Part shown: positions 1-64,000 of the stretch, piece by piece
How the letters are laid out: the number at the start of each line of letters is the position of its first letter
Position numbering within the stretch: position 1 is the stretch's first letter
From: Salvia splendens
Lineage: Eukaryota; Streptophyta; Magnoliopsida; Lamiales; Lamiaceae
Assembly: GCF_004379255.2 (NCBI RefSeq)
Contig: NC_056052.1
Location: 12,556,589 to 12,620,588 of the forward strand
DNA length: 64,000 nt
Direction of reading: 5' to 3'
Notes under the pieces: model-generated
What the model was told of the DNA's origin: nothing
What the model saw: the letters and a program-made list of their open reading frames with translations, nothing else
The model's database searches: none
Position numbers and translations under genes: made by a program

Positions 1-404
1 CTCTCCTTGTAGCTCATGTAGGGTGTCAGGACAACCTCTTCTTGATGGATCACATGCTTGGGATCAAACACATACTTGCTCAACTGCGACACGTGGAACA
101 CTTTGTGCACATTCCCGAAACTAGGAGGTAACGCCAGACGATACGTCACAGGACCTACTTCATCAATAATCTCGTACGACCCTACAAAACGTGGTTTCAA
201 TTTGTCCTTTACTCCAAACCTAACAACTCTTCTCGTCGGGGATACTTCCAAGAAGACTTTGTCACCAACATCGAATTTGATCTCCGTTCGGCGCACGTCA
301 GCGTACGACTTCTGCCTATCTTGAGCTTCTTTGATCCTCGCACGGATTTGATGTACAATTTTGGTCATCTCCTTGATAGCGTTGTTGTTAGTATTCGTTG
401 TCAT
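1..404 (-). pseudogene. Chromovirus pol remnant: integrase C-terminal region
   Basis: This minus-strand frame opens at an ATG at 404 and is still open at the left edge. It encodes the linker and C-terminal domain of a Ty3/gypsy integrase of the Del/Tekay type. Landmarks are RQKSYADVRR, then GDKVFLEVSP, then LKPRFVGSYEI, RLALPPS and VFHVSQLSKYV. In that family a chromodomain follows, and it would lie beyond the edge. Integrase inserts element cDNA into host DNA in the nucleus. The catalytic core and all upstream pol domains are absent here: about 190 non-coding bases separate this fragment from the gag-like gene at 596-1183, and the frames differ. I therefore read it as the 3' part of an internally deleted element. 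Family assignment is confident. The junction upstream of residue 10 is uncertain. Confidence 0.85.
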
Positions 405-595
405 CAGAAACACAACTTCCTTACGTTCTTTCACGTGTACGAAACGATAAAACACAAGTGCGCAAAGTTAAGTAAAAAGTTGAACTTCCATAGATAGCTT
501 GGAAAAGAAAGACAAAACATTCGTTCAAGACTAAAAGCAAAAGAGGTACTACTTCTACTCGTTTCTAACAACTTAAGACAGAAACAAACATCGAA

Positions 596-1183
596 TTATC
601 TATCGTTATTTTCTTCCTCTTCGGGGTTCTCTTCTTCTTCCGGGTCCTCTTCTCCGTGATACTCGTCAAGCAAACGGAGGTCTTCGTCATCCTCCATGGC
701 ATCCCATGCATAATCGTCCTCGAAGCCCGGAACCATTCCTACTCGTGCTCCGGCTTCATCTCCTGCCACGGGTCCAACCTCGACCATGTGTTTGTCCTCC
801 CATACTATCTCGTCTTCCTCCTCTTTTGCCGACGGTGGTAGCTCAAAATGGGAATCAACTAGAGCGCACTTCACGGCCTTCAAGAAGCCGTTCATGTCAC
901 CGTCCATCTCGTTACTTCATTGTTCGTACCAAGTGAAACGTCTAGCCGTCGCTTCCATCCATTCCTTCCAACTCTCGGGCATTAACCCAACTAGCTTTCG
1001 TATGCCACCGTATTCTGTCTCATAGTACCCCTGGATCTCTTTCCATAGGGTTTCGAAACGGGCGACAAACTCTCCCAGAGCTTTACCTTCCTCTCTTTGG
1101 TAGCGGCGGTACTTGTTCCATGCTTGTCGCATTCTGACATTATATTGAGCGCTCTTGCGTGCGGTTTGTTTTGTTCGTACCAT
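596..1183 (-). pseudogene. gag-like gene with a histone H3-tail N-terminus and acidic tail
   Basis: The ATG at 1183 is immediately preceded in frame by TAG, so this is the true beginning of the frame. Residues 1-12 read MVRTKQTARKSA. Compared with mature H3 (A-R-T-K-Q-T-A-R-K-S-T), residues R2 to S10 are identical and in register, including K4 and K9. Residues about 30-80 (around LGEFVARFETL and IRKLVGLMPESWKEW) resemble the second half of a Ty3/gypsy capsid (gag) domain. One in-frame TGA at 917-919 interrupts the frame after residue 88. The same frame continues for 106 residues as an acidic segment ending in runs of Glu and Asp. The gene follows a Met primer site and a leader, the position of gag in a chromovirus. 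The usual first half of gag and the zinc knuckle are absent. A tail mimic that binds or is modified by chromatin enzymes is inference. Confidence 0.6.
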
Positions 1184-1793
1184 CTACGCGAAGACGAAAA
1201 TGTTCCTTAAAAGATGAAGATTTTCCAAAATATATGTTTTCTCGTTGTTTGTGATGGTTCTAAAGTTCGTCACGTATCACCAAGTTTGAGGCCGTCCTAA
1301 GGCTTCCTATGTTCACATGCTTACGTCGTAGTACTTTAACACATAACACATACTTAGGACATCATGCCAATCTTGCTCATGTCCCACATAATCATACCAT
1401 AACAATATCATATTCGCATATACAACACGTGCTTAGATCATCTTGCCAATCATGTTCATATTCCACATAATCACACAATCATATTCACACATATAACACG
1501 TGTTTAGATCATCATGCCAATCATGCTCGTGTTCCACATAATCATATCATCACAGTATCATTTTCACACATAACGTTTATTCACATGCGTACACTTGCCA
1601 AAACATCCTCATCATATCATCATCAATTTTTATACATCGATCTCACATTCTTTCAACAACTTAGAACATACCTCACTTTCTTTGGTTGAGCGTGATGCGT
1701 TGGATGTTGAGCCTTCGTGACACTTCTATTCAAACGTTCACTAATCTAGACTTAAGGTAAAAAAAGACTCTCAGACCAGAGCGAAAGAACGAA
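1184..1793 (-). other. 5' leader of the left-edge chromovirus
   Basis: This is the untranslated leader between primer site and gag-like gene, read on the minus strand. The first part and the segment near 1300-1330 closely match the leader of the other A element (16470-16830), which shows common descent. The 3' end, just before the ATG, is AT-rich and ends in GCGTAG. No open frame of note. Confidence 0.7.
1345..1575 (-). repeat. Degenerate tandem repeat in the leader
   Basis: Three imperfect units of about 70-80 bp, each containing on the plus strand a version of TTAGATCATCATGCCAATC (near 1353, 1433 and 1503) followed by a TTCCACATAATCA-like segment. The shorter leader at 16470-16830 has only one such unit, so the array expanded in this copy. 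Confidence 0.7.
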
Positions 1794-1805
1794 GCTCTGA
1801 TACCA
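1794..1805 (-). promoter_or_regulatory. Primer binding site, initiator Met tRNA
   Basis: On the minus strand this reads TGGTATCAGAGC, the standard plant primer site complementary to the 3' end of initiator tRNA-Met. It lies 3 bases inside the LTR end at 1809. It fixes the LTR boundary and the direction of the element. Confidence 0.9.
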
Positions 1806-1808
1806 CTT

Positions 1809-4563
1809 TGTCACGGTCGCCCTTACTAAGGATAGTGAAGACGGGGAAAACGTGACGAGGGAAAGGACTAAGGAGCGGGGAAGAAATGGGGGACACAATA
1901 AAAGTTGACACTTAATGCAAAAATTAGATTAACTTCCAAAAGGGAAAATACTTTAGTCTACAAAAATATTTTAGTTTATCAAAAGTAAGCGGCGGAATAA
2001 AGTCTCAAAGTATTTGACACAATAAAGTCATGCGAAGTAAAGTAAACTCTTGTGACATCAGTTTTCAAAAGTAGCAACGGAAATAAGTCACCAAAGAGAG
2101 TCATAGGATGACGCTTATGTATGAAGACACAACGCATCCAAATTTCCTAAGCGGACTCAACATCCATCGCAACACCCCGCTCCTGCACATAAAGAAAACA
2201 TATGCAGGGTTGAGTATTTGATATACTCAGTGAACACACGCCAAAATATTTGATAAAAGTTATGTCATCCATACCATAGTGAACTCGAGTTTTAACATTT
2301 TAGAAAAGAAGTATCATCGAGTATCACAAAAACATTTTCATAGCCTGGCCAGGCAAAACAATCTTCCCACTTTCTCAACAATCAAGCATTCACATCCTCT
2401 TACCATAGTGCGACGAAAGTGTGGCCACACTATTCGCTCACGAGACCGGCCAACTAGCAAGGACGGCTCACGATCCCCTCTGTGTACACAGCCTGATAGG
2501 GTTTGCGGCCCTACTCAGACCCGAATTCGTTTATCATAGCCCTATATCCTAATGGAGTGAACTCACAAACTAGGCATCAAGCACAATCTCAACATAGCCC
2601 TATAGCCTAACGGAGCAAGCTCAAACGAACTAGGCATCAGACAACAATCTTAACATCAAAACAATCACGGCATGGCATAACACTTTAAACCACCCTTGTA
2701 GCTCCACAATCATACTTTTGAAACGTAAAAGAGTTTAGTAAAGAAAGCCCACCTCGATAGCTTACAAACACGGTTCACAACTTTATTGAAATCCTTGCTC
2801 TTTGTACCCACGTAAGTACAACAACCCTTATCAACATCATAACCACATAATACAACATAATCAGTTTTCTATCAACAAATTACTCATACATGCCCTATCG
2901 TTCTTTCATCATTTTCTTAGATTGCCCATGCCCAAACGTTCATCAACAAAAACGAAACGAACACTCAAGCATAAATCAACGTGTAACACATAGCCACATC
3001 ATAGGATATGTTTCTTATTCACACATGTATCATTTATTCACTCAAAACATGACAACAAGTATTATTTTAACATGACAAAAATCTGGCAGAACTGTGCAGT
3101 CGTTTTGTAAAATTCATTAAAAATCCATCCCACCTCCGTTGGGGCTGAAATTTTATCAAAACACAGTAGACACATCAAATATCATCCAGTTAAAATTTAA
3201 CATCACAATCACATCTTTAGGTTGGTCAAATAACAAAACGAAACTCATTGGACGAGAATACAATTTCTGACAAAACTACGCAGTTTACTTTAAAAATTCA
3301 TTAAACATTCATCTTTCGTCAAAAGAGGCTGAGATTTATACACAATACAGAGGACATCTCAAATTTTACTCAGTTAAAAATTCGTGCCAAAATAAGATCG
3401 TTTGGTCAGTCAAACACATGTCGGAATCTACTGTCCGAACACCATGGTTTTTATGCTTCACAAATTCGAATTAGGGTCTATCTATCATTCATCCAAACAC
3501 ATATATTCATGCTTCCAACACATAATCATGCTTCAAAAAGATCTCACAACCAAGTTCTCATATATTCACATATCAATCACCAATGAATCATCCACAACCT
3601 CACACATACACATACATAAACGCATATCCACATACTTTCTCATGCAAAACATCAATCCCAACCGATTAATTTTTAGATCTATGATTTCTACACTCACTAT
3701 ATGCATGAGGGAATCAATAAACATGGGTTCAATGGAAAGGATGAGAAAGAGAATTCAAATATACCTTTCTTGTTAAAAAACAACCGGTAGGAAAGATAAT
3801 TGATGCGATTCTTCGATGAATCTTGAATTTCCAGCTCCAAATTGATGCAAGAACAAAGGATTGATGAAGAATTGGTGGAGAAGGAGAGGGGGAGAAAAAA
3901 TATCGTGTGGGATAGAGGAGAGGAAGAGAGCGGCGTGAATAATGGGGCTAGGGTTAGGGTTTGGCTTATTTATTCTCTAGGTTTAATTCCACACTTAAAT
4001 AAAATAATTAAATTGTTGGGGAATAAAATAAAATTCCACAATTAAAAATGAAAGTAGGCGTGTGGAATGGGAGAGATCAAGGGAAAAAAATACTTAAATC
4101 CTCAAATCAAATAGGAATACGATTTAAATTTGGTAAGACATGGTAAGATTTAATTGGATTTTAAATCAAGGAAGGAGACAAACAAGATACCAATTAAATC
4201 CACAAAATAATTCATTCTCCTAATTACTAGGAGATTTCAAAAATCTCAAGGGATGGCATAATTTGGTTTGGATTTAATTTGGATAAATATCTCAAAGCAA
4301 TTAATTAAATCCAAGAAAAAAAATATTATTTCCAATAAATAGGAGGGCCAAAAATTTCAAATAAAATGACTAGAATGATTATGCATGATCCCACTTAATT
4401 TAATTCACACATTGGAAGTTTAATTTCATTAACTCACATAACCCACAACAACTAATTTCACATAATTAATTCAAACACATAGAGACTCAATTTCCACAAA
4501 AGAAATTCTTATTCAACATCCACATTAATAGAAATAGAAGTCACAAAATTTCGGGGTGCTACA
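1809..4563 (-). mobile_element. Family A 5' LTR (minus strand), element continues off the left edge
   Basis: Read on the minus strand the LTR starts TGTAGCACCCCG at 4563 and ends GACCGTGACA at 1809, next to the primer site. At 2755 bp it is shorter than the other A copies (about 3-3.5 kb without nested insertions). It contains the block shared by all A LTRs, with the perfect palindrome AGTGTGGCCACACT at 2418-2431, and the CCTGCACATA...TATGCAGGG inverted repeat near 2185-2210. The matching 3' LTR must lie left of the window, so no target duplication can be checked. The short frames inside it are not conserved among copies and are not genes. Confidence 0.85.
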
Positions 4564-4853
4564 CTTGACGAGCTGACAGACTGACTAGATAGAAGAAGGA
4601 AGGGGGAGGAATCTGAGACTGTAGAATACTGGATTGACCTTAAGCTTGTGGGGACGACTGCTAGAACTTGAACCAGTTTATACATCTGTGTTTGCGTCTG
4701 TTGTGTATGTTTTTTTGGCATCTAGGTCTAGGAGTTTGTGTTTGTTTGTTTTCTTTAGAGTCGGTCCAAGTGATAACCATGCACGAAATTTGCCTTATTT
4801 CTTTATTTTGTCTTTCATACTTGAGGGCAAGTATGGTTTAAGTGTGAGCAGTT
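4564..4853 (+). mobile_element. 3' internal end of Athila-like element C1
   Basis: Non-coding tail just upstream of an LTR. It carries the signature CTTGAGGGCAAGTATGGTTT followed by AAGTGTGAGCAGTT, which also precedes the LTRs of families B and C2 in this window. The rest of this element is cut off by the A LTR at 1809-4563. Confidence 0.65.
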
Positions 4854-5482
4854 TGATAAGGCTCATTTCATGCATCGGTTATGGGGTTAAATTCTGTGAT
4901 TTTCATACACTAACACACGTTTATAAGTTTAGGTGCGTAAAGAATCTGCCAGACCCAGGAAGCGGATGGAAAATTTACCAGGCAGAGGAAATCGAAGGGA
5001 AATGGAGTGAAAAAAGCAAACTTGCAACCTGACCCAGGGGATTACAAGAGCAAAGGAGGGAGGAGGGAGCAGCTGTGAGCAGAAAAGTATCTTTTGAAGG
5101 ATCTTCTAGGAAGGACAAAAGTGACAAATTATCAAGGGAGAGTACCCTAGGAGTCCGAGCCTCGACTATAAATAGAGACACAATCATGAAGAAAGGCATC
5201 ATTATTCTCACACATTCACTTTTCGCTCTTAGCTCATTCCCCTTCACTTACACATATTTCTCTGCACATTTAACATCAATGGGGTAATTCTGGGAGTTCA
5301 TGGTAGTCTAGTTCAGTTTCCGTGGTGTAACACCGTCCTTACGAAGGGAGTAGATACAATTGCTTTATTTTCCGTTGTTTTGCTCGTCGTGAACTTCTCT
5401 GTTGGAAGCTCGGCGTTTAATATTTCTGTGTTGAACCTTAATTTTGTGGCTATGGAAATTTCTGTGTACTGTTCAGTTGTTT
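4854..5482 (+). mobile_element. C1 3' LTR, first part
   Basis: Starts TGATAAGGCTCATTTCATGC, sharing its first about 35 bp with the C2 LTR (minus strand, ending at 61525). It has a TATA box at 5167-5174. It is split at 5482 by a solo family A LTR and resumes at 8981. Confidence 0.75.
5167..5174 (+). promoter_or_regulatory. TATA box of the C1 LTR
   Basis: TATAAATA in a CGACTATAAATAGAGAC context, about 310 bp into the LTR. The same motif sits at a similar place in the C3, C2, E and F LTRs here. Confidence 0.65.
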
Positions 5483-8400
5483 TGTAACATCCCAAAATAT
5501 TTGCGACTTTTATTTTAATATGTCGATTGGAAATTTCATTTATGGAATTAAATTGTTGCTACGGGATTGAGTTTGATTATGTGGAATAAATTGTCATGGG
5601 TGATTTGGAATGAAGTGCTATTTATATTTTTTTTACTGTGGGGGATCAATTTAAATAAAATCATGCATTTAGTTCTAGCCAAGTAAAGTGGCTATTGTCG
5701 GCCCTCCAATTACTGGAAACTAGATTCTTTTTCATGTATTTAATTAATTATTTTGGGATACTTATCCAAATTAAATCCAAATCAAATTATCCCTATATTG
5801 TGCTACATGAAATTCGAACTCTAGCCGATTATTTTTGTGAGTTTCGAATATTCCCTATTTTTAATTAGGAGGATGAATAAGTTTCCTTGAATAAATAGGT
5901 GCCTTGTTGATTCCCTTCTTTTATTTTAAATCCAATTAAATCATATCACATTTTATTTCCTCACCCTAATTAAATTAAGATTTGAAATATTTCCTTGTGG
6001 CAATTAAAGCCAAATTTCGCCCCTTCCCTGTTTTGGAGAAATCATATTTGTTTCCTATTTTTGTGGAATCCCTTCTATACAAATAAATACCAAATAAATA
6101 CCTACGCCTAATTACATGGGGATGTGAATATTTTCCTTTTGTGTTGCTCTCCTTATCACACGCCCCATACGTTTGTTTGGGCCTTGGGGAAATTATTTTA
6201 CTTGTTACCTATTTTATGGGAGTCTTTTCCTATAAAAAAAATTAATTTAAATCTTATTCTCATTTAATTGAGGATTTAAATATTTCTTTCCCCCATAACT
6301 CAAAATACACGCCCCTCCCTTATTTTCCTACTTGGAGATTTAAGTTAGTTTATTCCCTTATTTATGAAATACCCATTATTTTATTTCCTAAGTTATGAAT
6401 ATATTTCTCTCCAAGTAAATATTGCTATTTTTTCCTTGCTAATTAAATCAGTAAACTTCGAATATTCTCCCCCATTCACACGCCTATTTTATTCCTCCAT
6501 ATTGTGGGATTTTATTTTATCCTCCCACAATTTAATTATTTTAATTGGGTGTGAATTAAACCTAATACATAAAACAAACTAAACCCTAACCCTAGCCCAT
6601 AATTTTACACGCCTCCCCTTCCTCATTCTCTCCCTCACACGCCTCCCTCCCCCCTCTCTTCATTCTCTCCAAAAATCCTCCATTCATCCTTGTTCTTGCA
6701 TCAATTGGAGTTGAAACTTCAAGATTCACCGAAGAATCGCATCAAACTTTGCTTCTACCGTTTGGTTTTCGATTCAAGAAGGTATAATTGAATCTTTTCC
6801 TCATCTTCTCCTTTGAAACCTTGTTCTAGATTCCTTCCTGCATATAGTGAGTGTAGGAATCTTAGATCACATAATTAATCGGTGGGAATTTGTGTTTGTA
6901 TGAGAACAATTGTGAATATGCGATTTTGAATGAATATGTGTGAAGTGTGAATGAATCATTGGTGAATGATGTGTGATTATATGAGAACATGATTGTGAGA
7001 ACCTTTTGAAGCATGATTGGGTGTTGGAAGCATGAAAAATTTGTTTGGATGAATGAGGAAGAAACCCTAATTTCAAAATTGTGAAGCCTGAAAACTGTGG
7101 TGTTCGGACAGTGGATTCCAACGTGTGTTTGACCAATCGGAATATCGAATTTTGACACAAAGTTTTAACTGCGTAAACTTCAAGGTGAATTTCAGCCCTT
7201 TTTGACGAAAGATGAATTTTTAATAAAGTTTTGAAGTTGACTGCGCAATTCTGCCAAAAACTTGTATTCTCGCCCAGAAAGTTTCGTTTTCTATTTAACC
7301 AATCAAATGGCCTCAGTTTCATACAAATTTTTAACTGGATGATATTTGAAGTGTCCTCTGTGTTGTGTGAAAATTTCAGCCTCATTGTACATCGGATGAA
7401 ATTTTGGTAAATTTTTCAATTGAACTGCGCAGAGCTGCTAGAATTTTTGTGTTCCGACTAGAGAGTTTCCTAGTTGTTTTGACTGATCAAATGACATGAT
7501 TTTGGTATGAAATTTTAACTGGACGAATTTGAATGTGTCTACTGTGTTGTGACCAAATTTTAGCTTCATATGAGGTCGTATGGATGTTTGGTGATTTTTA
7601 CAAACCAACTGCACAGTTCTGCCAGATTTGTTGTTATGTTAAAATATCACTTGTTGCCAAGTTTGGGTGAATTATATGATGCATATATGATTAAGGAATG
7701 TATCCTATGACATGATTATGTATGACACGTTGAGAAATATTATGGCATGTTTTCCTTATGTTGATGAATGTTTGGGGATGGGTAACTTAAGAGAACGATG
7801 AAATGAACGATAGGACATGCATGATAATGTGAATTGATGGAAGGTTGATTTGTGTTGTGATGTTAGCAAGGGTTATTGTGTGTACGTGAGCACAAGGAAC
7901 GAGAGTTACCTTAAGTTGGATATTGTGTTGTTTAAGCAAGTGAGGTGGGCTTTCTTTTACAAATCTCTTTATTTTCCGAAAATATGATGTGGTGTTATAA
8001 GGGTGGTTTAACTTGTTATGTCATGCCATGTTGTTTTTGTTTGTGAGATTGTTGCCTGATGCCTAATTCGTCTGAGCTTGCTCCGTTAGGCTATATGGCT
8101 GCGTTGTGAAACGAATTCGGTTCTGAGTATGGCCGCAAACCCTATCAGGTTGTGTACACTGGTGGGATCGTGAGCCGTCCTTGCTAGTCGGCCGGTCTCG
8201 TGGGTGAATAGTGCGGCCACACTTTCGTCGCACTGTGATATGATGATTGTGATTGATGGATTGATGACAAAAGTGGGGAGATAAATTGTCTTGCCAGACT
8301 TTGAATTATTTTGTGTTCTCGTGATATTTCTTAACTACATATAAAACTCGAGATCACTGTTATGGATGACATAACTATTATAAAATATTTTCGGCATGAT

Positions 8401-8975
8401 CCCATTGAGTACAACAAGTACTCAGCCCTGCATATGTTTTCTTTATGTGCAGGTTGAGCGGGACGTTGCAGTGGATGTTGAGTTGGCCTATGAACTTTGG
8501 GTGCGTTGTGTTTTCATACATAGGCGTCATCCTTGACTCTCTTTAAACCTTATTTTTGCTGCTATATTTTTGAACTCTGCCTCAAGACCTTATTCTATTT
8601 CGTACTATTTTTTTTAGCATGTCTAATTGTATTAGGCTGTAATTCGATGTTTACCTTGCTACTCCAAAATGGTTTTTCGTAACCTAAACCAAATGTTTTC
8701 TTTTGGGAAGTTAATGGGATTTTGACATTTATTTTTCTCCGCTGCTTCTTTTGAAAAATCTTTTGCTAAGTGTTGACTAATTAATAATAAATTTATAATA
8801 TTAAGTTTCTTTAAACTAAATATTTGTTGTTTAACTTTTAAATGATCTAATATATTATTCTTCTAAGCTAATTAAGTTTTTCATATAAATTGTTATCCTT
8901 AAATGTTGTCTTTATTGTTATCCCTTTGTCACGATCGCCTCGTTTATAGTACCCCTAGTATGGGCGGTCGTGACA
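5483..8975 (+). mobile_element. Solo LTR, family A
   Basis: Begins TGTAACATCCC and ends GGGCGGTCGTGACA. It is flanked on both sides by the 5-bp duplication TGTTT (5478-5482 and 8976-8980), with no internal region, so it is a complete solo LTR of 3493 bp left by LTR-LTR recombination. It has the family block with ACGAATTCGG, GCCGGTC and GTGCGGCCACAC near 8100-8235, and the CCTGCATATG...TATGTGCAGG inverted repeat near 8430-8455. No gene inside. Confidence 0.92.
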
Positions 8976-8980
8976 TGTTT

Positions 8981-9180
8981 GATTGTTGAGTTTACTGATT
9001 TGGATAATTTTCGCAATTGATGTTTGATTTGGAGTTGAGATCGGGTTGATCAGAGTTGAGTTTAGGGTTGAGTTGTTGTTGAATCGGTTGAATCTGATTA
9101 GAGGAGTATGGATCTGAATGTATCGGAGTTGGTTTTTGTTGATGGAGTTGAATTGTTGATCGGAGTTGTGGATCTAAGAC
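8981..9180 (+). mobile_element. C1 LTR, second part, truncated
   Basis: Continuation of the LTR broken at 5482. It lacks the terminal segment seen in other C LTRs (with GGGTTAAGGT), so it ends by deletion near 9180, where sequence of an env-like gene in the opposite direction begins. The end is approximate. Confidence 0.5.
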
Positions 9181-9287
9181 GTGATCACAACCTTTGGTGG
9201 CTGACTCCTTTGTTCGGGTTCACGGATCACAACTCCGATATTGACCGTTCGAGCTTTCTTGCTGCTTAGCTTCTTTTGAACTGGGGC
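9181..9287 (-). pseudogene. env-like gene remnant (B-related), downstream piece
   Basis: On the minus strand this aligns with the lysine-rich part of the B-element genes at 28741-28860 and 46620-46760 (CTTCTTGCTGCTTAG and TATTGACCGTTCGAG on the plus strand are recognisable). It is one piece of a gene broken by a family D solo LTR (9288-11627) and a family A element (11922-21544). No complete frame survives. Confidence 0.55.
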
Positions 9288-11627
9288 TGTCATGACCGCC
9301 CTTTTTAGGGTCAATAAATGCGGGTGGTCGCGACTAATGAGACATTAAGGAACGAGAATTCTTCTTAGGTTTCAATAAAGAGTTTGAACATTATTTAATA
9401 TTCATATAACGGAGGAAAAATCAGAGTAATGTCTAAAACCCAACGACAACCAATTAGTATTTCATAATTAATAATCCAAGAGTAAAAAAAGGTTTAAAAT
9501 ATAATTGCGAAAAAAAAATTATCTCAGCGGAAGCATCCAAGAGTAAGAGTAACGCCATGTATGAAGACACGACGACTCTCGGAGTTCAAAATAAAATCCA
9601 ACAATAATTCAGATTCGACTCAACACCACCCCAAGCTCGTCGCCGCTCAACCTGCACATAGGGAAAACACATGCAGGGCTGAGTACTATAAAATACTCAG
9701 TGGACTTATGCCGAAAATAAATTATCAAAAATATTATATTTATCATGCCATTGTCAAGTAACCATCGTGGTTTTAGCTTTAGAAAGGCTCGAGGCACCAA
9801 AATATTTCATCATTCAAAATCACGACTGCACAGATATTTTCCCATAGAGGTCAACCATCTCTGCTCATACATGACTTGGAATGTGGCCACAAACCAAGTC
9901 AATAGACCGGCCAACCCGTACGCTGGCACACTGTCTACGATAGGTGTACACTAATCCAAGTAGGGTTTACGGCCCTACAAGGACCCGAATTCGATTTAAA
10001 TAATAAAGGGCAAAGCCATTTCAGATAGGCACGTTAAAACCAAAATACGGCATGATTAATATATTCACATTTCATTCCCCTTGATAAAATAGTTAGGACA
10101 TTATCCTTATTTAAAAGAGAGTCCACCTCGCGTGCTTAATCCTAACTATTTTCTTTTCCTTGCGATCACGATTCACTTGCAAGATATTAACACATCGATC
10201 AACAGAAGGAATCAAGCAATAAAGGCTTCAATTATTTTTATCGGTAAGCTTACATTTCTTTCCAATTAGAAACTTAGTAATTTCGATTAAGTCGCCCCAA
10301 AGAATTAAACAAAGCAGCCCACTAGATAAATATATAACACATACTCCCAAGCCCAAAACAAATAGCCACTGACCTAAAGAAAAAAAGAATTAGTACTCCC
10401 ATTTTAAAATCACACGCACACTCCCTCACATTCCAACAAACACTAATTCAATTAATAACCAAGGATTAAACAAAAAGAACACATACTCCCATTTTAAATC
10501 CCATCGGCTACACTCTCTCCACAGAGAAATATCCCCCAAGAACACAACACTAAAATAAAAAAAATTAGCTCCGCCGCTGCCGGTTCCAATTCGTCGCCCC
10601 ACACACACCGCTATCGTCGCTCGGCGCCACAGCAGCCGCTGCGTCGCTGTTCGCCTGCTCCGGCAGCCTCGATTCCACCCGGAAACAGCCCCGTTCTTCC
10701 TTTAAAGGTTCGTTCTTGATTTAGTATGTCCGGTTCTTAATTCAGTTGCTTCGATTTACTCGATTAACAGATGGGTTACAGATTTTGGTAAACGGCAGTG
10801 TAGAGTACATGGATGCAAATGGAGTAATTAAGAGAGGGAAGAAGAATACCGCTCTTGGACTTTAGTTGATAAAGGAATGCAGAAGAAAAACTCTTCTTGA
10901 TTTGTTTGGCTCTTGCAAATTTAGTTGTTGGAGAGAATTTTCGCAGATGGTAGAGAGCACAAAGATTGACAAGTAGCAGTATAACAAAATCGTGTAATCA
11001 TTGGAAAGAACAGATTTTTGGAGGATTTGATTACCGTCAATGTGAATCGAATTTGGGAAGGAAGGAATTGGATTATATGGAATCCCTTCATCCTTTGCTA
11101 TCTCTTCTCATCACTGTGAATCTTCTCTTCTCGGTTGTGAGTATTTGAGATTGTATGATTTAATTGAATTAATTTGGGATCAAGACCCCTTTGTATTTTA
11201 TTTAAATTGTGTAGTCCACGATTTATATTTCGCAAGATTTGACTTGTATTATTTATTTAATATATCGGATCCAACACGGAATTGAATCCAATAAAAATTC
11301 CTCACAGAAATGAATTATTTAAATTCACATTGTGATTTCACCATAGCGATTCAAACTTGTAAAAAGGTTATTTCCCCTCGGCAATAAATCCCAACATTCG
11401 AATAATAAATAAATTCACCCGGCATCAATTTTTCAAACAGCCACGTACGTGATAAACAAAGTTGACTCGGTCAACGCAAATTCAAAATCCTAAACCCAAT
11501 TAGGTCACAAGAATATCAAATAATCATTTAACCTGATATTTAATTCAAGGACTTCACGGCATTAAAAGCATTAAATTAAAAAAAAATTGGGGTTCGAAAA
11601 TTAGGGTTCAAAAAGTGGGACCTTACA
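9288..11627 (-). mobile_element. Solo LTR, family D
   Basis: Read on the minus strand it starts TGTAAGGTCCCAC at 11627 and ends GGGCGGTCATGACA at 9288. Both flanks carry GGGGC (9283-9287 and 11628-11632). At 2340 bp without internal region it is a solo LTR. It differs greatly from family A but shares the end sequence, the inverted repeat near 9655-9680 and an ordered set of small palindromes at 9890-10000. A GC-rich stretch at 10570-10690 and the frames around it show no recognisable protein. Confidence 0.88.
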
Positions 11628-11921
11628 GGGGCATTCCCTTTTCCTTTTTCGTTCCAACTGGTACCTCTTCTCTTCATCTTCTTCTTCTGGCTTCACTTTC
11701 GTTGATGCCGAGGGTTCATCTTGGGCAGCAGCCTGGGTCACCTGGGCTTTAACAATCACCTCCTCTACTGGCTCGCGAGGAACTTCTGTCGGGTTCTCCC
11801 CACGTTCTGTAGGAGTTCCCTCCTCCTGACTAGTAGGGGTAGACAATTTGGGTTCAATCTCATGTGGTTCTCTCCTTGAGCGGCTACTGATTTGGGATTC
11901 TCCCCGGGTTTTGTAGGAGTT
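11628..11921 (-). pseudogene. env-like gene remnant (B-related), middle piece
   Basis: An 81-residue minus-strand frame (11601-11846) contains EEDEEKRYQLERKRKRECP, matching the basic segment of the B-element genes (EEVRYREERKRKGKAP in the 46613-47566 copy). It also holds a Ser/Thr/Glu/Pro-rich stretch. The last residues of the frame come from the adjacent D LTR. With 9181-9287 and 21545-21590 this is the residue of an acidic, basic-patch protein encoded just before the ATHILA domain in B elements. The duplication GAGTT of the A element occupies 11917-11921. Confidence 0.6.
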
Positions 11922-14573
11922 TGTAGTACCCCCGAAAATTGTGACTTTTTTATTTATTTATTTGATGGCTTATTTTATTTTAAATAATGTGGATGTTGAA
12001 TAAGAATTTCTTTTGTAGAAATTGAGTCTCTATGTGTTTGAGTTAATTATGTGAAAAATTAGTTGTTGTGAGTTAAGGTGATTAAGCTTTCAATGTGTGA
12101 ATTAAATTAAATGGGATAATGCATAATCATTCTAGCCATTTTAATTGAAATTTTCTGTCGTCCTATTTATTGGAAATAATACTTTCTTTCTTGGATTTAA
12201 TTAATTGTCTTGGGATATTTATCAAAATTAAATCCAAGCCAAATTATCCCTATGTTATTCTACATGATTTTCGACCCCTTGGCCATCCCTTGAAATTTTC
12301 GACTTCTCCTAGTAATTAGGAGAAGGAATTATTTTGTGGATTTAATTGGTATCTTGTTTGTCTCCTTCCTTGAATTAAAATCCAATTAAATCTTATCATA
12401 TCTTGCCAAATCTCTCCATATCCTATTTTAATTAGGATTTGACTCTTTCCTTCTTTGAGACCTCATTATTTTCGCCCCTTATACCTATTAATTACTTTGT
12501 GGGATTAATTTATTTGTTACCTATTTTGTGGGAGTCTTTTCCTACAAGAAATTACCAAATTTAAATCCTATTCCTATTTGATTTGAGGATTTAAGTATTT
12601 TCCTTGATTTCTCCCATTATACACGCCCCTTTTTATTTCCCCTCTTGGAGATGCTTGAATTATTTTGTTACCTTCTTTATGAGATACAGAATATCTTTTT
12701 ACCTATTTTGTGAATATCATTCTCTCCAAGTAAATACCAAATAAATATCTATGCTAATTAAATAGCAAGTTTTGAAAATTACTCCCCCACATACTACACG
12801 CCTATTTTCCTTTTAATGGTGGGATTTTTATTCATTGACCTCTATTTTATTCTTCAACAATTTTAATTGCTTTATTTAATTGTGGGATTTATCCTAGACT
12901 ATAAATTAAAAGAACCCTACCCTAGCCTTCATATTTTCGCCTCCCTCTTCTCTCCATACCACACGTCTCTCTTCCTTTCCTTCGTCACCAATCCTTCACC
13001 AATTCCTTGTTCTTGCATCACTGTGGAGTTGGAAATTCAAGATTCATCGAAGAATCGCATCATTCGTCATTCCTACCGATTGTTTTCAAGAGAAAGGTAT
13101 ACTTTGACTCATCTTTCTCCTTCTTACCATTGAATCCATGTTTCTGGATCCCCTCATGCATATAGTGAGTGTAGAAATCGTAGATCAAAAAATTAATCGG
13201 TTGGGAAGGATGTTTGCATGAATATGTATGTGTGTGTGTGAGTTTGTGGGTGATTCATTGGTGAATGCTATGTGTAAATAGGGGAACATGGTTGTGATGT
13301 CGTTTTTGAAGCGTGAATATGTGTTGAAAGCATGAATATGTATGTGTGGATGAATGATAGACAAACCCTAGTTTGTAAATGTTGAGCATTGAAACTGTGG
13401 TGTCCGAACAGTATGTTTCGACGAGTGTTTGGCTAACCAAACGATCTTATTTTGGCACGAATTTTTAACTAGATGAAATTTAAGTGTCTTCCATGTTGTG
13501 TCAAAATTTCAGTCTCTTTTGACGAAAGATGAATATTTAACGAATTTTTCAATTGAATTGCGCAGTCGTGTCAGAATTTGTATTCTCGTCCAGTGAGTTC
13601 GTTTTTTTGTTTTAACCGACCTAAAGATGTGATTTTGGTGTGGATTTTAAACTAAGTAAACCTTTATGTGTCTACTCTGTGGTGACCTAATTTTAGGGTC
13701 ATATGAGGTCGGATGGAATTTTAATGGTGTTTACAAAACGACTGCGCTGTTCTGCCAGAATCATGTCTTGATTGAAATAGTCTTGTTTGAATGAAATACA
13801 TGATACATATGTGAGTAAGAACTTATCCTATGATGTGATTATGTGTTACACGTTGATGTATGCCAAAGGGTTTCATTTCGTGTATGATGGTGAACGTTGG
13901 GATGGGCAATATAAGAAAACGGTGAGAGGAACGATAGGGCAGGCATGAATAATGTATTGATAGAAAACTGATTGTGTTGTATTATGTGGTTATGATGTTG
14001 ATAAGGGTTGTTGTGCGTACGTGGGTACGAAGAGCAAGGATTTCAATAAAGTTGTGAACCGTGTTTGTAAGCAATCGAGGTGGGCTTTCTTTTACTAAAC
14101 TCTTTTACACTTTCAAAAGTATGATACGGTGTTATAAGGGTGGTTTAAAGTGTTATGTCATGCCATGATTGTTTTGATGTTGAGATTGTTGCCTGATGCC
14201 TAGTTCGTTTGAGCTTGCTCCGTTAGGCTATAGGGCTATGTTGAGATTGTTGCCTGATGCCTAGTTCGTCTGAGTTTACTCCGTTAGGCTATAGGGCAAT
14301 GTGTGAAACGAATTCGGGTCTGACTAGGGCCGCAAACCCTATCAGGCTGTGTACACAGAGGGGATCGTGAGCCGTCCTTGCTAGTCGGCCGGTCTCGTGG
14401 GTGAATAGTGTATCCACACTTTCGTCACACTATGGTAAGAGAAGGTGATTGATTGATTGATTGATGAGAAAGTGGGGAGATTGTTTTGACTGGCCAGTCT
14501 ACGAAAATGTTTTGTGATACTCGATGATATTTTTTTCTAAAATGTTAAAACTCGAGTTCATTATGGTATGAAT

Positions 14574-16035
14574 TGTTAGGGTTTTGTATACTAGAAATTA
14601 CCTTTTGAGTGATTGCATATTGTAAAACTCTAATGGTTATTTTCCAATAAATGCAAAAGATTATTTTTGTCATAATGTTGTTATGTTTTACATTTAATGG
14701 TTGTTTATTGCATATTTAAATGTATAAGCAAACGTAACAAAGTCTAAGTCTTTGTTTTAGTAGACCGGTTGTGGGCTTCGTCCAATTTAAGGTAACACGG
14801 TCAGTTCTAAACAAAGAAAAATAAGAATTTCACAACCTAGATAGGGCTAGACTACCTATCGCGAAAGGTTGCAATGTCAGTCCGATTATTTCTAAGCCTT
14901 ATTGAAATAAGATGACGATGGTGTGGTATAGCACTGAATGGATCTAACAGCAAGACGAGTCTTTATGCTATCTACTGAAAGACGAGGTCTTGATAATTAA
15001 TTTCTTAATCAATGTACGTTATCATTGAGCACACGACATTGAGTATCCACTACTTTGACTTACCAAAGGTGTGGGTATTTCGTAACCTAACAATCCAGGT
15101 ATATTGGGTAGTGGTGATCATTATCTAGCGGTGCTAGGATTGCTATTATGTTAAAACGTGCGCGAGGAGAGTCTCGTTTGATAACATCCACAAGAGGAGC
15201 TCGAAACGAGGTTTTATTATTCGGAACCTAGCTAGTTGGAGTTTGATTACTCTATGAGAAATAAATAAGAGTTTCTTGCTAAGTCCACTCTTGGAATTCG
15301 AAATATGTTAATTAATTAAGTCTATAGCAGACATTAATTAATTAATGGATGTTTCTATCTTAAGCGCGAGAAATAAATCAAATGCAATTAAAGGAAACCC
15401 GGAACACTTGTAATTTCGGATTTGGAAGGCAGTGCAATATTACTTCTGTAGTGGCTGCTCGTAATATTCCAATATAAGCTTATATTAAATTGTGGGTTCA
15501 ATTTAATTAGTAAAAAGCTAATTAGGTGAGGCCTGTTCCAAATTCTTCCTTAGATCCCTGACTGGGCCCAATATGTGACATATATAAATAGGAGAATAAA
15601 GGAGACAGAAGATACACTTTTTAATATACAAAATTTTTGTCCCCCTCTAGAAAGAGCGAGCTCGAAATTTGTGCTCCCTCCGTGAGCAGTTTCTGTCTTC
15701 CATTATTCGAGTCCTAGTACGTTGGTGATATTTGCCCACACAAATATCAGCGTATAGTTCGGGACACCAGTCAGAAGATCCGAGGTCTTGTATTGAAGAT
15801 CTTCACGTGGAGACGGAGCAAGCCATCATCGATTCTTGATTGAATCTACGAGGTAAATTGGCTAATGTAGTAAGCATGCTTTAGGGATTTTATGTGCTAA
15901 AGAATGTTTTTAATTCAAGTTATGAGCATGATACATGTGATAATTACGCGAATAGAATTTGTCTAAATAATCTGCTAAATAGATCAAGTTTATATGATCG
16001 GTAAATAACGCGCGCTTCCGCTGCCAACCCCTTCA
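14574..16035 (+). mobile_element. Solo LTR F1, nested in an A LTR
   Basis: Starts TGTTAGGGTTTTG and matches F2 (17515-19061) over its length. It has a TATA box at 15583-15591. Its last about ten bases (AAACCCAACA in F2) are missing, and about 16 bp of host LTR present in the intact copy (21110-21130) are gone. No target duplication is visible, so the 3' junction was remodelled after insertion. Termini suggest an LTR retrotransposon, perhaps copia, but no coding part is present to decide. Confidence 0.75.
15583..15591 (+). promoter_or_regulatory. TATA box of F1 LTR
   Basis: TATAAATAG following GGGCCCAATATGTGACATA. The equivalent box in F2 is at 18578-18586, in a conserved CTGACTGGGCCCAATATG context. 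Confidence 0.6.
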
Positions 16036-16457
16036 AATATTTTGGCGTGTGTACACTGAGTATGCCAAGTACTCAGCTTTGCATATGTTTTCTTTATGTG
16101 CAGGTTGAGCGGTGATGTTGCGGCGGATGTTGAGTCGAGCCTTATGAAGTTCCGGATGCGTCGTGTCTTCATACATAGGCGTCTCCCTATGACTCTCTAG
16201 ATACCTTTATTCTGCTACCTTGTTTCGAATCGTTCTTGATAAATTCATTCATTTTGCTCTACACTACTTTATGACATTAATTACCTTGAGATATTAACCC
16301 GTTGCTTAATTGTTTAACCGATTAAAACTTTTCTTTTGAAGTTTTGTTTAAGATGTTGTCTTTCATTGTTTCCCCTTCTTCTTCCCCGCTCCTTAGTCCC
16401 TTCCCTAGTCACGATTCCCCGTCTTTACTATCCTTAGTAAGGGCGGTCGTGACAGAG

Positions 16458-16469
16458 TGGTATCAGAGC
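16458..16469 (+). promoter_or_regulatory. Primer binding site, initiator Met tRNA
   Basis: TGGTATCAGAGC, 3 bases after the 5' LTR. It is identical to the site at 1794-1805 on the other strand. Confidence 0.92.
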
Positions 16470-16894
16470 TTCGTTCTTTCGCTCTGGTCCGAGAGCCTTC
16501 TTTCAGATTAAGTTTAGATTAGTACCCCTAGACTAAAAGTGTCACGAAGGCTCAACATCCGAAGCATTACGCTCAACAACAAGAAAGTGAGGTATGTTTT
16601 AGGTTATTGAAAGTATATGGAATTGATGATGATATGATAAGGGTGTATTGGCAAGAGTGTGCATGTGTATGGAAGTTATGTGTGAATATGCTAATATGAT
16701 GATACTATTATGTTGGAACATGAGCGTGAGTGACATGATGTTGCAAATGTGTGCTTTGTGTGAGAAAGTGTGAAAGTACTACGACATAAGCATGGGAACA
16801 TAGGAAGCCACGTGGGAGTTAGAAGATAGGATGAAAGAAAAGTACCTCGAGTAATTTTTGTAAGACGACCAAATTTCGGGACGAAATTTCTGTT

Positions 16895-16907
16895 AAGAGG
16901 GGAAGGA
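16895..16907 (+). promoter_or_regulatory. Polypurine tract
   Basis: An unbroken purine run AAGAGGGGAAGGA directly before the 3' LTR. It is the expected plus-strand DNA primer and fixes the 3' LTR start at 16908, where TG has mutated to TT. Confidence 0.85.
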
Positions 16908-19900
16908 TTTAGCACCCCGTAAAATTGTGATTTTTTTTATTTGATGGCTTATTTTATTTTAAATAATGTGGATGTTGAATGAGAATTTCTTTTGTGGAAA
17001 TTGAGTCTCTATGTGTTTGAGTTAATTATGTGAAGTTAGTAGTTGTGAGTTATGTGAGTTAATGTGATTAAGCTTCCAATGTGTGAATTAAATTAAATGG
17101 GATAATGCATAATCATTCTAGCCATTTTATTTGAAATTCTCAGCCCTCCTATTTATTGGAAATAATACTTTCTTTCTTGGATTTAATTAATTTCCTTGGG
17201 ATATTTATCCAAATTAAATCCAAACCAAATTATCCCTATGTTATTCTACATGATTTTCGACCCTTTGGCCATCCCTTGAAATTTTCGACTTCTCCCAGTA
17301 ATTAGGAGAATGAATTATTTTGTGGATTTAATTGGTATCTAGTTTGTCTCCTTCCTTGATTTAAAATCCAATTAAATCTTATCATATCTTGCCAAATCTC
17401 TCCATATCCTATTTTAATTAGGATTTGACTCTTTCCTTCTTTGAGACCTCATTATTTTCGCCCCTTATGCCTATTAATTACTTTGTCGGATTAATTTATT
17501 TGTTACCTATTTTGTGTTAGGTTTAGTATACTGAAAAGCATGTTTCGAGCGAGTTCGCACGAATAGAATCTTGCTTGTGTACGAAAAAACTCTACAATTC
17601 ACTTTTGACCCGATTCAGTATCATTCGAGCAGTTTGCACGAATAGAATCAATATATTATTACATAATGTTTGCTTGTGCGTTTATAAGTTGTTTTATAAA
17701 CATTTAAATGCATAAGAAGTAAACAAAGCCTAAGTCTTTTGCTTAGTAGACTGGTTGTGGGCGTCGTCCACTTTAAGGTAACTACAGTCGGTTCTATGCA
17801 ATGCTTTGCAAAAGAAAAAGAAGAATTTCACAACCTAGATAGGCTTTGGCTACCTATCGTGAAAGGTTGCAATGTCAGTCCGATTATTTCTAAGCCTTAT
17901 TGAAATAAGATGACGTTGGTGTGGTATAGCACTGAATGGATCTAACAACAAGACGAGTCTTTATGCTATCTACTGAAAGACGAGGTCTTGATAATTAATT
18001 TCTTAATCTACATACGTTAGCATTGAGCATAGGACATTGAGTATCTACTACTTTGACTTACCAAACGTGCGGGTTTTTCGTCACCCAACGATCCAGGTAT
18101 ATTGGGTAGTGGTGATCATTATCTAGTGGTGTTAGGATTGCTATTATGTTGAATCGTGCACGAGGTGAGTCTCGTTTGATAATGTCCTCAAGAGGAGCTT
18201 GAACAAGGTTTTATTATTCGGAAACTAGCCAGTTGGAGTTTTATTACACTAGGAATAATAAATAAGTGTTTCTTGCTAAGTCTACTATTGGAATTAATAA
18301 GATGTTAATTAATTAAGTCCATAGCAGAATTTAATTAATTAATGGACATTTCTATCTTAAGCGCGGGAAATAAATAATAAACAAAGTGGAAACCCGAATT
18401 ACTTGTAATTTTGGATTTGGATGGGGAGTTCAATATTACGTGTGTAGTGACTGCTCGTAATATTCCAATATAAGCTTGTATTAAATTGTGGGTTCAATTT
18501 AATTAGTAAAAAGATAATTGGGGAAGCCCATATCCAAAGCCTTCCATAGATCCCTGACTGGGCCCAATATGAACTATTATAAATAGGAGAATAAATGAGA
18601 CAAAAATTAATTAATTTTCAGTATGAAAATTTCGTCCACTTCTATTATTATGAAGATGACGATTTTTTCAAGAATTTCTCCTCCGTGAGTTCTTCAGCTC
18701 CTTCTCCGTGAGAAAGTTCTGTCTTCTTTATTCGAGTCCTATTGTTTCGATAAGATCAGCCCACCCTGATGTCGGAATACAGTTCGGGACACCAGTCAGA
18801 AGATCTGTGGTCTAGTATTGAAGATCATCGTGGAGAAGGCGCAAGCAATCGACGATTCTTTGGAGAATCAAATCGGTAACTCTAAACCGTAGAATTCATG
18901 TTTAGGATTTATATTCTATGAGCATGAATTATTTGCGTTCTAGCATGCAATTTTGTGTTAACATGTGATTTGATTAATCCCATAATCTGTCAAATAGATC
19001 ATACGTCTGATTTATTTGTTTGTACAAGTCTTCCGCTGTGCAAGGGGCTTCAAACCCAACATTTTGTGACAGTCTTTTCCTACAATAAATTACCAAATTT
19101 AAATCCTATTCCTATTTGATTTGAGGATTTAAGTATTTTTCCTAGATTTCTCCCATTATACACGCCCCTTTTTATTTCCCCACTTGGAGATGCTTGAATT
19201 ATTTTGTTACCTTCTTTATGAGATACTCAACATCTTTTTACCTATTTTGTGAGTATCTTTCTCTCCAAGTAAATACCAAATAAATATCTATGCTAATTAA
19301 ATAGCAATTTTTGAAAATTACTCCCAGACATACTACACGCCTATTATCCTTTTAATTGTGGGATTTATTCATTGACCTCTATTTTATTCTTCCACAATTT
19401 TAATTGCTTTATTTAATTGTGGGATTGATCCTAGACTACATATTAAAAGAACCCTAACCCTAGCCCTCATATTTTCGCCTCCCTCTTCTCTCCATACCAC
19501 ACGTCTCTCTCTTCCTCTCCTTCTCCACCAATCCTTCACCAATTCCTTGTTCTTGCATCATTGTGGAGTTGGAAATTCAAGATTCATCGAAGAATCGCAT
19601 CATTCGTCATTCCTATCAATTATTTTTCAAGAGAAAGGTATACTTTGACTCATCTTTCTCCTTCTTACCATTGAATCCATGTTTCTTGATCCCCTCATGC
19701 ATATAGTGAGTGTAGAAATCGTAGATCAAAAAATTAATCGGTTGGGAAGGATGTTTGCATGAATATGTATGTGTGTGTGAGTTTGTGGGTGATTCATTGG
19801 TGAATGCTATGTGTAAATAGGGGAACATGGTTGTGATGTCGTTTTGGAAGCGTGAATATGTGTTGGAAGCATGAATATGTATGTGTGGATTAATGATAGT

Positions 19901-21544
19901 TTGTAAATGTTGAGCATGAAAACTGTGGTGTCCGGACAGTAGGTCCGACGAGTGTTTGGTCGACCAAACGATCTTATTTTGGCACGACTTTTTAACTGAG
20001 TGAAATTTTAAGTGTGTTTTGTGTTGTGTCAAAATTTCAATCTCTTTTGATGAAAGATGAATTTTTAACGAATTGTTTAATTGAACTACGCAGTCCTGTC
20101 AGAATTTGTATTCTCGTCCAGTGAGTTTGTTTTTTTGTTTTAACCGACCTAAAGATGTGATTTTGGTGTTGATTTTTAACTGAGTAAACCTTTATGTATC
20201 TACTGTGTGGTGACCAAATTTTAGGGTCATATGAGGTCGGATGGAATTTTAATGATTTTTACAAAACGACTGCGTTGTTCTGCCAGATTCATGTCTTGAT
20301 TGAAATAGTCTTGTTGGCAAGTTTAGAATGAAATACATGATACATGTGTGAGTAAGAACTTATCCTATGATGTGATTATGTGTTGCACGTTGATGTATGC
20401 CAAAGGGTTTCGTTTCGTGTATGATGGTGAACGTTGGGATGGGAAATATAAGAACACGGTGAGAGGAACGATAGAGCATGCATAAGTAATGTGTTGATAG
20501 AAAACTGATTGTGTTGTATTATGTGGTTATGATGTTGATAATGGTTGTTGTGCGTACGTGGGTACGAAGAGCAAGGATTTCAATAAAGTTGTGAACCGTG
20601 TTTGTAAGCAATCGAGGTGGACTTTCTTTTACTAAACTCTTTTACGCTTTCAAAAGTATGACACGATGTTATAAGGGTGGTTTAAAGTGTTATGTCATGT
20701 CATGATTGTTTTGATGTTGAGATTGTTGCCTGTTGCCTAGTTTGTTTGACTTGCTCCGTTAGGCTATAGGGCAATGTTGAGATTGTTGCCTGATGCCTAG
20801 TTCGTCTGAGTTTACTTCGTTAGGCTATAGGGCTATGTGTGAAGCGAATTCAGGTCTGAGTAGGGCCGCAAACCCTAGCAGGCTGTGTACACAGAGGGGA
20901 TCGTGAGCCGTCCTTACTAGTCGGCCGGTCTCGTGGGCGAATAGTGTGGCCACACTTTCGTCGCACTATGGTAAGAGGATGTGATTGATTGATTGATTGA
21001 TGAGAAGGAGGGGAGATTGTTTTGACTGGCCAGTCTACGAAAATGTTTTGTGATACTCGATGATATTCTTTTCTAAAATGTTAAAACTCGAGTTCACTAT
21101 GGTATGGATGACATAACTTTTATCAAATATTTTGGCGTGTGTCCACTGAGTATGTCAAGTACTCAGCCCTGCATATGTTTTCTTTATGTGCAGGTTGAGC
21201 GGTGATGTTGCGGCGGATGTTGAGTCGAGCCTTAAGAAATTCCGGATGCGTCGTGGCTTCATACATAGGCGTCTCCCTATGACTCTCTAGATACCTTTAT
21301 TCCGCTGCCTTGTTTTGAATCGTTCTTGATAAAGTCTTTCGTTTTGCTCTACACTACTTTATGACATTAATTACCTTGAGATATTAACCCGTTGCTTAAT
21401 TGTATAACCGATTAAAACTTTTCTTTTGAAGCTTTGTTTAAGATGTTGTCTTTCATTGTTTCCCCTTCTTCTTCCCCGCTCCTTAGTCCCTTCCCTAGTC
21501 ACGATTTCCCGTCTTTACTATCCTTAGTAAGGGCGGTCGTGACA
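16908..21544 (+). mobile_element. 3' LTR of the deleted A element
   Basis: Starts TTTAGCACCCCG (TG mutated) and ends GGCGGTCGTGACA. About 3.09 kb without the nested F2 LTR. The palindrome AGTGTGGCCACACT is intact at 20943-20956, whereas in the 5' LTR it is mutated. Confidence 0.88.
17515..19061 (+). mobile_element. Solo LTR F2, nested in an A LTR
   Basis: Starts TGTTAGGTTTAG and ends CTTCAAACCCAACA, giving short inverted ends. Flanked by TTTTG on both sides (17510-17514 and 19062-19066). 1547 bp, with no coding region. TATA box at 18578-18586. A segment of nearly identical sequence occurs in F1, showing two independent insertions of one family in the two LTRs of one element. Confidence 0.92.
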
Positions 21545-21590
21545 GAGTTACCCGTTCTTCTTCGCTCGAAATCTTCCCAGTGTTGCCCCC
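21545..21590 (-). pseudogene. env-like gene remnant (B-related), upstream piece
   Basis: Minus-strand continuation of the gene at 11628-11921 across the A insertion. TCTTCTTCGCTCGAAATCTT corresponds to TCTTCTTCACTCAAGATCTC at 47036-47055 in the B element. It ends where the C3 LTR begins. Confidence 0.5.
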
Positions 21591-21925
21591 TGATAGGGCT
21601 CGTTTCAATCATAGTTTTATAGGGGTTTATTACACTAATCGGGTTAATAATGTGCGAAAAAATGGTGAATTTAAGTGTGCATGAAAAGTGTTGAAGTGGC
21701 AGGGTGCCGGGACAACTTGATCAACTCGGAAAAGAATCGAAAAATGGCCAGAGCCGAAGACAAGTTAATCAGTTAGGGACGAGAAATGGAGCTTTGCTAG
21801 CCAGCAAGTTGATCAAGAGGAAGTTCACCACATGAAGACATGAGATGATGAGTCATAGGAGAAAGAAGGGAAAATTCCATCTCAAGGGATGAGCTTACCC
21901 TAGGGATTTGTGCCCAAGGCCATCC

Positions 21926-21934
21926 TATAAATAG
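21926..21934 (+). promoter_or_regulatory. TATA box of C3 LTR
   Basis: TATAAATAG in CATCCTATAAATAGTGGAG, about 335 bp into the LTR, as in C1. Confidence 0.65.
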
Positions 21935-22995
21935 TGGAGAGAATGCACACAATAAAATGCATCATCATCCTTAGTCACTACGCTTTACACTTAAGTTCGT
22001 AGCATGAAGCAAGGACGCTAGCAGCCACTGGAGTCGACTTTCTACCACTACATCCCTCTCTTCTTCCTCATCAAGGGAGGAGGGAGCTAGATCTGCCAAG
22101 AGCCTTTCATCGTTTGTGTTTTACTTACACCCCGAGGGGTCAAAACATTGTTACCTTGTTTTTAGTTTATCTTTTCCGGATCTTAGTTGTTTTTGATGTT
22201 TTTCTCTTAGTTAACTCTAGTTATCTTCTGTTTGTTGATCGATCTTTTCATCTGAGTTCGGAATTATGTTCTTTTTGTTGTGGTTATTGAAGATCGTCTA
22301 TGAAATGGAGTTTTTAGTGCAATCTGTCTTGGATCTGATGTTCTCTGGTTTTGGTTTCTTTGTTAAATTTAGTTATGTTCTGAGTTAAAGTTAGATTTGC
22401 ATAATTTAGTTGTTTAAGTTTAGATGTGAGTGTGAGATGGAGTTTGCGATGCCTGTTGGTTTGGAGTTGGTGATCTCTGAGTTAGATTCTGATCTGAAGG
22501 TTGTTCGTCGTTCTGTTTCTGATTTCTCGTAGTTAGATCTGAGTTTTAGTTCGTCAACTTGCATGAGATTAGAATAGATGCTATAGATCTGTTTTATTTC
22601 CATTCGATTTGCATGGATTTGTGTTTTAATTTGTCTGTTTCATGCTTTCATGTTAGAGTAGCAGTACTTGTCTCCTTTTCATTATTTTCAGTTTTTAGTA
22701 GTGCGTTTAGTTGTGTCAGTGGTCCCGAGTTATTTTTTACAGAAGTAACATCTCGTTCATAGTTTACTTGATCAGTTTAGCACGTTCCTTAGTTTTGAGT
22801 ATGTCTAATCTAGTTGATCCATTTAGTTTAGTGAGTTGACCCGTTTAGTGTTTACTTTCATTCTTAACCCACTGAAAAGTGTGGCCGCAGCCAAAACCTC
22901 CCAATGTCCCAAACACAACTTAACACGCCTCTATACCTGAGGGATTCAACCCTTACTTCCCTTTACTAATCTATAGTATTGTGGGTTAAGGTCTT

Positions 22996-23349
22996 TTTTT
23001 TAAAGGAGGATCGACGATGGTTCTCCATCTACCCACCGAAATAACTCGGACCCCCGACCTAACGGTCGGAGGTGAAGCGTCTTACCACCAAGCTGCGCTT
23101 CGTTATCGGGATGGGTAGGGACGAGTCAGCCAACCTTTCCCCAAGCACGGGTCCAGACCAGTTAACCTATCTTCCCAATCAAGGGGACCAGTTAACGTAT
23201 CTCCCCCAGCTCTTGGGTCCAGGCCAGGACTCAAGAACCCCCCAGGGGAAATTTATCCCCAAGATGCGCCTCCTAGGGGTCAAACTCGTGACCTCTAGGA
23301 TGGCGCGGTATCCTTGCCCCTCAACCACTTGAGCTAAGGGGCTTGGATA
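22996..23349 (-). mobile_element. tRNA-derived SINE
   Basis: A 354-bp insertion flanked by a perfect 19-bp duplication, TATTGTGGGTTAAGGTCTT, at 22977-22995 and 23350-23368. Read on the minus strand it begins near an A box (TAGCTCAAGTGG, 23325-23336), has a B-box-like GAGTTTGACCCC about 40 bp on (around 23276-23293), and ends in an A run (the T run at 22994-23001). Long duplication, internal polymerase III promoter and A tail together identify a SINE mobilised by LINE machinery. The open frame on the plus strand here is incidental. Confidence 0.9.
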
Positions 23350-23506
23350 TATTGTGGGTTAAGGTCTTGAAAGCTCTAAGTTTCTCCATTTGCATAACCA
23401 ACAATCAGTTAGTAGCTTACTTGATCCACTGACCGTTTCTCTTGATAAGGAAATAGTACCCGTGATGCACATATTCAATCACAGGAATATAATTACTTTT
23501 ACCGAG

Positions 23507-24875
23507 GGCCCTCGCGTTGATGCTAACAATTTTAAACTGTGAATGACCCTTATACAAAGGGTTGAGCAATCTTCTTTTGCAGGTAGGGCCACAAAAGACG
23601 CCAACCGCCACCTCTCGAAGTTCGTGGAAATCGCCAACACTCTGAAATTAAATGGTGTCGACGATGACGCCATAAGGGTAAGACTCTTTTCCTTTTCTTT
23701 AATTGATTCTGCTAAAGAGTGTTTTGAGTGTATGCCCACAGAACGAGTCTCCACATGGAAGGATATAGTGGCTGCCTTCCTCACCATGTACTATCCGTCG
23801 GGCACGATCTTAAAGCTCAAGAGTGAGATCTCCCAATTCATGCAAGGCCATGACGAGCCCCTCTACGAGGTATTTGCTCATTTCAAAGCCCTCCTTCGCA
23901 AGTGCCCCACCCACGATTTCACCGTGGACCACCAGGTAGAAATCCTTTAAAATGGATTTAATGAAAAAATATGTGCTATGTTGGATTCAAGTGTGAATGG
24001 AGGATTCTTGCAGAAGACAAGACCAGATGCCATGTCGGTTATTGAAGAGTTCGCCTCCAACAGTAGGGGTGGTCGAAAGAAAGGCACAACTCGAGGAGAG
24101 TAGCAACCATAGAGGAAGCCGAGGAGAGCTCCTTTGCAAAGGAATTGGCCAAACTCAAAGTGCGGATTAACCAAACGGATACATTGAGTAAAGAGGATCC
24201 CGTTCCACCGACCTCTTTCATTGCAGTCGCGAAACCCGACACCTCTACCCCTCCTATGGAAGATGTCAACTACGCGCAACAAGGAGGCGGCCCCAACCGA
24301 CCCTATAACAATAATTATTGCCCGCCAAAAAGGAACTCATGCGGCACAACGGGATTGTACTCCCCTTCCAGCCGAAGAAGAAGTTCAAGCATGAGGAACA
24401 ATTCAAGCATTTTCTAAATATGTTTTGCAAGGTCCATACTAATATTCCTCTCGTTGAATCACTGCAGGAAATGCCTAGGTACACAAAGCTACTAAGGGAG
24501 GCCATGATTAAGGATGTCTTGGCAAAGGTAGACGATTTCATCTTCCTCGCTGATTTCATTATTCTTGACATGAAAGTAGACAAACATGTACCTCTAATCT
24601 TAGGTAGAGATTTTCTAGCCACATGCAAAGCTCTTATTGGTGTAGATAGAGGCGAGATCATGATTAGAGATAATTACAGCCGCTCCACCTATAAGATAGA
24701 GAGTGAAATGCTTAAGTATGAAGAGTCGCAACAAGCTAAGATGGAGCGTGAGTGCAGGGCGGTCATGATGACCAACACGTCTAAGCCTTTTAGGCCATTA
24801 GAAGGGGAGGATTCTTCTAACCCTTCTATCTTTGTTGTCCATAGTCTTCCTCATGTTCCTAAAGAACATACCTAA
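23507..24875 (+). pseudogene. Athila-type gag with fused protease remnant (element E)
   Basis: The first part (23543-23950) is the capsid domain of Athila/Tat-like gag: HLSKFVEIANTLKLNGV, then DAIRVRLFSFSL, then STWKDIVAAFL and LYEVFAHFKALLRKCP. A TAA at 23948-23950 and at least two frame changes follow. The gag tail around 24240-24420 has the typical Asn/Tyr-rich stretch (MEDVNYAQQGG). In the last frame (24318-24875) the gag-protease linker (FLNMFCKVHTNIPLVE) runs straight into the C-terminal half of the retroviral-type aspartic protease (FIILDMKVDKHVPLILGRDF, from about 24513). The segment with the catalytic Asp-Thr/Ser-Gly is deleted, so the protease cannot be active. Reverse transcriptase and integrase are missing altogether. 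Confidence 0.85.
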
Positions 24876-24896
24876 GCATGCTAAACCTCCCTTGCA

Positions 24897-25067
24897 GGAA
24901 AACCTAAGAGGAAGAAGAAAGGCAAGAAGAAGCCTCAAACTCAAGTCGATCCGGAAGTCTATGTGATCAAGAAATCGAACAGAAAATACAAATGGTGGAA
25001 AAAGATTTGCAACAAAATGGTCTCGTTCGCAGTTTTTAGCACTAGAGTCGTTATTCAGCCCACTTAG
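24897..25067 (+). pseudogene. Possible C-terminal end of Athila pol (element E)
   Basis: A 57-codon open stretch, rich in Lys and Arg, ending in TAG at 25065-25067, with KPKRKKKGKKK and KWWKKICNKMVSFAVF. It is followed near 25110 by TTGGGAGGCAACCCAA, a sequence I associate with the region after pol in Athila elements. Its assignment to the pol terminus is inference. If right, nearly all of pol was removed by one deletion between 24875 and 24897. Confidence 0.4.
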
Positions 25068-26121
25068 TTGGGCCACTTCAAGTCTAGCCAATGACTTTAT
25101 AACAAAGGCGCTTGTTGGGAGGCAACCCAATTTGTTTTTTACTTTAATTTCCTGCAGTTTTGTTTTTTTGTTTTTCCTTTAATTTTCGTGCATTGTCTGT
25201 GCTCATAAAAAAATTAATGAGTGGGAACCGCCGCACAATCCGCGGCGGTCGCTACCGGTTGTTTAGTGCGCAGGAACAGGCCGAGCCCTAGGGCAGGCTG
25301 GAGAAACTGCTGTGCAGGCCGCAGCGGCCTGCTGGACGAGCGCCGTTTTCACATCACGCGCAGCGGTCGCTGTACATAGCGTAGCGGTCGCCATAGAGAG
25401 TTCAGAATCGAGGATTTCCTTATTTAAGGTGAGTTTTCTCTCATTCTTTCCACCATCTTCTCCAATTCTCTCTTGCACACGATCCCAACTACAAAATATC
25501 ACCAAATCCATACACCCACACTATCATTCTCCCATTCCATTCCGAATTTCAAGCTTTCATCGTTCAAATTCTCTCCAATTCAAGGTATGAATCCTACACT
25601 TAATTTATGAGTTGAGGTTGAATTTTCCATGGATTTTTCTTTCTTGATGATTTGTCGGTTGAAAAACATGTTCTAGTATGCGGGATGAGTTTGATGATGA
25701 TTATATTTGTTTTTCATGGTTAGATTTTGCAAAGGGTAGTGAGTTGTTGATTTTTGTTGGTTATTTCCCTCTTGTTCTTAAGTGTTTATATGTTGCAATC
25801 ATGTTCATAGCATTGTGAGGCTATTATTACTTCCATGAATTGCAATACATGTGTAGCTATAGAGATTGTTGATTTGTGTTGATTTTGTTGATACGTCTCT
25901 GCATGGGGGATGAATTCACGTTGGAGAATGGATTGTTGGTGTTTTATTTTGTTTTTTTTGTTTTACATGATCAAATGCTACAATTTAGGATTCTTTGTTG
26001 ATACAAACTTGCACATCTTTGGTGATGTTTGGATGAATACTTTGTTAAGTGCAAGTTTGGGGGACCCTTGTTTGTCTATTATTTGGTGCTTTTTTAGAGT
26101 TTGTTTTTCTTTTGTAGGACA
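25068..26121 (+). other. Region between pol remnant and env-like gene of E, with a candidate intron
   Basis: Non-coding. 25220-25400 is GC-rich, with several copies of an AGCGGTCGC motif that returns in the E LTR. CAAG|GTATGA at 25581-25590 is a plausible splice donor. A pyrimidine tract ending TTTTGTAG at 26110-26117 is a strong acceptor, 4 bases before the ATG of the env-like frame. A 533-bp intron (25585-26117) is predicted but not proven. Confidence 0.5.
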
Positions 26122-26584
26122 ATGGCAACAAGAGGAAAGCTCGAGAATGCAACGAACTATGGGATTAGCCTTACGACGGATGATCAAAAGGCTATGTGGA
26201 AGAAAGTGTCGGCGAGGGAGACGACACCCTTGAGATACCCCATCGAACTTCCCCTACAAACTTTGGGGATATTGGACGATTTTTGGGCGTTATGCAACGT
26301 CGGCGAGGGGAATGGCCTTATCCACAGGTTCCAAGGGAGGTGGCCCTCATATAGGAGACTCACTCTAGAGTTTCTAAGCTCTCTTAAGGTGAACAAGAAC
26401 CGCCACTCCCGCATCCCCGAGAGCATCGACTTCCGCCTAGGCAACCGCAACCTCTCACTCACCATGGAGGAACTTTGTGCGGCGTTCCATTGCTTCGACC
26501 CCAACCCCGATGAAGAGGTTGACTATGATTACTCCGATGTTTGGGGTGCGATGACTACGGAAGGGGAAGATCATGAGCCGGGCT
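26122..26584 (+). pseudogene. ATHILA ORF (env-like) of element E, 5' part
   Basis: The frame begins MATRGKLENATNY at 26122 and includes GRWPSYRRLTLEFLSSLKV and IDFRLGNRNLSLTMEELCAAF, the conserved start of the ATHILA ORF family (the third, env-position gene of Athila elements, function unknown). It is interrupted after DHEPG by a hAT transposon. The sequence resumes in the same frame at 35188, so the gene was readable when the hAT arrived. Removing the transposon and one copy of the 8-bp duplication restores the frame. No signal peptide or membrane segment is visible. Confidence 0.8.
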
Positions 26585-26599
26585 TAGAGGTCTCCAAAC

Positions 26600-27010
26600 C
26601 GAACAGAACCGGACGAACCGGCCCGGAACCTTCACCGGCGGTTCCGAACCGGAACCAGAACCGGAACCGTCGGCGGCGGTTTGAACCGGGACCAGAACCG
26701 CCGGTTCCGACGGGCCGGTTCAGGTTTGTGAATTTTGAAGAACCGTAACCGGCGGTTTCGAACCGCCGGTCTCGCCGGAACCGCCGGTTCGGCGGTTCCT
26801 GACAACTCCCGACACCTTTTCAGGCCTACTTCCTAGCCTTTTCAGAAACCGCTCCCGCGGCCGCCGGTTTGGGCCGAAACCGTTGACAGAAACCGCCGGT
26901 TTCGACCGAAAAACCGGCGGTTCCGGCGGTTCCACCGTTGTTTTTAAAAATTTGAAATTTGAAATTGACGAAAAACCGTCGGTTTCCACCGAAACCGGCT
27001 GTTCGGCCGT
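26600..27010 (+). repeat. Left subterminal repeat array of the hAT
   Basis: Dozens of short GAACCG, GGTTCC and CGGCGGTT motifs in both orientations. The mirror array lies at 35000-35170. Short clustered motifs at both ends are typical of hAT transposase binding. Confidence 0.7.
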
Positions 27011-27053
27011 TATTTTCAAAAATTTTAAAAAAAATTTAATTACAATTTTCCCC

Positions 27054-27061
27054 TATAAATA
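27054..27061 (+). promoter_or_regulatory. TATA box of hAT transposase gene
   Basis: CCCTATAAATACCCC, about 210 bp before the ATG at 27269, just inside the subterminal repeats. Confidence 0.55.
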
Positions 27062-27268
27062 CCCCTCTCCTCTTCATTTCTACTCACCCCATTCTTGTGT
27101 TAATAAGAATTTCTCTCTCAATCTCAATTTCTCTATTCTCCATCCTCATTCTCTCAAGTTGTTTACGTTATTTGCACTCATAATTTACTCACGTTGTTCA
27201 CGTTATCATCTTCACACAATCACACTACTCTCTATTCTCCACTTTCAATTTCCATAAATATTTATATC

Positions 27269-27784
27269 ATGTCTTCATCTCGCCGTGGTGGTGATCGGGG
27301 CAAGGGAATTGCCCAAGATCAAAGTGATACTCGTCGTCGACGTTCCCCTTCTAGAGCACAAGTTGCGGAGGAGGTGGGAAGGCTAGCCGCTCTTCGAGCT
27401 CAAGTAAGTTATAATACGTTTTAATTTTTTGTTAATTCATTTTTATTAAATTCATAATTTCATTTTTCAACATCTATGTGTCTATGTGTTTTATTTTTGT
27501 GTTAGTATTTTTACTTAGTTGTATAATTTTCGTAGAAGGAAGAAGATCGAAATGCGGCCTTGTTACTTGCCCTCGCCGACGACGACCAACAAGGGGGGCA
27601 TTCACATTCGGCTTCGTGTTTCGAGTACGATGTGAATCTATCGTCGGATGAAGGGGATGATGGATCGCATCAATTCCCTCCTTCTAGCACCGGCCAAGTT
27701 GGCGACAATGTTGAGGAGGAGGCCGATGTTCCTCCTCCCGTAGGACGACAAAAGAAAAAGATGCCTCCCAAGTTGACCGTCTTT
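27269..27784 (+). pseudogene. hAT transposase, N-terminal exons
   Basis: ATG at 27269. Exon 1 (27269-27403) encodes a Ser/Arg-rich start. A 132-bp intron (27404-27535, GTAAGT donor and TTTCGTAG acceptor) joins in frame to exon 2, which encodes DRNAALLLALADDD and an acidic Ser-rich region ending KKKMPPKLTVF. This is the usual low-complexity N-terminus before the BED zinc finger of plant hAT transposases. The finger itself is missing, because B-element sequence begins at about 27785. Confidence 0.65.
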
Positions 27785-29126
27785 CTGCCTATTGTGACTC
27801 TGACCTAGGGGAAGGTGAATGGAAGGCAAGCGAGGAGCAGAAGAGCCGGGAGGAAGAAGATGAATCGGAGAGAACACCGGTAGCGGAACTCGTTCCCAAA
27901 GAAATGGAAAGGGAGGGGATATATCTGAACCAAACGGCTAGAAAAAAAGTCCTCATGACTGATGAGGAGTTTGAGGAGCTTCTGAATGAGGTAACCAGGA
28001 TGGAAGATGGCACTTCCAAGATGGCTGAGGGTCTGGACCTCGCATCGGAGGCAGTAGGAAAGAGTGAAGAAGCTGGTACAAGGAACGACCCAGAAGGCCT
28101 AGTCCACCAGCCAGTAGACAAGGTGGAAGAGAAACAGACCGAAGAGGGAGAGCCGAAGTCGGTGACTCCCCAGCCAGAAGCAGGGGAGAGTGATACACAA
28201 ATCGAGGAGAAGAATACCGAGGTACAACCAGCGGAACCAGAGCAGGTGGTACCACCAGTATTGAAACCGAAAGCAGTTAAAAGAAAATTGGTGTTTAAAG
28301 GTGATCCAAAGGTAGAACGGCTGAAGCCAAAGAGAGTATCGCAAAGATGCCTCGGGAAATGGACATCCAACAAGGCAGGAGCAAACACGGCAGCAAGTGC
28401 GTTGGAAATCTCTAGTGAAGAACACAGGGCAACTCCTACAAAACCTGGGGAGGAATCCTTGTCGGCTACCAACTTGAAAGATGCCTCGACAGCAACTGAG
28501 GTGGTCTCACCCACGTCGAGTGACCAGAGGGAAGAAACTGACACGATGGCTGAGGGTCTGGACCTCGCATCGGAGTCAGTAGGGCACCCAGAGCCAGGAG
28601 ATGACAGTACCCATATCCGCTTGGAGACCTAGTCTACTGCCCAGAAGGAGCCTTCAACACCAATAGAGGAGAGACCGGAGGAAAATAAAGACGGAGATGA
28701 GGACAGATACCGCAAGGAGAGGAAAAGGAAGGGGAAAGCCCCTGTTAAGAAGAAACCAAGCAGTAAGAAGCAACGCACGGTCAACACCGGCATCGCCATC
28801 ACAGAGTCAGATCAGAGAGCCCCACCGCGCCGAAAGGAGCCGAGTGACAGTGAGTATACCGCGAGTGAAGAATCGGGGTCAGAAAGTGACGTCTCCCTAG
28901 AGGACGAGGAGTATGGGGAGAAGCAGCTCCCACTCAACCATCGAGAGTTGATGCATCCTCCCGTGGAAAGATTGAAGTACCAGCGTCGGAAGGTGGAGCT
29001 CACTGACGAGCTAATAGAAGACATGAAGCACTTCAGCACTAAAAAGCTTCAGGATGCGTTTGATGACAAGGACGACAACAAGCAGATTAAGAGTGGGAAG
29101 GTACTCTTTTTCCCAGCACTGATGAA
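27785..29126 (+). pseudogene. B-element acidic/basic ORF (N-terminal part of the env-position gene)
   Basis: Long frame starting at or before 27904 (MEREGIYLNQTARKK). Residues 1-150 are acidic, with LMTDEEFEELLNEV and two copies of EGLDLASE(A/S)VG (28018 and 28546). Basic patches follow: KPKAVKRKLVFKG, then RVSQRCLGKW, then RKRKGKAPVKKK. A single in-frame TAG at 28630-28632 interrupts, and the same frame continues through DSEYTASEE, PPVERLKYQRRKVEL and KKLQDAF. A frame change at about 29117-29127 leads into the ATHILA domain. The copy at 46304-48088 (minus) is homologous throughout. The basic patches could be nuclear localisation signals. Function is unknown. Confidence 0.7.
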
Positions 29127-30257
29127 TTGAATTCCCGTGAGACTCTGTTGTTGCATTTGCGTGCGTTGGGATTTGATTGGTTGTTGGAGAATGGGGATCC
29201 GAGTATACCTATAAGTCTGGCAAATGAGTTTTTCACTACCTTTAGATTCAAGGTCACTACGGATCTGGTTGAAGAGTCCATAACCTTTAGGGTATTCGGA
29301 AGAGAGGTGAACATGAGCTTGATTGAGTGGACGGTCAGATTGGGAATGTGTAGTTTAGGAGAGGCCATAGGGCCTGAGTGGAGAAGTAGGGAGCGGGGAA
29401 TTCCCCACAGACATGTGGAATTTGAGCCCCAGGAGGCATGTGAGGAGTTAACTCACCCAGTCTCTGGAGAATTTGCATCCACTCTCTCTCGCTCAATCCA
29501 TTTCAATAACCCAATCCTACGCCTAGTCCAGCTTCACTTGGACTTCAATTTGTTGGGGCAGTCGAACTCCGCTGTTAGGACATCGATGACGGAGTTATAC
29601 CTTCTCTGGTGCGCCAAGCACGGAAGGAAGTTACATCTGGGTTTTTGGACCGCCTACCAATGCCATCTAATTGCCATCCACCCAGCGAGGAACCTCACTC
29701 TCTGCCATGTCTTGGGAGTGTTCGTCAGAAACAACATCATCATCACGGAGGCCGAAGACTTATCCGACCAGATTATGGTGGATCCTCCTGGTCTCTTTGA
29801 TACACCATTGTTCGTCCGAACGAACACCGTTTACATGAGGCAGGGCATACCACGTTTCTACGCGATGGGAGAAGGAACTATACCAGCCGGGAGAGCGACG
29901 ACAGCCCAGGGAACACCAGCGATGGAGCAGAGGCAGGAGAGGTTGGAAAAAGTAGTGGCGGAGTTAGCCGATGAAAATAGGAAAGCAAGGGCGGAGTTGA
30001 ACCGTTTGGCAACTGTGATGGAAGGAATCTTGAGGGAGTTAGCTGCTGAAAAGTTAGTACGAGAAGCTGGTACAAGCGGCCACGGAGGCCAGGAAGTTGG
30101 ATCACAAGGACCCCAAACAGAAGAGGAGAGACAAGAGGACGGAGATGCCGAGGAGTCGGCCGAGCCTGAAGGAAAACAGTCCGAGAATGAGGAGGAGCAA
30201 CCGCAAGAACCACCTGCACCACAACCTGCCCCGCGAAGGAGCAGGAGGAACAAGTGA
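29127..30257 (+). pseudogene. ATHILA ORF domain protein of element B (376 residues open)
   Basis: An open 376-residue frame with no ATG at its head (it opens with TTG and continues from the preceding block after a frame change). It matches the ATHILA ORF family: FFTTFRFKVTTDL, FRVFGREVNMSLIEWTVRLGM, then LVQLHLDFNLLGQSNSA and MTELYLLWCAKHGRKLHLG. Residues about 270-320 form a heptad-rich coiled coil (EQRQERLEKVVAELADEN onward), followed by an acidic, Pro-rich tail ending RRSRRNK. There is no membrane segment, so an envelope role is not supported. The homologue at 45217-46311 is 364 residues and well conserved along its length. Role in the element's cycle is unknown. Confidence 0.8.
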
Positions 30258-32093
30258 CCACCACCCCACCTGACCAGGTAGTTTTCTTTTTATTTTCAGT
30301 TTTTAGTTTTTCGTATTTTAATTGTGTTTTGTTTTTTTTAGGTAGTATAATCCGTGTAGTATGTGAGCAAACCCTTTTCATAACACTTAGCCTACGCAAT
30401 AGTCTAAGTGTGAGAAGTCAGGGTTTGCTATTTTGACGCATGTGTTGTGTTTTTTTTTCTTTTCTTTGTTTTGTTTTCATAAGCATGTTGGCTCACACTT
30501 AGCCAATTGCATGGTCTAAGTGTGAGAAGTTTATGTATATATGTGTTTTGTAATTGTTGGTTTCTGTTTAGGTTTTCAAACTCTCCCACTTAGCCCATTC
30601 CATAGTCTAAGTGTGAGAAGTTTTAGTTTTAATATGTTGTTTTTGTCTGTTTGTCTATGTGTCCATCGTACTGGCCATTACCTTTTCCACTTCACAGCCC
30701 TATCTGAGGGCAGACACTTGTGAAGTGGGAGGGGGGACGCAATGGCCAATATGATGTATGTGTATATGTGTGGTTTGTGTTTGTGCTTGTGTTAGTGTCT
30801 TGTTAGGTCTAGTTTTTTTTTTCTTCTTTTGTGTGTTGATTGGGCTTAAAACTCAACTGTCCTGAGCTGACGGTGAGGGGAATTGAGGGAGATACGACAT
30901 GCTGGAAAACAGAAACCACCCCCCTTAGTACCTCCTAGCCAGGATAGATGATGTGAGTATGAGAGAAAAGCCCATACTTAGAGCCAAATACGAAAGCCCT
31001 CTTAAAATGTGAGTTATAAGCTTTAAGTGGAACCACTTTCCACATGTTTAGAAAAGAAAAGAGCGGCTGCCACAAATTGCCTAGGGTGAAGTGACTGCGT
31101 GTAGCAACACTGAAGGCAGTAGGAACCCCCCCCCAAAAAAAACCGTCTTTAGAACCCCTTTTCTAACTCTTTATACCCAGATAAATACCCCTAGCCACTG
31201 GGACTGTGTGTGTGCAAGGCATGAAGCGAATGAAGCTTACTGGCTAGAAGGGTGTACAAGAAAGCAGAATCCAGCTGGACAAGAAAGTTTGGAAAAAAAT
31301 CGGCCAGGGAGTCATCCCAGGCCCAAAAAGAAGGTATAAGGGTGGCGAAGCCACGAGGGAAAAAGAAAAAAAGAGAAGAAGAAAGAATATGAAGAAAATG
31401 GTCAGAAAAAAAAACTCGGCCACAAAAAAATGAAGAAGGAATAAGGGTGGCGAAGCCACAAGAAGCTACTCACCAGTTGGAGATCAAAACCAGAAGCGCC
31501 AGCCAAGAAAAGCAACTAACCAGAGGCCCAAATGCACACAGTTCCCCCACATCAAATAAAATAGAAGTTTTTTGAACCTTAGAGCCTTAGGAACATCCAC
31601 CCAAAACACTACAAACCAATAGCCTCGTTACAAGCCTTTAAGCCCTTTAGTAGTTGCACGTGAAATCTAAGTCCGAAGCAATTGTGGTTGAGTACTATGA
31701 GAGAACAGTCCTAACATTCCCGGAGAGGTATGAGTGAATCAGTGAACCTAGTGTTTGGCCGAAAGTTTGGGCGATCTTGACGAGCGGATATACTGACTGG
31801 AGAGAAAGGGGGGGCGGCAGAAGTTCAAGGCTGTCTAAGGCCGGATTGCACCTGATCCCGAGGGGATGGATGGTTGAAAATATAGCCCAATCTTTGTGTT
31901 TAGTCTTTCTGTGTTCGTTTATGTGTTTTCTTTTCAGTGCTTGTTTTTGTGTTTTTTGTTTTCTCTTTCCGTTGTAGTCTAGGGTCTAGTTTAGGATGAG
32001 TCGGTCAGGGGAGTAACCAGGCTAGAATTCGACTTATTTCTTTTCGTTTATTCTTCACGCTTGAGGACAAGCATGTGGTAAGTGTGAGCAGTT
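30258..32093 (+). other. 3' region of the B element with conserved stem-loops
   Basis: Non-coding. It holds four stem-loops (30367-30428, 30492-30526, 30583-30617, 30687-30728). The first three are built on CTCACACTTAG/CTAAGTGTGAG arms, the fourth on CCACTTCACA/TGTGAAGTGG. The same array occurs in the inverse copy at 44758-45097 and in C2. The region closes with CTTGAGGACAAGCATGTGG and TAAGTGTGAGCAGTT directly before the LTR. Confidence 0.75.
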
Positions 32094-33591
32094 TGATAAG
32101 TTGTATTCTAGGCCTTGGTTACTGGTCAGTATGATGTGCATATTTGAACTTTATCTGCAAAACAAGTTGCTTAAGCGTGCAGGTTGAATGTTCTAGCCAG
32201 TAGGCAAAGCTTCAGATACTTCAGGTGAAAAGGGCGTCAGGACGATTACGTACTGACCAGTATACATGCAAAAATGGCTCGAGATGGAGAAGAAGGATAG
32301 CTGGGACTGATCAACCACAATTAAGGGCAAAGAAGTCATCTCACCACAAGGTTTTACCCTAAAATCAAGGGTAAGCCTCCCTATAAAAGGAAGCCACTTG
32401 GAGAGAGAAAGGGATCGAAATTTCATCATCATCACTCTTAGGTAGAATTCTCTCGGTAGTTCAGTCCTTCAGCCCAGTCCAGAGTCTCGTTCCTCGCCAC
32501 AACCATGATCACTTGAAGGTCGTGAAGAAGTTCCCGGAGTTCCAGACGTTCTCATCTAGTCAGCAAGATCGTAGTTAGAAGTTCCATCGCCCGGCGTGGC
32601 AAAACACTTTTATTTCGCTTTCGTAGTTAAATTGCCTGTTTTTCCTTACGCTGGATCTTTGTTTGCTTTTGAATTTCACTGCCTAGAAGTACTTTGTTTG
32701 AAGATCCAAACATGTTTTATGCTATGAAGTTGTTTTCTGTTCAGTTTACTTCGCCTATCTCCTTTTCGTTCTGCCTAGTTAGCTTAGATCTAGAGTTTCT
32801 GGTCGTTTTGAGTATCGAATCGTGTGTTTCCAATTAGTAGTTTATTTCTTCGAGTTAGCATAATCTGTTTACTTTTATTGCATAGAGGTTTGTTTCATGC
32901 AAGGTGCAGTTGTGTGTTTCTTGTCTTCTTCCATGCTGATCAGTAGGCGGGATTTCAGTTTCGATGTTTGATTTTCGATTTGGAATTTTTTATTGTAGAT
33001 CTGTGTTCGTGAGTTATTAATATGTGTTTTTATGGTGCTGAATCTGGTTTGTTTTCTGATTTTAGTTTGTGTTTGTTGAAGAAGATGATGTCCATATCCA
33101 AGTTTGGGACCACTTTTGCTTTTTAGATGCTTTTTGCTTTTTGTCCTTCACCTTTAGTACACCCTGCAGATTTGTCAGCCTAGTCACCACAACTACCACT
33201 TATTCTCTGCTTTTCTGTTTAGCCTTTTATAGAAACCTAGTACTTTCCGCATATTTTCTGTTACACCGCATCCACCATAATTCCACGTACACCACTACAT
33301 GTCGACCACCATTCACCCTTCCTAGTCAGTAGGACACCATCTTAATTTCCCGTCTAGGTAGAGACTCAACCCAAGCGTGGTAACTAACCAAACCATCCAA
33401 AATATCACCGCAATCTGTCCAACCGTCACCATCTCTGTGGGATTCGACCCCTACCTTCACTATACTACCCAGTAGAAGAGGGTTGAGGATTTATTGATAC
33501 CAGGTTTCAGGCTTAGCAGGGGATTGTTTCATCCTAATCAGTAGGATACATCCTTTGCTTGAAACGACACCTACGCAAACCTGCTCTTTCA
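32094..33591 (+). mobile_element. 3' LTR of the truncated B element
   Basis: Starts TGATAAGTTGTATTCTAGGC and ends CCTGCTCTTTCA. 1498 bp, compared with 1504-1505 bp for the two LTRs of the minus-strand B element. TATA box at 32382-32390. It carries the CACTATACTACCCAGTAG segment near 33460 typical of the family. Confidence 0.88.
32382..32390 (+). promoter_or_regulatory. TATA box of B LTR
   Basis: TATAAAAGG in CCTCCCTATAAAAGGAAGCC. It is the same in both LTRs of the minus-strand B element (43099-43107 and 50149-50157). Confidence 0.7.
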
Positions 33592-34541
33592 GGATCAATG
33601 CATGAGCTTGTTTAAGTTATTCAAAGGTTTTCGAAATACCACTATTGAGTTATCGGGTGTGTATTATTGCACATCCGTTCGTGTTTTAGAACATTGCATG
33701 ATCGTATCACTTAGTTTTAAATCTGCAATGAAAAATTCCACAAACAATCTTGAGTTAATGTGTGTTTTATATTACATGGTTGAAAAATGGCTCAAGTATT
33801 TCAACGAGATCCCCACGGTTTTTTTGCTTGCCAAAGTTTTGGATACAAAGTGGAAACTAGTTGGTACTTTCAAAATTTTAGAATTCTATTATAACAATTT
33901 GGCTTCTATTGATCTTTGCAAACTGACGAGGACGACAACTACATAAACCTAGCCCAAACATTCCAAATAAACCTCCCCCACCTCCAAAGAAGTTTTGAGT
34001 TCGACTTGCGGGCTCTCTTTCACGATTACGAAGCCAAATACAACCATACCCACCAAGTGAGACCTAGCCCCCCCGTCAAACACATAACTTTGGCTTCTTC
34101 CAAGTTGATGACCCCGACGCCCAATCCCAATTGGCGGACCTATATGGCTTCAGCAGCGGAGGAAGGACGGTAAATTCGACAAGTGAGTTAGACTTATATT
34201 TTGACTCACACTTTTCATTCAATGAGGAAGAATGAGGTCCCGTTCCCCAACAAATCGACGTCCTAGATAGGTGGGGATCATACGAGAAAGATTTTCCCAT
34301 CTTTGCATCAATGGCCAAGGAGATCTTTTCGGTTCCGGCTTCCACTGTCGCCGTCGAGTCCGCCTTTAGTGTTGGAGGCAACGTCTTGGACGACAGAAGA
34401 AGTAGACTCACCGGGCAAAACATGGAAGCCACCATGTTACTTGATGATTGGTGCTCCGCCGAAATTAGAGACCATGAACCGGATTGGAACAATCATGTAG
34501 TACAACCCGACCAAGACTACTTCCCCGACGAAGAAGAGTAG
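33592..34541 (+). pseudogene. hAT transposase, C-terminal part
   Basis: Plus-strand fragments in successive frames encode the second half of a plant hAT transposase. 33602-33944 has TIELSGVYYCTSVRVLEH and MVEKWLKYFNEIPTVFLLA. 33916-34173 is a degenerate linker. 34311-34541 is the hAT dimerisation domain, with AKEIFSVPASTVAVESAFS and GNVLDDRRSRLTGQN. At least two frame breaks separate them, and the upstream half, including the zinc finger and the first catalytic residues, is missing. The enzyme would have cut and pasted hAT DNA in the nucleus, and this copy is dead. Confidence 0.85.
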
Positions 34542-34754
34542 GCGCGCCGCCAATTCCTACGATCAAGCCAAATATGTAAGCAAGGTAAGAGAACTACATG
34601 GACTTTGATTCCAAAATGCAATTGAGCATTGAGGATACGTAGGCATCTCAACTTAAATTTTAAATTTAAGTTGAGCTCAAGTCCTTTTCCTTTATTTTTT
34701 CCCCCTTTGTTTCGAATATGTAATTTGTAAATTGTAATCAAGACTTTAAGTCTT

Positions 34755-34891
34755 TTGTAATTTATAATTTTTAAGTTGTAATTTGTAAATTTTAAGTTGT
34801 AATTTGTAGTTTTAAAGTTGTAATTTGTAATTTTTTAGTTGTAATTTGTAATTTTAAAGTTGTAATTTGTAATTTTAAAGTTGTAATTTGT
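34755..34891 (+). repeat. AT-rich tandem repeat in the hAT 3' region
   Basis: About seven imperfect units of roughly 21 bp based on TTGTAATTTGTAATTTTAAAG, downstream of the transposase stop. Confidence 0.8.
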
Positions 34892-35187
34892 ATCAATAAA
34901 ATTACATTTGTACATCGCTTTATTCTAATTTTATTTATACAAATATATTTACATTTTTTACTTGAATTACAAATTCACAATGTATAAAAAAAAAATTGAA
35001 CCGCCGAACCGGACGAACCAGCCCGGAACCGGACATGCAACGGCGGTTCCGGCGGTTCACGGTTCAGGAACCGGAACCGCCGAACCTTGGCCGGGCTGGT
35101 TCAGGTTCACTTATTTTTTGAACCGGAACCGGCGGTTCCGAACCGTGAACCGCCGGTTCCCGAACCGTGGTGACGTCTAGCCGGGCT

Positions 35188-36212
35188 ACGCTAAGTCCAC
35201 GTCCATCCGCAACCCCGTTTTGAGGTACCTCCACCCGGCCATGACCCAACTTATGTTTGCTAGGATTGATGGTGGGAGTGTTTTCCAAACCGAGCTCAAC
35301 GTCATGTGGTGTCTTCTCACCAGAAGGGGGTTTAACTTTGGAACCCTCTTCACTCTCTACGTTGACCGGATCTCCAAAAAGGACGGGGGAGTTATTTGTT
35401 GCGGAGGTTTGATCACGACGCTCGCCAAACATCTTGGGATCTCGACCGCAGGGTTCGCCGAAGACATGGTGGAGAGATTCATCACCTACGAGGAGCTTTT
35501 CTCGGTATGTCTTTTAAAGACCGATGCTAGCAGTTAAAGATTCTTTTTGCGAGTGGATTGGGGTCACTTTCTCATTCCATTCCCATTTGACCAAGGTCGA
35601 CACGTTGGGCAACCAAGCCAATTGGAAGCTCAACACTCCCGCTCACCGGAGAGCCATCGAGGCTAACCCCATTAATGGGGATTTTAGGAGGAGGAACATC
35701 CCTTCCCGCATCCCCGTCTTCGACTTCAAAGATGATTCCGCCTTCGATGCCATTGACAATTATCAAGAAGAGGCGGAGCATTCACATGGTCAAGGGAGTG
35801 GAGTGCCGCCACCACCAGAAGATGAAGAAGAAGAAGAAGAAGAGGAAGAAGAAGTGGAAGTCCACCGCCGCCGCACTAGAGCCAACCGTCGTCGTGGGAG
35901 GCCTAACGCCAATGAGGAGTTCCAAGCCAACACCTCCACCCAACTAGGGACAATCGATGGGCGGAGCAACAACAAGAGAACGCCTATAACCGCCAAGGAT
36001 GGGCGGCACAAGACGAATGGCGAATGGCGGAGCAAGAATTTTGGGAGCATCAACGGCTAGAAGATGTTCATCAACATGAACAAATTGCCGAACTACATAG
36101 AATGGACGCCGAGGCTCGAGCGGAGCGCTAAACTATGAGTGGGGACATCGCCTATCTTATTGGCTCCTTTGACGACCTCAACGCTCGTTTCCCTTCTCCT
36201 CCTCAAGATTGA
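35188..36212 (+). pseudogene. ATHILA ORF (env-like) of element E, 3' part
   Basis: Continuation of the gene at 26122-26584 beyond the hAT, in frame through RNPVLRYLHPAMTQ and MWCLLTRRGFNFGTLF. A frame change near 35510-35530 leads to a second frame (35524-36060) with SFHSHLTKVDTLGNQANW, then a run of Glu encoded by GAA/GAG codons at 35824-35853, and an Arg-rich stretch. A further frame change near 35960 leads to a tail ending at TGA 36210-36212. The order (conserved domain, acidic run, basic patch, charged tail) parallels the B-element protein though sequences differ. Confidence 0.7.
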
Positions 36213-37870
36213 AGAAGTCAAGCTCATGACTTTAAATGAGCACTTGTATCATTGTTTTGTTTTGAAGACAATTTCTTTTTATATTTTGATAATTTTTGCT
36301 TAAGCTTTTGAATACTATTTGTTTTGTCTTTAGTTTTCATATCTTTAAAAAATTTTCGCAGGTTCTGACCTTCGCCGGCGACCGCTGTAAAGTCCACAAC
36401 GGCTAGTCGGCCAGCTTTTGGAAAGTTACTGACTCGCCGTGGCGACTGACGGAGAACCCCCAGTGACCGCCGCACAATTGCAGTTTCCAGTGCGATTTTT
36501 TGAATTTTTAGAATTTTCGCCCAGTCCAACCTCTACGCGAAATTTTTCATGGTATGTTTTCTTTTTAGTAGTTTACTCACGTCCTGACCGACCACTCAAA
36601 CTTATTTTACACTTTGTTGTAAATAAGTTTGGGTGGATGAAGTTGTGGACAGTGAGTTTAGGTTTTTGTTCTAGGTTTTTAGTTTAATTTTTGTTCTAAA
36701 ATCCCAAAGGTGAATCCATGTCATGAACATAGCATGAAGAACTTAGAAACACGCGTGTTTAGGGATACATTAGACCGAGTTGCTGATGATATTTAATTCC
36801 ATCGATGTTTAAGTATGGCTTGACGTCTTGATTTGATGGTTTAGTGTAAAGGTGCATAATTAGTGAATTACTTGTTCGCCTTGAATCATGCTTATACTTT
36901 GTGAGATTTGAGCCTAATTTTTTTTCATGTATGATTTGTCTGCATTCATGTATATGTTTCTAGAACTTGTTCCTAGTCTTCATAAGTTTAGATAGTGTTT
37001 AAGTTGATTTAGGAGGATGTTAGGCCATATTTTCTTAGCTACTTTTATTCCCAAATAAATGGGGAATTGTCTGCATTCATGTATATGTTTCAAGAACTTC
37101 CAGCCTTTATGCCTATCCTTTGGAAGCCAAATAAATGGGGACAATTCCTTGGGTTAGTTGTTTAGAATTTTGGTATCTTTTGTAAAGGAATTGGAAAGAT
37201 ATGGGAGAAAGTTATTAAAAGTAGTGTGCTTAAATATAGAAAAGTGCAAGTTGTGAAATATAGAAAAAAAATTCAAAATGTGTGCTTGATCTAGAAAGGA
37301 TGCTTATGAGAAAGAAAAAGAAAAGAAAAAGAAAGAAAGGATGTGAAAAAAAAATCAAAGGATTGGAAAGTGAGTTGAAGGAGAAGAAATAGAGTTAGAA
37401 GTGTCTTGGGTTTTTAGAAAAGTGGAGTCAATTTAACTCTACTTTAGCCAAATATTCCTCACCTACCAAAGAGCCTACATTACAACAAAAAATAAAGACC
37501 TTTCGGACTTTTGATGTTTAATCACATCAGTAGAGGAGGGATTAGACTTTGAGCAAGCCTATGGTAAACTTTGCATGATGCATGATTTGAGAGTTACTTT
37601 GCCATAAACACTTTGAGAGTGAGAGATAAATCACTTCTCATCTTTGGAAGTTTGCCACATGTGATTGCATGAATTCAAAGTGTTCCACAAGTTAGTAATG
37701 AAAGTGCACTAATAAGCCTTGCTTGATTTGATCGCGTTAGTACATATTTAATCTATCTTTTCCATACTTTGAGGCAATTACGACATCTAGTCCTTGTGCA
37801 TTCCATGCGTCTATTTTTGTTTCTTTATTGTTTTTTTCGAGGATAAACAAAAATGTAAATTTGGGGGAGT
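36213..37870 (+). other. 3' untranslated region of element E
   Basis: No gene seen. 36366-36480 has GCGACCGC-type motifs. A 24-bp direct repeat starting TTGTCTGCATTCATG occurs at about 36937 and 37068. A purine-rich stretch lies at 37300-37390. It ends with a GAGGATAAACAAAAATG signature and the polypurine tract TTGGGGGAG before the LTR. Confidence 0.7.
37860..37870 (+). promoter_or_regulatory. Polypurine tract of element E
   Basis: TTTGGGGGAGT immediately before TGATACGC. The form is typical for Athila-like elements and sets the LTR start at 37871. Confidence 0.75.
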
Positions 37871-39226
37871 TGATACGCTCGGATTTTGCATGGTTTTAAG
37901 GCCATTATTTGGTCTGTTTTGAATGTCAAAGTTGCATTACATGTCCATTATTTGCATATTTTATATACTTTGGTATTTTTACATGTTTTGTGAGAAATGT
38001 GCATATTTGAGCTTAAAAAGGGAATCAAAAGGCGAAGTAGGAAATTTAGTGTTTCTGGGAGCGTCCAGCGACCGCTGCAACACTGCCGGTGACAGCCAGC
38101 ACTCAGCGGCCGCCATATCTGTAGCAGCCTGTTCCGGGAAATTTGTGCATGGAATGAGACACGCCCAGCGACCGCTGGGCAATGCGTGGCGACCGCCACC
38201 TAAGAGTCAGAAGCTTCGGAGCAATGCATGGCGACCACTGGCCAAGGTGCAGCGGTCCGCTACAAAAACGCGATGAGAAGAATTTTCCCTACTTCCTCTC
38301 CAAGATTTACCATATTTTGCAACCCTTTTCCTTATTTGAGAAGGGGTGATTTTCCTCTATAAATAGCCCCTCAAGCTTCATCATTAGGATCCTCTTTTTG
38401 AAACATATTTTCTAGAGATTAAAAGTTAGAGTACTTCATTGTGTGAGGAGTTGAAGAAGGATTCAAGAGCATCAAAGCTACAAGGATTCAACCTTTGGGT
38501 TTTATTTGCTTTAGTTTTATATTCCAATTATTTTCACTTAAATCTATGTTTTTAGATTATTCTATCATGTGTAACTAAATTCATAGGATTCTAGGGATGT
38601 GTTAGTAACGATTTTGGTTATACAATTTCTTTTCTATTTAATATCCATTTTGTTCTAACTTTGTTTCTTCCTTAAGTTGTTGGATAATGCTTCACGTTTG
38701 AGTGACACATTCTTTGATGAATTAATATAACTTGCTACATAATCGTGAAAGGAGGTTGGCGAGTTTGGTCCACTTAATAGACACTACAATTAGGACTTTT
38801 CAAGGGTCTTAGGAGCTTTTAGGAGTTACCAATTTAGGATTGACAACCCTAATGTTTGTAACCAACGTTTGCATAGCATGAGCATAAACTAGGTGACTCG
38901 TTCTACCAAAGTAAGAACTGTGCTAGGGTATTGTAGTTGGAATTTGTATAACCATAACTGTGAACGCACATCCCTAGAATTCCCTTATCTCTATACTTTT
39001 ATCTCCGTGATTTATTTGCAATTAGTTGTTTATTGCTTTCAAACTTTTCTTTGTTTTCAAAAATTCACAAATCTTTCGGTTTTTCCAAATAGTAATTGAG
39101 TTTTATTAGAGGATAGCCAAGATGTGATTGTTTTCCCCGTAATCGATATCCGGTACTGACCTTTAGCTATACTATTCCTACTCTGTATACTTCCAAGTAT
39201 TTATAGTGCCAATAAAAAAATCATCA
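37871..39226 (+). mobile_element. 3' LTR of element E
   Basis: Starts TGATACGCTCGG. The end is placed at ATCATCA (39226) because homology with the inverted fragment at 58335-58696 stops there and C-type gag begins. TATA box at 38358-38366. 38045-38275 has five GCGACCGC/GCGGTCGC-like motifs, including the palindrome CAGCGACCGCTG. 1356 bp. Confidence 0.78.
38358..38366 (+). promoter_or_regulatory. TATA box of E LTR
   Basis: TATAAATAG in TCCTCTATAAATAGCCCC. Confidence 0.65.
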
Positions 39227-41420
39227 AGAGATACAGAGTCCAATTGGAGAATCAGAGAAGTAGCCAATCCAGTCATCACCAGATCTGGGTTGAACACAGG
39301 GGGACCGTTAAATACTAGTTCTGAAGGAGAGGAAGATCAACTTCTGGTTGTTGAGTCGAAAGAGAAAACTGTTGTAAAGGAAGGACCAGTCAGAATGGTT
39401 GCGTTATTGGATGACGATCCTGAGATCGGTTCTCTCCATGCTCACTTGCATGGTGAGCCTGCCCAAGCTATTGTGGTGACTCAAGGGCAAGCTAATATAG
39501 AGGTAAAGAATAGCGTGTTGGTCGTTATGCCTCACTATTATGGAAGGAAAATTGAGAACCCATATGACTTCCTACATGAGTTATGCAAAATCTTCGGAAT
39601 GCAGAAGCGTCCAACTGGATCAATTGAGGAAGATTACTGACTAAGTGCCATTCCTTTCGCATTAAAAGGAGAAGCTGATACTTGGTTCATGAGGCTGCCT
39701 CCAAACTCTATCAGGACGTGGGCTGATTTCAGACCCCAGTTTTTGGATTATTTTTTCCCTCCACGAAGACTATTGCCCTAAAAAAGGAGATACAAGGAGC
39801 CCATCAAGATGGCAATGAAATTTTGAGTCTGTAATGGAGTAGGTTAAAGGAGATGCTGGATGCCTATCCCAACAACCACATGGTGGAGGCAGAAATCTAC
39901 AACAATTTTTATGAAGGAATGACACCCGAGAGCAAGGATTTGATAAATTCCTCAAGTGGTGGTGATTTTTCTGTGTTGAAGGTGAGTGAAGCGAAAAGGG
40001 TTCTTGATAGGCTGGTCAACGCCAAGAAAACTTATGACACTCCTAGAGCCCTGATAATGAGACGAGTAGCAGCAAATAGAACTACAGAAACAACTGAAGA
40101 CAGAATGGAGGCCTGAACGGATAGGCTGGAGTAGGTGATACTGACTGCTATGGAGAAAAACACTTCATCTGCTCCCCCGAAGAAAGTGAAGATTGCATCG
40201 AGTCAAGAAGAAAGTTATTCCAATTATGGACCTCCAGGAGAGCAGGAGTTTCAAGCACAGGTGAATGCGGTTGGGAACTGGAATCAGAACAATAACTGGA
40301 ACCCTTGGAAGAACAAAGATGCCCAAAGGAGGGACCAACCAAATTTCAGATAGGCGGATCCGAACACAGCCCAATAACCGCCACCCGCGATTACCTACTA
40401 GCAGCCACCAGCGTTGAGTTATCAACAGCCGCCAGCTATCAGTTATCCACAACAGTCGGAAGGGCAACCTCAGTGGAAAAACCGTAACCATGATGAGAAG
40501 AACAACTGGAACAATAATAGGGGACAAGGGAACCAACCTAATTGGTCAAACCAGAATCAAAATAATCAGAGGGTCTCCTATGTTCCACCACATCAGAGAG
40601 GATACCAGGCCAGCAATCAGAACACTCAGCCACAACAACATGGTAATCAAGGCCCACATGGTAACTTCCATCATGGACAGGGTTTTACGTCAAGCCATCC
40701 ACCGGGAGTCAATCCGAGCCAACCGATTTTCAAATTACCTAAACACATAGATGACTTAGTGGGGGATTTGATGAATTCTCAATAGCACATCCTGGGAAAT
40801 ATGCAAGCCAATAAGGATCTGGTGCATCGGATACAGGATGCCCAACATGAGCAGAAGGCGACTATGGATATGCTTACCAAACAACTTTCCTAGATGGCCA
40901 CAACGTTGAATGAGATACGTGGACATGATGGTCGGATCCCTAATACTATCAAGATGCCCGACAGAGCCAATATTAGCAAAATAACTCTGCGATCAGGGAA
41001 GGATTATGCCTAGCCCTTGGGAAGGGCAGATAGAGGAAGCAAAGAGCTAATCCCGGGGGAAAATGGAAGAGACAACAATGAAGAGAATCCTATGAATGAG
41101 GCGATAAGAACACTACCTCAGTTGGTTGACCTAATATCGATTGATCAAAATGAAAATGAACAAGTTGAAGAAACAAAAGGGCATGAGGGTGAAACCTCTA
41201 ATGAAGGCTCTAGCAATGCGGTCAAGCGTACTAAACCCACCACAATAGAGGGGAGGTTAAGAGGCAGAAGGAGGATCCGACCGACTTCATGCAGATTTTT
41301 GGCAAGCTTGAGATCAATCTTCCTTTTCTACAAACATTGATACTGCCCCCGTTCAGCAGGTTTATCAAAGATTTCATAGTTGGCAAAGCTAAGGATGATG
41401 GGGAGATTGTGATCGGAGAG
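39227..41420 (+). pseudogene. Athila-like gag of the large C element
   Basis: Frame-broken gag. 39227-39640 has VITRSGLNTGGPL, then DDDPEIGSLHAHLHGEP and NPYDFLHELCKIFGMQKRP. After a stop, GEADTWFMRLPPNSIRTW (39670-39720). 39853-40116 has EIYNNFYEGMTPESKDLI. 40414-40785 is Gln/Asn-rich, with WNNNRGQGNQPNW. About 40970 has SKITLRSGKDYA, a landmark of this gag type. The gag-protease linker (FGKLEINLPFLQT) runs to 41420, where a solo A LTR interrupts. The reading resumes at 53291 with protease. Its 5' end is cut by the E LTR. It forms the capsid of the particle in the family and cannot be expressed intact here. Confidence 0.85.
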
Positions 41421-41891
41421 TGTAACACCCCGAAAAACATCGACTTTTTATTCTTCTTAATGTGGATGTTGATTGAGAATATCTTTTATGGAAATTTATT
41501 TCTCTATGTGATTGAGCTAACTATGTGAATTTATTTGTGGTGAGTGAGGTGGGATAATGTGATATAATTTCCAGTGTGAGAATTTAATTAATTGGGATCA
41601 TGCATTTTTTTTCTAACCACTTTATTTTGAGATTTTCGGCCCCTTCAATTTAATTGAAATAATACTATCTTTCTTGGATTTAATTAATTGCTTTGGGATA
41701 TTTATCCAAATTAAATCCAAACCAAAACATCCCTAATTTATTCTACATAATTTTTGACCCCTAACCATTTCTTGAGAATTTCGAAAATCCCCTATTACTT
41801 AGGAGGATGAATTATTTTTTTTCGATTTAATTGGTACATTGTTTAATTCTCTTCTTGAATTTAGAATCCAATTAAATCTTGCCATACCTTT

Positions 41892-43395
41892 TGAAAGAGC
41901 AGGTTTGCGTCAGGTGTCGTTTCAAGCAGGGGTGTATCCTACTGATCAGTATGGAAGTCCCAGCTAATCCTGAATCCTGGCATCAATAATTCATCAACCC
42001 TCTTCTACTGGGTAGTATAGTGAAGGTAGGGGTCGAATCCCACAGGGATGGTGACGATTTGGAGTGATTGTGGTGATATTCTGGAAGGTTTGGTTAGCTA
42101 CCACACTTGGGTTGAGTTTCTACCTAAACGGGAAATTAAAGTGGTACTCTACTGACTAGGAGGAGGGAGAGTTGTCAAACAGATGGCTGTGTACGTATGA
42201 GTGGGGAACATGATGTTTCAGAAATAAATGTAGAAGTTACAAGTTCACTATAAAAGACTAAACGGAATATCAGAAGGAAAGAGGTAGTTAGGTGGCTAGA
42301 CCTGCAGATCTGAAAAGTAACAGCTGAAAAGTAAGGACAAAAGTAAAAAGTTGTTAAAAAATAAGAGTGGTCCCAAACATGGATGGAGATGTTGTCTTCT
42401 TCAACATAAATCAAATCAGATCGGCAAAACCAGATTCATCACCATAAAAACACGGATTAACAACTTTAAGAACACAGATCTACGATTAAAACTTCAAATC
42501 AAAAGATCGAACACTGAAACTGCAACTAAGCTTACTGGACAACATGTAGGGTGGCAGAAATCACGTAAACTGGGTTTTCACACTTAATTAATTCAGATCT
42601 AAAATCTAACAGCTATCTAGACTTGTAAACTCAGAGATATTAACTACAGAAGTTAAAACATGCGAATCCACACTGGAAATTACCGTAACAGCTAGATCTA
42701 AGCTATCTAGGCAGAAAGAAGCGAAAGCAAACATGAACCGATGCTGGAAAACAACTTCATATTCAATAAAACATTTGGATCACAACTATGACTTCAAAGT
42801 AAGCAAAATACTGGAAATGCGAAAGATCCAACATAGAGAAAACAAACAAGATTAACTAGAAAGCAAATAAAGATTGTTTTTGCCACTCCGGGTGATGGAA
42901 CTGCTAACTACGATCGTGCTAACTGGAAAGAGAGAATGGAACTCCGGCAAACTGATGATCTTCAAGTGACCATGGCTGTGGCGAGGAATGAGAATTACGA
43001 AGGATAATGTTGAAGGAGGGATCTACCGAAGAGAAATTGCTAACTAAGCGTAGGAGTTAACTAACTAATTGATCCCCTTTTTTCTCTCCAAGTGGCTTCC
43101 TTTTATAGGGAGGCCCCCTTGATTTTTAGGGTAGACTTCGAATATGAAATGACTCTTTTGCCCCCTTGCTTGCGGCTGATCTTCCCAGCTATCCTTCTTC
43201 TCCATCTCGAGCCTTTTTGGCATGCATACTGGTCAGGATAACATCATCCTGACGCCCTTTCCACTTGAGGTATCCGAACCTTTGCCTACTGGCTAGAACA
43301 CTCAACCTGCACACTTAAGCAACTGTTTTTGCAGATATAATCCAATTATGCACATCATATTGACCAGTAACCAAGGCCTAGAATACGACTTATCA
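41892..43395 (-). mobile_element. 3' LTR of the minus-strand B element
   Basis: On the minus strand it starts TGATAAGTCGTATTCTAGGC and ends CCTGCTCTTTCA. TATA box at 43099-43107 (minus). Confidence 0.9.
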
Positions 43396-45216
43396 AACTG
43401 CTCACACTTACCACATGCTTGTCCTCAAGCGTGAAGAACAAACAAAAAGAAATAAGTCGAATTCTAGCCTTGTTACTCCCCTGACCGACTCTATCCTACC
43501 TTAGACTCTAACTATGACGCAAAGAAAAACAAATAAGAAAGACAAACACATAAAAGAAAACTAAAACACTTAGACACATTAACACAGTAATTGGGCTATA
43601 TTTTCAACCATCCCTTCCCTCGGGATCAGGTGCAATCCAGCCTTAGACAACCTTGAACTTCCGCCGCCCCCCCTTTCTTTCCAGTCAGTATATCCGCTAG
43701 TCAAGATTGCCCAAACTCTCAGCCGAACACTAGGTTCACTCAGTCACTCATACGTTCACCGGGAATGTTAGGACTGCATTCTCTCATATTGCCTGACCAC
43801 AATTGCTTCGGACTTAGATTTCACGTGCAGCTACTGAAGGGCTTAAAGGCTTGAAACGGGGCTATTGGTTTATAGTGTTTTGGGTGGATGTTTCTAAGGC
43901 TCTAAGGTTCAAAAACTTCTACTTTATTTGATGTGGGGGAACCGTGTGCATTTGGGCTCTTGGTTGTTGCTTCTCTTGGCTGGCGCTTCTGGCTTTGATC
44001 TCCAACTGGTCAGTAGCTTCTTGTGGCTTCGCCACCCTTATTCCTTCTCTTTCTTTTTTTGTGGTCAAGTTTTTCTGACCATTTTTCTTCATATTTTTTT
44101 TGTGGCTTCGCCACCCTTATTCCTTCTTTTTTTGGGATCTGGGATGACTCCCTGGTCGATTTTCTTCCTTGGGCCTTCAATCACTCTTGCCCAGTTGGAT
44201 TCTGCTTTCTTGTACACCTTCTGGCCAGTTGCCTTCTTGTCTTATGCCTTGCACACACAATTCCAGGGGCTAGGTGTTATATCTGGGTATGTGTATGGCT
44301 AGAAAGTGGGGTTCTAAAGGTTGGAAAATAATTTTTTATTTTTTTTTGGAGGGGGGAGGGTTTCCTACTGCCTTCAGTGTTGCTACACGCGGTCACTTCA
44401 CCCTAGGCACCTTGTGGCAGCCACTCTTTTCTTTTATGAATTAGTCGAAAGTGGTTCCACTTTAGGCTTTTAACTCACATTCAAAGAGGGCTTTCGTGTT
44501 TGGCTCTAAGGATGGGCTTTTCTTTCATACTCGCATCATCTATCCTGGCTAGGAGGTACTAAGGGGGGTGGTTTCTATTTTCCAGCATGTCGTATCTCCC
44601 TCAATTCCCCTCACCGTCAGCTCAAGACAGTTGAGTTTTAAGCCCAATCAACACACAAAAGAAAAAAAAACTAGACCTAACAAGACACTAACACAAACAC
44701 ATAGACACAGATGACACATATGTACACATCTCATACTGGCCAGTGTATTCCCCCCTCCCACTTCACAATGTCTGTCCTCAGATGGGGCTGTGAAGTGGAA
44801 AAAGGTAATGGCCAGTATGGTTGACGCACAGAAATACCAAAACTCAACAAAACATACTTATACTAAAAACTTCTCACACTTAGGCTATATAATAGGCTAA
44901 GTGGGAGAATGTAAAACCTAAACAGAAACCAACAATTACAAAACACATATATACATAAACTTCTCACACTTAGACAATGCAATGGGCTAAGTGTGAGCCA
45001 ACATGCTTACAAAAAAAAAACAGAAAACACAAACACATGCGCCAAAAATAGCAAACCCTTTACTTCTCACACTCAGACTATAGAATAGGCTAAGTGTTAT
45101 GAATGGGGGTAGCGCTCATACACAAATTATACTACTTAAACAAAGCAAAACAAAATTAAAATATGAAAAACTAAAAACTAAAAACTAAAAAGAAAACTAA
45201 CTCGTCATGGGGGGGT
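43396..45216 (-). other. 3' region of the minus-strand B element with stem-loops
   Basis: Non-coding. Inverted repeats at 44758-44798 (CCACTTCACA/TGTGAAGTGG), 44873-44907, 44963-44997 and 45066-45097 (CTCACACT(T/C)AG/CTAAGTG(T/G)) match those of the plus-strand copy in order and spacing. The plus-strand frames at 43928-44331 fall on T-rich repeats (TGGCTTCGCCACCCTTATTCC occurs twice near 44022 and 44103) and are not conserved. Confidence 0.75.
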
Positions 45217-46311
45217 CTATTGGTGTCGTCTGCTCCTTCGCGGCGCAGGTGGTGCAGGTGGTTCCTCCGGTTGTTCCTTCTCAGTTCCAGATTGGTTCTC
45301 ATCAGACTTCGCCGGCTCCTCGGCATCCGCCGGCACCTCAGCCTTTCCTTCCTCTGTCTCTGCAGCTTCTGTTTCGGGTACCTGTGGTTTATCACTCTGA
45401 CCTCCATGGCCACTAGGTCCAGTCGCTTCCTCTTGCCTTCTCTGAGCTAACTCCATTAAAATTCCTTCCATCACTGACGCTAAACGGGTCATCTCTGATC
45501 TCATTTGTCGATTTTCCTCTCCCATCTCTGCCACGGTCCTCTCCAAAGTCGCTTGCCTTTGAGCTTGCATCCCCTGTCCCGCAGAAGCTCTACCAGCTGG
45601 TATAGCCTCCTGTCCCATTGCGTAGAAAAGCGGAACACCTTCTCTCATGTACACGGCATTTGTGCGGACGAAGAGTGGTATGTCAAACAACACAGGAGGG
45701 CGTACCATGGTCAGCGGGGACAAATCCTCAGCCTCTGTGACAACAATGTTGTTCCCGACAAAGATTCCCAAAATATGGCATAGGGTGAGATTTCGGGCAG
45801 TATGGGTGGCGATCAAATGGCATTGGTACGCAGTCCAGAAACCTAGATGCAATCTCCGTCCATGTTTTGCACACCATAGCAGATACAATTCCGTCATTGA
45901 GGTACGGACGGCTGAGTTTGACTGGCCCAACAAGTTGAAATCTAGATGGAGTTGCACTAGACGTAAAATGGGGTCATTGAAATGGGTTGAGCGAGAGATG
46001 GTTGAAACAAACTCTCCAGCATCTGGATGAGTTAACTCAGCCCAAGCCTCCTGTGGGTCAAAATCGACATGTCTGCGGGGGATTCCTCGTTCCCTATTTC
46101 TCCAATCTGGCCCTATGGCCTCCTCAAGACTGCACATCCCCAGCCGTACCGTCCACTCCATCAGACTCATACTAATCTCTCCTCCAAATAACCTAAAACT
46201 TATAGACACCTCATCTATATCTGTAGTTACCCTGAACCTGAATGTAGTGAAGAATTCTTTCGCAAGCCTAACACAAATTATTTCGGTTTCCATTCGGCAG
46301 CAATCACTCAA
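45217..46311 (-). pseudogene. ATHILA ORF domain protein of the minus-strand B element (364 residues open)
   Basis: Open for 364 residues. It matches 29127-30257 along its whole length: FFTTFRFRVTTDIDEVSISF, MSLMEWTVRLGM, LVQLHLDFNLLGQSNSA, LYLLWCAKHGRRLHLG, a coiled coil around MRSEMTRLASVMEGILMEL, then an acidic, Pro-rich tail ending RRSRRHQ. The frame enters by a frame change from the upstream block (46304-46591), where TGG has become TGA at 46304. Like the other copy it has no membrane helix. I find no catalytic motif. Confidence 0.8.
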
Positions 46312-48088
46312 ACCCTAGTGCATGCAAATAGGCTAGGAACTGCTCTCGAACACCCAACTCATCCAAGGAGGGGTAATGCACTACCTTCCCGCACTTGACG
46401 TCCTTATTCCCATCATCCATGCTGTCAAAAGTATCCTGCAGTTTCTTGGTTTCAAAAAGCTTCATCTCCTCCGATATCTCGTCAGTGAAGTCCACTGTCC
46501 ACCTCCTGTACCTTAATCTCTCTACCGGTGGGTGGACTAACTCCCGATGATCATCCAGAAGCTGTTGTTCGGCGTACTCCTCATCCTCCAAAGAGATATC
46601 GCTGTCGGAGGCTTATTCCTCGCTGGCCGCATACTCACTGTCGCTCAATTCCTGTCGGCTCGGTGGTGTTCTCCGAGTAGCTTCAGTGATGACTATTCCA
46701 GTGTTCACCTTGCGTGGCTTCTTGTTACTGGACTTCTTCTTCATAGGGGCCTTCCCCTTTCGTTTTCTCTCTTCTCGGTATCTAACTTCCTCTCCCGCTT
46801 GAAGTAGAGACTCATCTTGGGCAGTAGAAGTGGTCTCTCCGTGGACACGAGCATCGATTTTCTCAGATCCATCAGGCCCTACTGACTCGGGTGCGAGGTC
46901 CAGACCCTCAGCCACCCTTTCAGTTTCTTCGCCTTGCTCGCTCTGTGCTGGAGAAACCGCTTCGGTTTCCATTGCAGTATTCTCTAGGTCAGTAACAGGT
47001 AAAGTCTCCTCCCCAGGTTTTGTGGGAGTGGTCCTCTCTTCTTCACTCAAGATCTCCAAGGGATCTGCCTCCATGTTCGGCTTTGCCTTACTAGCTGCCC
47101 ACTTTCCTAAGCATCGTTGAGACACCCTTTGCGGCTTTGGCCGACTAGCCTTAGGTTCGCCCTTCAACACCAACTTCCTCTTGACGGCCTTCGGTTTTTT
47201 TACCAGATGTGCCACTGGGTTGGGTACTTCGGGTCTTGCTTCTGTTTCTTTTGCTTTCGTTTCCTGTGCTTCAATAGATGTATCACCCCTCTCTGCTTCT
47301 GGCTGGGGTGACTCCGGCATAATCTCTTCTTCCCTAGCTTGGCTTTCCGAGCGGTTTTCTTCTTCGGCTTCTTCACTCTCTCCTACTGCTCGTGATGCGA
47401 GGTCTAGCCCCTCAACCACCACGGCAGTGTCATCTTCCATCCGATTGACATCATCTAAAATAGCCTGAAATTCCTCATCGGTCATTAGGCCCTGCTTCTT
47501 GGCTGATTCGTTCAGATCTATCTCCTCCCTCGCCACTTTTCGGGGATCGACTCCCGCTGTCAGCATTTTCTCTGACTCAACTGCTCCCTGTAGGCTCCCC
47601 TGTTCCTGACCTTTCCTCGCTTCACGTTCTTCCGAGTCGGAATCGTAATGAGCTAAAATGGGGTAAATCTCTATTGAATCACTGTGTTATGGAGTTTCTG
47701 AGGGTTCCGAGGACTTAGGTGGTGGGGTAGTCGATGGAGCTTCTCTTTCTGGTGGAATTCCGGAGGAAGTCGCAATGGGGGTGGGGAGTGTTGCTATAGA
47801 TGGCACAATCGGTTCCAAAGGATTTTCTCCGATTACTCTCTCTTGTCCCCCGGTTTGACCCAAACCGGCCAGCGCCGCCGACCAATCCCTATTGGGGTCT
47901 TGCTGTCGAAGAAACACCGCCATTGCTTCCAAGGAGACCATTGTTGGCACTTGAGGAGCCAGCTCCGACGGTTGTGGTTGCAGTTGTGGGCTCGGCGGCT
48001 GTTCTTCCCGTGGTGGTGGTGATTCTGGTTTTTCTTCCCTGCGGGTTGAAGTGGGTATGATTTTTGTTGCGAATGTCTTCCTTCCCAT
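46304..48088 (-). pseudogene. Acidic/basic N-terminal block of the env-position gene, minus-strand B element
   Basis: One minus-strand frame from MGRKTFATKIIP at 48088 with internal stops at about 47687, 47580, 46613 and 46304. It begins with a basic start and Pro/Gln/Glu-rich stretch (REEQPPSPQLQPQPSEL), then an acidic region (LMTDEEFQAILDDVNRMEDD and two EGLDLA(S/P)(R/E)(A/S)VG copies), then basic patches (KPKAVKRKLVLKG, RKRKGKAPMKKKSSNKK), then PPVERLRYRRWTVDF. The order equals that in 27785-29126, which lacks the first section. Function unknown. The two basic clusters could be nuclear localisation signals. Confidence 0.7.
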
Positions 48089-48404
48089 GGCTTAGATCTG
48101 TGAAATTTTGGGTATAAAGTGGGGGTTGGTGTTTGTGGAGTGACGGTGGAAATTTTACAGAGAGAAAAATTTTGCAGAGTGAAATTGTAAAGTGAAAAAT
48201 TGGGGAGACGGCTGGTTATGGGTTGGATTAGGGCAGTTGTGGGTTTGCAACCGGTTATAGGTGGTTCCAAATCGCGTCGTTTCAAGGGAGAGGCGGTTGA
48301 GAATACTGGCTCCCGATTGGTTGGCGTGCCTACTCTCTCTGCTCACGCGCCCCTTCCAGCCGCTGCCACCCTGCAAAAGCTGCAAAAAGTCCACAAATTC
48401 AAAT

Positions 48405-48859
48405 TCTTCCCTTAATGATTTCCCCCTATAATCATCCTCAGTCGCTCCTGCTGGCCTTCTCTGTGCCCTACAAATTTTACAAAACTCATGCAGGAACTCA
48501 TACGGCCATTCGTAACTCTTCCCGCAGTATGTAGGCAGAATTGCGATCACATGAGGCTTCACATCACAGGCAGTTTGCCCTGGGGTCACAACTATGGCTA
48601 GAGGTGGTTCTCCCCAGGTATGTGCCTTCAGCGTCCCGATCTCAGGATCTTCTTCTCCTTCAGCGGCAATTTTTCTCGGGTCTCCCTCTATCCTTGGTAT
48701 CTCTTCCGGTATTGGTCCTTCTATGGTGTATTGTTCCTCGTCACTACTCGAACCTCAGTCAGAAAAGGTTGTTGACAGGCCAAAACGAGTGGTCACGACT
48801 ATAGTCCCTCGCTGGAGTATATTCGGTCCCCGATGGTTAGGAGCCGAACTGCTTCTCAT
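48405..48859 (-). pseudogene. gag N-terminal remnant, minus-strand B element
   Basis: Frame from MRSSSAPNHRGP at 48859 to about 48405, with one in-frame TGA. It contains DPEIGTLKAHTWGEPP and WPYEFLHEFCKICRAQRRP, matching the C-type gag at 39420-39615 and 60000-60215. Soon after that motif the sequence passes without gag homology into the leader of the env-position gene, marking the deletion that removed most of gag and all of pol. Confidence 0.75.
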
Positions 48860-48941
48860 AAACTGAAATAAAAAGAAAGAGAAAAATTATCCACAATATA
48901 TACGCCAAAGTATCACACACAATAACAATATATACGCCATT

Positions 48942-50446
48942 TGAAAGAGCAGGTTTGCGTCAGGTGTGGTTTCAAGCAGGGGTGTATCCAACTGATCAGT
49001 ATGGAAGTCCCAGCTAATCCTGAATCCTGGTATCAATAATTCCTCAACCCTCTTCTACTGGGTAGTATAGTGAAGGTAAGGGTCGAATCCCACAGGGATG
49101 GAGACGATTTGGAGTGATTGTGGTGATATTCTGGAAGGTTTGGTTAGCTACCACGCTTGGGTTGAGTTTCTACCTAGACGGAAAATTAAAGTGGTACTCT
49201 ACTGACTAGGAGGAGGGAGAGTTGTTAAACAGACGGTTGCGTACGTGTGAGTGGGGAACATGATGTTTCAGAAATAAATGTAGAAGGTACAAGTTCACTA
49301 TAAAAGACTAAACGGAATATCAAAGGGAAAGAGGTAGTTAGGTGGCTAGACCTGCAAATCTGAAAAGTAACAGCTAAAAAGTAAGGACAAAAGTAAAAAG
49401 TTGTTAAAAAGCAAAAGTGGTCCCAAACTTGGATGGAGATGTTGTCTTCTTCAACATAAATCAAATCAGATCGGCAAAACCAGATTCATCACCATAAAAA
49501 CACAGATTAACAACTTCAAGAACACAGATCTACGATTAAAACTTCAAATCAAAAGATCGAACACTGAAACTGCAACTAAGCTTACTGGTCAACATGTAGG
49601 GTGGCAGAAATCACGTAAACTGGGTTTTCACACTTAACTAATTCAGATCTAAAATCTTACAGCTATCTAGACTTGCAAACTCAGAGATATTAACTACAGA
49701 AGTTAAAACATGCGAATCCACACTGGAAATTACCGTAACAGCTAGATCTAAGCTATCTAGGCAGAAATAAGTGAAAGAAAACATGAACCGATGCTGGAAA
49801 ACAACTTCATATTAAATAAAACGTTTGGATCACAACTAAGATTTCAAAGTAAGCAAAATACTGGAAATGCGAAAGATCCAACGTAGAGAAAACAAACAAG
49901 ATTAACTAGAAAGTAAATAAAGATTGTTTTTGCCACTCCGGGCGATGGAACTACTAACTACGATCGTGCTGACTGGAAAGAGAGAATGGAACTCCGGCAA
50001 ACTGATGATCTTCAAGTGACCATGGCTGTGGCGAGGAACGAGAATTACGAAGGATAATGCTGAAGGAGGGATCTACCGAAGACAAATTGCTAACTAAGCG
50101 TAGGAGTTAACTAACTAATTGATCCCATTTTCTCTCTCCAAGTGGCTTCCTTTTATAGGGAGGCCCCCCTTGATTTTTAGGGTAGACTTCGAATATGAAA
50201 TGACTCTTTTGCCCCCTTGGTTGCGGCTGATCTTCCCAGCTATCCTTCTTCTCCATCTCGAGCCTTTTTGGCATGCATACTGGTCAGGATAACATCATCC
50301 TGACGCCCTTTCCACCTGAAGTATCCGAAGCTTTGCCTACTGGCTAGAACACTCAACCTGCACACTTAAGCAACTATTTTTGCAGATATAATCCAATTAT
50401 GCATATCATACTGACCAGTAACCAAGGCCTAGAATACGACTTATCA
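48942..50446 (-). mobile_element. 5' LTR of the minus-strand B element
   Basis: 1505 bp, same ends as its partner. TATA box at 50149-50157 (minus). Just inside, the minus strand reads AATGGCGTATATATTG, where an Asp-tRNA primer site would be expected. Only its first bases survive. Confidence 0.9.
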
Positions 50447-52104
50447 CATTTCCTCACCCTATTTAAATTAGGATTTGAATTATTTCCTTGTGGAAATACT
50501 CCCCAAATTTTCGGCCCCTCCTTTATTTTAAAGGAATTAATATTTGTTTCCTATTTTGTGGAATCCATTCTATCCATATAAATATCGAAAAAATTCCTAT
50601 GCCTAATTCATTGGGGATTTGAATATTTTCCTTTTATTTTCCCCATATTTAAATTTCCTTGTTACCTTATTTATGAGATACTCACTATCTTTTTACCTAT
50701 TTTGTGAGTATATTTCTCTCCAAGTAAATACCAAATCAATTTCTATGCTACTTAATAGCATAATTTTCGAAATTCCTTTTCCTCAAATACACGCCTACTT
50801 TAGTTTAATTGTGAAATTTATTCTTTGACCTCTGTATTTTTCTTCAACAAATTTTAATTATTTTTATTAAGTGTGGGATTAATCCTAGAATATGAAAAGG
50901 GAGAACCCCTAACCATAACCCCCATTCAAACATTTTTCCTCCCTCTCTCTCTCCTCCCACACGCCTCCCTATCCCTCTCCACCAATCCTTCACAAACTCT
51001 TCGATCTTGCTTCCTTTTGGAGTTGGAAACTCAAGATTCGTTGGAGAATCGAGCCATTCGTTGTGTCTACCGATTGTTTTCAAGAGAAAGATATACTTGA
51101 TTCACCCTTCTCGTCTTTTTACCATTGAATCCATCATTCTCGAGCCTTCATGCATATAGTTGAGTGGAGAAATCGTAAATCTAAGGATTAATTGGTTGGG
51201 AAGGATGGTTGCACAGGAAAGTTTATATGTGTGCGTGTATGTTGTGTGTGTGCAAGTGGGTGGTTAAATATTTGGTGAATGTTATGTGTGATTATGAAAG
51301 CATGATTGTAATCTTGTTTTTGAAGCGTGAAAATGTGTTGGAAGCATGGATATGTACGTGAGAATGTATGATAGACGAACTAGGGTTTGTGAATGTTAAG
51401 CATGAATTCTGTGGTGTTCGGACAGTAGGTTCCGACAAGTTTTTGACTGATCAAACATTCTTATTTTGACACGATATTTTAACTGGATAACGTTTCAGAT
51501 GTCATTTGTGTTGTGTCAAAATTTCAGCTTCATTTGATGACGGACGAATTTATAATGAATTTTTCAATCGAACTGCGCAGTACTGCTAGAATTGTGTGTT
51601 CCATCTATTGAGTTTCGTTTTTGTTTTGACCGATCAAAAGACATGATTTTGGTGTGAAATTTTAACTGAGTAAACCTTTATGTGTCTACTGTGTGGTGAC
51701 CAAAGTTTGGGGTCATATGAGGTCGGATGGAATTTTAAAGAGTTTTACAAAAAGACTGCGCTGTTCTGCCAGATTCTGGTTTTGTTGAAATAAGCTTTGT
51801 TGACAAGTTTTGAGTGAATTACATGATACATGTGTGAATAAGGAACGTATCCTATGATGTGGCTATGTGTTGCACGTTGTTGTATGCTAGAGTGTTCGTT
51901 TCGTTTATGTTGGTGAACGTTTGGGATGGGCAATAAAAGAAAAATGATGAAAGGAACGATAGGGCATGCATGATAAATGTATTGATGGAAAAACTGATTG
52001 TGTTATGGTGTTGACAAGGGTTGTTGTGCGTACGTGGGTACGAAGAGGAAGGGTTGCATTAAAGTTGTGAATTGTGTGTATAAGCAAGCGAGGTGGGCTT
52101 TCTT

Positions 52105-52830
52105 TTACTAAACTCTTTTACGTTTCAAAATTATGATATTGGAGTTATAAGGGTGGTTTAAAGTGTTATGTCATGCCATGATTGTTTTGATGTTGAGATT
52201 ATTGTCTGACGCCTAGTTCGTTTGAGCTTGCTCCGTTAGGCTATATGGTTATGTGTGAAACGAATTCGGGTCTGAGTAGGGCCGCAAACTCTATCAGGCT
52301 GTGTACACTGGTTGGATCGGGGGCCGTCCTTGCTAGTCGGCCGGTCTCGTGGGCAAATAGTGTGGCCACACTTTCGTCGCACTATGGAAAGATGATGTGA
52401 TTGTTGGATTGTTGAGAAAGTGGGGAGATTGTTTGCCTGGCCAGGCTATGAAATGTTTTTATGTTCTCGATGATATTTCTTTAACTAAACTCTTTTATTT
52501 TTCCAAAGTATGATTGTGGAGCTATAAGGGTGGTTTAAAGTGTTATGTGAGATTGTGTGCTTGATCCCTAGTTCGTATGAGTTTACTCCGTTAGGCTATA
52601 TTGCTATGTGTGAAACGAATTCGGGTCTGAGTAGGGCCGCTATCAGGTTATGTACACTGGTGGGATCGGAAGCCGTTCTTGCTAGTTGATCCGTCTCGTG
52701 GGCGAATAGTGTGGCCACACTTTCGTCGCACTATGGAAAGATGAAGTGATTGTTGGATTGTTGAGACAGTGGGGGAGATTGTTTGTCTGGCCAGACTATG
52801 AAACAGTTTTTGTGATACTCGACGATATTT
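52105..52830 (+). repeat. Tandem duplication inside the A LTR
   Basis: Two diverged copies (from TTTACTAAACTCTTTTACG near 52106 and TTAACTAAACTCTTTTAT near 52480) each contain the GAATTCGGGTCTGAGTAGGG, CTCGTGGGC and TGTGGCCACACTTTCG motifs. Other A LTRs have a single copy. Confidence 0.8.
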
Positions 52831-53290
52831 CTTATTTAAATGTAAAACTCGAGTTCACTGTGGTATGGATGGCATAACTTTTATCAACTATTTTGGCATG
52901 TGTCCACTGAGTATACCAAGTACTCAGCCCAGCATATGTTTTCCCTATGTGTAGGTTGAGCGGGATCTTGAGGCGGATGTTGAGTCGAGCTTTAGGAAAT
53001 TTCCGGATGCGTCGTGTCTTTATACATGGGCGTCATCCCATGACTCTCCTTTGATACTTGTTTTCCGCTGCCTTGTTCGAAACTATTTTCTAATGGTATT
53101 CCGCACTACTCTTTACATTTATTCCATTAAGTACTTTGAGACTTTCATTCGTCACTTAACCATGTTTTTGTAGACTAAAATACTTTCTTTTGAAGTTAAA
53201 TGAGTTTTCATATTAAATGTTGGTCTTTATCGTTTCCCCATAGTCATGAGTTCCCCGTCTTTACTATCCTTAGTAAGGGCGGTCGTGACA

Positions 53291-54401
53291 AAGAGAGTGT
53301 GTCTGCTGTAATCCAGAGGAAGAGACTTCTTTCCAAGAGGACTGATCCCGGGATGTTCACGCTACCCATCATCATCGGAGATGTTAAAATTGAGCATGCC
53401 ATGCATGATCTGCGAGCTTCTATTAATGTGCTGCCTTTCTCAGTGTACAAGAGATTGACTGGAGTCAGATTAGTAGATAGAAAGGTGGTCATTCAGCTCG
53501 CAGATAGGCCATGCATCAGTCTAGAAGGAGTATTGGAGAATGTGATAGTAAGGGTGCATGATATCCTCTACCCTGGAAATTTTCATGTGATTTGGATTAA
53601 TGAGTCTGAAACCGTTAAGTCAGTGGAGTATTATTGGGGAGGCCATTCTTGCGGACTGCAAAAACTATAATTGATGTAAGCGATGGTACAATTTGCTTGG
53701 ACTATCATGGGGAGAAATTCACTTATAATATTGATGAAGCTACGAAGTAACCATTGGATACTGAAAATCTGCATTCTTTGGATGTAATTTACCCATTAGT
53801 CCAAGAATTTCTCGAGACTAAACTTTTAAAGGAGCAACTTGCAGCTGCGGAACTGAGCGACTCAATTGAAGTGGAAGTCACAGAGTGGTGCGAAACACTG
53901 ATGACACAGAACTTGACTGATGAAGAGATAAATAATGCAATAATGGGGTTTTGTCAGAAGCCAGGTTTGACTGGATCAAGTGACCTTGCCCAACTGAGCA
54001 GTCTGGAGAAATCACCTGACTTTGGAGAACTTACAGCAAAGAACATGGAGAAGAACCCACTACCCCAAGAAGCGATCTCACCTAAGAAGGAGTTGAAGAC
54101 ACTGCCCCCAGATTTGAAATACACCTACCTAGGAGATGAAGAGACATTTCCAGTAATTATCAACAGCCGGTTGACTTAGAAACAAGAAGAGAAATTACTG
54201 GAAGTATTGAGAAGAAATCAAAAGGGTATAGGGTGGACTTTGTCGGACTAAGTGGGCATAAGTCCTGATCTTTGCATACACCGTGAGCAACAGAGGAAGT
54301 TGAATCCTAATATGAGAGAGGAAGTTCTGAAGGAGGTTCTTAAGCTGTTAGCTTTGGGAATCATCTACTCCATCCCAGATAGCAAGCGGGTCAGTCCAGT
54401 A
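53291..54401 (+). pseudogene. Protease and start of reverse transcriptase, large C element
   Basis: Continues gag after the solo LTR. 53291-53620 is the Athila-type aspartic protease: VIQRKRLLSKRTDPGMFTLP, then HDLRASINVLPFSVYKRL, then RKVVIQLADRPCISLEG. The catalytic triad position reads DLRA where Asp-(Leu/Ser/Thr)-Gly-Ala is expected, so the key Gly is replaced. A frame change near 53625 moves to a frame with TIIDVSDGTICLDYHGEK, then the protease-RT linker (53754-54179, ending FPVIINSRLT and a stop). After that comes KLNPNMREEVLKEVLKLLALG and DSKRVSPV, the entry of the reverse transcriptase. A hAT-like element cuts it at 54402. Confidence 0.82.
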
Positions 54402-55154
54402 TAGGGGTGAGCAAAATAACCGAAAACCGAATATTCGAACCGAACCAAACCAAAATTTTGAAATTCGGTTCGGTTTGGTTTTAAAAATACTAAAAGTTAA
54501 GTTTTTCGGTTCGGTTCAGATCCGGTGAAAAAAAAATTGAAAAACTGAAAAACCAAATTATATTTTAAATATAATATTATATATATATTTATTCTATTAA
54601 TTTAATATAATATATAATATATACATTCTTTTAATATATTTTATATAATATGTATTATATATATTCTATTAATTTTATATATATATATATAGAGAGAGTT
54701 GTGATCATATGATAACCCACAGATCACATAATAACTCTATAACCAAATCTGAACCACACATATTTTCTAATCTTGTGGCTGAGATTAAAACTTAGATTTA
54801 CTTCATAAAAAAGGCGCAGAGGGTAAATATGTCATTTTCCTCATTTAATTTCTGAATTTCTCTCCATTCATTCACTCACTCTCAGTTCAATTCTCTCTTC
54901 TCAGTGATTTTGTTTCCATATTTCTCGCATATTTTATTTACATAGGCTCCAGATTTTCTTCCGATTTGGTTCATTATTCCATAATCTCTAGATTTTGTTT
55001 CCATATTTCTCGCATAATTGTGACCAGAAGATGTTTTCAATTTTGCATATAAGTTGATAAAATGATACTTTAACCGCACAAAATGACATATTATGCATTG
55101 CCAATTATGTGTTAACATGATACTTTTGGCTTATAAATGTTAGGTTTACTGCAT

Positions 55155-55640
55155 AGAATGATAGTTTTGTCGGATAGAATGATACTATGAGTTGATAAAA
55201 TGATAGTTTTGCAGGATAGAATGATACTCTGAGTTGATAAAATGATAGTTTTGCCGGATAGAATGATACTCTGAGTTGATAAAATGATGGTTTTGCCGGA
55301 TAGAATGATACTATGAGTTGATAAAATGATAGTTTTATTGATTTGTAGGTATGTACATTCCTACGTACAATGATAGTTTTGACGGATAGAATGATACTCT
55401 GAGTTGATAAAATGATAGTTTTGCAGGATAGAATGATACTCTGAGTTGATAAAATGATAGTTTTGCCGGATAGAATGATACTCTGAGTTGATAAAATGAT
55501 AGTTTTGCCGGATAGAATGATACTCTAAGTTGATAAAATGATAGTTTTATTGATTTGTAGGTATGTACATTCCTGCATACAATGATAGTTTTGCCGGATA
55601 GAACGATACTCTGAGTTGATAAAATGATAGTTTTATTGAT
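55155..55640 (+). repeat. 42-bp minisatellite
   Basis: Tandem units of about 42 bp built from GATAGTTTTGCCGGATAGAA followed by TGATACTCTGAGTTGATAAA. A shorter array lies at 55870-56010. At intervals the unit is replaced by ATTGATTTGTAGGTATGTAC, which contains the intron end of the FAR1 fragment, so the repeat has amplified together with a splice acceptor. Confidence 0.85.
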
Positions 55641-55648
55641 TTGTAGGT

Positions 55649-55804
55649 ATGTACATTCCTGTGTGTGATGATGCTTAGAAGCCAATGATTGGTATGAAAT
55701 TCAATACATTAGTAGAAGTAGTTGATTTCTATGAACATTATGCTCGTTCAGTTGGTTTTGGCGTTCGTAAACTGGGCAACAAATCAGTTCATGATATTAT
55801 GTAA
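55649..55804 (+). pseudogene. FAR1/FRS DNA-binding domain fragment
   Basis: Directly after TTGATTTGTAG|GT, a frame reads MYIPVCDDA, a TAG, then KPMIGMKFNTLVEVVDFYEH, YARSVGFGVRKLGNK and ends at TAA 55802-55804. The FY..YAR.VGF.(I/V)RK pattern is the start of the FAR1 DNA-binding domain, shared by MULE transposases and the host FAR1-RELATED SEQUENCE family. A second shorter copy lies at 56028-56105 with Leu in place of the stop. Only the domain's first half is present. Whether it comes from the element's own transposase or a captured host gene cannot be told here. Confidence 0.7.
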
Positions 55805-56027
55805 TTATATTATGCATTGTCGATTATGTGTTAACATGATACTTTTGGCTTATAAATGTTAGGTTTACTGCATACAATGATAGTTTTGCCGCATAGAATG
55901 ATACTCTGAGTTGATAAAATGATAGTTTTGCTGGATAGAATGATACTCCGAGTTGATAAAATGATAGTTTTGCCGGATAGAATGATACTCTGAGTTGGTA
56001 AAATGATAGTTTTACTAATTTGTAGGT

Positions 56028-56105
56028 ATGTACATTCCTGTTTGTGATGATGCTTTGAAGCCAATGATTGGTATGAAATTCAATACATTAGTAGAAGCAG
56101 CTAAT
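56028..56105 (+). pseudogene. FAR1/FRS fragment, second copy
   Basis: MYIPVCDDALKPMIGMKFNT then loses homology after about 25 residues. It is preceded by the same intron-acceptor-like TTTGTAG|GT. Nearly identical DNA to 55649-55725, so the duplication is recent or homogenised. Confidence 0.65.
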
Positions 56106-56973
56106 TCTATCCCTGGTATCATTTTATCATTTGAAACTATCATTTTATCCCCTGAAACTATCATTTTATAATTTAAAAAAATAATTCATCATGGAATAAG
56201 GTATGAATTGATGATACAAAACCAAGTATGAAGTAAATTCAAAGTAAATTCATCATGCTGTCATATGTAACTCTAAATCTAAACTAAAAAACTATAGAAT
56301 CTAAAAAAATGAGAATCTCTGACAAAATGATAAAATCGAGCAAAAACAAAAGTGAAATAAGTAATAAACTTCATCCAGCCTTCCTTCGATGATGCTTGAG
56401 CGTTTTCCTTCGACATATTCCAGAATTTGGATGATTTTTCCTTCGAAACTAAAGAAGCAAGGGTTTGAAATGCGATTCGGAGGGTTTGAGTGTGAGAGAA
56501 ATTGAATGCAGTGTTTAATTCACGTTTTCTTCTTACCCGCCCAATTTTATAACGAAATGACAATTTTGCCCTTAATATATCTGAAATATGATAGTTTTAT
56601 TTGATAAAATGATAGTTTTGTTAGATTAAATCCAAACCACATATTTTTAAAATGTGTGGTGCAGATTTAGTTATAGGGTTATCACACAAATTTGAGTTAT
56701 CATTATAATGCACCCCTATATATATATTTATATTCTATTAGTATATATAAAATAAAATATTATATATATATATATATTAATATATAGTCCATATATTTTT
56801 CGGTTTTTCAGATTTGTTTTGAAAAATTTAGTTTTTTCGGTTTTGTTCGGTTTTTGAAGTTCGGTTTTCAATTTTTCGGTTTTTCAGGTTCGGTTTGGTT
56901 TTGAACTAAATTCGGTTTTTTGACTTTGGTTAGGTTTGGGCCAAAAATGGAACTGAAACCCGAATGTCCAGTG

Positions 56974-57906
56974 CACATGTTGCCCAAAAAGTCTGGAATA
57001 CAAGTAGTGATGAATGACAAGAATGAGTTAGTGCCCTCGAGGTTGGTCACAGGTTGGGGAATGTGCATTGATTATCGGAAATTGAACGAAGCTACTCGGA
57101 AGGATCATTTTCCATTACCTTTTATTGACCAGATGCTTGAGAGACTAGCAGGGAAGCAGTACTTTTGCTTCATAGATGGCTACAGTGGTTACTTCCAGAT
57201 ATATGTTGATCCGGAAGATCAGGAGAAGACAACTTTCACCTGCCCCTTTGGAACATATGCTTACAGAAGAATGTTGTTTCGCTTGTGCAATGCACTAGGA
57301 ACTTTTCAAAGGTGTATGATGACTATTTTCTCTGATTTGTTGGAACAATGCATCGAAATTTTCATGGATGACTTCACTGTCTATGGAAATTCTTTCGAAT
57401 CTTGCCTTGGTAATCTGGACTTAGTATTGCAGAGATATCAGGAGATGAATCTAGTATTAAATTTTGAGAAATGCCACTTATTGGTCCCCGAAGGGATTGT
57501 CTTGGGCCATGTCGTATCAGAAAAGAGTATACAAGTCGACAAGGCTAAAGTAGAGGTAATTAACAAGCTGCCATTTCCCACTAATAAAAAAGAAATACGA
57601 GCGTTTCTGGGATATGCTGGGTTTTATAGGAGGTTTATTAGAGACTTTGCAAAGATAGCTCTGCCGTTAACCCATCTCCTCAAGAATGATGTGGAGTTCG
57701 TCTTTGCTGAAGCATGCCAGAAAGCTTTCCAACTTCTGAAAGATCGACTTGTTTCAGCCCCAATTATCAGAGCCCCTGATTGGAATCACCCCTTTGAGGT
57801 GATGTGTGATGCCAGTGAATTCGCAGTGGGAGCAATTTTGGGTCAGAGAATTGATGGGAAGAGTTACGTCATTTTTTATGCTTCAAAGACTTTGAACCAC
57901 CCCTAA
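56974..57906 (+). pseudogene. Reverse transcriptase of the large C element
   Basis: Resumes after the hAT-like insertion with MLPKKSGIQVVMNDKNELVP, then GMCIDYRKLNEATRKDHFPLP, FIDGYSGYFQI, TFTCPFGTYAYRRMLFRLCN and the catalytic box as FMDDFTVYG. Then FLGYAGFYRRFIRDF and the start of RNase H (FEVMCDASEFAVGAILGQ). This stretch stays open to the stop at 57904-57906. The FMDD form is common in Athila-type elements. RLCNALGTFQ departs from the usual GLCNAPATFQ. It copies element RNA into DNA in the family and is separated from its start by the insertion. Confidence 0.9.
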
Positions 57907-58334
57907 AGAACTACGATACAACAGAAAAGGAAATGCTGACCATTGTGTACTCCTTTAAAAAATTTTGACCTTATTTGCTCGGCTCCAAGGTGATTGTTTA
58001 TACTGATCATGCTGCAATCAAATACTTGTTGGCGAAAAGAGTCCAAGCCCAGGTTGATCCGCTGGGTACTATTACTGCAAGAATTCAATTGAGAGGCAAA
58101 AAGATAAAGTAGGGACAGAGAATAAAGTTGTCGATCATCTGAGTAGAATAAATCAAAGGGAAGATAAAGAAGATGTTCCCGACGCTTTTCCAGAAGAACA
58201 ATTATAGTATGCCAAGGGATCGACTGTCTTGATCAGTCTAAAGGATGTGCTTGATTCAACTGATCCAGAGGTAAGCAAGAGACAAGCTGAACCATGGTTT
58301 GCCGTCTTGGCAAATTACATGGTAACTGGAGAAC
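57907..58334 (+). pseudogene. RNase H remainder and linker, large C element
   Basis: After the stop at 57904 the RNase H continues with frame breaks: TTEKEMLTIVYSFKKF, YLLGSKVIVYTDHAAIKYLL, VDHLSRINQREDKED, then PWFAVLANYM before the zinc-binding start of integrase would begin. Integrase is absent, because the sequence is cut at 58334 by an inverted E LTR fragment. Confidence 0.78.
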
Positions 58335-58696
58335 TGATGCACTTTTTATTAGCACTATAAGTACCCGCCAATATACAAAGTAGGTCAGTACCGGATATCG
58401 ATCATGAGGACAATAATCACAGATTGTCTACCTTCTACTAAGCTTCATTCACTATTTGGAATACCGAAAGTTTTGGAGATTTTGAAAAATAAAAACAATT
58501 TGAAAGAAAATAAACAACTAATTGCAAATAATTGAAGAGGTAAAATATGAGAGATAAGAGAATTCCAGGGATGTGCGTTCACAATTATGGTTATACAAAT
58601 TCCAACTACAATACCCTAGCACAGTTTATACTTCGATAGAACGAGTCACATAAGTTTTGCCCTTGCGGCACAAGCGTAGATTACTAACACTAGGAT
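58335..58696 (-). mobile_element. E LTR fragment, inverted
   Basis: The minus strand matches 38860-39226 (…CGTTCTACC…GGGTATTGTAGTTGGAATTTG… and the end TATAGTGC(C/T)AATAAA…ATCA). It begins at TGATGCAC (58335) and loses homology near 58696, so only the last quarter of the LTR is present. Confidence 0.75.
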
Positions 58697-59497
58697 TTCG
58701 ATTTTTTGTTAAAATGTTTGTTTACCGTGCATGAATTCTCTGATCTACTTTTAATTTCAATTTTATGATGCATATTTTAGCTCAAGTGTTCTGTTTCATT
58801 TTGATTTGGTCAGATCTAAGTTTTAAACTTATGTTTTGTCCAGTTGCGAAGAAAATTATGGATGGAGTGTTTTAGGATGTTTACATCTGATAGATGAAGT
58901 TGTTAGAGAAGTTTTACTTTATCGTACGTTTTGCAGGAAATTGCCAGTTGCTAACTTTATTCTGTTTGTCCATTTCAGGAAAGTTTTAGTATGAGTTGAT
59001 CAAGTAGATTTTAGTTAAGCTTTAGCAAGTGGATCAGTGTAGTAGTTTAGTCTCTCAAGTGAAGTAGTTAACTTAACCCACCCCTGGAAAGTATGGCTGC
59101 AGCCATTCTCATTCGTGTCCGCAACAAATGTAAAACACATCATCTCTGTAGGATAGATGCTTACTTCCCTATATTAGTTAATAGTATTTTGGGTTAAGGT
59201 TTTAAAAACGCTCTCGAGTCCTTCCATTCACCTCACTCGAGTCGGATTAAGTCGAGTTGATCAATATGAATCTTTAATGGACCCACTCACCGGCATTCTC
59301 AGGTAGAAGGCACACATAGGCCAGATGGATCAGTCTAACAATTCAACTTGAGCAATTCATGAATCTTTAATGGACCCACTCACCGGCATTCTCAGGTAGA
59401 AGGCACACATAGGCCAGATGGATCAGTCTAACAATTCAACTTGAGCAATTCACAATGATAGGAAGCAAAGTCGGAAGAAAGAAAGATTGCATTTTCA
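58697..59497 (+). mobile_element. C-type 5' LTR, 5'-truncated
   Basis: The right part of a C-type LTR. It has TTAACCCACCCCTGGAAAG (59078), similar to 22867 in C3, and GGGTTAAGGT near 59192. It ends GATTGCATTTTCA at 59497 next to a primer site. The left part, with promoter, is missing. It abuts the E fragment, so the original start is lost. Confidence 0.7.
59266..59452 (+). repeat. 93-bp perfect-looking tandem duplication
   Basis: Two copies of a 93-bp unit starting ATGAATCTTTAATGGACCC (59266 and 59359). I see no differences between them, pointing to a recent event or homogenisation. Confidence 0.9.
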
Positions 59498-59499
59498 AA

Positions 59500-59517
59500 T
59501 GGAGCCGTTGTCGGGGA
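59500..59517 (+). promoter_or_regulatory. Primer binding site, Asp-tRNA type
   Basis: TGGAGCCGTTGTCGGGGA differs at two positions from TGGCGCCGTTGCCGGGGA, the Asp-tRNA primer site of Athila elements. Two bases after the LTR end. Confidence 0.82.
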
Positions 59518-59770
59518 TGATGGCATTTATCCTACAATTGTTGTAGACACTTTGGTGCAAATATTGTTAATATTTTCTATTTCTTTCTTTTGATCATAGT
59601 TTAGGGACAGCTCAGGGAGACAACAGTGAAGAATCATTATCCTCATCTATGTGATAAATGTGCGGAGCAAGTGAACGCATAGATGGGCAGAGTGTCTCTG
59701 GTTTTGTTTAAAAAATTTAGTGTAAATTTTGTGAATAAAATGTTTGTTGTTCTTGTGAATAAACGCATAG
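59518..59770 (+). other. Leader of the right-hand C-type element
   Basis: Non-coding. ACGCATAGATGGGCAGAGTG near 59678 recurs as ACGCATAGATGGGCGGAGCG at 59763, where it includes the gag start. Confidence 0.6.
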
Positions 59771-60350
59771 ATGGGCGGAGCGTCTCAGGTTTTGTTTAAC
59801 CCACAGTTGGAAAGCACCGAGTCCAGAAGGCAAATAGAGGAGGGAGTGGAACCAAACACTGTCCAAGACGAATCACCTCCCACTCCACAAATTATCTCGG
59901 ATGCCAGCAACAAAGAAAGTGAGGGCATCACACTTGTGAGTCTGCTTGAATTAATGGGCACCCCACATTGAAGAGGAGCTACCATGGTTTGTGATCAGAC
60001 AGATGATCCGGAAATATCACTCTATGCCCACATTGAGAACGAACCAACCCATGCTATCTCCCACACCTCTGGGCATGAAGCTATATATGTCAAACCAGAT
60101 CTGCAAACCATCTTACCTGTGTTTTCGGGAGCCAGTGCCGAAAGTCCAATCGAATTCCTTCATGAGTTCAGCAAAATCTACAGAGTGCAGAAAAGGCCAA
60201 AGGGATCGAGTGAGTAGGATTTCAAGCTAAAAGTTATTCCCCTTTCTTTGAAGAGCAAAGCAGATACTTGGTTCTGAGGATTGGAGCCTAACACCATCAA
60301 GACATGGTCAGATTTCAAGGAGGAGTTTCTAAACAAATTCTTTCAAGCAG
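59771..60350 (+). pseudogene. gag of the right-hand C-type element
   Basis: One frame with stops at 59969-59971, 60215-60217 and about 60276: MGGASQVLFNPQLEST, then DDPEISLYAHIENEP, then SPIEFLHEFSKIYRVQKRP, KADTWF and TIKTWSDFKEEFLNKFFQAA. It matches the gag at 39227-39760. It stops matching at about 60350, where the sequence runs into the C2 LTR, so capsid C-terminal part and all pol are missing. Confidence 0.8.
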
Positions 60351-60451
60351 CAAAGTGGCGGGCCTCGAGAATGGGCGCGAATAGAGTATGGATCAAGTTA
60401 TATGGAAGATAACCGAACCGGTTGGATCAGTTAGCAAATGTCGTTGCCACT

Positions 60452-61525
60452 TGATCAATGCAATCTCACTCTCGTTCGTTTCCTACCAAAGTAATTTATA
60501 AACTCCCAATCTCGCACTACTTTAACAGTAAAGCGGCAAGTTCAGGGTTGATCCCACAGAGAAGCTAGTGTATCAAGTGTGTGAGTAGTGAACAGGGGGT
60601 TGGCTGCTGCCACGCTTTACTTTTGGGAGTTTTTAACTACTGATTTTAACTTAGGCAGAAAAGTAACTAACTACTTGCTCAAGGGAAATTGAACTACTGG
60701 GTCAAGTGAATTTCAGACTGGAATGAAAATTAACTACTTAGAACAGTAAACATAATGATGAAACGAAAGCAACTTTGATTAAAACAAAAACTCAGAATAG
60801 TACAACGTGAAATTTAAACTAAGCTAACACTTCGGAACTACGAAAGCAAGTAAATCGAGGAGACCCTCGGCGGGAAACTTAAGAATACGCCGACAGATAT
60901 CAAGTATTCTGCAGCGCTTCTTCGATCACCCTTTCTAACTAAGCATTACTTTATCTAAGCTATCTAGAGAACTGAACTAGCTAGAGAGCTAAACTAAACT
61001 AAACTAAAGACAGAAAGTAAAGGAACGGATTTTTTTAATGTGGTGGCACATCCTCTATTTATAGGCTCGGTACGACCTCCAGCTGGATAACGATCTTGGC
61101 AGGGAATATTCGCTCACGCTGAGTGTGAGCGACTCATCAATTGCTATGTGCTCTCCTTCTAGAATGACGACGCTTTTCAGTAACAGATTCATGACTCAGC
61201 TCTGTCCTTGCGTCTCATATATCAGCGTGTGTCCCCTTCTAGAACGTTGTCCTTGCTAACAGAATAATGCGCACCATCCAGCTCATTGCCTCGCATGTCC
61301 TTCTTCTGGAAGCCTGTGGTCCCCTCCTTGCCTGCTTGGTTACTCCCCTTGATCAACTCCCCCGATTTCTGGCCTTTTTTCGCCTATTGTACTTGCTTGA
61401 TCAGTTTGGCCTTGTTGCATTGGTCAAGCGGCATTCCTGCACATTTAACACTTGCTTTGCGCGATAAACCGATCAAGTAGCGTACATTTTTACCCCTAAA
61501 CCGATGCATGAAATGAGCCTTATCA
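60452..61525 (-). mobile_element. 3' LTR of the minus-strand element C2
   Basis: On the minus strand it starts TGATAAGGCTCATTTCATGC (61525), identical at its start to C1, and ends about GATTGCATTGATCA (60452, judged from similarity to the C LTR end at 59497). TATA box at 61055-61063 (minus). About 1074 bp. Left boundary approximate. Confidence 0.75.
61055..61063 (-). promoter_or_regulatory. TATA box of C2 LTR
   Basis: TATAAATAG on the minus strand, in GAGCCTATAAATAGAGGATG. Confidence 0.65.
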
Positions 61526-63217
61526 AACTGCTCACACTTAAAACATACTTGTCCCCAAGTATAAAGAAAAAGAAAAGAAAAAGATAAGGCAAATTTCAGG
61601 CATGGTTTACTCATTTCAAGAAATTAAAAGAAAACGAAAAAGAAAACAAGACTCAAAATAAAGACACATATTCACATAGATGCATTAGATCGAATAAATT
61701 TCCAACAATCATACCCGAGGTCGAGGTCAATCCATTTTCCAGCAGCTTATGTTTCTTCCTTTTTGCTTTTACTTGATCAAGGTGTCAGTTCGTCAAGATT
61801 GCTCAATTTAAAAACCACTGTTGGATTCACTCAGTCACTCATTTCGCACCAGAGATGGTAGGACTGTTCACTCAGTATTGCCACAAATTTAATACCTTGA
61901 ATCGGATTGCACAAGATAGTTCCTTAAGGTCTTTGTTTCGGGTGTAATGAGGCTTAAGGGTAGTGGTGTATCAAGGTAGGGTCCTAGGGGTTCTGAGTTT
62001 AAAAATATAAATTGTAAAAAGAAAAACACGTGAGTCAAGAAACCAAAGATTTGAACTATTTATTTCACCACTAGATACCTCACTTGGTCAAGTGGCGACT
62101 TCTAGCTTGAATTTTTGGCTTATTTTTATAACTTTCGACTTATCGGGTCAGGTTGCAACTTTTCCTATCCTCTTTTCTCAAACTTTTCTCGATAACAATA
62201 ATTTTTTTTGACTTGATTTCTGACTTGATCAACCTGATTGACTAACTCGCTCAGCCCGGCTACCCTTTTATTTTTACTTTCTATCGTACTGCCCCTTACA
62301 TTGAAATGACTCATCTCTTGACCTCTTTTCCTCACGTGTTTGTAAAAGAAAAAGAAAAAGTATATGGATATGGGTTCTGGTTTCAAAAGAAAGGGTCAAA
62401 GTGTATGGGCTCAACTTGGTTAACTAAGGGGAGCCTTGCTTGACGAGGCGGGTTCGTGGAGCGAAAGAATAACAGGCTCAATGGGTTAAGTCCTAATGCC
62501 TTTAGTCCTTACTACATGTGCAATTTTCATCTAAATATTAAAATTCAACCTCTCGTAAAAATATTTTTCTTTTGTAAAAATAGTAGAAAGTGTTCTACTT
62601 TGGCTTATAACTCACATATAGAAGAGCTTCACAGTAAGTTTAAAAATTGAGCATTTCCATCATACTTACGTCGTTCAAACTGATCAAGTTTTTTGCAATC
62701 AAGTTTCTACATGTAATCATACTGATTTCTTTATCTAACTCTTCCCAAAGTAATCAAGCCTTCCACTTATCCAATTTCATGCATATTGCCTATTTATTAC
62801 TAATTGATATATTGTATTTTCAAAATTTTGACATGTATGACTTTTATTTTCTGGAACTAACCCTCCCCCCTCCCACTGCATATGAACTCGTCCTCGAGGG
62901 GCTGGATGCAGTGGAAAAAGGGTTAGGTACGGGCGACGGCACAACAGAAACCAAGAAAAACTTCTCACACTTAGACCAGACACACTGGGCGAAGTTTGAG
63001 GCAGTGCCAACAATAAAAAATGTCGGTACACACAGAAAAACAATAACCAAAACAAAAGGGAAGATATAAACCAACAAAAACATGCACAACTTCTCACACT
63101 TAGACCCAACACAGGTCTAAGTGTGAGGTGGAGCAGGATAACAGTTATACAAATCAAAAACAAATAAAAGGTAAGATTGTTTAAACTTGAAATGACTAAG
63201 ATTGGGGGGAGGAATAC
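61526..63217 (-). other. 3' region of element C2 with stem-loops
   Basis: Non-coding. It starts (minus strand reading toward the LTR) with stem-loops at 63093-63127 (a perfect 14-bp CTCACACTTAGACC/GGTCTAAGTGTGAG), 62964-63000 (one arm decayed) and 62873-62914 (CCACTGCAT/ATGCAGTGG). A segment at 61800-61880 matches the B-element 3' region (TTCACTCAGTCACTCAT…GGTAGGACTG). It ends with CTTGGGGACAAGTATGTTTT and AAGTGTGAGCAGTT before the LTR. Confidence 0.7.
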
Positions 63218-63584
63218 TCAATGCCTTCTGGGGGGTTGACCGGGAGATGCTGAGGGTGGCCGGGAGGATGATGGGCGCCGAGACGGAAGAGAGCTTGTAG
63301 AGGGAGGTGGTGGTTGGCTGGCAAGGGTTTGTTGGCGGATCGCCTCCAGAATCCTAGCTTGAGCAACCAACTGCGCATGTGAGTTCTCCACCAGCTGCGT
63401 AATCATTTGCTCCATGAGGAGCCTCCATTCATTGTTAGTCCGTGCAGCCTCCTCTGGCTCTGTCGTGGGGACCATCTACAGCCTTCTTTGCTGCCTCTCA
63501 GGGCTTGCCGGACGATCGGCCGTCCTCCTCTCTTCCTCGCGCCTGGTCTCCTGCTGCTCCGTCTGCCTCTCCTTCCTAGCTTTT
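63218..63584 (-). pseudogene. C-terminal end of the C2 env-position gene (tentative)
   Basis: The minus-strand frame has a charged stretch (KERQTEQQETRREEERR), a TAG just before 63475, then MVPTTEPEEAARTNNEWRLL, MEQMITQLVENSHAQLVAQA and a Pro/Ser/Arg-rich tail ending SPGQPPRRH. Position (just upstream of the stem-loop region), the helical segment and the Pro/Arg-rich end match the design of the B-element ATHILA protein, but sequence identity is low. Broken on the upstream side by the A LTR at 63585. Confidence 0.45.
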
Positions 63585-64000
63585 TGTCACGACCGCCCAT
63601 ACAAGGGGTACCACAGACGCGGCGATCGTGACCGACATGCATGGATAACAATTTAAAGGAACAACTTAATTAACTTAAAGAAAGAAAAACAACTTAGTTT
63701 AAGGAGTTTATGGTTATAAATTTTTTTTTAGAAGACTTTAGGCAAAAATACTTGTAAAAAAAAAGACAACGAAAAGAATTTGACTTAAGTAAAACAACAA
63801 TTAATAACTAAAGCAAAACAACATTTAACTTAAATCTCGGAGAATACCATTTTCAAAAGGCAACGTAAATATTTGTTTAAAACCTACCACCACCATGCAT
63901 GTTCAAACACAAAACACAAAGAAAAGATTAAGGTCTTGAGACATAGTTCAAATTATAGCAGCGGAAAAATAAGGTTTAAGGAGTGTCAAGGATAACGCCT
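63585..64000 (-). mobile_element. Family A LTR, 3' end only (minus strand), runs off the right edge
   Basis: Plus strand begins TGTCACGACCGCCCATACAAG, the reverse complement of the A2 LTR end (8931-8975), including the second CGATCGTGAC at about 63622. Presumably inserted in the C2 env-position gene. Flank CTTTT (63580-63584). Confidence 0.8.

Follow-up and report, generated by a model that had tools for sequence, protein, structure and literature searches.

An open reading frame (ORF) on the minus strand of a 64 000 nt stretch of the Salvia splendens genome (the window) begins with a near copy of the histone H3 tail. This raises the question of which gene the frame represents, and whether its start was captured from a histone gene, imitates H3 or resembles it by chance. 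The frame, termed ORF1, starts with MVRTKQTARKSA at window position 1183, with a TAG immediately 5′ of the ATG. Its first codons (window 1183-1148, minus strand: ATG GTA CGA ACA AAA CAA ACC GCA CGC AAG AGC GCT) reproduce R2 to S10 of H3 in register, as an earlier note on this sequence had stated and as would be expected of a histone mimic. Among the 1274 ATG-started, stop-free 10-mers on both window strands, the ORF1 start scored 9/10 against ARTKQTARKS while three runners-up scored 4. A DNA pattern for M[AV]RTKQTARK gave 49 matches genome-wide and its reversed control none. These matches were split by codon signature into 25 of element type and 24 others, presumed to be H3 genes; three of the 24 were opened and all started as H3, one for only ~24 residues. 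The window ORF1 is interrupted by an in-frame TGA at codon 89, so an open ORF1 frame is found in other copies only.

The window element is an internal-deletion derivative of what is probably a Tekay-type chromovirus with ORF1 as an extra 5′ ORF. Its features, by window coordinates, are as follows.

1..404, minus strand: ORF2, cut off by the window boundary; SH3-type domain of the integrase C-terminus followed by a chromodomain-like stretch; a pol remnant
377..384, minus strand: internal-deletion junction, the ends of which share a short sequence; the deletion took gag and most of pol
596..1183, minus strand: ORF1, 195 codons plus stop (596-598), the extra 5′ ORF upstream of gag; coordinates counted
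917-919, minus strand: in-frame TGA at ORF1 codon 89, in the window copy
1148..1183, minus strand: ORF1 codons 1-12, the H3-tail-like N-terminus; read from sequence and kept in the family
1184..1186, minus strand: TAG adjoining the ATG, either an in-frame stop or potentially a 3′ splice site, preceded by a pyrimidine-rich stretch; TAG in 80/90 and TAA in 2/90 family copies
1794..1805, minus strand: primer binding site TGGTATCAGAGC, read from sequence
1809..4563, minus strand: 5′ LTR, ~2.75 kb; BLAST match 1811-4563, last two bases by eye
4564..4568, minus strand: target site duplication TCAAG, 5 bp, by eye; its counterpart adjoins the far end of the 3′ LTR

The element thus runs from the 5′ LTR through the primer binding site, presumably of tRNA-Met type, to ORF1 and the short ORF2, and its 3′ LTR lies beyond the window start (C21:12553653-12556394; 94.7 % identity to the 5′ LTR by BLAST). 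ORF2 matched Pfam SH3_Tf2-1 (1e-23); no Pfam Chromo match was obtained for it at E 0.01 or better, the chromodomain-like stretch having been recognised by eye. The same ORF1-then-ORF2 arrangement was present in 6 of 90 family copies read (L003-L006, L008 and L009), and the shortened element therefore seems to have multiplied. L008 and L009 are almost the same, however, and could be a single copy that entered the assembly twice.

Further retroelement sequences were observed in and around the window. An LTR of the same family at ~50300-53293 looks like a solo LTR and adjoins a different gypsy element, in which an RT-like frame was seen by eye at 56905-57903; among frames of at least 60 aa no ORF1 follows this LTR. 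BLAST matches at ~11973-21548 suggest a further internally deleted copy, in which two related plus-orientation LTRs are separated by little sequence. Immediately beyond the window (L001 682-4810), long open frames of a copia-type retrotransposon were recognised by eye.

ORF1 had been described in the earlier note as gag-like, an identity that was not upheld. A separate frame begins 822-858 nt downstream of the ORF1 start in all 10 relatives examined, opening with MPPRR or MPSRR in nine and with IPPRH in one. Capsid-type sequence follows further along this frame in nine of the ten, in some of them in pieces, and L042 has the beginning only. In one relative, Pfam returned Ty3_capsid and Retrotrans_gag (E 1.2e-4 and 1.2e-3, below Pfam's own cut-offs) and, in the pol of the same relative, RVT_1. 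A Ty3-type gag (below cut-off) and RVT_1 from this relative, with SH3_Tf2-1 from the window copy, provide the domains expected of such an element. ORF1 itself gave no Pfam gag match, and an hhalign comparison with five gag sequences of the same elements gave a probability of 0.1 (percent). Pfam and NCBIfam searches with ORF1 yielded no convincing family, with matches at chance level only (best E 0.066). A weak profile match to GH48 cellulases (E 0.0014 with alignment A5) fell to 0.47 with alignment A2, was absent with single sequences and was dropped. ORF1 lies on the sense strand between the primer binding site, as read in the window copy, and gag, which is downstream in 10/10 relatives. It is likely to be a 5′ aORF (accessory gene) of Tekay-type Salvia chromoviruses; the Tekay label is a provisional one, drawn from layout and gag.

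To place these features in the wider family, the 88-residue segment that precedes the TGA was used as a query against the genome, giving 1507 candidates, of which 150 were scored and all 150 matched. Ninety copies were read: the top 30, plus 60 selected among the remaining 120. As the list had been ordered by similarity to the window, the counts hold for copies close to it. A protein search with the 88-residue piece gave no match, one protein was found with the full ORF and ten with an alignment. Residue counts among the 90 copies were 82 for M1 (absent from eight), 79 for V2 and 8 for A2, 84 for R3, 78 for T4, 89 for K5, 57 for Q6 and 24 for R6 (with a stop at this position in six), 87 for T7, 83 for A8, 48 for L9 and 35 for R9, 88 for K10, 80 for S11 and 8 for G11. 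The lysine equivalent to H3K4 is hence retained in 89/90 copies and that equivalent to K9 in 88/90, which bears out the presence of the H3 match across the family. Matches to H3 residues 1-10 numbered ten in one copy, nine in 20, eight in 30, seven in 32 and fewer in seven. The copy with all ten, L005, begins MARTKQTARKSA.

The frame was open for at least 180 residues in 41 of the 90 copies. Pooled pN/pS, calculated for 40 of these after one with a shifted frame was left out, was 0.34 for codons 2-13, 0.40 for codons 14-60 and 0.31 for codons 61-115. This indicates that ORF1 behaves as a working gene: it is multi-copy, often open and under purifying selection. The first residues, singled out in the earlier note for comparison with the rest, are indeed kept, but under the constraint that applies to the rest and not more; the stronger constraint on the motif than on its neighbours that mimicry would predict was not found. 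At ~185-210 residues, the protein combines a short basic arm at its N-terminus with a conserved middle domain and a strongly acidic tail (mean net charge in the 41 open copies, +4.6 for residues 1-30 and −27.6 after residue 115). A protein of this composition probably acts inside the nucleus, with chromatin or nucleic acid as its target.

Whether the H3-like stretch is N-terminal depends on the start codon. The earlier note took the TAG before the ATG as evidence of a true N-terminus. The stop does favour this reading; alone it does not establish initiation there, as ...TTTTCGTCTTCGCGTAG|ATGG might instead serve as a 3′ splice site, in which case an upstream exon would be joined and the H3 match could be internal. 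The pyrimidine fraction is 0.63 right before the TAG versus 0.42-0.45 further up, each of the 41 open copies has between 20 and 46 ATGs (mean 33) within 600 nt upstream, and the TAG is retained in a sister family. A stop directly before the ATG is nevertheless the simpler account, and even with splicing the ATG could stay first in frame. Splicing into an internal H3-like stretch appears quite improbable.

The sister family allows the origin of the arm to be considered. This second S. splendens family gave 1662 candidates, of which 150 were scored and all matched; 140 of the 150 were stop-free over the matched part and protein identity exceeded 95 % for many, so the family looks young. Its members (L093-L096 and the genome matches) carry a 5′ accessory ORF of mostly 173-187 residues. 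Of four copies read, three start with MARMFRTPRRSD and the fourth with MARMFRTPLRSD; TAG precedes the ATG in all four, and the family has gag downstream. The two families align without gaps from the start codon, over the same 28 residues up to a shared tyrosine. At the arm the sister family reads MARMFRTPRRS (peptide ARMFRTPRRSD) and outgroup P0002 begins MARRIRTPRRS; the sister arms match H3 at 5/10 positions and have neither lysine. The earlier note had named related copies with an intact gag but without the motif as evidence against it, and this was borne out in part as regards the motif, by this sister family and by the L at H3 R8 in 31/41 open copies.

A phylogenetic tree was reconstructed with the arm left out, from 88 of the 90 copies and four proteins, and rooted on P0002-P0004. 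It has few columns and many open forks. Near its base are L083 (MARIKQTARKGAQ), the position of which is unsure because of its long branch, and a S. divinorum protein, followed by a few TARKGVQ copies. Two supported clades consist mostly of TARKSAQ (34 rows, including the window copy) and TALKS (47 rows) sequences. The S. divinorum protein (AAHA92_06362) is closest to the TARKGVQ copies of the S. splendens genome; its annotated start is inside the ORF, at a point beyond the arm, which the annotated protein hence does not cover. Eighteen further copies were fetched, and MARTKRTALKSS was the start of four of the ten that were readable at the N-terminus. The arm of L083 reads MARIKQTARKG. The H3 likeness of the arm seems to have been built up step by step within a single lineage, with the older state reconstructed from few outgroups, L083 (decayed), P0002 (a 1030-base contig) and four sister-family copies.

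The ungapped alignment with the sister family favours point substitution over capture of an H3 gene, and the H3-like arm would then have been made from a sister-type arm, MAR..RTPRRS. One DNA comparison could be taken to mean that the arm is instead a captured piece of an H3 gene: in codons 1-11, open copies with R8 (10 in number) share a mean of 75 % identity with the best of three host H3 loci versus 54 % with the sister family. High DNA identity in the arm would be given by the amino acid match alone, and it falls to 34 % after codon 11. Copies with L8 reach 0.65 with the best H3 locus over codons 1-11. Against the sister family, the two groups have identities of 0.54-0.59 in codons 1-11 and 0.38-0.39 in the following 17. 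Codon sharing with H3-type matches is no better than random: the best of 24 shares 5/8 codons, a value reached in 43 % of draws of random synonymous codons. This agrees with the earlier suggestion that recent capture is unlikely. The old capture also entertained there is disfavoured by the sister family, which has the same length in ungapped alignment with ORF1. Histone homology beyond the arm was sought and rejected, as the profile alignment of ORF1 with H3 is confined to residues 1-16 or 1-14, and no histone was among the PDB matches when a histone fold was looked for by sequence. Capture, whether recent or old, is in our judgement highly improbable.

Mimicry and coincidence are then two readings of a single ORF1 anatomy. 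As the arm came to resemble H3 residues 1-10, host writers and readers of the H3 tail may touch it, and it could act as a decoy or tether for them. A true histone mimic would have been selected for binding or methylation by such proteins (e.g. SUVH, PHD and chromodomain proteins), a reading we regard as unlikely, and the consequence it implies, evasion of silencing or tethering of the element to chromatin, as equally so. It would account for a run of nine H3 residues, all in register, at the start of the protein, for retention of both lysines in nearly all copies and for the arms of L083 and L005. The probability of passing from a sister arm to RTKQTARKS is 3.5e-10 to 6.6e-9 under PAM250, PAM70 and BLOSUM62, a rough figure in that the matrices stand for arbitrary, unfitted distances and the background frequencies were assumed values. 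Some H3K4 readers need A1, and the V at position 2 in 79/90 copies may not suit them; H3 Q5 is R in 24/90, and L replaces H3 R8 (TALKS, the larger clade) in 48/90. The division of open copies at this last position, 10 R versus 31 L, argues against a strong present need for the H3 residue, the sampling not being random. The ordinary constraint on the arm and the absence of both lysines from the sister family also weigh against selection for mimicry. In its favour, the H3K9 enzyme KYP is a target of plant geminiviruses (available text of PMC4606454).

The alternative is that drift brought a basic arm, with a role in nuclear entry or in binding nucleic acid, to the H3 sequence, where a very wide scan came upon it. 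We consider this moderately probable. The sister arms are basic, share M-A-R...T-x-R-R-S and already match half of the ten H3 positions, and the arm is under no special constraint. Some variable positions resemble C-to-T or G-to-A changes (GCA/GTA, CGA/CAA); as CGA to CAA and GCA to GTA resemble cytosine deamination, part of the H3 match could be decay. The very low probability per lineage and the 9/9 contiguous residues speak against chance, although screening so large a number of sequences for whichever well-known motif might occur regains several orders of magnitude of that improbability. We lean towards the H3 likeness being a lucky variant of a basic arm rather than a selected decoy or tether. 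Working mimicry by the arm is, on its sequence, doubtful; the fuller proposal, that a point-substituted chromovirus arm with an acidic tail attached is a working imitation of the H3 tail in its K4 and K9 contexts and engages the host H3K9/H3K4 machinery, is slightly more doubtful still. If the mimic works, it would be a transposon-encoded plant H3 imitation made by convergence, and would offer a direct test of how elements handle H3K9-based silencing.

Among known systems, host histone H3 is identical to ORF1 at residues 2-10 (1-10 in L005) and nothing else aligns. ARK(S/T) histone mimics occur in other proteins. ORF1 shares their ARKS context and differs in its presumed N-terminal position, in having the K4 context too and in a function that is putative. 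In the literature, no transposon-encoded H3 imitation of this kind was present among the best-ranked matches, as judged from titles and the starts of abstracts. The connection drawn in the earlier note to an integrase class with H3K9me-reading chromodomains is weak, as seed-plant chromovirus chromodomains have no aromatic cage and no known partner (available text of PMC6317226 and PMC3350952), although one co-localises with an HP1-like protein (PMC3350952).

Accessory ORFs of unknown function are described for many lineages of plant Ty3/gypsy elements in the available text of a survey (Neumann 2019, PMC6317226), in which ORF1 finds a general parallel. The survey cut-off for extra ORFs was at least 250 codons, and an ORF of ~200 codons such as ORF1 would therefore have been missed. 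Even without mimicry, two Salvia chromovirus families are seen to carry an accessory gene under selection that a survey with this cut-off would pass over. The closest comparison is with the Tekay 5′ aORFs of sunflower (Tekay 13-2), with counterparts in maize (Tekay), sorghum (Sb7) and rice (Retrosat-2), as described in the available text of PMC11728184. An H3-like tail is not named for these aORFs in the available passages of that paper, and the word 'histone' occurs 0 times in its main text. The sunflower protein, set beside ORF1 by description, differs in being ~400 aa long and proline-rich and in having an NLS. Like ORF1, the Tekay aORF is an extra ORF 5′ of gag, without a known domain, and it is conserved among hundreds of copies. 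The extra 5′ ORF in Tekay chromoviruses is thus of a kind already described (PMC11728184).
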